Shown here in pieces: positions 1 through 39,777 of a DNA stretch of 39,777 bases. The stretch's first letter is position 1. Each line of letters begins with the position of its first letter. The translations under genes and the position numbers were made by a program. The stretch is from assembly GCA_949287335.1 (NCBI GenBank), contig CASEGE010000042.1, positions 1 through 39,777 on the forward strand. The letters run 5' to 3'. The notes beneath the pieces were generated by a model, which was given only the letters and a program-made list of their open reading frames with translations, ran no database searches and was not told the DNA's origin. Origin of the DNA: an uncultured Olsenella sp. (GTDB taxonomy: Bacteria > Actinomycetota > Coriobacteriia > Coriobacteriales > Atopobiaceae).

Positions 1-374
1 ACCGCCACCTGCAGCTTCTTGCGCTCGCCGAAGGAGAGCTCGTCAAAGCGCCAGGGCATGTCGTCCTCTATGCGAAAGGACTCGCGCAGCTCGCGGGCCT
101 CGCGGCCGTAGTCCAGCGCAAAGTCCGCGAGCCCCTCGGGCGGTTCGTCGGCATCCTGGGCCACGTAGGCGCAGATGAGGCCGCGCGTGATGGAGCCCGC
201 GTCCGGCCTCAGCAGCCCGCAGGCCACGCGCGCAAGCGTGGTCTTGCCGCAGCCGTTGTCGCCAAGAAGCGCGGTCCAGCCAATGGGGAAGGTGAGGGTA
301 ACGTTGTTGAGGACGGCCTCGCGGGCCGAGGGATAGGCGTACGAAACGCCGGAGAGCACAAGCTGCATAGACAT
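1..374 (-). CDS. ABC-F-type ATP-binding protein, N-terminal part (cut by window edge)
   Basis: The frame runs off the left edge of the window; about 124 residues are visible from the ATG at 374 (a second ATG lies two codons in). It has the Walker A motif GDNGCGKTT and an ABC signature reading LSFGERKKLQVA, which is the style of the duplicated-ATPase ABC-F family (no membrane domain) rather than of a classic importer ATPase. ABC-F proteins act on the ribosome, and several protect it from antibiotics. The second ATPase half and the linker are outside the window, so the subfamily cannot be told, and an ordinary ABC transporter ATPase is not excluded. A purine-rich AGAAGAG lies just before the start. 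Confidence 0.75.
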   Translation of the reverse strand, partial: MSMQLVLSGVSYAYPSAREAVLNNVTLTFPIGWTALLGDNGCGKTTLARVACGLLRPDAGSITRGLICAYVAQDADEPPEGLADFALDYGREARELRESFRIEDDMPWRFDELSFGERKKLQVA

Positions 375-635
375 CTCTTCTCTGGCGAGGCGCCGAGCGG
401 GCGTCCTTCTCGCCATCAGGGGTTTCTTGGCTGAGGATGTCTAGCGAATGTGCAAGGCTCTGGCTCCGTCTCTTGGGGCACCTCCGGATTACCAGCTAGT
501 ATGCGCACCGGCGCCGTATACGTCAAGGCCGTGGCACGCATCAGGTGCCACGGCCCTTGTCGCCTTTGTCGCAGTGTATGCGGGTCCGCTTTCAGAAAAC
601 TTGCCTAAAACGTACCCGTCCCCTTTTAGGCAACC
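375..635. other. Intergenic region with two hairpins
   Basis: This gap lies between two leftward genes and I see no convincing gene in it. It holds an 11-bp perfect stem GGCCGTGGCAC/GTGCCACGGCC at 529-557 with a 7-base loop, without a U-tract on either strand, and the probable kup terminator at 601-633. The element GTCCTTCTCGCC at 403-414 recurs in other intergenic regions of the window. Confidence 0.6.
601..633 (-). terminator. Probable rho-independent terminator of kup
   Basis: A 10-bp perfect inverted repeat (TTGCCTAAAA at 601-610, TTTTAGGCAA at 624-633) with a 13-base loop starts two bases beyond the kup stop codon. On the minus strand the stem is followed by GTTTTCTG, a modest U-tract. 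Position and shape fit a terminator; the stem is rather AT-rich. Confidence 0.55.
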
Positions 636-2885
636 TTACTGCTCGCCCTCCTGGTAGACCTCGGAGCCCTCGTCACCCTCGTCGTCCATGACAACGGGGC
701 GGAAGGCCGCGGTGTCGCCGCCCACTAGGCCGCGCATGGCCTCCTCGGCCTGCGCGTCGCGCTCGTCCTTCATCTGGACGGAGAAGATGTCCTCGTCCTC
801 GTCGCCCTCGCTGGCCGTGGGCGCGGAGGCAAGCTGCGGCGCAACCTCGTCGAGCGCGCGGCGCGTGAGCTTGTGCTGGCGCTTGGTCTTGGAGAAGAGC
901 GGCACGTACTCAAAGACCACGCTGGAGTTCTCCAGGCCGTACCAGCGCGCGGGCGAGCCGCAGACGCCGCGGATGAGGTACTTGAGCTCGATGACGCGCT
1001 GGTCAAAGCCGGAGATGTCCGTCTCGGGCGAGAGCATCTTGCGGATGAGGCAGAAGCGGAAGTCGCCCACGGAGCTGCGCTCGCGGTAGATTGAGTACTT
1101 GTGGTTCTGCGGTGCGAGCTGCCTGTTCTCCACGAGGTCGGCCACGATCTGGTAGAGGTAGGTGTTGATGCGCTGGTTGACCTTGAAGCCCAGGCGCAGC
1201 TGCACCTTGAAGAGGAAGTCCGTGTCAAAGTTGTTGACGATGAACTCGTGGGTGTAGGGCTCGTCGGTCACCTGGACGTTCAGGAAGTAGTACGCGCGGG
1301 CGCGCTTGGGACGCTTGTCAAGGATCGAGTAGAGGATGTCTCGGTCGAGCTTGTCAAACGACGAGTCATTGGTCAGGAAGACGAGGTTGTCCGCGAGCAG
1401 CGGGTAGGACTCGTCGTGGCTCAGGTCAAAGAGCTGGTCGAGGTACTCGCGCACGGGCAGGAACACCGTCTGCGTGCGCTCGACGGCCGTGCCGCGGCGC
1501 CACACGTACATGACCACGAAGATGAGGAAGCTGATGATCACGGTGACGTAGCCGCCGTGGAAGAACTTCGTGAGGCTCGAGAAGAAGAACATGAACTCGA
1601 TGGCGCCAAAGAAGATCGCAAACGGGACGGCAAGGCCCGTCTTGTGCCGGATGCGCGAGAGATAGACCGTGAGCAGGATCGTGGTCATGAGCATGGTCAC
1701 GGTGATGGCCAGGCCGTAGGCGGCCTCCATGTGCGCCGAGGTCTGGAAGAGCAGGACCACGCAGATGCAGGCGATCCACATGACGCTGTTGACCATGGGG
1801 ATGTAGATCTGGCCCTTGGTCTCGGAGGGGTAGTTGATGCGCATGTGCGGCATGAGGTCCAGGCGCACCGCCTCGGAGACGATGGAGAAGGAGCCGGTGA
1901 TGAGCGCCTGGGAGGCGATGATTGCGGCAAAGGTGGAGAGCAGGACGGCAAACACGCGAATCTGCTCGGGAAGCATCTGGAAGAAGGGGTTGAGGTCCGC
2001 GATGCTGCCGAGCTCGGCGTTGCCGGCGTTGGCGATGATCCAGGCGCCCTGGCCGAGGTAGTTGAGGATGAGGCAGACCTTCACGAACGGCCAGGTGGCG
2101 TAGATGTTGGGCTTGCCCACGTGGCCCATGTCGGAGTAGAGGGCCTCCGCGCCGGTGGTGCACAGGAACACGTTGCCCAGCACCATGAGGCCCGCGGCGT
2201 TGAGGTTGCCGTCAAAGAGGAACGTGATGCCGCGAACCGGGTTGAAGGCGCGCAGGACGCCCAGGTCAAGGCCAATGTTCATGAGGCCGGCCACGGCCAG
2301 GAAGAGGAACCACGCCGTCATGACCGGGCCAAAGAGCTTGCCGATGGTGGAGGTTCCCGCCTTCTGCAGGAAGAACAGCACGCAGAGGATGGCGATGACA
2401 ATGGCCACGACAATGCTCTGGTTGTCCCCGATGATGCTATAGATGAAGTCCACCGTGCGCAGGCCCTCGATGGCGGTGGTCACGGTGACGGCCGGCGTGA
2501 GGATGCCGTCGGCGAGAAGTGCGGCGCCGCCCACCATGGCCGGGATGATCAGCCACCGGCCGCATCGCTTGACCAGGCTGTAGAGGGCAAAGATGCCGCC
2601 CTCGTTGTGGTTGTCGGCCTTCATGGCCACAAGAACGTACTTGACCGTGGTGATGAGGGTGAGCGTCCAGATGATGAGGGAGAGCGCGCCCAGGACCACG
2701 TCCTGCGACATGGTGGCGAGCCCTCCGTTGCCGGAGATGATCGCCTTGAGCGTGTACATGGGGCTCGTGCCAATATCTCCGTACACGACGCCCAGCGTTA
2801 CGAGAATCATTCCCGCGGAGAGAGGGATGCCCGCGCTCTTTGCCCTGCGGGGCTTCTGCGCCAGCTGGTCGGTCTTCTCTGCCAT
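636..2885 (-). CDS. kup: KUP-family potassium transporter
   Basis: This 749-residue membrane protein is a K+ uptake permease, probably K+/H+ symport. The hallmark KUP segment TLGVVYGDIGTSPMYTL lies near residue 30, followed by about 12 hydrophobic helices up to about residue 470 and a long cytoplasmic tail that ends in an acidic stretch (EGDEDEDIF, DDEGDEGSE). Conserved family stretches such as DIGTSP, NHNEGGIFALY and GALLADGILTPA are intact. The length is somewhat above that of E. coli Kup because of the acidic tail. It is a single-gene unit divergent from the S10 peptidase gene. The 116-bp gap between the two starts holds a GGCC-TTTG-GGCC mini-hairpin and a T5 run on the kup side, but it is too short for a full ydaO-type riboswitch. 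Confidence 0.96.
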   Translation of the reverse strand: MAEKTDQLAQKPRRAKSAGIPLSAGMILVTLGVVYGDIGTSPMYTLKAIISGNGGLATMSQDVVLGALSLIIWTLTLITTVKYVLVAMKADNHNEGGIFALYSLVKRCGRWLIIPAMVGGAALLADGILTPAVTVTTAIEGLRTVDFIYSIIGDNQSIVVAIVIAILCVLFFLQKAGTSTIGKLFGPVMTAWFLFLAVAGLMNIGLDLGVLRAFNPVRGITFLFDGNLNAAGLMVLGNVFLCTTGAEALYSDMGHVGKPNIYATWPFVKVCLILNYLGQGAWIIANAGNAELGSIADLNPFFQMLPEQIRVFAVLLSTFAAIIASQALITGSFSIVSEAVRLDLMPHMRINYPSETKGQIYIPMVNSVMWIACICVVLLFQTSAHMEAAYGLAITVTMLMTTILLTVYLSRIRHKTGLAVPFAIFFGAIEFMFFFSSLTKFFHGGYVTVIISFLIFVVMYVWRRGTAVERTQTVFLPVREYLDQLFDLSHDESYPLLADNLVFLTNDSSFDKLDRDILYSILDKRPKRARAYYFLNVQVTDEPYTHEFIVNNFDTDFLFKVQLRLGFKVNQRINTYLYQIVADLVENRQLAPQNHKYSIYRERSSVGDFRFCLIRKMLSPETDISGFDQRVIELKYLIRGVCGSPARWYGLENSSVVFEYVPLFSKTKRQHKLTRRALDEVAPQLASAPTASEGDEDEDIFSVQMKDERDAQAEEAMRGLVGGDTAAFRPVVMDDEGDEGSEVYQEGEQ

Positions 2886-3001
2886 GATGCTCCAAACTCG
2901 AAACCTATAGAAAAAGGGCCCAAAGGCCGATAGCCCAGCCTATCACTTTTGGCAACGAATAGAATGGGCGTAGGAGTAAGGCAACGGGAAGGAGAGCGCA
3001 A

Positions 3002-4570
3002 GTGGCAGAGGAAGAGAAGACGGGCGTCTCCGAGAAGGGCGCGGCGGGCGAGAAGGGCGGCGTCGCGGCTGCCGCAGGCGGTGCCGCAACGGGTGCCCAG
3101 GCGCAGACGAAGGGGTTTGTCGTTGTTCCGGCGGAGCGCGCCCACGGCGTGCCGGAGGCGGCCTCTGCCCGGCTCACGTGGACCGATGGCGAGAAGAGCC
3201 TCGACTACGAGGCGCGCGCCGCGCATGTGGAGGTGAGAGACGATGCCGGGGCACTTCTCGGCAGGATGTTCTCGCTCTCCTACGTGGCAGTTGACGAGGA
3301 GGGCCGCGCGAACCCGGCGCGTCCCGTGACGTTTGCGTACAACGGCGGCCCGGGCTCGAGCTCGGTGCCCATCAACTTTGGCGGCATTGGCCCCAAGCGC
3401 GTGAGCACGGACGGCACGCGCCACGTGCGCGCCGACGCCCCCGTGGTGGACAACCCGCACACGCTGCTCGTGGACTCGGACGTGGTGTTCCTGGACGCCC
3501 TGGGCACCGGCTGGTCTGTGCTTGCTGAGGACGCCGACCCCAAGAAGATCTTCTGCACCGACGGCGACGCGGACGCCTTTGCGCGTGCCATCTGCGCGTG
3601 GCTCACGGAGAACGGCCGCTGGTCGTCGCCCCTGTACCTCTATGGCGAGTCCTATGGCACGGTGCGCAACTCCGTGCTCATGCGCCTTCTGGGCGAGAGG
3701 GGCGTGCAGCTCACGGGCGTGGTCATGCTGTCCGCCGTCTTTAACATCCCGCAGCTGCTCTGCCCGGGCGACGACCTCTACTACCTGGGCATGATGCCCA
3801 CCTACGCCGCCACGGCGCAGTTCTTCGGCAAGACCGGCGCGGGCGTGGACGAGGACGAGTGGTTCGACCGCGCGGTGGAGTTTGCCGAGGACGAGCTGGC
3901 GCCGGCGCTTCTGCGCGGCGACCGCCTGGGTGAGGAGCGCGAGCGCGCGGTGGCCGAGAAGATGTCCGTCTTCATTGGCCTGCCGGCGGAGCACATCCTG
4001 GCGCACCACCTGCGCATTGACCTGCTCGACTTCCGCATGCACCTCCTGGCGGGCGAGGGCCGAGTGTGCGGGCGCCTTGACACGCGCTTCTGCTCTGACG
4101 CGCCGTCGCCCATGCAGAGCTACGACATGTGGATGGCCGGCGAGGACGCTGCCGACGACGCCCTTGAGGGGGCCTGGGTGCGCGCGTTCAGGCGCTTCTG
4201 TGTCGACGAGCTGGGCTATCAGGGTCCGGCGCGCTACCTCTCCAATAACTACGACAAGGTCAACGCAAGCTGGAACTGGGGTCACGATGAGCCGGGGCTG
4301 GGCGAGGTGTCGGCGCCCAACGTCTCGCTCGACATCGCCGTGGCGCTGAAGCGCAACCCCACGTGCAAGCTCGCGATCCTGGGCGGTCGCTACGACGCGG
4401 CCACCACGTGGTGGAACGTCGTTCACGACATGAGCCGCCAGTTCCTCTCGCCCGAGCTCAAGAGCCGCGTGAGCTGGTATCGCTACGGCTGCGGCCACAT
4501 GGCCTACGTGGACGAGCCCACGCTCGAGGCCATGGGGCGCGACGTCCACGAGTTCTACGAGAAGCGCTAG
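3002..4570 (+). CDS. S10-family serine carboxypeptidase-like protein
   Basis: This 522-residue protein has the S10 (serine carboxypeptidase) fold signatures. NGGPGSSS (near residue 115) forms the oxyanion region, YGESYGT carries the nucleophile Ser217, GGRYDAAT carries Asp465 and GCGHMAY carries His499, so the triad is complete. S10 enzymes remove C-terminal residues from peptides, usually at acid pH. The first about 38 residues are a charged, Ala/Gly-rich, low-complexity stretch with no hydrophobic signal peptide, so it may be cytosolic or leave by another route. The GTG start is supported by AAGGAG about 7 bases upstream. The gene is monocistronic and ends in the structured terminator region at 4583-4689. 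The physiological substrate cannot be told. Confidence 0.9.
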   Translation: MAEEEKTGVSEKGAAGEKGGVAAAAGGAATGAQAQTKGFVVVPAERAHGVPEAASARLTWTDGEKSLDYEARAAHVEVRDDAGALLGRMFSLSYVAVDEEGRANPARPVTFAYNGGPGSSSVPINFGGIGPKRVSTDGTRHVRADAPVVDNPHTLLVDSDVVFLDALGTGWSVLAEDADPKKIFCTDGDADAFARAICAWLTENGRWSSPLYLYGESYGTVRNSVLMRLLGERGVQLTGVVMLSAVFNIPQLLCPGDDLYYLGMMPTYAATAQFFGKTGAGVDEDEWFDRAVEFAEDELAPALLRGDRLGEERERAVAEKMSVFIGLPAEHILAHHLRIDLLDFRMHLLAGEGRVCGRLDTRFCSDAPSPMQSYDMWMAGEDAADDALEGAWVRAFRRFCVDELGYQGPARYLSNNYDKVNASWNWGHDEPGLGEVSAPNVSLDIAVALKRNPTCKLAILGGRYDAATTWWNVVHDMSRQFLSPELKSRVSWYRYGCGHMAYVDEPTLEAMGRDVHEFYEKR

Positions 4571-4582
4571 CTAGAATCCCTA

Positions 4583-4669
4583 GGCAGGCGAGAAGGTCCG
4601 GCGCTCGGACGGCTTCGCCGCACAAAGGACGTGCGGCTGAAGAACGTGCGGCGGACCTTCTCGCCTGCC
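4583..4669 (+). other. Long structured hairpin with 18-bp perfect outer stem
   Basis: Positions 4583-4600 and 4652-4669 are perfect 18-base reverse complements (arms begin GGCAGGCGAGAAGG and end CCTTCTCGCCTGCC). Inside is a second hairpin, CTTCgCCGCAC...GTGCGGctGAAG. It lies 12 bases after the S10 peptidase stop, so it can form in that transcript. The right arm shares bases with the terminator stem at 4662-4683, so the two folds exclude each other. Confidence 0.7.
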
Positions 4670-4689
4670 CGCCAATGGAGGCGTTTTTT
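4662..4689 (+). terminator. Rho-independent terminator after the S10 peptidase gene
   Basis: CGCCT (4662-4666) pairs with AGGCG (4679-4683), with two further C-G pairs after a one-base bulge, and is followed directly by T6 at 4684-4689. This is the only clear stem plus U-tract in the gap. Confidence 0.6.
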
Positions 4690-4734
4690 GAGCGCCTGGG
4701 ACGCCTCTTCTGGCATCATCCCTGTCTCTTGCGT

Positions 4735-4780
4735 TTATCTCTCTTTCACTTACACTTATCTCTAACACACGGACTATGAT
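4735..4780 (+). promoter_or_regulatory. Putative promoter with two TTATCTCT repeats
   Basis: TTATCTCT occurs at 4735-4742 and again at 4756-4763, 21 bp apart (two helical turns). A -10-like TATGAT lies at 4775-4780 with a weak TTACAC at 4750-4755. The repeats could bind a dimeric regulator, for instance the AlbA_2 protein encoded just downstream. The promoter call is weak. Confidence 0.35.
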
Positions 4781-4792
4781 TGTGAGTGACAG

Positions 4793-6259
4793 ATGAGAGA
4801 CGCTAGCATGAAGCAGGTTTTGCGCCAGCTTCGAGACCAGGGCAAGGACGATGCGCACTATGAGGTCAAGACCTGCTCTCATGACCTTTCAAAGGACGTC
4901 TGGGAGTCCGTGAGCGCTTTCGCTAATACAGGGGGCGGGGTGCTCATACTGGGAGTAAGTGAGAAAGATGGCTTCACTCCGGTTCCGGACTTTGCAATTG
5001 ACCGGGTGTGCGACCAGCTTGTCTCTGGAATGGGGGATGGAGGAGGAGAGGGTCGCCTTACCAGTCCGCCCCATTACACCATTGAGCGAGAGCGCGTCGC
5101 GGGCATGGACGTCCTTGTTGTTGCCATTGATGAATTGGACCCGTCACAGAAGCCATGCTACATAACCGCCCAAGGAGTGCTGGGAGGCAGCTATAAGCGT
5201 GTCGATGACAAGGATATAAAGCTTTCTGCAAATGAGGTCTATCTGCTGCAGTCAGCGATGACCGTTGATCCCTCCGACAGGCTCCCGGTGAGGGGGGCGT
5301 CCCTCGATGACCTTGACAGTGCTACCTATGAGCAGGTGTTTGCCAAGGCTCGGCTTGTGATGCCGCGTGCCGTGCGAGGGGCGCAGACCACGGATGACTA
5401 TCTCAAGAGGCTCAACCTCATTAACGGGGACGGCCGTGTCATGCGGGCGGGCCTGCTCGTTGCGGGGGTGTATCCGCAACAGTTCTTTCCCAAGATACAC
5501 ATAGATGTTGCGGTGCACCCCGGATCGAGCAAATCGTCGGACGGGTCCGTACGCTTTACTGACCGCGCAATCTGCGAGGGGACGCTTGGCGAGATGGTTG
5601 AGGATGCGGTTTCCGCCGTCGTCAAGAACCTGCGGAGGACATCAGTCGTTCGTGGGGTCGGGCGTACCGATGAGCTGGAGATTCCGGAGGAGATGCTTCG
5701 AGAGGCGATGGCAAACGCGGTGATTCACAGAAGCTATAACCCTCGCTTTGATGGGGAGGCGGTTGCCGTTGATGTCTTTGACGACCGGGTGGAGGTCGTC
5801 AATCCGGGTGGGCTGTGGGGGAAGTCTCGCGACGAGCTTGCGGACGGGAGGTCGTGCTGCCGCAACGCAACAATCATGAGGCTCATGTTCCTGGCGCCGC
5901 TTCCCGTTGGGGCCGTTTCGCCCGTGGAGGGCAACGGCTCCGGCATCCCGTTCATGTTGAGGGAGGCCGGGGCGCGGGGGCTGCGTGCCCCGGAGTTCAT
6001 TCCCACCGCCGATTACTTCAAGGTGATTCTCTGGCGACCCGGGGAAACCAAGCGGCGGGAATCCGCGCTCTCTGGGGCAAGAGCTCTCGAGGAGATCCTT
6101 AGAGAGAACGGGGAAACGTCCCTGAGGGAGCTTGTCGAGAGGAGCGGTATGTCTATCTCACAGGTGCGGCGGCGCGTGAACGAGCTCATCGAGGCGGGGA
6201 CGGTTGAGGCAACGGCTCCCGTAACGAGCAGAAACAGGAAGTATCGGGCAGTGGGATAG
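4793..6259 (+). CDS. AlbA_2 (Schlafen-like) domain regulator with winged helix
   Basis: This 488-residue protein is of the COG2865 type: an N-terminal AlbA_2/divergent AAA_4 domain (ANTGGGVLILGVSEKDG at about 44-60), a middle ATP-binding HATPase_c_4-like domain (EEMLREAMANAVIHRSYN, then NPGGLWG, near residues 300-345), and a C-terminal winged helix (SLRELVERSGMSISQVRRR) expected to bind DNA. Such proteins are called putative transcriptional regulators, and AlbA_2/Schlafen domains also appear in defence and RNA-cleaving proteins, so the exact role is open. A second ATG (4808) five codons in is an alternative start; neither has a strong ribosome site. It stands alone, just upstream of the recombinase of the glycan locus. 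Confidence 0.82.
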   Translation: MRDASMKQVLRQLRDQGKDDAHYEVKTCSHDLSKDVWESVSAFANTGGGVLILGVSEKDGFTPVPDFAIDRVCDQLVSGMGDGGGEGRLTSPPHYTIERERVAGMDVLVVAIDELDPSQKPCYITAQGVLGGSYKRVDDKDIKLSANEVYLLQSAMTVDPSDRLPVRGASLDDLDSATYEQVFAKARLVMPRAVRGAQTTDDYLKRLNLINGDGRVMRAGLLVAGVYPQQFFPKIHIDVAVHPGSSKSSDGSVRFTDRAICEGTLGEMVEDAVSAVVKNLRRTSVVRGVGRTDELEIPEEMLREAMANAVIHRSYNPRFDGEAVAVDVFDDRVEVVNPGGLWGKSRDELADGRSCCRNATIMRLMFLAPLPVGAVSPVEGNGSGIPFMLREAGARGLRAPEFIPTADYFKVILWRPGETKRRESALSGARALEEILRENGETSLRELVERSGMSISQVRRRVNELIEAGTVEATAPVTSRNRKYRAVG

Positions 6260-6423
6260 GCGTCTTTTGTCGCCCGACCCGTCGCCGCGCGCTCTCACGT
6301 TGTTGTATCAACATTTGGCGCCGCTGCGGGGCCTTTGCGCCGCGCCGCAGCCTAAGAAGTTGTGTCAAGTTTTCGTAGACCCTCACTCTCTCTTCTCAGC
6401 GGAAGCGACGAAGGGAGAGCAAG
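6260..6423. other. Intergenic region with a 7-bp hairpin
   Basis: GCTGCGG (6324-6330) and CCGCAGC (6346-6352) form a hairpin without a U-tract. A short TGTTG-TAT-CAACA dyad lies near 6302-6314. The recombinase ribosome site (AAGGGAGAGCAAG) ends the gap. Confidence 0.5.
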
Positions 6424-7062
6424 GTGGGTCGACTCTACGGGTACGCGCGCGTCTCCACGCGCGAGCAGAACCTTGACCGGCAGCTGAGCGCGCTCAGGGA
6501 CTTTGGGATCGAGGGGCGCAACATCTTCTCAGACAAGTCGAGCGGGCGGGACTTTGAGCGGCCCGCGTGGCGTCGGCTCATGAGACGACTTGCGGCGGGC
6601 GACGTGCTCGTGGTGAAGAGCATCGACCGGCTTGGGCGCAACTACGAGGAGATTCTTGCCGTGTGGCGGCTCATCACCAAGGAGCGGCGCGCGGCCATCG
6701 TGGTGCTTGACATGCCCATTCTGGACACGCGTCGCGAGGCGGACGGCATCACGGCCGTGCTCATAGGCGACATCGTCCTGCAGCTTCTGAGCTACGTGGC
6801 GCAGGTGGAGCGCGAGAACACGCACCAGCGACAGGCCGAGGGCATCGCGGCGGCAAGGGCGCGCGGGGTCCGCTTTGGGAGGCCGAGAAAACCGAGGCCA
6901 CCGTGCTATCGCGCGGTCAAGGAGTCCTATCTGGGAGGCTCGATCACACGCAAAGAGGCATCGTCGCAGCTAGGGGTATGCGTGAGCACCTTCGACCGCT
7001 GGCTCAAGGAGGATGCGCGCATAGCCGAGAAAAGCGTTGCGCGTGAGAGTTTAAGCAGGTAG
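6424..7062 (+). CDS. Serine site-specific recombinase (resolvase/invertase family)
   Basis: This 212-residue small serine recombinase has a catalytic N-terminal domain with YARVSTREQN (nucleophile Ser11), VKSIDRLGRNYEEI, and a long E helix (QLLSYVAQVERENTHQRQAEGI). It is followed by GRPRKP and a C-terminal helix-turn-helix (ITRKEASSQLGVCVSTFDRWL) for site binding. The GTG start follows GGGAGAGC. Twenty bases after its stop comes the first of two inverted 16-bp dyad sites that enclose a promoter, so the most direct reading is a DNA invertase that switches that promoter. Family members cut with a 2-bp overlap, which matches the 2-bp core of these sites. Resolvase activity cannot be excluded from sequence alone. 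Confidence 0.93.
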   Translation: MGRLYGYARVSTREQNLDRQLSALRDFGIEGRNIFSDKSSGRDFERPAWRRLMRRLAAGDVLVVKSIDRLGRNYEEILAVWRLITKERRAAIVVLDMPILDTRREADGITAVLIGDIVLQLLSYVAQVERENTHQRQAEGIAAARARGVRFGRPRKPRPPCYRAVKESYLGGSITRKEASSQLGVCVSTFDRWLKEDARIAEKSVARESLSR

Positions 7063-7082
7063 ATGACGGTGTTGAGGAGATG

Positions 7083-7098
7083 AAAACGTACACGTTTT
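7083..7098 (+). repeat. Left recombination site (inverted repeat)
   Basis: AAAACGT-AC-ACGTTTT: two 7-bp half-sites in dyad around core AC. With the preceding G at 7082 the match to the right site extends to 17 bp. Confidence 0.85.
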
Positions 7099-7181
7099 GA
7101 GAAAGGGGAAGAATGGGTGGAGATTAGTGTGCAGAATGAGCCGGGGTATCTTTTGTTAACGCCACCTGTAAAGCGCGTATG

Positions 7182-7187
7182 TATAAT
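7182..7187 (+). promoter_or_regulatory. Promoter -10 box inside the invertible segment
   Basis: A perfect TATAAT, preceded directly by TG. No good -35 hexamer sits 16-18 bp upstream (TTGTTA at 7153-7158 is too far). A start near 7194 would put the right recombination site in the leader, where it can fold as GAAAACG-TGTA-CGTTTTC. Confidence 0.65.
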
Positions 7188-7209
7188 GACGATTGCTGTA
7201 CTGGGACTG

Positions 7210-7225
7210 AAAACGTGTACGTTTT
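7210..7225 (-). repeat. Right recombination site (inverted repeat)
   Basis: AAAACGT-GT-ACGTTTT, the exact reverse complement of the left site, in the leader of the NusG-like gene. Confidence 0.85.
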
Positions 7226-7251
7226 CGCGCTTTTGAGAAGGGGGAGGTCAC

Positions 7252-7857
7252 ATGTCTACTGCGGTTGTCGCAGCGGCCGGGCGTCGGACGCCGAGCGCGG
7301 TCATTGGCGGCCTTCCCTGCGGAAGGCGCGTCCCCAGAGGCCAGGTGCGCTGGTACCTCATTCGCGTGCGCGAGGGCAGCGAGCAGAGCACGTGCGAGCG
7401 GCTGCTCAGGCTTGTCCCGCGCAGCATCCTGCGCGACTGCTTTGTGCTGCGTCGTGAGAGCTGGCGCAAGAACGCTGGCGCGTGGCACCTGCAGGTCTCC
7501 GTGGCGTACAAGGGCTACGTCTTTGCCGTGACGGATGACCCGGCGGCGCTCTACAAGGCGCTTTCCCAGCTCAGCGTGTCCGCGCAGATTGCGGGCGCGG
7601 ACGGTCGCGCGTGGATGCCGCTCTCGCCGGACGCACAGGCGTGGTTTGAGCGGTGTGCGGACGAGCGCCATGTGCTGCGCAGCAGCGTTGCCGTGATCGA
7701 GGACGGCGAGCTGCACGTGATCGAGGGTCCGCTCGTCGGATGCGAGAAGAGCATCTGTGACGTGGACCGCCATCACCGTCGCTGCATGGTGAGCGTGCCC
7801 GGAGCAAACGGTTGCTTTACCGAGCTCATGCCCCTCGTCGTTCCGGTGCGGAACTAG
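7252..7857 (+). CDS. NusG-family (LoaP/UpxY-like) transcription antiterminator
   Basis: This 201-residue protein begins with about 30 unrelated residues, then an NGN domain (VRWYLIRVREGSEQSTCERL at about 34-53, with YKGYVFAVTDDPAALYKAL further on) and a C-terminal KOW-like segment (DGELHVIEGPLVGCEKSI, about residue 150-170). Specialised NusG paralogues of this build (RfaH, UpxY, LoaP) bind RNA polymerase at the start of one long operon and prevent early termination; LoaP-type proteins typically serve polysaccharide or polyketide clusters. It is the first gene of the glycan cluster and has a strong ribosome site (AGGGGGAGG). Its promoter lies inside the invertible segment, so its expression should be switched. 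Which subfamily it belongs to needs a tree. Confidence 0.85.
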   Translation: MSTAVVAAAGRRTPSAVIGGLPCGRRVPRGQVRWYLIRVREGSEQSTCERLLRLVPRSILRDCFVLRRESWRKNAGAWHLQVSVAYKGYVFAVTDDPAALYKALSQLSVSAQIAGADGRAWMPLSPDAQAWFERCADERHVLRSSVAVIEDGELHVIEGPLVGCEKSICDVDRHHRRCMVSVPGANGCFTELMPLVVPVRN

Positions 7858-7902
7858 GGGCGGGTGTTGGCGATGAGGAACAACGCTGCCGAGAAGAACA
7901 CT

Positions 7903-7932
7903 GTGCCCGCAAATTGCTGCGGGGGGGGGCAC
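7903..7932 (+). promoter_or_regulatory. Leader hairpin running into a G9 tract
   Basis: CCCGCA (7906-7911) pairs with TGCGGG (7918-7923) around a 6-base loop. The 3' arm runs into nine G residues (7921-7929), then CAC, which can pair with GTG at 7903-7905. It lies between the antiterminator gene and the first biosynthetic gene, the usual place for the RNA element a LoaP-type protein reads. The G9 run is also a candidate slippage site. Confidence 0.5.
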
Positions 7933-7969
7933 TCATGTGCTCGAGGATAGGCGTGGCGGAGGTGGCGGC

Positions 7970-8734
7970 GTGAGCGAGGCCGTAAGTGATGCCCAGTTTT
8001 TAAATCCCACCATCGCGAAGGGCGACTGGATAAGGGCTGACGTTACTGACGCCGAGGCTATCGAAATGCTGCGCGGGGCCGACTCCGGCCTGCGTCCGCT
8101 CCTTGGGCGGCGCGGGTACCGCTTCGTCAAGCGGGTGATAGACATCGTCTCGTCGGGGGCGGCCATCGCGCTGCTCCTCGTTCCCGGGATCGTGCTGTCC
8201 GCCGTCATATGCATCAAGAGCCCGGGCGCTGGCCCGCTCTACTCGCAGGTACGCGTCGGGAGACTGCGCAGGGACGGGACCTTCCGCCTGTTCCGCATGC
8301 TGAAGTTCCGCTCCATGATGCCCCACGCCGACGAGATGCTCGCCGAGCTCAAGGAGCGCAACGAGGCGGACGGCCCCCTCTTCAAGATCAAGGACGACCC
8401 GAGAATCATCCCCGGCGTCGGCAAGTTCATACGCAAGCACAGCATCGACGAGCTACCGCAGCTGCTGAATGTGTTCGCGGGTCAGATGTCGCTCATCGGG
8501 CCGCGTCCTGCGCTTCCCAGCGAGGTCATGCAGTACGACGGGCGCACCATGTGGCGGCTCGCCGTCAAGCCCGGCTGCGGCGGGGCATGGCAGGCGGGCG
8601 AGCGCTCCGACTCCACGTTCGAGGGGATGGTCGACGCCGACCTCGAATACATCGAGAAAAGCTCGTTCCGGCACGACCTCTCGCTCGTCTTAGGGACACT
8701 CCGCTCCATGCTCGATGGGAAGGGGGCGTACTGA
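7970..8734 (+). CDS. Priming sugar-phosphate transferase (bacterial sugar transferase)
   Basis: This enzyme would load the first sugar-phosphate onto the lipid carrier undecaprenyl phosphate and so start each glycan repeat unit. It has the short, WcaJ/WbaP C-terminal type: one hydrophobic helix (ASGAAIALLLVPGIVLSAVICIK region; residues VSSGAAIALLLVPGIV visible), then RMLKFRSM, the DPRI motif, KHSIDELPQLLNVFAGQMS and LIGPRPALP. I chose GTG at 7970 (254 residues) because GGAGGT lies 6 bases upstream. The frame is open from GTG at 7937. With one G fewer in the G9 tract, an ATG at 7873 would join it in frame. Its stop overlaps the next start by one base (TGATG context). The sugar specificity cannot be read. 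Confidence 0.93.
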   Translation: MSEAVSDAQFLNPTIAKGDWIRADVTDAEAIEMLRGADSGLRPLLGRRGYRFVKRVIDIVSSGAAIALLLVPGIVLSAVICIKSPGAGPLYSQVRVGRLRRDGTFRLFRMLKFRSMMPHADEMLAELKERNEADGPLFKIKDDPRIIPGVGKFIRKHSIDELPQLLNVFAGQMSLIGPRPALPSEVMQYDGRTMWRLAVKPGCGGAWQAGERSDSTFEGMVDADLEYIEKSSFRHDLSLVLGTLRSMLDGKGAY

Positions 8735-9876
8735 TGGAGAAGCCCATCCGCATCCTGGAGGTCGTCAACGCGATGGATCGTGCCGGCCTCGAGACGATGA
8801 TTATGAACTACTACCGGGAGTTCGACCGCGATAGGATCCAGCTCGACTTCCTCACGCATCGCGACTGGCGCGGGGATTACGACGACGAGATTGAGTCCCT
8901 CGGCGGGCGCATCTACCGCGCTCCGAGGCTCTACCCGCAGCACTGGTACTCGTACCGGAGGTTCATGCGGCGCTTCTTCGCGGAGCACCCCTATCCGGTC
9001 GTGCACTCCCATATCGACGCGATGTCCGCGTTCCCGCTCGCGATGGCGAGAGAGTACGGCGTGCAGGTGAGGATCGCGCACTCGCACAACGAGTCCGTAG
9101 ATTATGACCTGAAATACCCCATCAAGGAGCTGGCGCGCCGCAGGCTGCCGAAAGTCGCGAACCGCTACTGGGCCTGCAGCGAGGCCTCCGGTGTCTACCT
9201 GTTCGGCGAGGAGCGCCGCGGGGAGATTTGCGTGGTGAGGAACGCCATCGAGCTCGAGGAGTACCGCTTCGACGGAGTCGCCCGCGAGCTGGTCCGCTCG
9301 GAGCTCGGGATAGGCCCGGAGCAGATTGCGATCGGGCATGTCGGGCGCTTCTCGAAGGTCAAGAACCATGCCCTCCTCCTCGAGCTTCTCGGCGAGCTGC
9401 GGCGCGAGGGTGGGGACGCCGTCCTCGTCCTCGTCGGCGACGGCGAGCTGCGTGCCGAGATCGAGAGGAAGGCGGAGGGGATGGGGCTCTCCGGGTCCGT
9501 AAGGTTCCTGGGCGTGAGGAGCGACGTCGGGCGCGTCGTCAACGCCTTCGACGTCGTTGTGTTCCCCAGTATCCATGAGGGAATCCCCCTGGCGCTCATC
9601 GAGGCGCAGGCGAACGGCCTTCCCGTCCTCGCGTCGGATGCCGTGTCGGGCGAGTCGCTGCTGCTCCCCACGGCCGAGAGCCTGCCGCTCGGGGCCCCGC
9701 TCGGGGAATGGGCCTCCGCGACCGTGCGCCTCGCGCGCGCGGGGCGCACCGATGGCGCGATGGACATCCTCGCCGACGCGGGCTACGAGATCCACCGGGC
9801 GGCAGGGCGGCTCGCTGAAGCGTACGAGGAGCTGTACTCCGCCGCCCTCCGAGACGGAGGGCAGCCGTGCGTATAG
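8734..9876 (+). CDS. GT4-family glycosyltransferase
   Basis: This 380-residue, two-domain GT-B enzyme would transfer a sugar from a nucleotide donor to the growing lipid-linked unit on the inner face of the membrane. The N-terminal acceptor domain starts KPIRILEVVNAMDRAGLETMI; the C-terminal donor domain has IGHVGRFSKVKNHALLLE, LVLVGDGELR and the FPSIHEGIPLALIEAQANG segment with the conserved Glu pair region. It resembles EpsF-type exopolysaccharide transferases. It is tightly coupled: its ATG shares a base with the upstream stop, and its 3' end overlaps the next gene by 10 bases. Confidence 0.92.
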   Translation: MEKPIRILEVVNAMDRAGLETMIMNYYREFDRDRIQLDFLTHRDWRGDYDDEIESLGGRIYRAPRLYPQHWYSYRRFMRRFFAEHPYPVVHSHIDAMSAFPLAMAREYGVQVRIAHSHNESVDYDLKYPIKELARRRLPKVANRYWACSEASGVYLFGEERRGEICVVRNAIELEEYRFDGVARELVRSELGIGPEQIAIGHVGRFSKVKNHALLLELLGELRREGGDAVLVLVGDGELRAEIERKAEGMGLSGSVRFLGVRSDVGRVVNAFDVVVFPSIHEGIPLALIEAQANGLPVLASDAVSGESLLLPTAESLPLGAPLGEWASATVRLARAGRTDGAMDILADAGYEIHRAAGRLAEAYEELYSAALRDGGQPCV

Positions 9877-10988
9877 CGATGATCGGGCAGAAGCGGACGG
9901 GATCGCGCGAGGGAGGGATTGAGGTCGTCGTGACTGAGCTTTCCGTCCGCATGGCCGCGCTTGGGCACGAGGTGACCTGCTACGACCGCAGCGGCACCGA
10001 CGTGAACGGCGGGGCCGCACCAACCGAGGCCTACGAGTACGAAGGCGTGCGCATTGTGCCTGTCAAGACGGTGGACGTGAAGGGCCTCGCGGCCCTTTCG
10101 TCCGCGTACGTTGCCACGCGGGCAGCACTCGGGGACCGCCCCGACGTCATCCACTACCACGCCGAGGGGCCATGCAACGCGCTGCCGCTCGCGGCGCGCG
10201 CCGGCGTGCGGACCGTGGCGACGATCCACGGCCTCGACTGGCAGCGCGCCAAGTGGGGAGGCATCGCCTCCCATGTCATCAGACGCGGCGAGCGGAAGGC
10301 GGCCCAGAGGGCAGACGCGCTCATCGTCCTGTCGAGATCGGTTCAGGACTACTTCCGGAGCGAGTACGGCCGCGAGGCACTCTTCATCCCCAACGGGGTG
10401 AGCGCCGCACAGCACGCCCCCGCCGACCGCATCACCGACAGATGGGGGCTCACGGAAGGGTCGTACGTCCTCTACCTCGGCCGCATCGTCCCCGAGAAGC
10501 GACCGGAGCTCCTGCTGGAGGCGTTCCGCGGCCTCGGCACCGACAAGCGGCTAGTGATCGCGGGCGGCTCCTCCGACACGTCGGGGTTCTACGAGGAGGT
10601 CCGCTCCCTCGCCGCGCGCGACCCTCGCGTGATCATGACGGGGTTCGTCGAGGGCCGGGAGCTGGAGGAGCTCTACTCGAACGCCTACTGCTACGTGCTC
10701 CCATCCGACCTAGAGGGCATGCCCATGAGCCTGCTGGAGGCAATGGCCCACGGTTGCTGCTGCGTGACGAGCGACATCCCCGAATGCGCGGAGGTCGTCG
10801 CGAATGCGGGGATTACCTTCCGGAACGGCGATGCGGGAGATTTGTGCAGGGCGCTTCGGCTTCTGATCAGCGACCATGCCCGCGCTACCAGGTTAGGAGA
10901 TTTGGCCCGTGAGCGTATTGAGTCCGAGTGCGATTGGGATTCCGTTGTGCGCAGAACCCTCTCACTCTACGCAAGGCAACCCGGCTAA
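9867..10988 (+). CDS. GT4-family glycosyltransferase
   Basis: This 373-residue GT-B enzyme has the N-terminal motif MIGQKRTGSREGGIEVVV (a Gly-rich loop of the GGIE type seen in rhamnosyl/mannosyl-like GT4 enzymes), TIHGLDWQRAKWGG, and the donor-site segments YLGRIVPEKRPELLLEAF and VLPSDLEGMPMSLLEAMAHG. It starts at GTG 9867 with GGAGGG upstream. It differs clearly from the previous transferase, so the repeat unit contains at least two different linkages. Donor and acceptor cannot be assigned. Confidence 0.92.
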   Translation: MRIAMIGQKRTGSREGGIEVVVTELSVRMAALGHEVTCYDRSGTDVNGGAAPTEAYEYEGVRIVPVKTVDVKGLAALSSAYVATRAALGDRPDVIHYHAEGPCNALPLAARAGVRTVATIHGLDWQRAKWGGIASHVIRRGERKAAQRADALIVLSRSVQDYFRSEYGREALFIPNGVSAAQHAPADRITDRWGLTEGSYVLYLGRIVPEKRPELLLEAFRGLGTDKRLVIAGGSSDTSGFYEEVRSLAARDPRVIMTGFVEGRELEELYSNAYCYVLPSDLEGMPMSLLEAMAHGCCCVTSDIPECAEVVANAGITFRNGDAGDLCRALRLLISDHARATRLGDLARERIESECDWDSVVRRTLSLYARQPG

Positions 10989-11023
10989 CTGGTAGTGCTG
11001 CCCCTAGGATACGAAAGGCAACT

Positions 11024-12145
11024 GTGAAAGTATCACTTATAACCCGGCATGCCGCCATCAACTACGGCTCTCTGCTGCAGACCATAGCCACTCAGCGCTC
11101 CATTGAGTCGCTCGGGTACGAATGCTCCGTCATTGATTACGTCCGGGAGGACGAGGACATCTGGACCATCGAGAAGACGCTTCTCGCATCGAAGCCGGAA
11201 TGGAACGGCTCCGCGCTCAAGCGTTTCCTCTATCTGGCGATGAGGCAGCCATCGTGCGTTATCGCCGGGAAGCGCTTCAAGGCGGAGAGGGAGCGCTATC
11301 TGTCTCTGACGCGTCGCTACTCCTCCTATGACGATCTTGCCGGTGACCCTCCTGAGGCGGACGTCTACATGACGGGGAGCGACCAGGTCTGGGGGCCCGT
11401 CGCGAGGGGCGTGTACGACTCCGCTTACATGCTTGGCTTCGCCCCTGGGGGCGCCCGCAAGGTCGCGTACGCCGCGAGCTTCGGGAAGAACCATCTGGAT
11501 GCCGGTGCCGCGCGGGAGATGCGCGAGCGCCTCACATCGTACGACGCTATATCGGTTCGTGAGGACATGGCCGTCGAGCAGCTGCGGGAATGGGGGATTC
11601 CGTCCGAGCAGGTGCTTGACCCGACGCTCCTCCTGGGCGCGGACGAGTGGCGCGCGCTGTCCAGGGAGTCGGGAGATTCACCGGGCGGCGGATCGCCGTA
11701 CGCGCTCATATACCAGATTCACAACGATCGCCTGCTCTCCAGCTACGCGGAAAGGGCCGCCAAGCATCTCGGGCTGCCGCTCGTCAGGGTCTCGCCCTAC
11801 CTCCACCAGGTCAGCCGTTCCGGCAAGCTCCGCTACCTTCCGAGCGTCGGGCACTTCATAGACCTGCTGGCGAGCGCCTCCTGTCTGATTACGGACTCGT
11901 TCCACGGGACGGCGTTCGCTATCAGCTTCAACGTTCCGTTCGTGGAGGTCCTTCCCGACACCGGTACGACCGGGCGCGCGATGAGCCTCCTCCGGATGAC
12001 GGGACTGCAGAGCCGCGTACTTGTCGATTCAGACGATGTCGCCCTTGCGGGGGCTCCGGTGGATTTCGGGGAAGCTAACCGAGTCCTAGCGGAGCAGCGG
12101 GGCCGCTCTCTCGGCGTGATGAAAGGGCTGATCGAGGGATGCTGA
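11024..12145 (+). CDS. Polysaccharide pyruvyl transferase family protein
   Basis: This 373-residue member of the pyruvyl-transferase family has the opening HAAINYGSLLQTIA, the GSDQVW motif around the middle, DAISVRE, LDPTLLL and the C-terminal DSFHGTAFAISF segment. Family enzymes move pyruvate from PEP to a sugar as a ketal, giving the glycan an acidic group. The GTG start at 11024 follows GAAAGG. The open frame extends 32 codons further upstream but overlaps the transferase before it and has no ribosome site there. It overlaps the next (FrhB-like) gene by 7 bases, a common pairing in glycan clusters. Confidence 0.9.
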   Translation: MKVSLITRHAAINYGSLLQTIATQRSIESLGYECSVIDYVREDEDIWTIEKTLLASKPEWNGSALKRFLYLAMRQPSCVIAGKRFKAERERYLSLTRRYSSYDDLAGDPPEADVYMTGSDQVWGPVARGVYDSAYMLGFAPGGARKVAYAASFGKNHLDAGAAREMRERLTSYDAISVREDMAVEQLREWGIPSEQVLDPTLLLGADEWRALSRESGDSPGGGSPYALIYQIHNDRLLSSYAERAAKHLGLPLVRVSPYLHQVSRSGKLRYLPSVGHFIDLLASASCLITDSFHGTAFAISFNVPFVEVLPDTGTTGRAMSLLRMTGLQSRVLVDSDDVALAGAPVDFGEANRVLAEQRGRSLGVMKGLIEGC

Positions 12146-13284
12146 CCATCTGCGAGGAAGGGATGTGCGCCGGCTGCATGGCCTGCGCCGACATATGCCC
12201 CACGGGAGCTGTCGCGATTGAGCCGGGCATCGACCGCTACCGTCCCGTCATCGACCAGGATAAGTGCATCGACTGCGGACGCTGTAGAAAGGTGTGCCAG
12301 CAGGTCCATCCCGCCGGGCTCAGGGAGTCCGCTGAATGGTGTCAGGGCTGGGCGGAGGACCCTTCCGAGCGCGGGGCGTCCTCGTCCGGGGGCTTCGCCT
12401 CCGCGATTTCGCGCGCCTTCGCGGAGTCGGGCGGCGCGGTGTGCGCTTGCGCGCTCTCGGAGGGCCGTTTCGGCTTCCAGGTCGTGAGCGACCCGGGCGA
12501 TGTCGACCGGTTCAGGGGCTCCAAGTACGTGAAGAGTGATCCGTCGGGTGCGTACAGGCAGGTGAGGAGCCTGCTCAAGGCCGGTCGAAAGGTCCTGTTC
12601 ATCGGGCTTCCGTGCCAGGTGTCCGCCATGCGCAACTTCGTCGGCGAGCACCTTGGGGAGTGCCTCTACACGATTGACCTCATCTGCCACGGTACGCCGT
12701 CCCCGCAGCTCCTCGAGATGTTCCTCGAGGAGCACGGCTATAAGCTGGTCGATATCGCCGAGATAGCCTTTCGCCGCAAGGCGAGCTTCCAGCTGCTCGA
12801 CTGTTCTACCGCAATCGATACGCCGGGCGTCGTCGACCGCTACCTCATCGCGTTCCTAGAGGGTCTCGACTATACGGAGAACTGCTATTCGTGCGCCTAC
12901 GCAAGGAGGGAACGCGTGTCCGACCTCACCCTCGGCGACTCATGGGGCTCAGAGCTCGAGGACGAGGCGCGCGGCGGAATCTCCCTCGCTCTCTGCCAGA
13001 CGGAGAAGGGAGAGGACCTGCTGCGGATGGCGAAGCTCAAGGTTCTCCCCGTTGACGAGTATCTCGCGGCCGCCAATAACAAGCAGCTCAATCGGCCTAT
13101 GGAGCGACCTGCTGTGCGAGAGCAGTTCCTGCGAAATCTTAATTCTGGAATGCCTTTCGAACGTGCTGTACAGAAGGCTCTGCCCAAGCGCTGTCGCAGG
13201 CAGGATATCAAGCGCGCGCTCATCCGGCTGCGCCTCTGGAATCCGTCGGGGGGGGGCTTCTATGAAATGCGAATCGTCAGGTAG
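12139..13284 (+). CDS. Ferredoxin-FrhB fusion (F420 hydrogenase beta-subunit-like) protein
   Basis: This 381-residue protein begins with a two-cluster ferredoxin domain (CAGCMACADICP and CIDCGRCRKVCQ, residues about 9-55). An FrhB-like N and C domain follows (GASSSGGFASAISRA, GSKYVKSD, LFIGLPCQVSAM, LICHGTPSPQL, CYSCAYARRERVSDLTLGDSWG). FrhB proteins bind flavin and pass electrons to F420 or ferredoxin; their task in polysaccharide clusters is not established. It overlaps the pyruvyl-transferase gene by 7 bases, which suggests they act on the same sugar. A G9 tract (13248-13256) lies near its 3' end; slippage there would change only the last about 12 residues. Confidence 0.88.
   Translation: MLTICEEGMCAGCMACADICPTGAVAIEPGIDRYRPVIDQDKCIDCGRCRKVCQQVHPAGLRESAEWCQGWAEDPSERGASSSGGFASAISRAFAESGGAVCACALSEGRFGFQVVSDPGDVDRFRGSKYVKSDPSGAYRQVRSLLKAGRKVLFIGLPCQVSAMRNFVGEHLGECLYTIDLICHGTPSPQLLEMFLEEHGYKLVDIAEIAFRRKASFQLLDCSTAIDTPGVVDRYLIAFLEGLDYTENCYSCAYARRERVSDLTLGDSWGSELEDEARGGISLALCQTEKGEDLLRMAKLKVLPVDEYLAAANNKQLNRPMERPAVREQFLRNLNSGMPFERAVQKALPKRCRRQDIKRALIRLRLWNPSGGGFYEMRIVR
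13248..13256 (+). repeat. G9 homopolymer inside the 3' end of the FrhB-fusion gene
   Basis: Nine consecutive G residues encode the Gly-Gly-Gly of the C-terminal tail. Loss of one G would give a different tail that stops at 13297, just before the next start. It is the second G9 run in this locus. Confidence 0.8.
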
Positions 13285-13299
13285 GAAGGTGCGATAAAG

Positions 13300-14304
13300 G
13301 TGAATATAGCTTTCTTGAGCTCTACAACCGGGAACAAAGGCCCCTCTAACGTTCACTGTGAGCTTATAGCACATTGGCCGGCTGGAGACAACCTGTCCTT
13401 TTCGGCACAGAGTCCGAAACTGTTAAAGATTTTCGATTCAATTCGAAAAGGCATAAAGGCGGATGTGGTGTTTTCAGGGGATGCTGATTGGCCTGAGCTG
13501 GTCTCCTGTAGGGTACTGCGCGCCCTTGGGAAGCCGATTGTCTGCTTCAACCATGGTTACGTTCCCTACGAGAACGAGATAAACCACCTTGGTCTCTCGC
13601 AGATGAAAATTGATGCATATCGAAAATATCTTTCCGAATCGTATGCCGTTGTTGCGAACTCAAAACTCCAGATGGAGTTTGTCGCCCGAGAGCAACCAGA
13701 CCTTGTCGGCAAGCTTTCATATGTGAATAACGCTGTCGATCCGTTTGAACAGTTGAAACATCATCCAAGCGGGAACGGCGTCATCCGTGTCGCAGCAAGC
13801 GGCGGCACGAGGCCGATAAAGGGTAACGAGGCGGTAGCGCGAGCAATCAAGCTGCTTAACCAGGAGGGATACAGGGCGACTCTGCAGATTTTTGGCAGAG
13901 ATTATGCTGACAATCCAGAGCTATCAGAGCTGCTAGAGCTTCCGTATATCCAGATGAAGGGGCAAGTTTCACACAACCAATTTGTTAAGGAACTGCAGGA
14001 CATCGATGTATTTGTCATGAACTCCGTGCACGAGCCTTTCGGGCTATCGGCACTCGACGCAATTTCCGCCGGCGCATCCTTGCTTCTCTCTCGGCATTGC
14101 GGGGTTCAGGGGATTATGAGCTTAACCGGAAAGGATATCATTAACGATGTCAGTTGTTCGCAAGAAATCGCGGAAGCTATTGTCTATCTTCGGAATAATC
14201 CCAACTCAACGCGACTGTACCAATCAATTGATTTCTCAAAGCTGAATTGGAGCTCTACGTCTATGCGGCTGAGGGACATCATGGCAAATTGTATTTGCGA
14301 ATAG
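13300..14304 (+). CDS. Glycosyltransferase, GT4-like
   Basis: This 334-residue protein has GT-B layout: an N-terminal half with NHGYVPYENEIN and VVANSKLQMEF, then a donor half with VAASGGTRPIKGNEAVARAI, LQIFGRDYADNPEL, and NSVHEPFGLSALDAISAGASLL, which holds the usual E-x7-E-like region. The GTG start lies 15 bases after the previous stop. From here to about 15.7 kb the DNA is visibly richer in A and T and uses A/T-ending codons, unlike the upstream genes, which suggests recent acquisition. The sugar is unknown. Confidence 0.85.
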   Translation: MNIAFLSSTTGNKGPSNVHCELIAHWPAGDNLSFSAQSPKLLKIFDSIRKGIKADVVFSGDADWPELVSCRVLRALGKPIVCFNHGYVPYENEINHLGLSQMKIDAYRKYLSESYAVVANSKLQMEFVAREQPDLVGKLSYVNNAVDPFEQLKHHPSGNGVIRVAASGGTRPIKGNEAVARAIKLLNQEGYRATLQIFGRDYADNPELSELLELPYIQMKGQVSHNQFVKELQDIDVFVMNSVHEPFGLSALDAISAGASLLLSRHCGVQGIMSLTGKDIINDVSCSQEIAEAIVYLRNNPNSTRLYQSIDFSKLNWSSTSMRLRDIMANCICE

Positions 14305-14315
14305 CGAGTATCTAT

Positions 14316-15497
14316 ATGTATAGCAATATCATCAAATCGTCGTTAGGCAGTATTCGAGTATCCAGTATCTTCTACTTATTATACTTCGTACTACTAACAA
14401 AACCTTATTCTATTCAGGCATATCCATTAGCTGAGACCTCTTGGGATATCCTGTGCATGCTCATATCGGTGTTCTATGGATTTAGATTGCTCGCGCGTTT
14501 TGAGGTGGATAGACCCTTAATTCTTCTATGCATGTTCTGCTTGTTGTATTGCATGCTTACATGCGCAAATTATCCCGAAAGGCTACTCGGAGCAATCAGC
14601 GAGAGCCTGCGCATCATAATGATGTATTGGACCGTTATGCATCTATGTAGATTGCATCATGAAAGTGGACTTAGAGTCATTTCCATTTGCTACAGCCTAA
14701 TTCTATACGCCGATGCAGGCAGCATTTTGTATAGCTTTGCCGTTTTTGGATTTGATAGTACATATTCACTTTTAGGCTACGACAATAACGCAATATTTGA
14801 CATTATACCCATGTTGGCAATCGTATTCTACTCAGCGTACTCAAGGCTTAGGGCCTATGGGATGAATTCTAATATTCTGTTATTACTTTGCATTGCTTGC
14901 AAAGTAATAACAGGTGCAGCCACCTCAATGTTGGCATTAATGCTATTTGCTGTAACTCTGTTTATCATTAGATTCAGCAAATCGATTCTTAATATAATAA
15001 ATATCAAAAGTGCTCTAATGATGGTAGTGGCATCTACAATTGGACTTGCTTTCCTACATATCGAACGATATTTCACTTGGCTGTTCAATCTGTTGGGAAA
15101 AGATGTCACATTGAGTTATAGAACTGTAATCTGGGAGCATTCAATTGAGGCAATCGTTAATCAGCCGTTGGGTTACGGAAAGACCGGCAACGGCATTTTC
15201 CAACAATTAACGGGTTTCTCACCATTATATGATCTTGCTGCAAATCACACTCATAATTATGCCCTCGAGCTTTTGTTTGTGTCTGGAATACCTGGGACTG
15301 TCATCTATCTCCTGTTTCTCATCGATGTTGCTGTGAAGTGCAAGTATACAAAGCAAACCTCAATTTTGTTGGCTGGAGTCATTGCATATGCAATTCTTAT
15401 GATTACTGACTCATATCTTTTTATCCCTTCGTTTTATGCCTTGCTAGCAATATTGGCGTCAACACAACTGATAACACGTATCGAAAATACTAAGTAG
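14316..15497 (+). CDS. Wzy-like polysaccharide polymerase / O-antigen ligase family membrane protein
   Basis: This protein of about 393 residues has around ten hydrophobic helices and a large extracytoplasmic loop near residues 255-310 (YRTVIWEHSIEAIVNQPLGYG, then ANHTHNYALELLFVSG), which is the pattern of Wzy polymerases and WaaL ligases (Wzy_C region: R/W...P.GyG...HN). It would join lipid-linked repeat units outside the membrane. ATG 14316 is my choice; the frame is open further upstream but overlaps the transferase. The DNA is strikingly AT-rich, the lowest GC in the window, typical of horizontally acquired wzy genes. Confidence 0.82.
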   Translation: MYSNIIKSSLGSIRVSSIFYLLYFVLLTKPYSIQAYPLAETSWDILCMLISVFYGFRLLARFEVDRPLILLCMFCLLYCMLTCANYPERLLGAISESLRIIMMYWTVMHLCRLHHESGLRVISICYSLILYADAGSILYSFAVFGFDSTYSLLGYDNNAIFDIIPMLAIVFYSAYSRLRAYGMNSNILLLLCIACKVITGAATSMLALMLFAVTLFIIRFSKSILNIINIKSALMMVVASTIGLAFLHIERYFTWLFNLLGKDVTLSYRTVIWEHSIEAIVNQPLGYGKTGNGIFQQLTGFSPLYDLAANHTHNYALELLFVSGIPGTVIYLLFLIDVAVKCKYTKQTSILLAGVIAYAILMITDSYLFIPSFYALLAILASTQLITRIENTK

Positions 15498-15506
15498 GCA
15501 CGAACC

Positions 15507-15608
15507 ATGATTAAACAAAAATATGGCCCATTGTTTTTGATTAGTGCGGGCCAAGGACAATATGGGCTCTACCGGATCGAAACGGTCGTCGCGGGAGCTG
15601 AGGGGTAA
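15507..15608 (+). CDS. Possible small ORF (33 residues), unassigned
   Basis: In the gap after the polymerase, an ATG opens a 33-residue frame (MIKQKYGPLFLISAGQGQ...). It has no convincing ribosome site and I recognise no family. It may be a remnant left by the recombination that brought in the AT-rich block, or chance. Confidence 0.2.
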   Translation: MIKQKYGPLFLISAGQGQYGLYRIETVVAGAEG

Positions 15609-15682
15609 AGTCGTGTTTTGCCACGAAAAGACCTGCTGATAGTGCATTGGTTCTATTTGTTTATTTTAATATGAGGAGATTC

Positions 15683-16768
15683 ATGAAGATTGGGATTTTA
15701 ACTTTCCATAACACGTGTAACTACGGAGCGATGCTCCAAGCGTATGGCTTGCAGTCGGTGCTGCAGGATTTAGGACATGAAGCTTCAATCGTAGACTACA
15801 AGAATGCTGCCGTCACGGAACGGGAAGAGGTAATCAAGCCAGCCATTTCTCTTCTCCTTTCGAATCCGCGGAGGTATTGCACGGAGAGGTATTCCTATCC
15901 GAGGCGCAAGCGGCGATCGGAAGCGTTTAAGAGATTCGCTGATGAGCACCTGGCTGTCGGAGCACCGATGGAGAGCGTGACGGACATCATTGACGGCTAC
16001 GATGCGGTTGTAGTTGGCAGCGACCAAGTCTGGAATATGCGCTTAACGGGCAATGATCTGACCTATTTCCTTGAGGGGGCCCAGAGCTCTGATATGAAGG
16101 TGATTTCATATGCAGCGAGTTTCGGAGCGGCGGTGTTTCCTTCTGAATACGCGGAGCGTTGCGGCTCCGCCATCTCTGGGTTCGATGCGATAAGCGTGCG
16201 CGAACTGCAAGGCGTGCAGCTTGTTCGGGAGCTTACGGGAAGAGATGCCCAACTTGTCCTCGATCCGACGCTTCTTGTTGAGCGCGAAACATGGCTCAGG
16301 ATGGCTAAGGAGCCGAAAAGCGAGACAGGTTCCTACGTTCTCGTTTACACCGTTGCCGAGAAGGAAAAGACGTTGGCTTTTGCGCGTGATGCGGCGAAAG
16401 AGCTCGGCTGCGAGATGCGAGTCATTGGGGTGAGCAATCCCTTTTTGTTGAAGAAAGCTAGATCGCTAAACGATGCGACGGTGGAAGAGTTTCTCGGCCT
16501 AATCCGTGGTGCCGCGCTGGTGGTTACGAGCTCATTTCATGGCATGGCACTCTCCTTGGCGCTCGGCGTGAACGTCTGCTACTCCCTTAGCGATCGTCCA
16601 GGAAACTCAAATTCAAGGCTCGAGACTCTTGCTTCGCTCGCAGGAATCGAAAGGAGAAACATTTCCAACGGGCTTCCTTCGAGTCGGATTGACTTCGAAG
16701 CCGTTGACTCTGCGATGGCTATTGAGAGGGAGAAGTCTCTGACGTTTTTGAGAGACGCGCTCGCTTGA
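15683..16768 (+). CDS. Polysaccharide pyruvyl transferase family protein (second copy)
   Basis: This 361-residue protein is a second, diverged member of the family: FHNTCNYGAMLQAYGLQ at the N-terminus, VVVGSDQVWN, SYAASFG, FDAISVRE, LDPTLLV and TSSFHGMALSLALG. The ATG at 15683 has a strong GAGGAG ribosome site 5-10 bases upstream. It shares motifs with the copy at 11024 but differs throughout, so it is not a recent duplication. It either decorates a different residue or replaces the function of the other copy. Its stop overlaps the flippase start region. Codon use is intermediate between the AT-rich block and the GC-rich flanks. Confidence 0.9.
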   Translation: MKIGILTFHNTCNYGAMLQAYGLQSVLQDLGHEASIVDYKNAAVTEREEVIKPAISLLLSNPRRYCTERYSYPRRKRRSEAFKRFADEHLAVGAPMESVTDIIDGYDAVVVGSDQVWNMRLTGNDLTYFLEGAQSSDMKVISYAASFGAAVFPSEYAERCGSAISGFDAISVRELQGVQLVRELTGRDAQLVLDPTLLVERETWLRMAKEPKSETGSYVLVYTVAEKEKTLAFARDAAKELGCEMRVIGVSNPFLLKKARSLNDATVEEFLGLIRGAALVVTSSFHGMALSLALGVNVCYSLSDRPGNSNSRLETLASLAGIERRNISNGLPSSRIDFEAVDSAMAIEREKSLTFLRDALA

Positions 16769-18417
16769 TGGGCTTGATGGATACACAAAGCTTCTGCCCT
16801 GGTTTCCACATGTGCCAACCGATTGTAGCTGATTGGATGAATAGGATGCCTTTGAGGAAAAAAGTAGTAGACAATCGTCGTTCGCGCACCTCCTCAGTCT
16901 CGGGGAGCCGTACCACGGCATTCATGGGCAATGTTTTAAGCTCTCTGCTGCTCCAAGTGGTCAACATCGTTGTCGGGTTCGTCGTGCCGCATGCCCTCAT
17001 CGGCACCTACGGATCGGGGCTCAACGGGCTCGTTACCTCGCTCACGCAGTTCGTGAGCTACGTACAGCTCGTCGAGGCGGGCATATCGTCCGCCGCCGTC
17101 TTCCAACTGTACGCGCCTCTCGCGCGTCAGGATACCGCGGGGGCGAGTCGGGTCGTCTCGGCGGCGCGCGTCTTCTACTACAAGTCGGGCGTGGCGTTCA
17201 CGGCGCTCATGCTCGCCCTCGCGTGCCTCTACCCGGTCTTCATCCAGGTGGAGGGCGTATCATCGGTGGGCGTGTTCATCCTCACGCTCGCGCTCGGAGC
17301 CACGGGCTTCCTTGATTTCTTCACGCTCGCCAAGTACCGTGTTCTCCTCACTGCTACGCAGCGCAACTGGGTCATCCAACTCGCCACGATTGCTTACAAG
17401 GTCCTCTACACCGCCGTGGTCCTCGTGGGCACCTTTGCTGGCGCCTCGATAGTGGCGCTGTTCGTCGTCGCAATCCTGCCCATTGCCGTCAGGACGGCGA
17501 TTCTGGTTGTCTATGCCAAGAGGAACTATCCGGACATTGACTTCAGTGCGGATGCTCGCGGTCTCAAGCTCGATCAGCGCTGGGATGCCTTCTTCCTGCA
17601 GGTTCTCGGCGCGGTGCAGTCAGGCGCACCCACCATCGTCGCGACCTTCGTGCTGGGGGACCTCTCGCTCGTGAGCGTCTTCTCGGTGTACATGCTCGTG
17701 GCGAATGGGCTCCAGAACGCCATCAGCTCGTTCAGCCAGGGAACCCAGGCCTCCTTTGGTGATGTGATCGCCCGGGGGCAGCGGGAGACCCTAAAGCGGT
17801 CATTCCGCGAGTTCCAGGCGATGGCCTATGGGGTGTCGGGTGTGGCTTGTGGCGTGGGTATTGCACTTATCGTGCCTTTCGTGCGGCTCTATACCGCCGA
17901 CATTGCTGATGTCAACTACGTCCACCCGCTCGTCGGGGCCCTGTGCATGGTGAACGTTCTGCTCTACCACCTCAAGACGCCGCAGGGTCTGCTCGTCATC
18001 TCGGCGGGGCTCTACCGCGAGACCAGACTGCAGACCGCGACACAGACTGCCATCCTGCTCGTCGGGGCAATCGTGCTCGGAGTTCTCTTCGGGATGCCCG
18101 GAATCCTTGCGGGCATGATTCTCTCCAATCTCTATCGAGACATTGATCTCATGTACTTCATCCCGAGGAAGCTGACCGGCACCGCCCCGGCGGAGACTCT
18201 CAAGCTCATGCTGCTCGCGGTCGTGGTGTGCGCGCTAATCGCGGCGCCGTATCTGGTCGTCCTGCCGCCCTGCAACGGATGGGGAGTTTGGGCAATCTCG
18301 GTGCTCGTCCTTGCGCTCTGGGGAGGGCTGCTTACGGTCGCGCTCTATCGGGTTTTCGCCCGTGAGCAGTTCTCAGGCCTCATCGCTCGCGCCCGCAGGC
18401 TCGTCGCCAGAAGATAA
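16768..18417 (+). CDS. Wzx-like flippase (MATE/MOP superfamily polysaccharide exporter)
   Basis: This protein of about 549 residues, with 12-14 hydrophobic helices, would flip lipid-linked repeat units across the membrane, completing the Wzx/Wzy-type set with the polymerase. Typical features are NVLSSLLLQVVNIVVGFVVPHALIGTYG near the N-terminus, VEAGISSAAVFQLY, and LVSVFSVYMLVANGLQNAISSFSQG in the middle. The start is uncertain: ATG 16768 overlaps the previous stop, a TTG lies one codon before it, and ATG 16837 or 16846 is possible, since the first about 50 residues look unlike the rest. Codon use returns to the GC-rich style here. Confidence 0.88.
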   Translation: MGLMDTQSFCPGFHMCQPIVADWMNRMPLRKKVVDNRRSRTSSVSGSRTTAFMGNVLSSLLLQVVNIVVGFVVPHALIGTYGSGLNGLVTSLTQFVSYVQLVEAGISSAAVFQLYAPLARQDTAGASRVVSAARVFYYKSGVAFTALMLALACLYPVFIQVEGVSSVGVFILTLALGATGFLDFFTLAKYRVLLTATQRNWVIQLATIAYKVLYTAVVLVGTFAGASIVALFVVAILPIAVRTAILVVYAKRNYPDIDFSADARGLKLDQRWDAFFLQVLGAVQSGAPTIVATFVLGDLSLVSVFSVYMLVANGLQNAISSFSQGTQASFGDVIARGQRETLKRSFREFQAMAYGVSGVACGVGIALIVPFVRLYTADIADVNYVHPLVGALCMVNVLLYHLKTPQGLLVISAGLYRETRLQTATQTAILLVGAIVLGVLFGMPGILAGMILSNLYRDIDLMYFIPRKLTGTAPAETLKLMLLAVVVCALIAAPYLVVLPPCNGWGVWAISVLVLALWGGLLTVALYRVFAREQFSGLIARARRLVARR

Positions 18418-18430
18418 GGGGGGCGTCGCC

Positions 18431-19060
18431 ATGCACTATACCTGCGACCTGATTTGCCGGGGGCTCCGCCTCCCCGGGCGTCTTCCAGCCGTTCCTTTCT
18501 ATGTTCGAGTGAGGCGTCGAGAAGCGTGCCTCCTCCTACGGCCGCCGTGAATCCGGCGTGCCCACCAGAGGGGCGAAGATTGCGATTTGATGTCAACAGC
18601 TCTGTGGAATCAGGAACGGCCGTGGCGCGCGCCTGGAGGGCCCTGTGGTACGACCGCCTCTGCCGCGAGCCATGCTACCGCTGTGGTCATCATTTGACGG
18701 CTCATTCCGGCGACTTCACAGTCGACGACTGGTGGGGCCTCGAGCCGTGTGCGCTTTGGCAGGAGGATCCCTGAGGCATGTTCTACGCCGTTGCGAGTGC
18801 GTCGTACGGCCTCTCGCTTCAACAGCGGCGCTCCCGCTCGAGTTCGTCCCTATGCCCATCGCGGACGTCGTCAACCCTGCGTAGCCCATTCTCTCGCACC
18901 TGCCCGAGAGGAGGGGCGCGAAGGTTTTGACCGGGGCTCTATGCCGGAGGCTTCGAGGCGGCCTACCGATCTGTCGGCGTATTCGGCTTGGCGAGGACCG
19001 CGAAGGACTTGGCCAAGAGTGCACTCTTGGCCTGCGAAGTGGTGGAAAAGCGAGAAGCAA
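18431..19060 (+). pseudogene. Degraded FrhB-like gene
   Basis: Pieces of an FrhB-family protein appear in shifting frames. TCDLICRG is followed after a frameshift by GVFQPFL; then VARAWRALWYDRLCREPCYRCGHH and HSGDFTVDDWWGLEP match the intact neighbour at 19101 (AEAWKRLFYDNRMLRPSCYRC, GDVTIADFWGVE). A C-terminal stretch (GFEAAYRSVGVFGLARTAK) may follow near 18950-19015. At least two frame changes and internal stops show it is dead. The boundaries are approximate. Confidence 0.65.
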
Positions 19061-19100
19061 CCAAGAATCAGCAGATAATGCCTGGAGGGAGGCATCGAAA

Positions 19101-20102
19101 ATGGATTTCGAGGAGTTGGAGGAGCGCGGTGAGTACCCGGTTGTTTTTGCGGCGCGGAACCTTGATGATGGCGTCAGACGTCGAAGCTCGTCAGGGGGCA
19201 TGTACCATGCGCTCGCGTCTAATGTGATAGGGGACCTCAGCGGTGTGGTCTACGGCTGCGCGTTCGACGAGGAGCTGCGCGCCAGCCATATTCGCTGCGA
19301 GACCATGGCGGATGTCGAGCGCTGCATGGGGTCGAAATACTCGCAGAGTGACATGGGGAACTCAATCAGGCAGGTTCGGGAGGATCTCGAGGATGGCCAT
19401 GCGGTGCTTTTCACCGGGACACCCTGCCAGGTGGCGGCCGTGCGTGCGGCCTGTGCGGACGTTGAGGGGGGTGTCCTAGTGACCGCTGACATCATATGCC
19501 ACGGCGTGCCGTCCCCCGAGGTGTTTCAGGGTTGGCTCGCGGAGCTGGAGCGCGCCCGCGGCGCACGCGTCGCTCGCTATGAGCACAGGCCAAAGTCCCG
19601 AGGTTGGGGTCACTTCGAGCGCGTTACCTGGGAAGATGGGTGCACCGAGCAAGGAACCCGCCTCGCGGAGGCGTGGAAGCGCCTGTTTTACGACAACAGG
19701 ATGCTCCGCCCCTCGTGTTACCGCTGCCCCTACACAGTCACGTCGGGGCGCCCGGGAGACGTCACCATCGCGGACTTCTGGGGCGTGGAGGGGACGCCCC
19801 ACGCGCGCGGGGACGACGCCGCGCTCGGCGTGTCGCTCGTGCTCGCCAACGGCCCGGCGGGGCTGCGCGTCCTGCGCGAGCTCGATGCGGACCTCGAGCC
19901 CGCGACGATGGAAGAGGCTCTGCCGCGGAACCCGATGCTGGAGCGTCCCTCTACCTACGAGGGCGAGCACGACGGGCCCTGGCGAGGGCTCTACTCCGAC
20001 GGCCTGCTCGCCATGGCGCGGCGCGAGCGGTACCTGGTCTCGCCAGCCCGCTCGCTCGCGTCGAACGCCAAGCGGGTTATGAAGCGGATTCTCGGAAGGT
20101 GA
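19101..20102 (+). CDS. FrhB-like protein without ferredoxin domain
   Basis: This 333-residue protein has the FrhB N and C domains: RRRSSSGGMYHALASNVI, GSKYSQSDMG, VLFTGTPCQVAAV, DIICHGVPSPEVF, and SCYRCPYTVTSGRPGDVTIADFWG with the cysteines expected to hold an Fe-S cluster. It lacks the N-terminal ferredoxin present in the gene at 12139, but a separate ferredoxin follows 4 bases later (20107), so the pair looks like a split version in reversed order. ATG 19101 is chosen because of GGAGGGAGG upstream. The frame is open further upstream, through pseudogene DNA. Confidence 0.85.
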   Translation: MDFEELEERGEYPVVFAARNLDDGVRRRSSSGGMYHALASNVIGDLSGVVYGCAFDEELRASHIRCETMADVERCMGSKYSQSDMGNSIRQVREDLEDGHAVLFTGTPCQVAAVRAACADVEGGVLVTADIICHGVPSPEVFQGWLAELERARGARVARYEHRPKSRGWGHFERVTWEDGCTEQGTRLAEAWKRLFYDNRMLRPSCYRCPYTVTSGRPGDVTIADFWGVEGTPHARGDDAALGVSLVLANGPAGLRVLRELDADLEPATMEEALPRNPMLERPSTYEGEHDGPWRGLYSDGLLAMARRERYLVSPARSLASNAKRVMKRILGR

Positions 20103-20106
20103 TCGC

Positions 20107-20493
20107 ATGAGGAATGGAAAATTCACCCCGCGCAGGGGCTTCACCCCGCCGGATAACACCCCATATCGCTACCGCGACGGCTCACGGGTGGACGCCTCGC
20201 CTGGCTACCACCCGCACGTCTCCACGCGCTTCCGCAACTGGGGCGCGGGAGCTCCCGCTGCCATCGCCAAACGCGAGCTGCCCGAGCTCTACCGGGATCG
20301 GTCCGAGTGCTGCGGCTGCACCGCCTGCGCCGCCGCGTGCCCGTGCGACGCCATCGCGATGGAGCCGGACGAGGAGGGGTTCGCCTATCCCGTGGTCGAC
20401 GCCGCGCTTTGCATCCGCTGCGGAAGGTGCATGGATGCCTGTGTCTTCAAGGCAGCCCTCGTCGAGAGGTGGCACCAGGGCGTACGCAAGTAA
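20107..20493 (+). CDS. Two-cluster 4Fe-4S ferredoxin-like protein
   Basis: This 128-residue protein has about 65 polar residues followed by two CxxCxxCxxxC motifs (CCGCTACAAACPC and CIRCGRCMDACVF). It probably passes electrons to or from the FrhB-like protein encoded 4 bases upstream, which lacks its own ferredoxin. It is the last gene of the glycan cluster on this strand. The N-terminal part resembles nothing I know. Confidence 0.8.
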   Translation: MRNGKFTPRRGFTPPDNTPYRYRDGSRVDASPGYHPHVSTRFRNWGAGAPAAIAKRELPELYRDRSECCGCTACAAACPCDAIAMEPDEEGFAYPVVDAALCIRCGRCMDACVFKAALVERWHQGVRK

Positions 20494-20584
20494 ATTGAAG
20501 GGCTGGCGCAATTGTCAGGCGGCCGGGAGAGTCAGAGAGTCTGCGCGTTTTTGGCCGCAGCGTTAGTTGAGGGTGACTGCAGTC
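20494..20584. other. Junction between glycan cluster and phage remnant
   Basis: GCGGCC...GGCCGC flanks a stretch ending in TTTTT near 20548-20552, a possible weak terminator for the glycan operon. TTAGTTGAGGG occurs at 20563-20573 and 20585-20595 on either side of the palindrome GACTGCAGTC. Confidence 0.4.
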
Positions 20585-21103
20585 TTAGTTGAGGGGCGCG
20601 AGTCCCTTTGCGGTCTGCTCGTCCTCCCCATACCACTTGGCCCGGTACTCCCAGGGCTCCATGAGCCCGGCAGCCACCTCGTCTATGTCCTGTCGCTTCT
20701 CGGCGGTGGTATCCGTGATGATGCCGTCGTCGAACGTCACGCGAACCTCGCCCTCGTCGGGGAGCGGCGCACCCAGACGCCGCTCCGCCGCGAGCAACGC
20801 CCGGCAGATGCCCACGATGGCACCCTCCAGCGCGTGCTCGTGGCGGCGTATGTTGCGCATGAGCGCCGAGTTGTCCGCCGAGACCTCCGTGGCGGTCTTC
20901 ACGTACCCCGCCGCATCGAAGTCGAAGTAGCTAATCCCGAAGCCGCACAGGTCGCCGAGCATCTGCAGGGCCGTCCGCAGCGCCTTCGCCTGCGCCCGCC
21001 CTCAGCGCCGACGCGAACTCCTGTATCGTGTCCTCCGCGCTCATGACCTTCCGGAACACGGTGCAGTCCGCCTTGCCGAAGGGTATCGACATCTTCCGTC
21101 CCT
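20585..21103 (-). pseudogene. Phage portal protein, C-terminal fragment (broken by IS and frameshift)
   Basis: This is the C-terminal third of an SPP1 gp6-like phage portal protein (GFGISYFDFDAAGYVKTATEVS, EVRVTFDDGIITD, AAGLMEPWEYRAKWYG). Joined without the IS to the fragment at 22597-23526, the frame continues as EGKGRKMSIPFGKADCTVF. A further frame change lies at about 20993-21005, between ...EFASALR and ALQMLGDLCGFG, so the gene would be dead even without the insertion (unless that base is an assembly error). Portal proteins form the ring through which DNA enters the capsid; no other phage gene survives here. Confidence 0.8.
21096..21103 (+). repeat. Target-site duplication, left copy
   Basis: CCGTCCCT, identical to 22597-22604 and directly next to the IS end. 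Confidence 0.85.
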
Positions 21104-22596
21104 GTTCATGTCGGAAATGTTGGTGTAAGCAGACAGAGGCTCTCTTCGATACGGGGGCGGCCATTGCCTAGAATCCGAGATCGCGACAAGTCAGGTTCTC
21201 GAGAAAGGCAATGACCGCAATGAGCAGGATAGCAGACGAGACGATCGCGGCGGCGACCGAGATGCCCCGCTTCGGGGATGGGTTCATCAACCTGAGAGAG
21301 GTGATCCGCCAGCTCGCCGAGTCCGTCGTGAACGAGATCATGAGCGCCGAGGCCGACCAGCTCTGCGACGCCACGGGCAACAGCAGGAACGGCTACCGGG
21401 AGCGCAAGCTTGCCACCTGCGTGGGGACCCTGACGCTCCGGATTCCGAAGCTTCGCACGGGCAGCTTCTTCCCCGACGACGTCCTCGAGCGCTACAAGCG
21501 GGTCGACCGGGCGGTGGTCGCCGCGGTGGCGGAGACGTGCGCGACCGGCACCAGCACGAGGAAGGTCCAGAGGGTCGCCGCCGCCATGGGGATCGAGAGG
21601 CTCTCCAAGGACCAGGTGAGCGCCATATGCGCCCATCTGGACTCCGAGGTCGAGGAGCTGGCGACCAGGCCGCTGGGAGGGCTCCCCGTGCCCTACCTCT
21701 GGGTCGACGCGACGTACGTGAAGTGCCGGCGCGAGGGGCGGGTGGCGTCGACCGCGGTCGTCACGGCGATAGGCTGCGACTCCGAGGGGTGGAGGCACGT
21801 GCTCGGCGTCGGCGTCGTCGACACCGAGAGCTACGACTCGTGGTCGGAGTTCCTGGGCAGGGTCAAGGCCAGGGGCGTCTCCGGCGTTCGGCTCGTCACC
21901 TCGGACGCGCACGAGGGGCTGAGGAGGGCGGTCGAGGAGACCTTCCAGGGGGCGGCGTGGCAGCGCTGCGTCGTGCACCTGATGCGGGACTGCGCGCGGG
22001 CGGCATCCGGCTCGCGCCGGCTCTCCCGCAGGGTCTCGAGGATCGTGGCGCCCGTATTCCGGCTCAAGGAGGAGGGGGCCGTAAGGGCCGCCTACCACCT
22101 GGCGATCGAGATGCCCGGGTCGTGCTGCCCCGAGGCGGCGCGCACCCTCGAGGAGGCGGAGCCCGGCGCGCTGGCCTACCTCGACTTCCCGCGCAGCCAC
22201 TGGAAGCGCCTCAGGACCAACAACGTCCAGGAGCGAACCAACAGGGAGATAAAGCGCAGGTCGCGCGTGGTGCAGGTGTTCCCGTCGGTCACGTCGACGG
22301 GGAGGCTGGTCGGCGCGGTCATGTGCGACCAGGACGAGGCGTGGGCGGACGCGCGCTACTTCTCGGAGAGGGTCATGTCCGAGCTCGGCGAGGAGGGGGA
22401 GCCGGCCGTCGGGCGCGAGCCCCCGACCGCGGAGCAGCTGGAGGGCTTCCGGCTGGTGGCGCAGCGGGCAATCGACGCGAGCCTCGAGCTTGCGGACGAG
22501 CTGGAGGCGGCGTAGGATGGCTCGTTGACCGACGGTTCCGGGCGATGGCGACGCCCCCGACGAGTGGGCCGTTACACCAACTTTCTCGACACTACC
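21104..22596 (+). mobile_element. IS256-family insertion sequence inside the portal gene
   Basis: This 1493-bp element has imperfect 25-bp terminal inverted repeats at 21104-21128 and 22572-22596; the inner 10 bases GTTGGTGTAA match perfectly, as does TGTCG further out. It is flanked by a perfect 8-bp duplication, CCGTCCCT, and IS256 elements make 8-9 bp duplications. It carries one full-length transposase gene. Removing it and one repeat restores the portal reading frame across the junction, so the boundaries are well supported. Confidence 0.9.
21211..22515 (+). CDS. IS256-family (mutator-type) transposase
   Basis: This 434-residue DDE transposase has its probable catalytic residues at Asp166 (LWVDATYVK), Asp232 (VTSDAHEGL) and Glu341 (NNVQERTNREIK). 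The family block SRNGYRERKLATCVGTLTLRIPK lies near residue 60, and KRRSRVVQVFPS follows the catalytic Glu. The full length and intact motifs suggest that it is still active. ATG 21211 follows AAAGG. It sits inside the terminal repeats of the element and is transcribed opposite to the broken portal gene. Confidence 0.93.
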   Translation: MTAMSRIADETIAAATEMPRFGDGFINLREVIRQLAESVVNEIMSAEADQLCDATGNSRNGYRERKLATCVGTLTLRIPKLRTGSFFPDDVLERYKRVDRAVVAAVAETCATGTSTRKVQRVAAAMGIERLSKDQVSAICAHLDSEVEELATRPLGGLPVPYLWVDATYVKCRREGRVASTAVVTAIGCDSEGWRHVLGVGVVDTESYDSWSEFLGRVKARGVSGVRLVTSDAHEGLRRAVEETFQGAAWQRCVVHLMRDCARAASGSRRLSRRVSRIVAPVFRLKEEGAVRAAYHLAIEMPGSCCPEAARTLEEAEPGALAYLDFPRSHWKRLRTNNVQERTNREIKRRSRVVQVFPSVTSTGRLVGAVMCDQDEAWADARYFSERVMSELGEEGEPAVGREPPTAEQLEGFRLVAQRAIDASLELADELEAA

Positions 22597-22604
22597 CCGT
22601 CCCT
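22597..22604 (+). repeat. Target-site duplication, right copy
   Basis: CCGTCCCT, identical to 21096-21103. Confidence 0.85.
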
Positions 22605-23526
22605 TGCCCTCAACCTCCTGGTCGAACATCACGTCCGACAGGAATGCGCGCATCTTGCCGTTATCCACCTCAGATATCATCGCGTCGAACGCCAAATTGA
22701 CCGTCTGCACGGCGTCGATTGCGTCAGCGAACACGCTCTGCCCGTAGGGACTCATGTCCACCCGCGTGTTGTCCACCGCCGGCCTCACGATGGCGAACGT
22801 CGGCCACTCCGAACCGATCTCGTACACCGGGCACACGCCCGCAGGCTCGACGACATTGCCCTGCTCGTCGAAGCATGCCGTGACGATCCGATAGCCGCCT
22901 TTTCCCGTGCAGACCGCCGGCGCGCCCGCTCCACCTGCAGCTGCGCCGGCTGTGGCCGCTCCGACGCCGGCACCGCCCCTGAGGTGCATCTGCAGCTGGT
23001 CGACCGCGTGCCCGCGCCAAAACGCCCGCGTCACGAAGGCGCACTCCGTCACGCCGTCCTCGTCCCACGTGAGCGGCACCACCATGCGCGCGTCGTAGTG
23101 CCTAACGCGTACATCGCCCGCTCCGGCGTCCACCCAGAGCGCCCACGCCCCGGTGCCCATCCCGAACGCGCGCACCACCGTCGCCTGGGCCGCAGGCATG
23201 AAGCCGGTGCGCGAGAGGTAGCCCGCCAGCCAGTCCGTGCACGCCTGGTCATCGCACACCACCTGCGTCTTGTCATTCAGCAGCAGCGACCCCCACTCGC
23301 GGCACACCCGCATCGCCGGGTGGATCGAGCGCCGGTGCACCTCGTGCACCCGTCCGAACCCGTCGGCGTCCCGGTAGTCGTAGAACGCCCCCGACGCCTG
23401 CATCCACGCGTGCCACGACCGTATGTGCGGCTCCATGGCCTCCAACGGCAGCACGAACCCAAGGTCCTTCAGGTAGCCCCGCACGTGCTCCGGAACCCAG
23501 TACTCCTCGTCCATGACCCCCGCCAC
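22597..23526 (-). pseudogene. Phage portal protein, N-terminal fragment
   Basis: About 310 residues of the portal protein, from GTG 23526 (AGGAGG five bases upstream) to the IS junction. Typical pieces are MRVCREWGSLLLND, VRAFGMGTGAWALWVDAGAGDVRV and VNLAFDAMISEVDNGKMRAFLSDVMFDQE, matching SPP1 gp6-like portals. An Ala/Gly-rich insert (GGAGVGAATAGAAAGGAGAP) may be a local expansion. With the fragment at 20585-21103 the ancestral protein was about 480 residues. A terminase gene would normally lie upstream, but nothing recognisable remains there. Confidence 0.82.
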
Positions 23527-23938
23527 AAGAACCTCCTCCGTACCCGTGAACCCGACCGCGAACTAAGCAAACTCGTACCTATGCCGGGGGATGACAGCGG
23601 CCTGACGTGGTATAGCGAAGATGAATTATAGGTAAATATAATTATTTACATCTAACACGATAAAGCATCAACGGAAAATATAATACACACCGTTCGGATG
23701 ATTTGTCGCTTCAAAGCGTAGTACAGCTTGGACTGTGACGTATCCGAGGCACAGACTTATCTGATGGGTTTGTGCTCCCGTCCCTCTTCATTCTAGACGA
23801 GGTGTGCATCCCGGTCCTTCTCGCTAGATTGAACTGCTCTAACCATGCGCCTCTGCTTTTCAGTCGTATTGGAGTCGTCTAATTAGGCCAGTATTAAGGT
23901 CCGAGTTCGGCCTCGACTCCGAGCCTTCCCAGCTCTAC
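23527..23938. other. Intergenic region without a recognisable gene
   Basis: Upstream of the portal fragment is an AT-rich stretch with the dyad GTAAATA-taat-TATTTAC at 23632-23649. The element GGTCCTTCTCGC occurs near 23813-23824. No terminase or attachment site could be recognised. Confidence 0.5.
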
Positions 23939-24529
23939 GTGCTCTCGATGGGCGATCTCAAGAGGACGTTCTTCTCGTTTATGGTTCAGATGGCTCTTGG
24001 CCTTGTTCTGACTATCTTGTTCTTTGCGGGGGCTGCCCCGGGGAGCGAGAGCGAGGGGATTCGGATGCTTTGGCTCTCCTCCCCCAGCCTCTGTGGGTGT
24101 GCGGTCTACTATACGAGGCGCATCTACCAGCTTGCGTATAGATTTGAAAAGAGGCGCGTGGACGCGGATGGTGGGGATGATACTGCCACGATGAGGCGGT
24201 TTGGCGCTACGTCGTTTCTCTATTCGCGCCTGCTTGCGGTGCCAGTGGTCTCGCTGTTTGCGCTTGTCCTCATACGATGTGGGCTAGTCTCGATGTTCTC
24301 GCTCTCCAGCTCTCAGCTTCAGAACAGCGACTTTCTCATGCTGGGAATCTCGTTTCTGCTGGGGATGTCCGGAGGGGCGCTGGCGAGCAGGCTCATCGAT
24401 CTGGGGAAGTCGGGCGTCAGTCCGGCAGGAGGCGCGCGGGGGAGCGGGCGTAGCGGCGTGACGCTTGCGATGGCGGGGCTTGAATGTCTCATCGCGGAAA
24501 ACGTTCTTTGCTGGAGGCCTGGCAGATAG
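23939..24529 (+). CDS. Hypothetical four-helix membrane protein
   Basis: This protein of about 196 residues has four hydrophobic segments (MVQMALGLVLTILFFAGAA; MLWLSSPSLCGCAVYY; SRLLAVPVVSLFALVLI; FLMLGISFLLGMSGGAL). I recognise no family. GTG 23939 and ATG 23948 are candidate starts, but neither has a ribosome site. The frame is open back to 23843 with gene-like sequence (SEFGLDSEPSQLYV), so the real 5' end may have been lost. It ends 55 bases before the ATPase gene that follows and could be an accessory of that defence-like module. Confidence 0.5.
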   Translation: MLSMGDLKRTFFSFMVQMALGLVLTILFFAGAAPGSESEGIRMLWLSSPSLCGCAVYYTRRIYQLAYRFEKRRVDADGGDDTATMRRFGATSFLYSRLLAVPVVSLFALVLIRCGLVSMFSLSSSQLQNSDFLMLGISFLLGMSGGALASRLIDLGKSGVSPAGGARGSGRSGVTLAMAGLECLIAENVLCWRPGR

Positions 24530-24584
24530 TCCATGAGTTACGATGTCTGCAGGTATTGTATCCGCCGCAAAACGGGGGTCATTC

Positions 24585-25778
24585 ATGGCGTTTGAGATGC
24601 GACTCGACGGGCTCGAGCTTACGAACTTCCACAAGTTCGAGCACTTCTCGATAGACTTTGACGAGCGTATGACCGTACTTGTGGGAGAGAATGGCTCGGG
24701 TAAGTCATCTGTGCTCGATGCGGCGCGCATCGCGCTTGACTCCTTCACGTATCGCATTGTTCTCGGTCTTCAGCGACGCATTGAGTCAACGGACGCCCGC
24801 GTTTCTCGCTATGGGATGGGCGGAATAACTGATCGACAGGAGCAGTATCCCGTTATCGTTTCCGCAAGGGGCCTCGTGGGTGAGGGGGGCACGGAGCAGA
24901 TTGCTTGGTCTCGCTCGTTAGGTTCCCCGGATGACAGAGAGTATTCCGTAAAACCGGATGGCATTTGGAACCTTGCGGAAGAGTGCAAGGACAGGATAAA
25001 GGCGGGCGATACCGACCTCGTGCTTCCTGTGCTCGCCTACTATGGCACAGGACGTCTCTGGGCGAGCGAAGGCAAGTTTCCCGGCGGGGCTCGCGAGGGA
25101 TTTTCTCGGCAGGATGGCTATCGTGGGGCCCTCGATGCCACCGCAGGTACGCAGAGGATGCTCGACTGGTTCTACAAGATGACGGCGCAGGATGTCCAAC
25201 GGGCGCAGAGTATCGAACCCCAGGGGCCAAACCCGCTGTTCACTGCTGTTCGCGGGGCTGTCGAGCGCTGCTTTATGGAGATCTCTGGCTGCGAGCGCGT
25301 GAACGTCACCTACAACCTTGATGTTAATGACCTTGACGTTGAGTATCGTGAATCCGACGGGTCGGTTCAGCGCCTTTCCATGAGCAGGCTGAGCGACGGG
25401 TATAGGACTACCCTCAGCCTGTTCGCTGACATTGCCTACCGAATGGCTCTGCTCAATCCCGCGCTTGGGGAGCGCGTTCTCGAGACCCCGGGCGTGGTTC
25501 TTATCGATGAGGTTGACCTGCACCTTCATCCTCGCTGGCAGGCGCGAATCCTTGGGGATCTCTGCGCGGTGTTCCCCAATGTGCAGTTTATTATGACCAG
25601 TCATGCACCTATGGTCATCTCCTCCGTTTCCAAGAAGCAGGTGCGCATCCTAGGCGAGGATTGTGCCTATGCTCCGATGCGGGAGAGCTACGGGCTTGCG
25701 GCAAACGACGTTTTGACGGGAATCATGGGGGCTGGTGACTGGCGGCCTCTCGGAGGGGCATCCGGAGCAAACGGTTGA
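24585..25778 (+). CDS. COG3950/PtuA-like AAA ATPase of a defence pair (3' end probably truncated)
   Basis: This 397-residue SMC/OLD-like ATPase has Walker A GENGSGKSS (34-42), a signature-like RLSDGYRTTLSLFADIAYRM (near 268), and Walker B with the following acidic residues VVLIDEVDLHLHP (304-316), then TSHAPMVIS. ATPases of this type pair with a TIGR02646 HNH nuclease in Septu and retron-type anti-phage systems. The protein stops after ANDVLTGIMGAGDW, where relatives usually continue through a further helical tail. The next gene lacks its N-terminus, so a deletion across the junction is likely. An in-frame ATG lies at 24543, but GGGGG precedes 24585. Confidence 0.8.
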   Translation: MAFEMRLDGLELTNFHKFEHFSIDFDERMTVLVGENGSGKSSVLDAARIALDSFTYRIVLGLQRRIESTDARVSRYGMGGITDRQEQYPVIVSARGLVGEGGTEQIAWSRSLGSPDDREYSVKPDGIWNLAEECKDRIKAGDTDLVLPVLAYYGTGRLWASEGKFPGGAREGFSRQDGYRGALDATAGTQRMLDWFYKMTAQDVQRAQSIEPQGPNPLFTAVRGAVERCFMEISGCERVNVTYNLDVNDLDVEYRESDGSVQRLSMSRLSDGYRTTLSLFADIAYRMALLNPALGERVLETPGVVLIDEVDLHLHPRWQARILGDLCAVFPNVQFIMTSHAPMVISSVSKKQVRILGEDCAYAPMRESYGLAANDVLTGIMGAGDWRPLGGASGANG

Positions 25779-26196
25779 TTATTCGAACATGCTCGTCTCA
25801 TGTATGGGCGAAAGTGACGAGCGGGGGCGTTCGTATGAGACTCAGACGTGTGACTCGCACAAAGGCAATGAGACCATTTCCATAGACCCGTGCTCTCAGA
25901 GCGATATTGATACCATTCGTTATCGTCGCAACGGCGAGATCTTCTCGACCAACCCTGTCTTTAATCGCGATCTTGACGAGACGCTGAACCTTAATTGCCG
26001 AGAGGCATTCCTGCCGCAGAATCGTGCCAAGGTATACGAGGCGATGCAGAAGGCCATCGAGAGGGAGGGTCCCAAGACCCACGAGGCCAAGCGCGCGTTT
26101 GCTGCCCGCAGAAAGCTTCGGAATCTTGAATCGGCGTGCGCAAGGGAGCCGTTTGAGGGCGTTATGGTGTATTGCCTGAAGCGCTGGGCGCGATAG
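25735..26196 (+). pseudogene. TIGR02646/PtuB-like HNH nuclease, N-terminally truncated
   Basis: The visible part reads HPEQTVDYSNMLVSCMG, TCDSHKGNETISIDP, RYRRNGEIFSTNP and RDLDETLNLNC, which is the C-terminal two thirds of the retron/Septu HNH partner family. The family's N-terminal about 60-70 residues, with the CxxC pair and the first catalytic His (usually EH), are missing. The only in-frame start (GTG 25735) lies inside the ATPase gene and has no ribosome site. The nuclease is therefore predicted to be inactive. It overlaps the ATPase gene by 44 bases. Confidence 0.7.
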
Positions 26197-26260
26197 ACTT
26201 TCATCGGCGTGCGGCGCATCCAGCGCTACACACGTGTTCATCTTTATCAACAAGAATACG

Positions 26261-26287
26261 TTGACATTTCTGAGGGCGGACTATTGT
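26261..26287 (+). promoter_or_regulatory. Possible promoter of the toxin-antitoxin pair
   Basis: A perfect -35 TTGACA (26261-26266) and a -10-like TATTGT (26282-26287) lie 15 bp apart, which is short, upstream of the Panacea gene. Confidence 0.35.
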
Positions 26288-26349
26288 CTGGTGTGTAGAG
26301 TAAACCGGAACTACGCTATGAATTCAAAGGATTGACGAGGGAGGGACTT

Positions 26350-26820
26350 ATGGCAAACGTGTTCGATATCGCAGAATACATCCTTGATAAAGAGGGATAC
26401 GTCTCGACCATGAAGCTCCAGAAGCTCGTCTTTTATTGCAACGCGCTCTCTCTTGTCTGTGATGGTAAGACCCTCTTCCCTGAGGCGTTCCAAGCGTGGG
26501 TAAACGGTCCCGTGTGTCCAGCCCTCTTCTTTAAGCACAAAGGGAAGTTCATTGTTGGATCGGGTGCGTTTGCCTCGCTTGCAGATACGTCGAGGATTGG
26601 TGAGAGGGCTGTAGCCCTGATTGAGCACGTGCTGTCCGTTCTCGGGGATTATGATGGGAACGAGCTCAGCTGCTTAACTCATGGCGAGAGCCCATGGAGG
26701 GATGCCCGAAAGGGATGTGACAGTAGTGATCGCTGCGAAGCTGTTATCTCTAATGATGCAATCAGGGCGTACTATTCATCTCCCCAGTGCACCAACCCCC
26801 TCTTTTTCGGAGCTCAATGA
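26350..26820 (+). CDS. Panacea-domain (DUF4065/SocA-like) antitoxin
   Basis: This 156-residue protein has the Panacea domain hallmarks: FDIAEYILDKEGYVSTMKLQKLVFYCNA at the N-terminus, then FPEAFQAWVNGPVCPALFF and the LTHGESPWRDARKG box. Panacea domains are promiscuous antitoxins that neutralise unrelated toxins, among them RelA/SpoT-type toxSAS enzymes. ATG 26350 follows GAGGGAGG; an earlier in-frame ATG at 26332 lacks such a site. The toxSAS gene begins 23 bases after its stop, the usual antitoxin-toxin order. It presumably binds and blocks that toxin. Confidence 0.88.
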   Translation: MANVFDIAEYILDKEGYVSTMKLQKLVFYCNALSLVCDGKTLFPEAFQAWVNGPVCPALFFKHKGKFIVGSGAFASLADTSRIGERAVALIEHVLSVLGDYDGNELSCLTHGESPWRDARKGCDSSDRCEAVISNDAIRAYYSSPQCTNPLFFGAQ

Positions 26821-26843
26821 CAACGAGGATTACTAAAGGCTAG

Positions 26844-27842
26844 GTGAAGAAAGCGGGTCGCATACTTGCGACCCGCAAAAAGCCTGACGAGGAGTATTCC
26901 TGGGCGCTAGATGTTGCAGATTTGTGGCGCGCGGCGCATAAAGAAGTCATCGAGGAGATGGAGACACTCCTTCGAAGCGTTGCTGACGGCTGCGGCGAGT
27001 CCCTATCCGGAGAAGTCCTCATTGTCAGCCGATTAAAGCGAATGGATACGATCGTGGGAAAGCTGAGGCGACCAGGCCTCAGTCTAAAACTTAACGAGAT
27101 GAATGACATCGCTGGTTGCCGCGTAATATTGACAGGCCAACGAGATGTGGAACTTTTCTACGACGCTCTAGTCGAGCGTGCTCCAATAAAACCTGAAAAA
27201 GGAATTAAGAATTATATTGAATGTCCTAAAGACGATGGGTATAGGAGCATACATATCATAACGCGGCACAGTTCCCCAGGCGCAGGACTGAATGGTCTGT
27301 ACTGCGAAACTCAGATTAGGACACGTTTGCAACACGCTTGGGCAACCGCACTTGAAACATATGATGTGGTTGGCGGTAAAGGGATAAAGTTTGGTGGAGG
27401 GGACGCCGATGAAAAGAGGTTCTTCGTACTGGCGTCTGCTCTCTTTTCTCTTACTGAGGGCACTCCGTTATCGTCTGGGATACCCGCTGTTTTAGAAGAG
27501 CTGAGAGAGGAGCTTCGAGAGCTTGAAAAGCGATGTCTGATTGTTGAGAAGCTGCGTGCATGCTCCGGATCAGTGACGATTCTTTCAAGCGAAGACCTCT
27601 CGTATGCCGAGTATTTTGTACTCGATATAAATTATGAGCTGCAATTCACCAGGATATATGGGTATGCGGAATGCGAATCCGATGATGCGGAGCGTGTCTT
27701 CTTTGAAATGGAGCGAGATAAGGGCCCTTTGCGAGATGTCCTTCTCGTCAAGGCCGTCTCTATCAAAAATCTCCTTGATGCGTATCCAAACTACAGCATG
27801 GATATCCAATTCTTCTTGCAGTGCCTTCATGAGTTAGCTTGA
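26844..27842 (+). CDS. RelA/SpoT-domain toxin (toxSAS type)
   Basis: This 332-residue protein has a single synthetase-type domain: RLKRMDTIVGKL, LNEMNDIAGCRVI, ECPKDDGYRSIHIITRH (Tyr133-Arg134-Ser135) and YCETQIRTRLQHAWATALE (catalytic Glu155 expected). No hydrolase HD domain and no TGS/ACT domains are present. Together with the Panacea antitoxin next door this fits the toxSAS class, whose members pyrophosphorylate tRNA 3' ends or make toxic alarmones. The GTG start follows AAAGG. The C-terminal about 120 residues carry no domain I recognise and may bind the antitoxin. All synthetase motifs look intact, so activity is likely. Confidence 0.87.
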   Translation: MKKAGRILATRKKPDEEYSWALDVADLWRAAHKEVIEEMETLLRSVADGCGESLSGEVLIVSRLKRMDTIVGKLRRPGLSLKLNEMNDIAGCRVILTGQRDVELFYDALVERAPIKPEKGIKNYIECPKDDGYRSIHIITRHSSPGAGLNGLYCETQIRTRLQHAWATALETYDVVGGKGIKFGGGDADEKRFFVLASALFSLTEGTPLSSGIPAVLEELREELRELEKRCLIVEKLRACSGSVTILSSEDLSYAEYFVLDINYELQFTRIYGYAECESDDAERVFFEMERDKGPLRDVLLVKAVSIKNLLDAYPNYSMDIQFFLQCLHELA

Positions 27843-27938
27843 GACGGCACTGCAATCGGCCAATGTGGGGCGCAAGCGAATACGTCCTCCGTTCTTCAAG
27901 CGCTGTATAAGCCCCGTATGAATGCTCGTTTTCTGTGG

Positions 27939-27944
27939 TATAAC
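27939..27944 (+). promoter_or_regulatory. -10 box for the DUF3800 leader
   Basis: TATAAC ends 6 bases before the first G of the leader hairpin (27951), so transcription probably starts with the structured RNA. No clear -35 box is visible. Confidence 0.45.
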
Positions 27945-27950
27945 TGTATT

Positions 27951-28017
27951 GGGCCCTTCGGGGTCTTCCAAGCGCCGGGGGGGTACCCCCCGGCATTTTG
28001 TGTATTTAGGGGGCGAA
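27951..28017 (+). ncRNA. Two-hairpin leader RNA upstream of DUF3800 gene
   Basis: Hairpin 1: GGGCCC-TTCG-GGGTCT (27951-27966), a UUCG tetraloop stem with G-U pairs. Hairpin 2: GCCGGGGGG-GTA-CCCCCCGGC (27974-27994), a perfect 9-bp stem followed by ATTTTGTGTATTT. The ribosome site AGGGGG and the ATG come directly after. Several structured RNA motifs upstream of DUF3800 genes have been described (the 'DUF3800' motifs), and position and shape match that idea. Which motif this is needs a covariance search. Confidence 0.65.
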
Positions 28018-28689
28018 ATGCGTGAGCTCAGCATTTTTGTTGATGAGTCGGGTGCGGATGGGCTTGACTCCAACTATTACTTGCTGACGCTCGTACTTCA
28101 TGAGCAGGACAGGTCAATTGACAAAGTTGTCGAACCCTACGAGCGTGCGCTGAATGACAAGCGGCTGCCAAACATTCCGTTCCACATGTCGCCCCTGCTC
28201 AATGGCCATGACGAGTACGAGAGGATGAGCTCTTCTTCGCGCGCCTCGCTCCTCTCGTCCTTCATGCTCCTCTTCCACCATCTGCCCATCCGGTACAAGA
28301 CCTTCTCGTATCGCAAGCGCGAGTTCTCGAGTGCGTCGCGCCTCTCCGAGCGGATGCGGAGGGACGTGGTCAACTTCCTCTTCGACAACCTGGAGTACCT
28401 TCAGCGCTTTGACCTGGTGAAGGTCTACTATGACGGTGGCCAGCATGCGGTTACCCAGGCGCTTCATGACGCTGTGGAGTACGCTATCGCGCGCGAGGCA
28501 GTGGTGTTCCGCTCCGCGACGCCTTCGGAGTACCGGCTCTCTCAGGCTGCCGACTACGCCTGTGCGGTCGAACTGACGGCGCTCAAATACCAAGCGCATG
28601 AGGAGACCCCGACGGACCGTCGCTTCTTTGGCTCATGGGGCACGTTTAGGAGAAACGTACTCAAGACGGTGCGCAAGAAGGCCATGTAG
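28018..28689 (+). CDS. DUF3800 family protein
   Basis: This 223-residue protein starts with LSIFVDESGADG, the acidic DESG motif that defines DUF3800, followed by a short HEQD region and a C-terminal VKVYYDGGQHA...YRLSQAADYACAVELTAL block, where the Gln/Ala-Asp pair and the earlier acidic residues suggest a metal-dependent nuclease-like site. The function is unknown in general; members occur in phage, defence and toxin-like settings. ATG 28018 follows AGGGGG; the frame is open upstream through the hairpin leader, which argues against an earlier start. It closes the defence-type cluster. Confidence 0.88.
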   Translation: MRELSIFVDESGADGLDSNYYLLTLVLHEQDRSIDKVVEPYERALNDKRLPNIPFHMSPLLNGHDEYERMSSSSRASLLSSFMLLFHHLPIRYKTFSYRKREFSSASRLSERMRRDVVNFLFDNLEYLQRFDLVKVYYDGGQHAVTQALHDAVEYAIAREAVVFRSATPSEYRLSQAADYACAVELTALKYQAHEETPTDRRFFGSWGTFRRNVLKTVRKKAM

Positions 28690-28730
28690 GCTATGCGATT
28701 GAGCCGGCCTCTGTCATTGCCTCCTGTTCA

Positions 28731-28818
28731 GGGTAACAACAGGTGTCTTCGGTCGCCCCAGGTCCTTCTCGCCGTGTTGTTACGCTCGTTTGAGGGTAAC
28801 AATGAGAACTTCGGTAGC
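28731..28818 (+). repeat. Two GGGTAACAA-N6/7-CTTCGGT elements with inverted repeats
   Basis: Copies lie at 28731-28756 and 28794-28818; the middle 6-7 bases differ. GTAACAACA (28733-28741) is repeated inverted at 28775-28783, and the second copy has CAATGAG...CTCATTG around its own CTTCGG. The unit may fold as two hairpins. The element GGTCCTTCTCGCC lies between them at 28761-28773. Confidence 0.55.
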
Positions 28819-28863
28819 TCATTGCCCCTTTGTTTCGTGGCGTGCCCGCCGCCCGCGGTCGGG

Positions 28864-29267
28864 TGCCGAGAAAAGCCGCCGGCTGCACCGCTTTTTGGGA
28901 TGCGCGTCGAGAAATGAGGCCCCCTGTACCACGCGTGCCGCGGCCTGCCGGGGAATCTCGCCCAATGTACCGCTCCATGCCGAGAAAAGACGTCGGGTGT
29001 ACCGCTCCATGCCGAGAAATGCCGCCCAGTGTGCCACGCCGGGCGGGGCGGGGCCGCCCCGCGGCGGCCGGCCTGGTACAGAGGGCCTCATTTCTCGACG
29101 CGCATCCCGATAAGACGGTACAGAGGGCGGCATTTGCCGGCGCGGCCAGCCCGCGGCCGGTACAGGGGGCGGCATTTCTCGGCGCAGGCAGCCCGCGGCC
29201 GGTACAGGGGGCGCTTTTCTCGCCAGGGGGTCGTCGGGGCTGGTACGGCCGGCGGTGTTTCTCGGCA
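28864..29267. repeat. Mirror-symmetric array of ten 26-bp repeats (5 forward, 5 inverted)
   Basis: The unit in the right half is GGTACAGRGGGC-N4-TTTCTCGGC plus about 1-2 bases. Right-half copies start at 29075, 29117, 29159, 29201 and 29242 (period 42, last 41). Inverted copies end at 28889, 28930, 28971, 29003 and 29035 (period 41, last two 32, with the same GCTCCA linker). The turning point 29036-29074 is itself a GC-rich palindrome-like stretch. Linkers are mostly dissimilar. Copies are imperfect, so this is an old or selected structure, not a fresh duplication. Confidence 0.8.
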
Positions 29268-29408
29268 CTCGTGGCGCTTCCTTTGACTGTGCGTCTGCCA
29301 ACTCGCGCCACGCGTCCCATCCCGCACGAGCCGACATCGATGGGATGCCTGTGAAGCGCCTCCATTCGTGGGAAAATACCCGGGACGGCAGAATGTGCGG
29401 GCGAGGTG

Positions 29409-29494
29409 CCCGCGGCGGGCGGCGCACCCGCGGTGGGCAGTGTGCCCGCGGCGGGCGGCGCACCCGCGGCGGGTCTACGCTGACCCGTGACGGG
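29409..29494 (+). repeat. Row of five 11-bp palindromes before the rlmKL-like gene
   Basis: CCCGCGGCGGG or CCCGCGGTGGG occurs at 29409, 29427, 29445 and 29463 (exact 18-bp period). A fifth form, CCCGTGACGGG, lies at 29484-29494. Its CGGG arm can pair instead with CCCG at 29505-29508, putting the ribosome site AAAGGTG (29497-29503) in a loop. This could modulate translation of the next gene. Confidence 0.65.
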
Positions 29495-29508
29495 CGAAAG
29501 GTGACCCG

Positions 29509-31824
29509 ATGGAATTTGTGGCAACGTGTCCCAAGGGATTTGAGCGGCTGCTCGCGGATGAGCTGACCGGGTTCAAGACGCCGCAGGTGCGCCCATTGGC
29601 GGGCCAGGTGAGCTTTGGCGGCGAGCTTGCGGACGCGTATCGCGCGTGCCTGTGGTCGCGCCTGGCCTCGCGCGTACTTCTCGTGCTCGCCCGCGTGGAC
29701 GCGCACGACTCCGATGCGCTCTACGAGGGTGTCTCGGCCATCGCGTGGGAAGATCACCTTGCGCCGGGGACAACGTTTGCCATAGACGCTCACGGCACAA
29801 ACGCCCAGCTCAGAAATACTCAGTTTGTGGCATTGCGCGCCAAGGACGCCATCGTCGACCGCGTGACGTCCGCTCGCGGCGCGCGCCCGGTCGTGGACAC
29901 GGCGCGCCCCGGCCTTACCGTCTCCGTGCGCCTCTCCGGTGCACGAGCCACCATCTCGATTGATTTTGCGGGCGAGCCGCTCTTCCGCCGCGGTTACGAC
30001 TCCCGCACGGAGGCGCGTGTGGCGCCGCTGCGTCCGGACTATGCGGCGGCCCTGCTCACCGCCGGCGGCTGGGGCAACATGGCGCGCGGCGAGGACGCGT
30101 CGCTCGCTGTGCTCTGGCCGGGGCAGGGAAGCGTTCTCGTCGAGGCGGCGCAGATGGCGCTCGACCGTGCTCCGGGGCTCCTGCGTACGCGCTGGGGCTT
30201 TGAGGGGTGGTCCGGACATGACGCTGCTGCCTGGGCGCACCTTCTCGATGAGGCGGACTCCCGTGCCGAGGCAGCCGAGAAGGACCTCTGCGCGCTTACC
30301 GCGTTTGACGACCGCCCGGGTGCGGCATCGGCCTGCCGTCAGGCGCTTCGTGCGGCTGGCATACCGCTTGACGTGGCGTTTGTTGACGCTGCGGAGCTGA
30401 CGACGGCAACCCTTGCGGTGGCGGACCTCTCGTGGATCTCCGAGACGGCGCTCGCAACGGAGGCCTCCGCGCTCTCCTCCCTCGCGACGCTTGCGGGACA
30501 TCGCGTGGTCGCGCTCTCCCGCGACGCCGCTCCCGACGCCGCACTTGTCGCCGAGCCTGCCGAGAAGCACGAGGTCATCGTGGGACGTGATCCTGCGACC
30601 ATCCGCGTCTACGGCGCGTCGGACCTCGCGGCCGCCGCTGTCCGCGAGACCGTCGAGCTCCCCGGTGATGCCCGCATTCCCGTGCTTGTCTCGGCCTCGG
30701 ACCAGTTTGCGCGCCGCCTTGCCAAGGTGGCCAAGCTTCGCGCCAAGTGGGCGCGCCGCGAGGACGTGACCTGCTACCGCGTCTACGACGCCGACCTGCC
30801 CGACTACGCCGTGGCCATCGAGCTCTATGAGGGCTCGGAGACGCCCGGCCGCTGGCTGCAGATCTCCGAGTATGCCGCCCCGCGCGGCGTGGACCCGGAG
30901 CTCGCGCGACGTCGCCTGCTGGACGTGCTCGCTATCTCGCCGCACGTGCTGGACGTGGCGCCCGAGAACGTGAGCGTACGCGTGCGCACCCGCGCCCGCG
31001 GCGGGTCTCAGTACGCGGACGAGGGGCGCGCCCCCGAGCGCGGGTCGCGGCGGGACCGTGCTTCTCGCCAGCCGGGGCGCGTGGAGCTGCCGGCGGGATC
31101 GCACCTGGTGGACGAGGGCGGGCTCACCTTTGAGGTCAACTTCGACGCGCGCCACGACTGCGGTATCTTTCTCGACCACCGCGAGACTCGCGCCCGCATT
31201 CGCGAGATGATGAAGCGGACGCAAGGCTCCAAGCGCTTCCTCAACCTCTTTGCCTACACCGGTACGGCCACGGTCTATGCGGCCGACGGCGGCGCCAAGC
31301 ACACGACGACCGTGGACCTCTCGCGCCCGAGCCTGGACTGGGCGCGGCGCAACATGGCGCGCAACGGCTTCACCGGTCGTGAGCACGAGTTCGTTCAGGC
31401 GGACGTCCTCGCGTGGGTGAGCGAGCAGCGCCACACGCGCAACCGCTGGGACCTCATCTTCTGCGACGTTCCCACGTTCTCAAACTCGGCGCGCATGCGC
31501 AAGGCGTCCTTCGACGTGCAGCGCGACCATGCCGAGCTGATCATTGGCGTATCTCGCCTGCTCGTGCGCGGGGGCACCGCGATCTTCTCGTGCAACCTGC
31601 GCACCTTCAAGCCGGACGTGGAGAAGCTCGAGCGTGCGGGCGTACGCCTCACGGACATTACGGAGGAGACCATCCCCGAGGACTTCTCGCGCAACCGCAA
31701 GATTCACCACGCCTACCTCGTGGAGCGCGTGGTCGAGGGTGCTCCCGGCGAGCGCACCACCCCCGGCGAGCGCACCACCCCCGTCGAGTGCCGCATCACC
31801 CCCGGTGGGAGGCGCGCTCGATGA
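29509..31824 (+). CDS. rlmKL: RlmKL-like 23S rRNA methyltransferase with degenerate first methylase domain
   Basis: This 771-residue protein has a THUMP/RlmL-like N-terminal half (MEFVATCPKGFERLLADEL, PLFRRGYDSRTEARVAPLRPDYAAALL) and a C-terminal RlmK-like half with SAM motif FLNLFAYTGTATVYAADGG (about 577-594) and CDVPTFSNS (Asp653). RlmKL methylates G2069 and G2445 of 23S rRNA (E. coli numbering). The N-terminal catalytic motifs are poor: LWPGQGSVLVEAA stands where D-P-x-C-G-S-G-T is expected, and no NPPYG box is visible, so only the second activity may remain. The tail contains a six-residue repeat (GERTTP) from 18-bp DNA repeats. Its stop overlaps the next ATG (ATGA). Confidence 0.85.
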   Translation: MEFVATCPKGFERLLADELTGFKTPQVRPLAGQVSFGGELADAYRACLWSRLASRVLLVLARVDAHDSDALYEGVSAIAWEDHLAPGTTFAIDAHGTNAQLRNTQFVALRAKDAIVDRVTSARGARPVVDTARPGLTVSVRLSGARATISIDFAGEPLFRRGYDSRTEARVAPLRPDYAAALLTAGGWGNMARGEDASLAVLWPGQGSVLVEAAQMALDRAPGLLRTRWGFEGWSGHDAAAWAHLLDEADSRAEAAEKDLCALTAFDDRPGAASACRQALRAAGIPLDVAFVDAAELTTATLAVADLSWISETALATEASALSSLATLAGHRVVALSRDAAPDAALVAEPAEKHEVIVGRDPATIRVYGASDLAAAAVRETVELPGDARIPVLVSASDQFARRLAKVAKLRAKWARREDVTCYRVYDADLPDYAVAIELYEGSETPGRWLQISEYAAPRGVDPELARRRLLDVLAISPHVLDVAPENVSVRVRTRARGGSQYADEGRAPERGSRRDRASRQPGRVELPAGSHLVDEGGLTFEVNFDARHDCGIFLDHRETRARIREMMKRTQGSKRFLNLFAYTGTATVYAADGGAKHTTTVDLSRPSLDWARRNMARNGFTGREHEFVQADVLAWVSEQRHTRNRWDLIFCDVPTFSNSARMRKASFDVQRDHAELIIGVSRLLVRGGTAIFSCNLRTFKPDVEKLERAGVRLTDITEETIPEDFSRNRKIHHAYLVERVVEGAPGERTTPGERTTPVECRITPGGRRAR

Positions 31825-32207
31825 GAGATCTTCTCGCGCAGTTTGCCAAGTTTGGCGTGGTGGGCGTGATTGCCACCGTCATCGACTTTGGCGTGCTCAT
31901 CGCCCTCACCGAGCTGGGCGGCTGGGACCCGGTGCTCTCTGCGGCGGCGTCCTTTGTGGTCTCGGTGATCTTTAACTACGCGGCGTCCATGCGCTTTGTG
32001 TTCACGCGCCGCGAGGACCTGAGCCGCAGTGCCGAGCTGGCAATCTTCATCGTGCTCTCGGTGATTGGCCTGGGGATAAACGAGGTGCTCATGTGGGCTG
32101 GCACCACCGCGCTCGACCTCAACTACGTGCTCGTCAAGGTGGCGGCAACGGCGGTGGTCATGCTCTGGAACTTCTTCTCGCGCAAGCGCTGGCTTGACGC
32201 GTCGTAG
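31821..32207 (+). CDS. GtrA-like membrane protein
   Basis: This 128-residue protein has four hydrophobic helices in GtrA layout: LAQFAKFGVVGVIATVIDFGVLIAL, SAAASFVVSVIFNYAASMRFVF (the conserved N-Y and FvF segment), ELAIFIVLSVIGLGINEVLMW and VKVAATAVVMLWNFFSRKRWLD (the W-N-F-x-x-R-K-W end). GtrA proteins are thought to help move lipid-linked sugars across the membrane for cell-surface glycosylation. It overlaps the methyltransferase stop by 4 bases and is probably co-transcribed with it. Its link to the glycan cluster is not shown. Confidence 0.88.
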   Translation: MRDLLAQFAKFGVVGVIATVIDFGVLIALTELGGWDPVLSAAASFVVSVIFNYAASMRFVFTRREDLSRSAELAIFIVLSVIGLGINEVLMWAGTTALDLNYVLVKVAATAVVMLWNFFSRKRWLDAS

Positions 32208-32357
32208 CGTCTCCCGAGTGCCTTCGCGCATCGAGGGGCGTGCCGCAAGACGGCTCTTCTCGCTGAAGGTAAACCCAATAAAATACTTGGACGAGTGTAA
32301 GGATTCAATACTCTATCCGTAAACGGCTTGAAAATCTCCTTTTACGTGACTTTTGCG

Positions 32358-32366
32358 TGATATACT
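32358..32366 (+). promoter_or_regulatory. Extended -10 promoter of the carD-like gene
   Basis: TGATATACT fits the extended -10 consensus (TGnTATAAT). No good -35 is needed or seen. The start would fall about 18 bases before the ATG, just ahead of the ribosome site AAAGGAG. Confidence 0.55.
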
Positions 32367-32390
32367 GGTTGAACGTGAAAGGAGTGGCTT

Positions 32391-32888
32391 ATGTATGCCA
32401 TTGGTGAGTACCTTGTCCATCCCGGTCAGGGAGTATGTCGCGTCGAGGATGTGACGGAGGGTGCTCAGGCGGTCTACCAGCTGCTTCCCGTGGGCAAGCG
32501 GCATCCCGTGCACATCAGCTTTCCGGTTGCCAACGAGGCGCGCCTGCGTCCGGTGCTCACGCGCGACGAGGCGCAGCGCATCATCGACGAGTACCCCACC
32601 ATCCAGGTTGAGGAGTTCAGCGCCCGCAACAACTCCCTCGAGGAGGAGCACTACAAAAACGAGATGCGCCAGGGCTCGTGCCGCGACTCGGTGCGCATCG
32701 TCAAGACCTTCCGCGCGCGCATAGCCGACCTCTCCTCGCGCAACAAGAAGCCGCCTGTTGCCTACGAGCGCATTCTCAAGGAGGCCCGCGAGCGCTCGTG
32801 CTCCGAGCTGGCCATCGCGCTGGGCATCACGCCGGAGGATGTTGTGGTGCTCTTTCAGGAGCGCATGGGCGAGACGAGCGAGAACTAG
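32391..32888 (+). CDS. CarD-like transcription regulator
   Basis: This 165-residue protein starts with the CarD/CdnL RNA-polymerase-interacting domain (IGEYLVHPGQGVCRVEDV, about 4-22) followed by an all-helical C-terminal half (SCRDSVRIVKTFRARIADL, KEARERSCSELAIALGI). CarD/CdnL proteins bind the polymerase beta subunit and stabilise open complexes at rRNA and other promoters. ATG 32391 follows GAAAGGAG. It stands alone, with an extended -10 promoter close by. The length and two-domain layout are normal for the family; I cannot say whether it is the main CarD or a paralogue. Confidence 0.88.
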   Translation: MYAIGEYLVHPGQGVCRVEDVTEGAQAVYQLLPVGKRHPVHISFPVANEARLRPVLTRDEAQRIIDEYPTIQVEEFSARNNSLEEEHYKNEMRQGSCRDSVRIVKTFRARIADLSSRNKKPPVAYERILKEARERSCSELAIALGITPEDVVVLFQERMGETSEN

Positions 32889-33089
32889 CGGCCGCCTTGG
32901 CGGCGTGCGCCGCCGGAGGACCCGCGCTCTTCTCGCCGCGCCGTGGACCAGCGCTTCTTGCCGCGCCGCGCGCTCTTGCTCCTTGCCGTGCGTTACCGAA
33001 TTCGCACAGACTCGTGTGCGTGCTGCGAGGATTGGCTCCGTCCTCTAGAATGGGAGGTCACCGAAACGTGCCTATCCCAAGGAGGAACC
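32889..33089. other. Intergenic region with GCGCTCTTCTCGCC-like repeats
   Basis: Three loose direct repeats (GCGCTCTTCTCGCCGCGCC near 32923, CGCTTCTTGCCGCGCC near 32952, GCGCTCTTGCTCCTTGCC near 32970) follow a GGCGGC-GTGC-GCCGCC hairpin at 32899-32914. A -10-like TAGAAT lies near 33046, before the ACT-domain gene. Confidence 0.45.
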
Positions 33090-33395
33090 ATGGCAGCTAG
33101 CGAGCTGGAGACGAACGAGACCGCCGCCGAGAACCGCGCGATCATCACCGTGCTGGGCAGCGACCGCCCCGGCATCGTTGCCTCGGTTGCCGGGGCCCTC
33201 TCCGAGCGCAGGGCCAACATCCTCGACATCTCTCAGACCATCCTGCAGGGCATCTTCACGATGACCATGCTCATCGACCTGGGCTCCGCGAGCTTCTCCG
33301 AGCTCAAGGCCCGCCTCGAGGAGCTCTCCGAGAGCCTTGGCGTGCAGATCACCATGCAGCGCGAAGAGGTCTTCAAGTACATGTACCGCCTCTAG
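33090..33395 (+). CDS. ACT-domain protein (UPF0237-like)
   Basis: This 101-residue protein is a single ACT domain: AIITVLGSDRPGIVASVAGALSERRANILDI, then SQTILQGIFTMTMLIDL. The D-R-P-G-I loop is the usual ligand site (amino acids). Small stand-alone ACT proteins of this type are thought to be regulators that sense amino acids; their partners are unknown. ATG 33090 has a strong GGAGGA site. The citrate synthase gene follows after 61 bases that contain a CGCCGAG-GCGTT-CTCGGCG hairpin at 33423-33441. Confidence 0.85.
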   Translation: MAASELETNETAAENRAIITVLGSDRPGIVASVAGALSERRANILDISQTILQGIFTMTMLIDLGSASFSELKARLEELSESLGVQITMQREEVFKYMYRL

Positions 33396-33422
33396 CCCCG
33401 GGCTGGACGGCTGGACAGGAGA

Positions 33423-33441
33423 CGCCGAGGCGTTCTCGGCG
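33423..33441 (+). other. Hairpin before the citrate synthase gene
   Basis: A 7-bp perfect stem CGCCGAG/CTCGGCG with loop GCGTT, directly upstream of the ribosome site GAGGAGG. It has no U-tract, so it is more likely an RNA-processing or translation element than a terminator. Confidence 0.4.
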
Positions 33442-33456
33442 CCGAGGAGGTAGCTC

Positions 33457-34908
33457 ATGATTCGCATTCCCAAGGGCGGCGGATGGCCCATCCTTACCCC
33501 GCGCGACACGCCGGCCTTTGACCACGTGGCCGATGCCTACCCCATGCCGTCGGTGGGCCTGGGGCTGCCGCCGGTCTCTGACGGGCTCTATCACGGCTAC
33601 GAGGACGTTGACGTGGTTCCGGGCGAGCTCTACACCAAGTACGACGTCAAGCGCGGCCTGCGCAACGCGGACGGCTCGGGCGTGCTCGTGGGCCTCACCA
33701 CGATCTCCAACGTGCACGGCTACAACAAGACCGAGCACGGCGTCGAGCCCGACGAGGGCGACCTCATCTATCGCGGCTATCACGTGGGCGACCTCATCGA
33801 CGCCGCGCAGTCCGAGGACCGCTTTGGCTACGAGGAGGTTGCCTACCTGCTCATTGCCGGCAAGCTGCCCACCCACGAGGAGCTGGACGACTTCCGCGCC
33901 CGCATCGACGCGCGCAAGCAGCTCCCTGAGGGCTACCTCGGCATCTTCCCGCGCGCCACGTACAGCCACAACATCATGAACGTGCTGCAGCGCGCGACGC
34001 TTCTGCTCTACGCCTTTGACCCCACGCCCGATGACACCTCGCCCACGCACGAGATTGACGTGGCCCTCTCGCTCCTTGGCCGCTGGCCGCGCACGGCCGC
34101 CGTGGCGCACGCCGCGCACGCCGCGCAGATGAAGGACGAGAAGCTCATGGTGCCGCCGGTGCGCGAGGGCTACACGATGGCCGAGACGGTTCTCGACGTC
34201 CTGCGCAGCGAGGACGGCTTCACCCACGAGGAGGCCATGCTCCTCGACGTCATGCTCATCCTGCACGCCGAGCACGGCGGCGGCAACAACTCCACGTTCA
34301 CCACGCGCGTCCTCTCGTCCTCCGGGACCGACGCGTACTCGGCCTACGCGGCGGCCATCGGCTCGCTCAAGGGTCCCAAGCACGGCGGCGCCAACTTCAA
34401 GGTCTCGCAGATGATCGACGACGTTGCCTCCCACGTGCGCAACTGGGACAGCGACGACGAGCTGGCGGGCTATCTCGAGAAGATCGTCCGCAAGGAGGCC
34501 TTTGACAAGACCGGGCTCATCTATGGCCTCGGACATGCCGTCTACACGCTCTCGGACCCGCGCGCGCAGCTCGTGAAGAAGTACGCGCGCAAGGTTGCCG
34601 CCGAGAAGGGCCAGGCCGAGCGCCTGGAGCTCATCGAGGGCATCGAGCGGCTTGGCCCGCAGGTCATGCGTGACGTCAAGGGCTCCGGCAAGCCCATCTG
34701 CGCCAACATCGACCTCTACACGGGGTTCATCTACTCGATGCTGGGCATCGAGCCGGACCTCTACACCGCCATCTTCGCGATGGCGCGCCTTGCCGGCTGG
34801 ACGGCGCACCGCATGGAGGAGCTCTACGGCGCGGGGCGCATCATCCGTCCGGCGTACAACTCCGTCATGCCCCACAGCGGCGAGTACGTGCCCATCGACG
34901 AGCGCTAG
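33457..34908 (+). CDS. gltA: Citrate synthase
   Basis: This 483-residue enzyme condenses oxaloacetate with acetyl-CoA. The catalytic residues can be placed at His309 (LKGPKHGGAN), His360 (YGLGHAVYTLSDPRA) and Asp419 (CANIDLYTGF), and the AEHGGGNNSTFTTRVLSSSGTDAYS stretch is typical. The extended N-terminus (about 60 residues before YDVKRGLRN) and Ala after the second active-site His, where many citrate synthases have Arg (GHRVY), mark a divergent subfamily. A 2-methylcitrate synthase role cannot be excluded. The window shows no other TCA-cycle gene, so it probably feeds glutamate synthesis. Confidence 0.93.
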   Translation: MIRIPKGGGWPILTPRDTPAFDHVADAYPMPSVGLGLPPVSDGLYHGYEDVDVVPGELYTKYDVKRGLRNADGSGVLVGLTTISNVHGYNKTEHGVEPDEGDLIYRGYHVGDLIDAAQSEDRFGYEEVAYLLIAGKLPTHEELDDFRARIDARKQLPEGYLGIFPRATYSHNIMNVLQRATLLLYAFDPTPDDTSPTHEIDVALSLLGRWPRTAAVAHAAHAAQMKDEKLMVPPVREGYTMAETVLDVLRSEDGFTHEEAMLLDVMLILHAEHGGGNNSTFTTRVLSSSGTDAYSAYAAAIGSLKGPKHGGANFKVSQMIDDVASHVRNWDSDDELAGYLEKIVRKEAFDKTGLIYGLGHAVYTLSDPRAQLVKKYARKVAAEKGQAERLELIEGIERLGPQVMRDVKGSGKPICANIDLYTGFIYSMLGIEPDLYTAIFAMARLAGWTAHRMEELYGAGRIIRPAYNSVMPHSGEYVPIDER

Positions 34909-34950
34909 CCCCGTGCGGCGCGCGGCTGGGGTCGGCAGGAGGAGGCTCGG

Positions 34951-36987
34951 GTGAGGCAGGCGGTCGTGGGGCTCTTGGCGCACGTGGACGCGGGCAAGAC
35001 CACGCTCGCGGAGGCGATGCTCGAGGCCTCGGGTGCCGTGCGCGCCGCCGGTCGCGTGGACAGCGGCAGCTCGCACCTGGACACCAACGCCATGGAGCGC
35101 GAGCGCGGCATCACGATTTTCTCGGCGCAGGCGGCGTTTGACTGGGGCGCTGGGAACGGTCGCGGCGGCGCTGGGGACGGCGCCCACATCATGCTCGTGG
35201 ACGCGCCCGGCCACGTGGACTTTTCCGCGGAGGCCGAGCGCACGCTCGCCGCGCTCGACTACGCCATCTTGGTGGTGGGCGCGGGCGACGGCGTGCAGGG
35301 TCACACCGAGACCCTGTGGGACCTGCTCGCACGCTACGAGGTGCCCACCTTCGTCTTTGTGAACAAGTGCGACCTGGAAAACCCCGGGCGAGAAGCGCTT
35401 CTTGCCGAGCTGGCCTTGCGGCTCTCGCCGGGCTGCGTTGACGCGGAGGCGCTGCTCGCGGGCGAGCCGGGTGCGCTGGAGGACGTGGCCTCGGCGGAGG
35501 AGGACGCGCTCGAGGAGTACCTGGAGACGGGCGCGCTCTCGGCGGATACGCTGCGGCGTCTGGTGGCCGGGCGCGCGCTCTTCCCGGTCTTCTTTGGTGC
35601 CGCGCTGCGCGGCGAGGGAGTGCGTGAGCTGCTCGACGGCACGTGCGCGCTTCTTGCCGAGAAGCGCTGGCCGGAGGAGCTTGCGGCGCGGGTGTATCGC
35701 GTGAGCCGTGGGTCTCGCGGCGAGCGCCTTGCGTGGGTGAAGGTCACGGGCGGGACGCTGCGCGCAAAGATGCAGCTCTCGGGCGTGGACCACCGCGGCG
35801 AACCGTGGGCCGAGAAGATCAACGAGGTGCGCCTCTACCAGGGCTCGAGCTTTGAGACCGTGGCCGAGGTGGGCGCTGGGCGCATCTGTGCCGTTACGGG
35901 CCTTACGCATGTGGTGCCGGGAAGCGCCCTTGGCGCGGAGCCTGAGGGCGCAAACCCGGTGCTCGCGCCCGTCCTGTCCTATCAGGTGATTCCAGAGCCG
36001 GGTGCGGACGTTTCCGCCCTGGTGCGGGCGCTGCGCGAGCTTGCCGACGAGGACCCGATGCTGGGCGTCACCTGGCAGGAGCAGCTGCAAGAGGTGCACG
36101 TCCAGCTCATGGGCGAGGTTCAGCAGGACGTTGTTGCCGAGCTGCTGCGCGAGCGCTACGGCTTTGTGGTGACGTTTGGGCCTGGCGGGATTCTCTACCG
36201 AGAGACGTTGACCGCGCCCGCCGAGGGCGTGGGCCACTTCGAGCCGCTGCGACACTACGCCGAGGCGAGACTTCTGGTGGAGCCGCTGCCGCGCGGGGCG
36301 GGGGTGGAGTTTGGCACGCGCTGCTCCACGGACGAGCTTGACCTCAACTGGCAGCGCCTCATCCTCACCAATGCCATGGAGCGCGACCACCTGGGCGTTC
36401 TTATCGGCGCCCCGCTCGCTGACGTGCGGATCACGCTGCTTGCGGGACGCGCGCATCCCAAGCACACCGAGGGCGGGGACTTTAGACAGGCCACCTATCG
36501 AGCCGTGCGGCAGGCGCTCATGGGCGCTCGCGAGCGCGGGGAGTGCGAGCTCCTGGAGCCGTGGTATCGATTTAGGCTGACGGTTCCCGAGGAGCGAGTG
36601 GGCAGGGCGCTCACCGACCTCACACGCATGTCGGCGGAGTTTGGTGCGCCGGCCGCAGCGGGCAACATGGCCCGCATCGAGGGGGAGGTGCCGGCATCCG
36701 AGGTGGGGGAGTACGCGCTTGAGGTGGCGCGCTACACAGGCGGTCGAGGGCGCATCTCGCTTGAGCTTGCTGGCTACCGCGTCTGCCACAATGCGGGCGA
36801 GATTGTTGCCGCCGCGGCCTACGATCCCGAGGCCGACCTCCCCAACACGCCGGACTCGGTCTTCTGCAGCCACGGCGCCGGACACACCGTCAAGTGGTAC
36901 GACGTGCCGTCGTGCGCCCACACTGCTGTGGACCCGGCGCGCCTGCGCCCGTATCGCCCCGCCGACGCCTCGTTCTTCTCGGCGTGA
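34951..36987 (+). CDS. TetM/TetO-like ribosomal-protection-type GTPase
   Basis: This 678-residue EF-G paralogue has G motifs AHVDAGKTT (10-18), NAMERERGITIFSAQA, DAPGHVDFSAE and FVNKCD, then domains II-V including GEVQQDVVAELLRERYGFVV. The C-terminal region ends HTVKWYDVPSCAH. Proteins of this build displace tetracycline from the ribosome in the TetM/TetO group, but many chromosomal relatives in actinobacteria have unknown roles. The GTG start follows GGAGGAGGCTCGG. It is read in the same direction as citrate synthase after 42 bases. Resistance cannot be inferred from the sequence alone. Confidence 0.88.
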   Translation: MRQAVVGLLAHVDAGKTTLAEAMLEASGAVRAAGRVDSGSSHLDTNAMERERGITIFSAQAAFDWGAGNGRGGAGDGAHIMLVDAPGHVDFSAEAERTLAALDYAILVVGAGDGVQGHTETLWDLLARYEVPTFVFVNKCDLENPGREALLAELALRLSPGCVDAEALLAGEPGALEDVASAEEDALEEYLETGALSADTLRRLVAGRALFPVFFGAALRGEGVRELLDGTCALLAEKRWPEELAARVYRVSRGSRGERLAWVKVTGGTLRAKMQLSGVDHRGEPWAEKINEVRLYQGSSFETVAEVGAGRICAVTGLTHVVPGSALGAEPEGANPVLAPVLSYQVIPEPGADVSALVRALRELADEDPMLGVTWQEQLQEVHVQLMGEVQQDVVAELLRERYGFVVTFGPGGILYRETLTAPAEGVGHFEPLRHYAEARLLVEPLPRGAGVEFGTRCSTDELDLNWQRLILTNAMERDHLGVLIGAPLADVRITLLAGRAHPKHTEGGDFRQATYRAVRQALMGARERGECELLEPWYRFRLTVPEERVGRALTDLTRMSAEFGAPAAAGNMARIEGEVPASEVGEYALEVARYTGGRGRISLELAGYRVCHNAGEIVAAAAYDPEADLPNTPDSVFCSHGAGHTVKWYDVPSCAHTAVDPARLRPYRPADASFFSA

Positions 36988-37123
36988 CACTTGGTGCGGA
37001 GAGTTTTTCAGTCTTATCGTTGTCCCAGCTCAATAGCGGTGTCAAAGGGTTTGGACAGGCCGTGCGGCCCATGATGGGTTGCTGCGGAGGTGCCAGGGGG
37101 TATCCTTGCTCCAAGGAGGCATC

Positions 37124-37735
37124 ATGGGCGAGCAGCAGACATCGCGGCAGATCATCGGTTCTCGCATCCGCGAGCGTCGCGAGGCGGCGGGCATCTCGCA
37201 GGGCGAGCTGGCCAAGCGTGTCTATGTGGCTCGTCAGACCGTAAACAACTGGGAGACGGGCAAGACCCTCATTGACGTGCAGAGCCTCGTGCTCGTGGCC
37301 GAGGCGCTGGGCATCTCGGCGAGTGAGCTTCTGGGCGAGAGGGGTGTCGAGGCCGTGCGCGCCGAGGCGGAGGATCGCCACAAGCTCATCGTGCTTCTCG
37401 GTGCGTTTTTCTTGGTGTACCTGACGTATTTTGTGAGCCTGGCGATTCGCATTGCCGTGGGCAGCACCTTGGATGAGGGGCCTCGTCTTGTGCTTGTCGT
37501 TGTGACTGGGGTATCTGCGCTTTTGTCTGGCGCGGGTTGGTATCTCATCGGCCGCTTCATGAGGACTCATGACCTTCGCACGGCTGCTCGGCTCGTGGCG
37601 TTTCTTGAGGGGCGCGATCCCGCCGAGGCGCTGCCGAATAGCTTTTTCTACACGTGGATTCTTCCGGCGTGGGGGATCTGGTGGTGGCTTGTCTTTGTCG
37701 CCTTGTTTTTACTGGTCATGGTTGTGACTTTGTAG
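37124..37735 (+). CDS. XRE-family regulator with membrane helices
   Basis: This 203-residue protein begins with an XRE helix-turn-helix (IRERREAAGISQGELAKRVYVARQTVNNWE, about 15-45). A linker and three to four hydrophobic segments follow (LIVLLGAFFLVYLTYFVSLAI; LVLVVVTGVSALLSGAGWYLI; WILPAWGIWWWLVFVALFLLVMVV). Such membrane-anchored regulators may sense envelope signals and bind DNA nearby. ATG 37124 has AAGGAGG 4 bases upstream. A possible promoter (TTGCTG, 16 bp, TATCCT at 37101) is very close to the start. Confidence 0.85.
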   Translation: MGEQQTSRQIIGSRIRERREAAGISQGELAKRVYVARQTVNNWETGKTLIDVQSLVLVAEALGISASELLGERGVEAVRAEAEDRHKLIVLLGAFFLVYLTYFVSLAIRIAVGSTLDEGPRLVLVVVTGVSALLSGAGWYLIGRFMRTHDLRTAARLVAFLEGRDPAEALPNSFFYTWILPAWGIWWWLVFVALFLLVMVVTL

Positions 37736-37752
37736 TTTGCGATAGAGGACTG

Positions 37753-37779
37753 TTGCTTTTCCGCGAAAGCCGCTATCAT
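37753..37779 (+). promoter_or_regulatory. Likely promoter of the MFS transporter gene
   Basis: -10-like TATCAT (37774-37779) with TTGCTT (37753-37758) 15 bp upstream. The spacing is short, so the -35 assignment is uncertain. Confidence 0.4.
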
Positions 37780-37783
37780 GTGT

Positions 37784-37797
37784 TGGAAACGTTTCCA
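37784..37797. promoter_or_regulatory. LacI/CcpA-type operator overlapping the start site
   Basis: TGGAAACGTTTCCA is a perfect 14-bp palindrome with the central CG typical of LacI-family operators and cre sites. It begins 5 bases after the -10 box, so a bound repressor would block the promoter. Confidence 0.65.
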
Positions 37798-37822
37798 TAG
37801 CGGTGAAGGGGGAGGGCGCGTC

Positions 37823-39007
37823 GTGTCCCTTGTGCTTCTAGTTGTCATCTACGTGGCGTTTGTGGGCCTGGGCATACCTGACTCGCTCTTTGGCGCGGCG
37901 TGGCCGGCCATGCACCCAGACCTCGACGTTCCCGTCTCGTGGGGCAGCCTCGTCACGATGATCACCTGCTGCGGGACCATTGTCTCAAGCCTCTCCTCCG
38001 CCGCGCTCATCGGACGCTTTGGGACCGGGCGGGTGACGGCAGTCTCCACCGCGCTCACCGCTGCGGCGCTCGCGGGCTTTGCCGTGGCCCCGAGCTTCGT
38101 CTGGCTGTGCCTGCTTGCGATTCCCCTGGGGCTTGGCGCGGGCGCCATCGATACGGCGCTCAACAACTACGTGGCCCTGCACTATCGCGCCACACATATG
38201 AACTTCCTGCACTGCGCCTATGGCGTGGGTATTACGGTGAGCCCGTTTTTGATGTCGCTGGCGCTCTCGGGCGGTACGTGGCGCGATGGCTACCTCGAGG
38301 CGGCGGCCGTTCAGGCGGCGATTATGGCTGCCACGATAGCGATTTTGCCGCTGTGGTCCCGTGTGGGCCACGAGACGGGGGCGAACGAGGGCCCCGACGA
38401 GCCCGAGGTTCGCGCGATGAGTCCGCTCGCGCTTGTTCGTCGTCGTGACGTGCGGCTGGCATGCCTCGTCTTTCTTGCTTCCGTGGCCATTGAGGGCGTC
38501 TGCAACACCTGGGGGTCGAGCTACCTCGTGAACGCGCGCGGCATGGGCGCGGGTGAGGCCGCTGGTATGGTGACGGTCTACTATGTGGGTGTGACCGCGG
38601 GGCGCTTCCTATCCGGGGTGCTTGCCAACCGGCTCAGCAGTAAGCAGCTCGTGGGCCTGGGGCAGGCGATCACCTTTGCTGCCGTGCTTGTGCTTCTTGC
38701 CCCGCTGCCTCTCGCGGCGGCGACGGTGGGACTCTTCCTCGTGGGCTTTGGCAACAGCCCGCTCTACCCCAACATGTTGCACCTCACGCCGCGGCTCTTT
38801 GGCCGCGACCTCTCGCAGGCTGTGATCGGAGTCCAGATGGCGGCATCCTATGTGGGGGCGCTCACGCTGCCGCCGCTCTTTGGCGTGGTTGCGGAGCGTG
38901 TGGGCTTCTGGGTCTTTCCGGTTGCGCTCTTTGTGCTCTCTGCTGTGGTGCTCGCGGCGTTTCTTGGTCTCATGGTTCTCAAGGGGTGGAAGCCTCAGCG
39001 GGGCTAA
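37823..39007 (+). CDS. MFS transporter
   Basis: This protein of about 394 residues has 12 hydrophobic helices in two six-helix halves: LVLLVVIYVAFVGLGIPDSLFG, then LNNYVALHYRATHMNFLHCAYGVG between, and FLVGFGNSPLYPNMLHL in the second half. The motifs resemble the FucP/sugar branch of MFS permeases (GLGIPDSLFG, HCAYGVG, GFGNSPLYP). GTG 37823 has GGGGGAGGG upstream; the longer frame from 37778 covers the operator and is unlikely. A LacI-type operator in its promoter suggests sugar-controlled expression. The substrate is not known. Confidence 0.88.
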   Translation: MSLVLLVVIYVAFVGLGIPDSLFGAAWPAMHPDLDVPVSWGSLVTMITCCGTIVSSLSSAALIGRFGTGRVTAVSTALTAAALAGFAVAPSFVWLCLLAIPLGLGAGAIDTALNNYVALHYRATHMNFLHCAYGVGITVSPFLMSLALSGGTWRDGYLEAAAVQAAIMAATIAILPLWSRVGHETGANEGPDEPEVRAMSPLALVRRRDVRLACLVFLASVAIEGVCNTWGSSYLVNARGMGAGEAAGMVTVYYVGVTAGRFLSGVLANRLSSKQLVGLGQAITFAAVLVLLAPLPLAAATVGLFLVGFGNSPLYPNMLHLTPRLFGRDLSQAVIGVQMAASYVGALTLPPLFGVVAERVGFWVFPVALFVLSAVVLAAFLGLMVLKGWKPQRG

Positions 39008-39058
39008 AATGAGCGCAAGGAGGACCTGCGTACGCGTCTGCGAGGTAGGGGGCGGGAT

Positions 39059-39520
39059 ATGCGCGGTCAAAGGGAACAACCTGAGCTTGTGTTTCGCGGA
39101 CGGTTGGCACCGTGGTACGGCGTGCTCTGCGGCTTGGTTGCCGTGATCGTTGCCGTTCTCGCGCTGCAGACGACCCTCCCCGTCTTTGTTCCGATTGCGG
39201 TGCTGGTTGTGGCCGAGCTCGTTCTTCTGCCTGCTGCGGTGCGCAATCGCGTGGAGCTCTACTCTGACCACCTTGAGGCCGTCTTTGGTTGGAATCGTGT
39301 GGTCATCCCCTATGATGACGTGCGCGGTGTTCACGGCCTGGATGGCAGTGCCGGGCAGTTCACCTCGCATCTCTGCACCGCGTCGTCCGTGGGTGTCTTC
39401 ATCGAAGCCCCGCGTGATGGTGACGCCGCAGTCTCGGTGATAGACAACGAAGGCCTGATGCGCGAGCTCGTTTGCCGCGCGGGCCTTGATGGGCGGGGCG
39501 CGCCGGCGCAAGAGGGATAG
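39059..39520 (+). CDS. Small membrane protein with PH-like domain
   Basis: This 153-residue protein has two adjacent hydrophobic helices (WYGVLCGLVAVIVAVLAL and PVFVPIAVLVVAELVLLPAAV) followed by a soluble part of the bacterial PH (YyaB/DUF-type) style: RVELYSDHLEAVFGWNRVVIPYDDV, then SVIDNEGLM. The function is unknown. The ATG at 39059 follows AGGTAGGGGGCGGG. It may be co-transcribed with the MFS gene 51 bases upstream. Confidence 0.65.
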   Translation: MRGQREQPELVFRGRLAPWYGVLCGLVAVIVAVLALQTTLPVFVPIAVLVVAELVLLPAAVRNRVELYSDHLEAVFGWNRVVIPYDDVRGVHGLDGSAGQFTSHLCTASSVGVFIEAPRDGDAAVSVIDNEGLMRELVCRAGLDGRGAPAQEG

Positions 39521-39583
39521 GGCGGCCGAGCGCCTTCGCTCGAGGCTTTCCTCGGGCGCCTCATGCGCGGTTCCAGCTGAAGG

Positions 39584-39768
39584 GCTGTGCAAAAGTGCCG
39601 CTCGTGCCACAAATCGCGGATGCGCTGTGCAAAAGTCGCGTTCGTGCCACATGTTTTTAGGGGTGCCCCGAGTAGCTGGAACGGAAAAGGCCAGATAGCA
39701 ACATAAATAATAAAACCAAAAACGCCTCGACAGCCCAATTTGATGTGGCACGAACGCGACTTTTGCAC
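39584..39768. repeat. Interspersed repeat family: two direct copies and one inverted copy
   Basis: The unit begins GCTGTGCAAAAGT and ends CGTGCCACA (28 bp). Copies lie at 39584-39611 and 39624-39651 (period 40), with an inverted copy at 39744-39768. GTTCCAGCT (39570-39578) and AGCTGGAAC (39672-39680 region) form a wider inverted repeat. The build (about 27-bp unit, about 40-bp period, inverted copy downstream) mirrors the array at 28864-29267. The last 257 bases contain no gene. Confidence 0.7.
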
Positions 39769-39777
39769 GCGGCTTTG

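Follow-up and report, generated by a model that had tools for sequence, protein, structure and literature searches.

A recombinase-adjoined invertible promoter as the probable on/off switch of a surface-polysaccharide operon in an uncultured Olsenella sp.

Capsule promoters of Bacteroides fragilis are inverted by the serine recombinase Mpi, and in Bacteroides this one enzyme serves many sites. UpxY is the NusG-family antiterminator at the B. fragilis capsule loci (PMC7593976). In Salmonella the Hin recombinase inverts roughly 1 kb of DNA bounded by 26-bp sites and uses a 65-bp Fis enhancer (PMC3798978), and the cps1 capsule inverton of Akkermansia is a short invertible intergenic promoter near surface-polysaccharide genes (PMC13343947). 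LoaP of Bacillus velezensis is a NusG paralogue for long biosynthetic operons (PMC12691694). One survey of a defined community put the median for its Actinobacteriota genomes at 14 invertons, in a text that makes no mention of Collinsella, Eggerthella or serine recombinases (PMC11892184). No description of a cassette of recombinase, inverton and LoaP, of the spacing rule presented below or of a class of switches with the -35 element inside the site was found in the inverton literature searched, and the literature searched, which was covered in part, gave no case of a LoaP controlled by inversion. Here we present the analysis of a window (the whole stretch of DNA analyzed, 39,777 nucleotides) from a MAG of an uncultured Olsenella sp., which very probably carries an on/off switch for a surface-polysaccharide operon. 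Invertons are a known kind of switch, and the cassette described here is a novel form of one.

Two 16-bp dyads, site 1 at 7083-7098 (AAAACGTACACGTTTT, AAAACGT-AC-ACGTTTT) and site 2 at 7210-7225 (AAAACGTGTACGTTTT, AAAACGT-GT-ACGTTTT), are inverted copies of each other with a match of 16/16; as read, they differ only in the AC/GT centre, a non-palindromic 2-bp core. The inverted repeat reaches 20 bp at 95% complementarity (7082-7101 / 7207-7226). The proposed invertible segment between the sites (7099-7209, 111 bp; no strand is assigned to it or to the sites) contains a single TATAAT, a -10 box at 7182-7187 on the forward strand, 28 bp ahead of site 2. A good -35 at a distance of 17 bp is absent, and the -35 is weak. 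The recombinase ORF (6424-7062, forward strand, 212 aa; PF00239, E=1.2e-31), which encodes the proposed invertase, ends 20 bp before site 1. The original prediction had described two dyads with an inverted 2-bp core, some 111 bp with one TATAAT enclosed by them and a recombinase gene ending 20 bp away; the dyads are correct to the base and the other particulars were confirmed.

The product of this ORF has a resolvase catalytic domain with the active-site serine and arginine of a small serine recombinase, and its catalytic residues R9, S11, R69 and R72 align with gamma-delta resolvase and Sin. It is the sole recombinase of its family in the MAG. A scan of the 2.25-Mb MAG for the site pattern returned the window pair as the only matches (backwards-read control: 0), and among the 140 genomes of the taxonomic family the exact pattern occurs only in this MAG and in one other genome (G035). 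An exact-pattern scan of IMG/VR for a second strain gave 0 matches, and a scan of the window with Rfam gave none.

The gene under the switch (7252-7857, forward strand, 201 aa; PF02357; NF033641, E=2.4e-26) encodes a NusG paralogue. Among the NusG-paralogue models the LoaP model NF033641 gave the top score, 92.8 bits, which is below its cut-off of 125 bits, and the protein is therefore named LoaP-like. Its gene heads a cluster that comprises a priming sugar transferase (7937-8734, forward strand; PF02397, E=1.2e-48), the true start of which is uncertain and the frame context of which depends on a G tract, followed at 8734-20493 on the forward strand by genes for glycosyltransferases, pyruvyl transferases, an O-antigen ligase-like protein and FrhB/ferredoxin-like proteins, taken here as a single transcription unit. 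A Mutator-family transposase (PF00872) is encoded at 21211-22515, just beyond the polysaccharide cluster.

We read the locus, with a probability of about 0.92, as a self-contained phase-variation switch in which the recombinase flips a promoter-like segment and thereby gates the LoaP-like gene and the polysaccharide operon. The recombinase would bind both 16-bp sites and cut within the AC/GT core. The non-palindromic core, together with the inverted arrangement of the sites, would make the outcome an inversion of the 111-bp segment. As sequenced, the switch would be ON, with the TATAAT facing the LoaP-like gene; after flipping it would be OFF, the TATAAT facing back toward the recombinase gene's 3' end while the LoaP-like gene is left without a promoter. 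Whether the polysaccharide operon is transcribed would depend on the LoaP-like antiterminator, and in the OFF state of the window a complementary stretch lying against the ribosome-binding site may, as folding predicts, damp the translation of read-through RNA. This reading is based on sites that are exact and unique, a catalytic recombinase 20 bp away and a layout found in relatives far above controls; on four inverted ortholog pairs, a fixed distance between TATAAT and site in both orientations and a phased spacing; and on the LoaP-like gene being a recurrent target, with polysaccharide genes downstream. Counted against it were the weak -35, the roughly half of related recombinases that have no site pair, an OFF hairpin that is not family-wide, and the single orientation in which the window locus itself has been seen.

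Like the capsule loci of B. fragilis, the window combines a serine recombinase with a probably invertible promoter, then a NusG-family antiterminator and then a polysaccharide operon. In B. fragilis one Mpi serves many loci, whereas here each switch is adjoined by its own recombinase; moreover, the window recombinase scores 46.4 bits with the Mpi model NF009949, far below the cut-off of 272, and by model scores the NusG paralogue is nearer to LoaP than to UpxY. As in the Hin/hix system of Salmonella, a serine recombinase would flip a promoter-bearing segment between inverted sites, but the segment measures 111 bp and does not contain the recombinase gene, and the spacing is helically phased across the family. 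A short, probably invertible intergenic promoter near surface-polysaccharide genes is a feature shared with the gut invertons of the PhaseFinder type, including Akkermansia cps1. With LoaP of B. velezensis the window shares a NusG paralogue that would serve a long biosynthetic operon; in contrast to that system, a simple search (stems of at least 4 bp) found no UNCG hairpin in the window leader or behind the gene, and the RNA target of the LoaP-like protein may differ from this hairpin. The design known from Bacteroides recurs in an unrelated phylum, built from different parts. The host is a gut-type actinobacterium, and because the orientation of the switch can be read from ordinary metagenomic reads, surface variation in the poorly tractable Coriobacteriia of gut and rumen becomes directly testable.

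At the cut-offs used, the recombinase has relatives in 32 of the 140 genomes searched for the family and in 97 of the 397 searched for the order; those named come from an uncultured actinobacterium, an uncultured Coriobacteriaceae MAG and Bacillota such as Pseudoramibacter, Anaerosphaera and Eggerthia. A set of 138 loci was compiled, in which those with a recombinase match were oriented before site scoring. In four orthologous pairs the flanks are conserved (less so the right flank of L056/L064, with 62/100 in a global alignment), the segment aligns well only once reverse-complemented, and the breakpoints coincide with the sites. Identity after flipping is 117/122 for L011/L014, 104/111 for L042/L059, 84/91 for L056/L064 and 125/134 for L057/L063 (92-96%). 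Other close pairs (L124/L126, L069/L093 and L088/L092) have the same orientation, as expected for a two-state switch. At the level of compared sequences the four pairs are proof that segments inverted within the recombinase family, and they exclude for the family the one fixed orientation in all relatives that the original prediction had named as one half of its own refutation. The flipping of the window segment in its own strain, predicted together with an ON state toward the NusG-like gene at 7252, is supported by these relatives and very probable. L042 and L059 belong to different families and have most of the locus in common, which suggests horizontal transfer.

The architecture could instead descend from an invertible ancestor and be fixed ON in this strain, with sites that serve at most for binding. 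One orientation is known at the window locus and several relatives have degenerate sites or none; however, neither window site is degraded, the two agree over all 16 bp, and the recombinase is complete and retains its catalytic residues. We regard such a fixation as quite improbable. Marginally less probable still is flipping by a different, trans-acting recombinase or through homologous recombination of the two repeats. Neighboring sites are absent for some recombinases of the family, and Mpi is a precedent for one enzyme with many sites, but site pairs with a score of at least 34 stand directly behind the recombinase in 44% of 124 testable loci and in only 0.8% of upstream segments, the MAG has only one such pair, and repeats of 16-20 bp are short for homologous recombination. 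That the dyads are chance palindromes or plain operators without a role in recombination is highly improbable, as AT-rich dyads can indeed arise in intergenic DNA but this score was reached by 0 of 2480 shuffled segments, which together with the 44% and 0.8% excludes chance at the family level, and the inversion of ortholog segments at the sites refutes this explanation for the family.

A scored inverted site pair with matching cores lies downstream of a related recombinase in 64 loci of the Coriobacteriales, and about half of the related recombinases have no scored pair nearby. The sites have approximately the form AAAANGT-NN-ACNTTTT, with AC or AG as the core in nearly all; because the first part of this pattern served as the search query, the consensus is not independent evidence, whereas the evidence for inversion is. 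A near-identical recombinase shared by some 20 species within a single genus of the family f3 (L065, L067-L076, L078, L079, L081-L086 and L089) has no scored site pair nearby, and its sites may lie elsewhere in the genome or be of another sequence. In L066 and L116 the outer sites are about 293-295 bp apart, and the L066 segment is identical when read inward from either end, as if it contained an inverted duplicate.

The window switch belongs to the AC class and is ON as sequenced. The segments of this class contain 22 TATAATs altogether; in 20 loci a perfect TATAAT starts 24-28 bp from the exit site, facing toward the gene in 6 and away from it in 14, and no conservation of a canonical -35 was found in the class. 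Of the AG-class loci, 22/36 have a -10-like hexamer (at least 4/6) located 13 bp inside the entry site, and at 17 bp upstream of it the site itself provides the hexamer TAGAC or CAGAC; the -35 of this class appears from these sequences to be part of the recombination site.

The centre-to-centre distances of the sites cluster at about 106, 117, 127, 138 and 149 bp. For 46 less redundant loci the periodicity at 10.85 bp was R=0.80, a value inflated by the common ancestry of the loci, and the maximum in 5000 jittered sets was 0.60; the AC and AG classes are each phased on their own. L088 and L096 have near-identical flanks and spacings that differ by 21 bp (about two turns). This helical phasing suggests two bound sites brought face to face by a very short loop. 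A 111-bp segment would hardly accommodate a 65-bp enhancer plus its loops, and we infer that the bound sites meet without a Hin-type enhancer. The spacing rule and the small size make for a clean system in which to study what lets a serine invertase choose inversion when no enhancer is obvious.

Most AC-class switches stand in front of a LoaP-like gene; a tree-based comparison of site core with LoaP had too few independent pairs. Other targets, named from sequence and not all by profile, are SPFH-domain proteins, large secreted proteins and helicase or methylase genes. SPFH-domain genes stand behind the same kind of switch in L013/L004, L020 and L017; the promoter faces away in L013 and L020, and the sites of L017 are weaker. 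The helicase-like or DNA-methylase-like genes behind the switches of L023, L029 and L095, also named from sequence, possibly have restriction or defense functions.

More tentatively, at somewhat less than even odds, the window may belong to a large and transferable family of compact recombinase and inverton cassettes in the Coriobacteriia, with relatives in the Bacillota. A small serine recombinase would here, with no enhancer and by way of a helically phased mini-loop, invert a promoter of about 90-135 bp, with the promoter at fixed distances from the sites and, in one class, the -35 inside the site. The usual AC-class target would be a LoaP-like antiterminator for surface polysaccharide, joined in the window by an OFF hairpin that covers the ribosome site and by a G tract able to slip ahead of the next gene, which would make a two- or three-layer phase switch.

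The first of these additional layers involves GAGAAAGGGGAAG at 7099-7111 (forward strand), the complement of which would in the OFF orientation face the ribosome-binding region of the LoaP-like gene. In the predicted fold CTTCCCCTTTCTC is thereby set opposite this region (GAGAAGGGGGAGG, 7235-7247, forward strand; assigned from sequence and folding). Predicted folding energies are -17.7 kcal/mol for ON and -31.8 kcal/mol for OFF, and a fold as stable was obtained in 1/1000 shuffles, a figure subject to a multiple-testing caveat because the hairpin was spotted after looking. As a family rule the hairpin was rejected, a combined sequence-mirroring test over 20 AC and 22 AG loci being not significant; the OFF hairpin over the ribosome site is thus a window-specific prediction.

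A G9 tract, possibly prone to strand slippage, lies at 7921-7929 (forward strand) between the LoaP-like gene and the sugar transferase. Tracts of G9-11 in this position occur in L010 (= window), L042, L059, L060 and L061, and L101 has such a run behind its LoaP-like gene; runs of at least 9 G or C number just 13 in 727 kb of loci. An ATG at 7873 in the window would share the transferase frame only with a run of G8 or G11, and in L015, which has no G run, what is apparently the same leader does share that frame. These sequences are consistent with slipped-strand variation as a second layer of phase variation. A second G9 run is found at 13248-13256, near the end of an FrhB/ferredoxin-like ORF (12139-13284), and a glycosyltransferase ORF starts at 13300.
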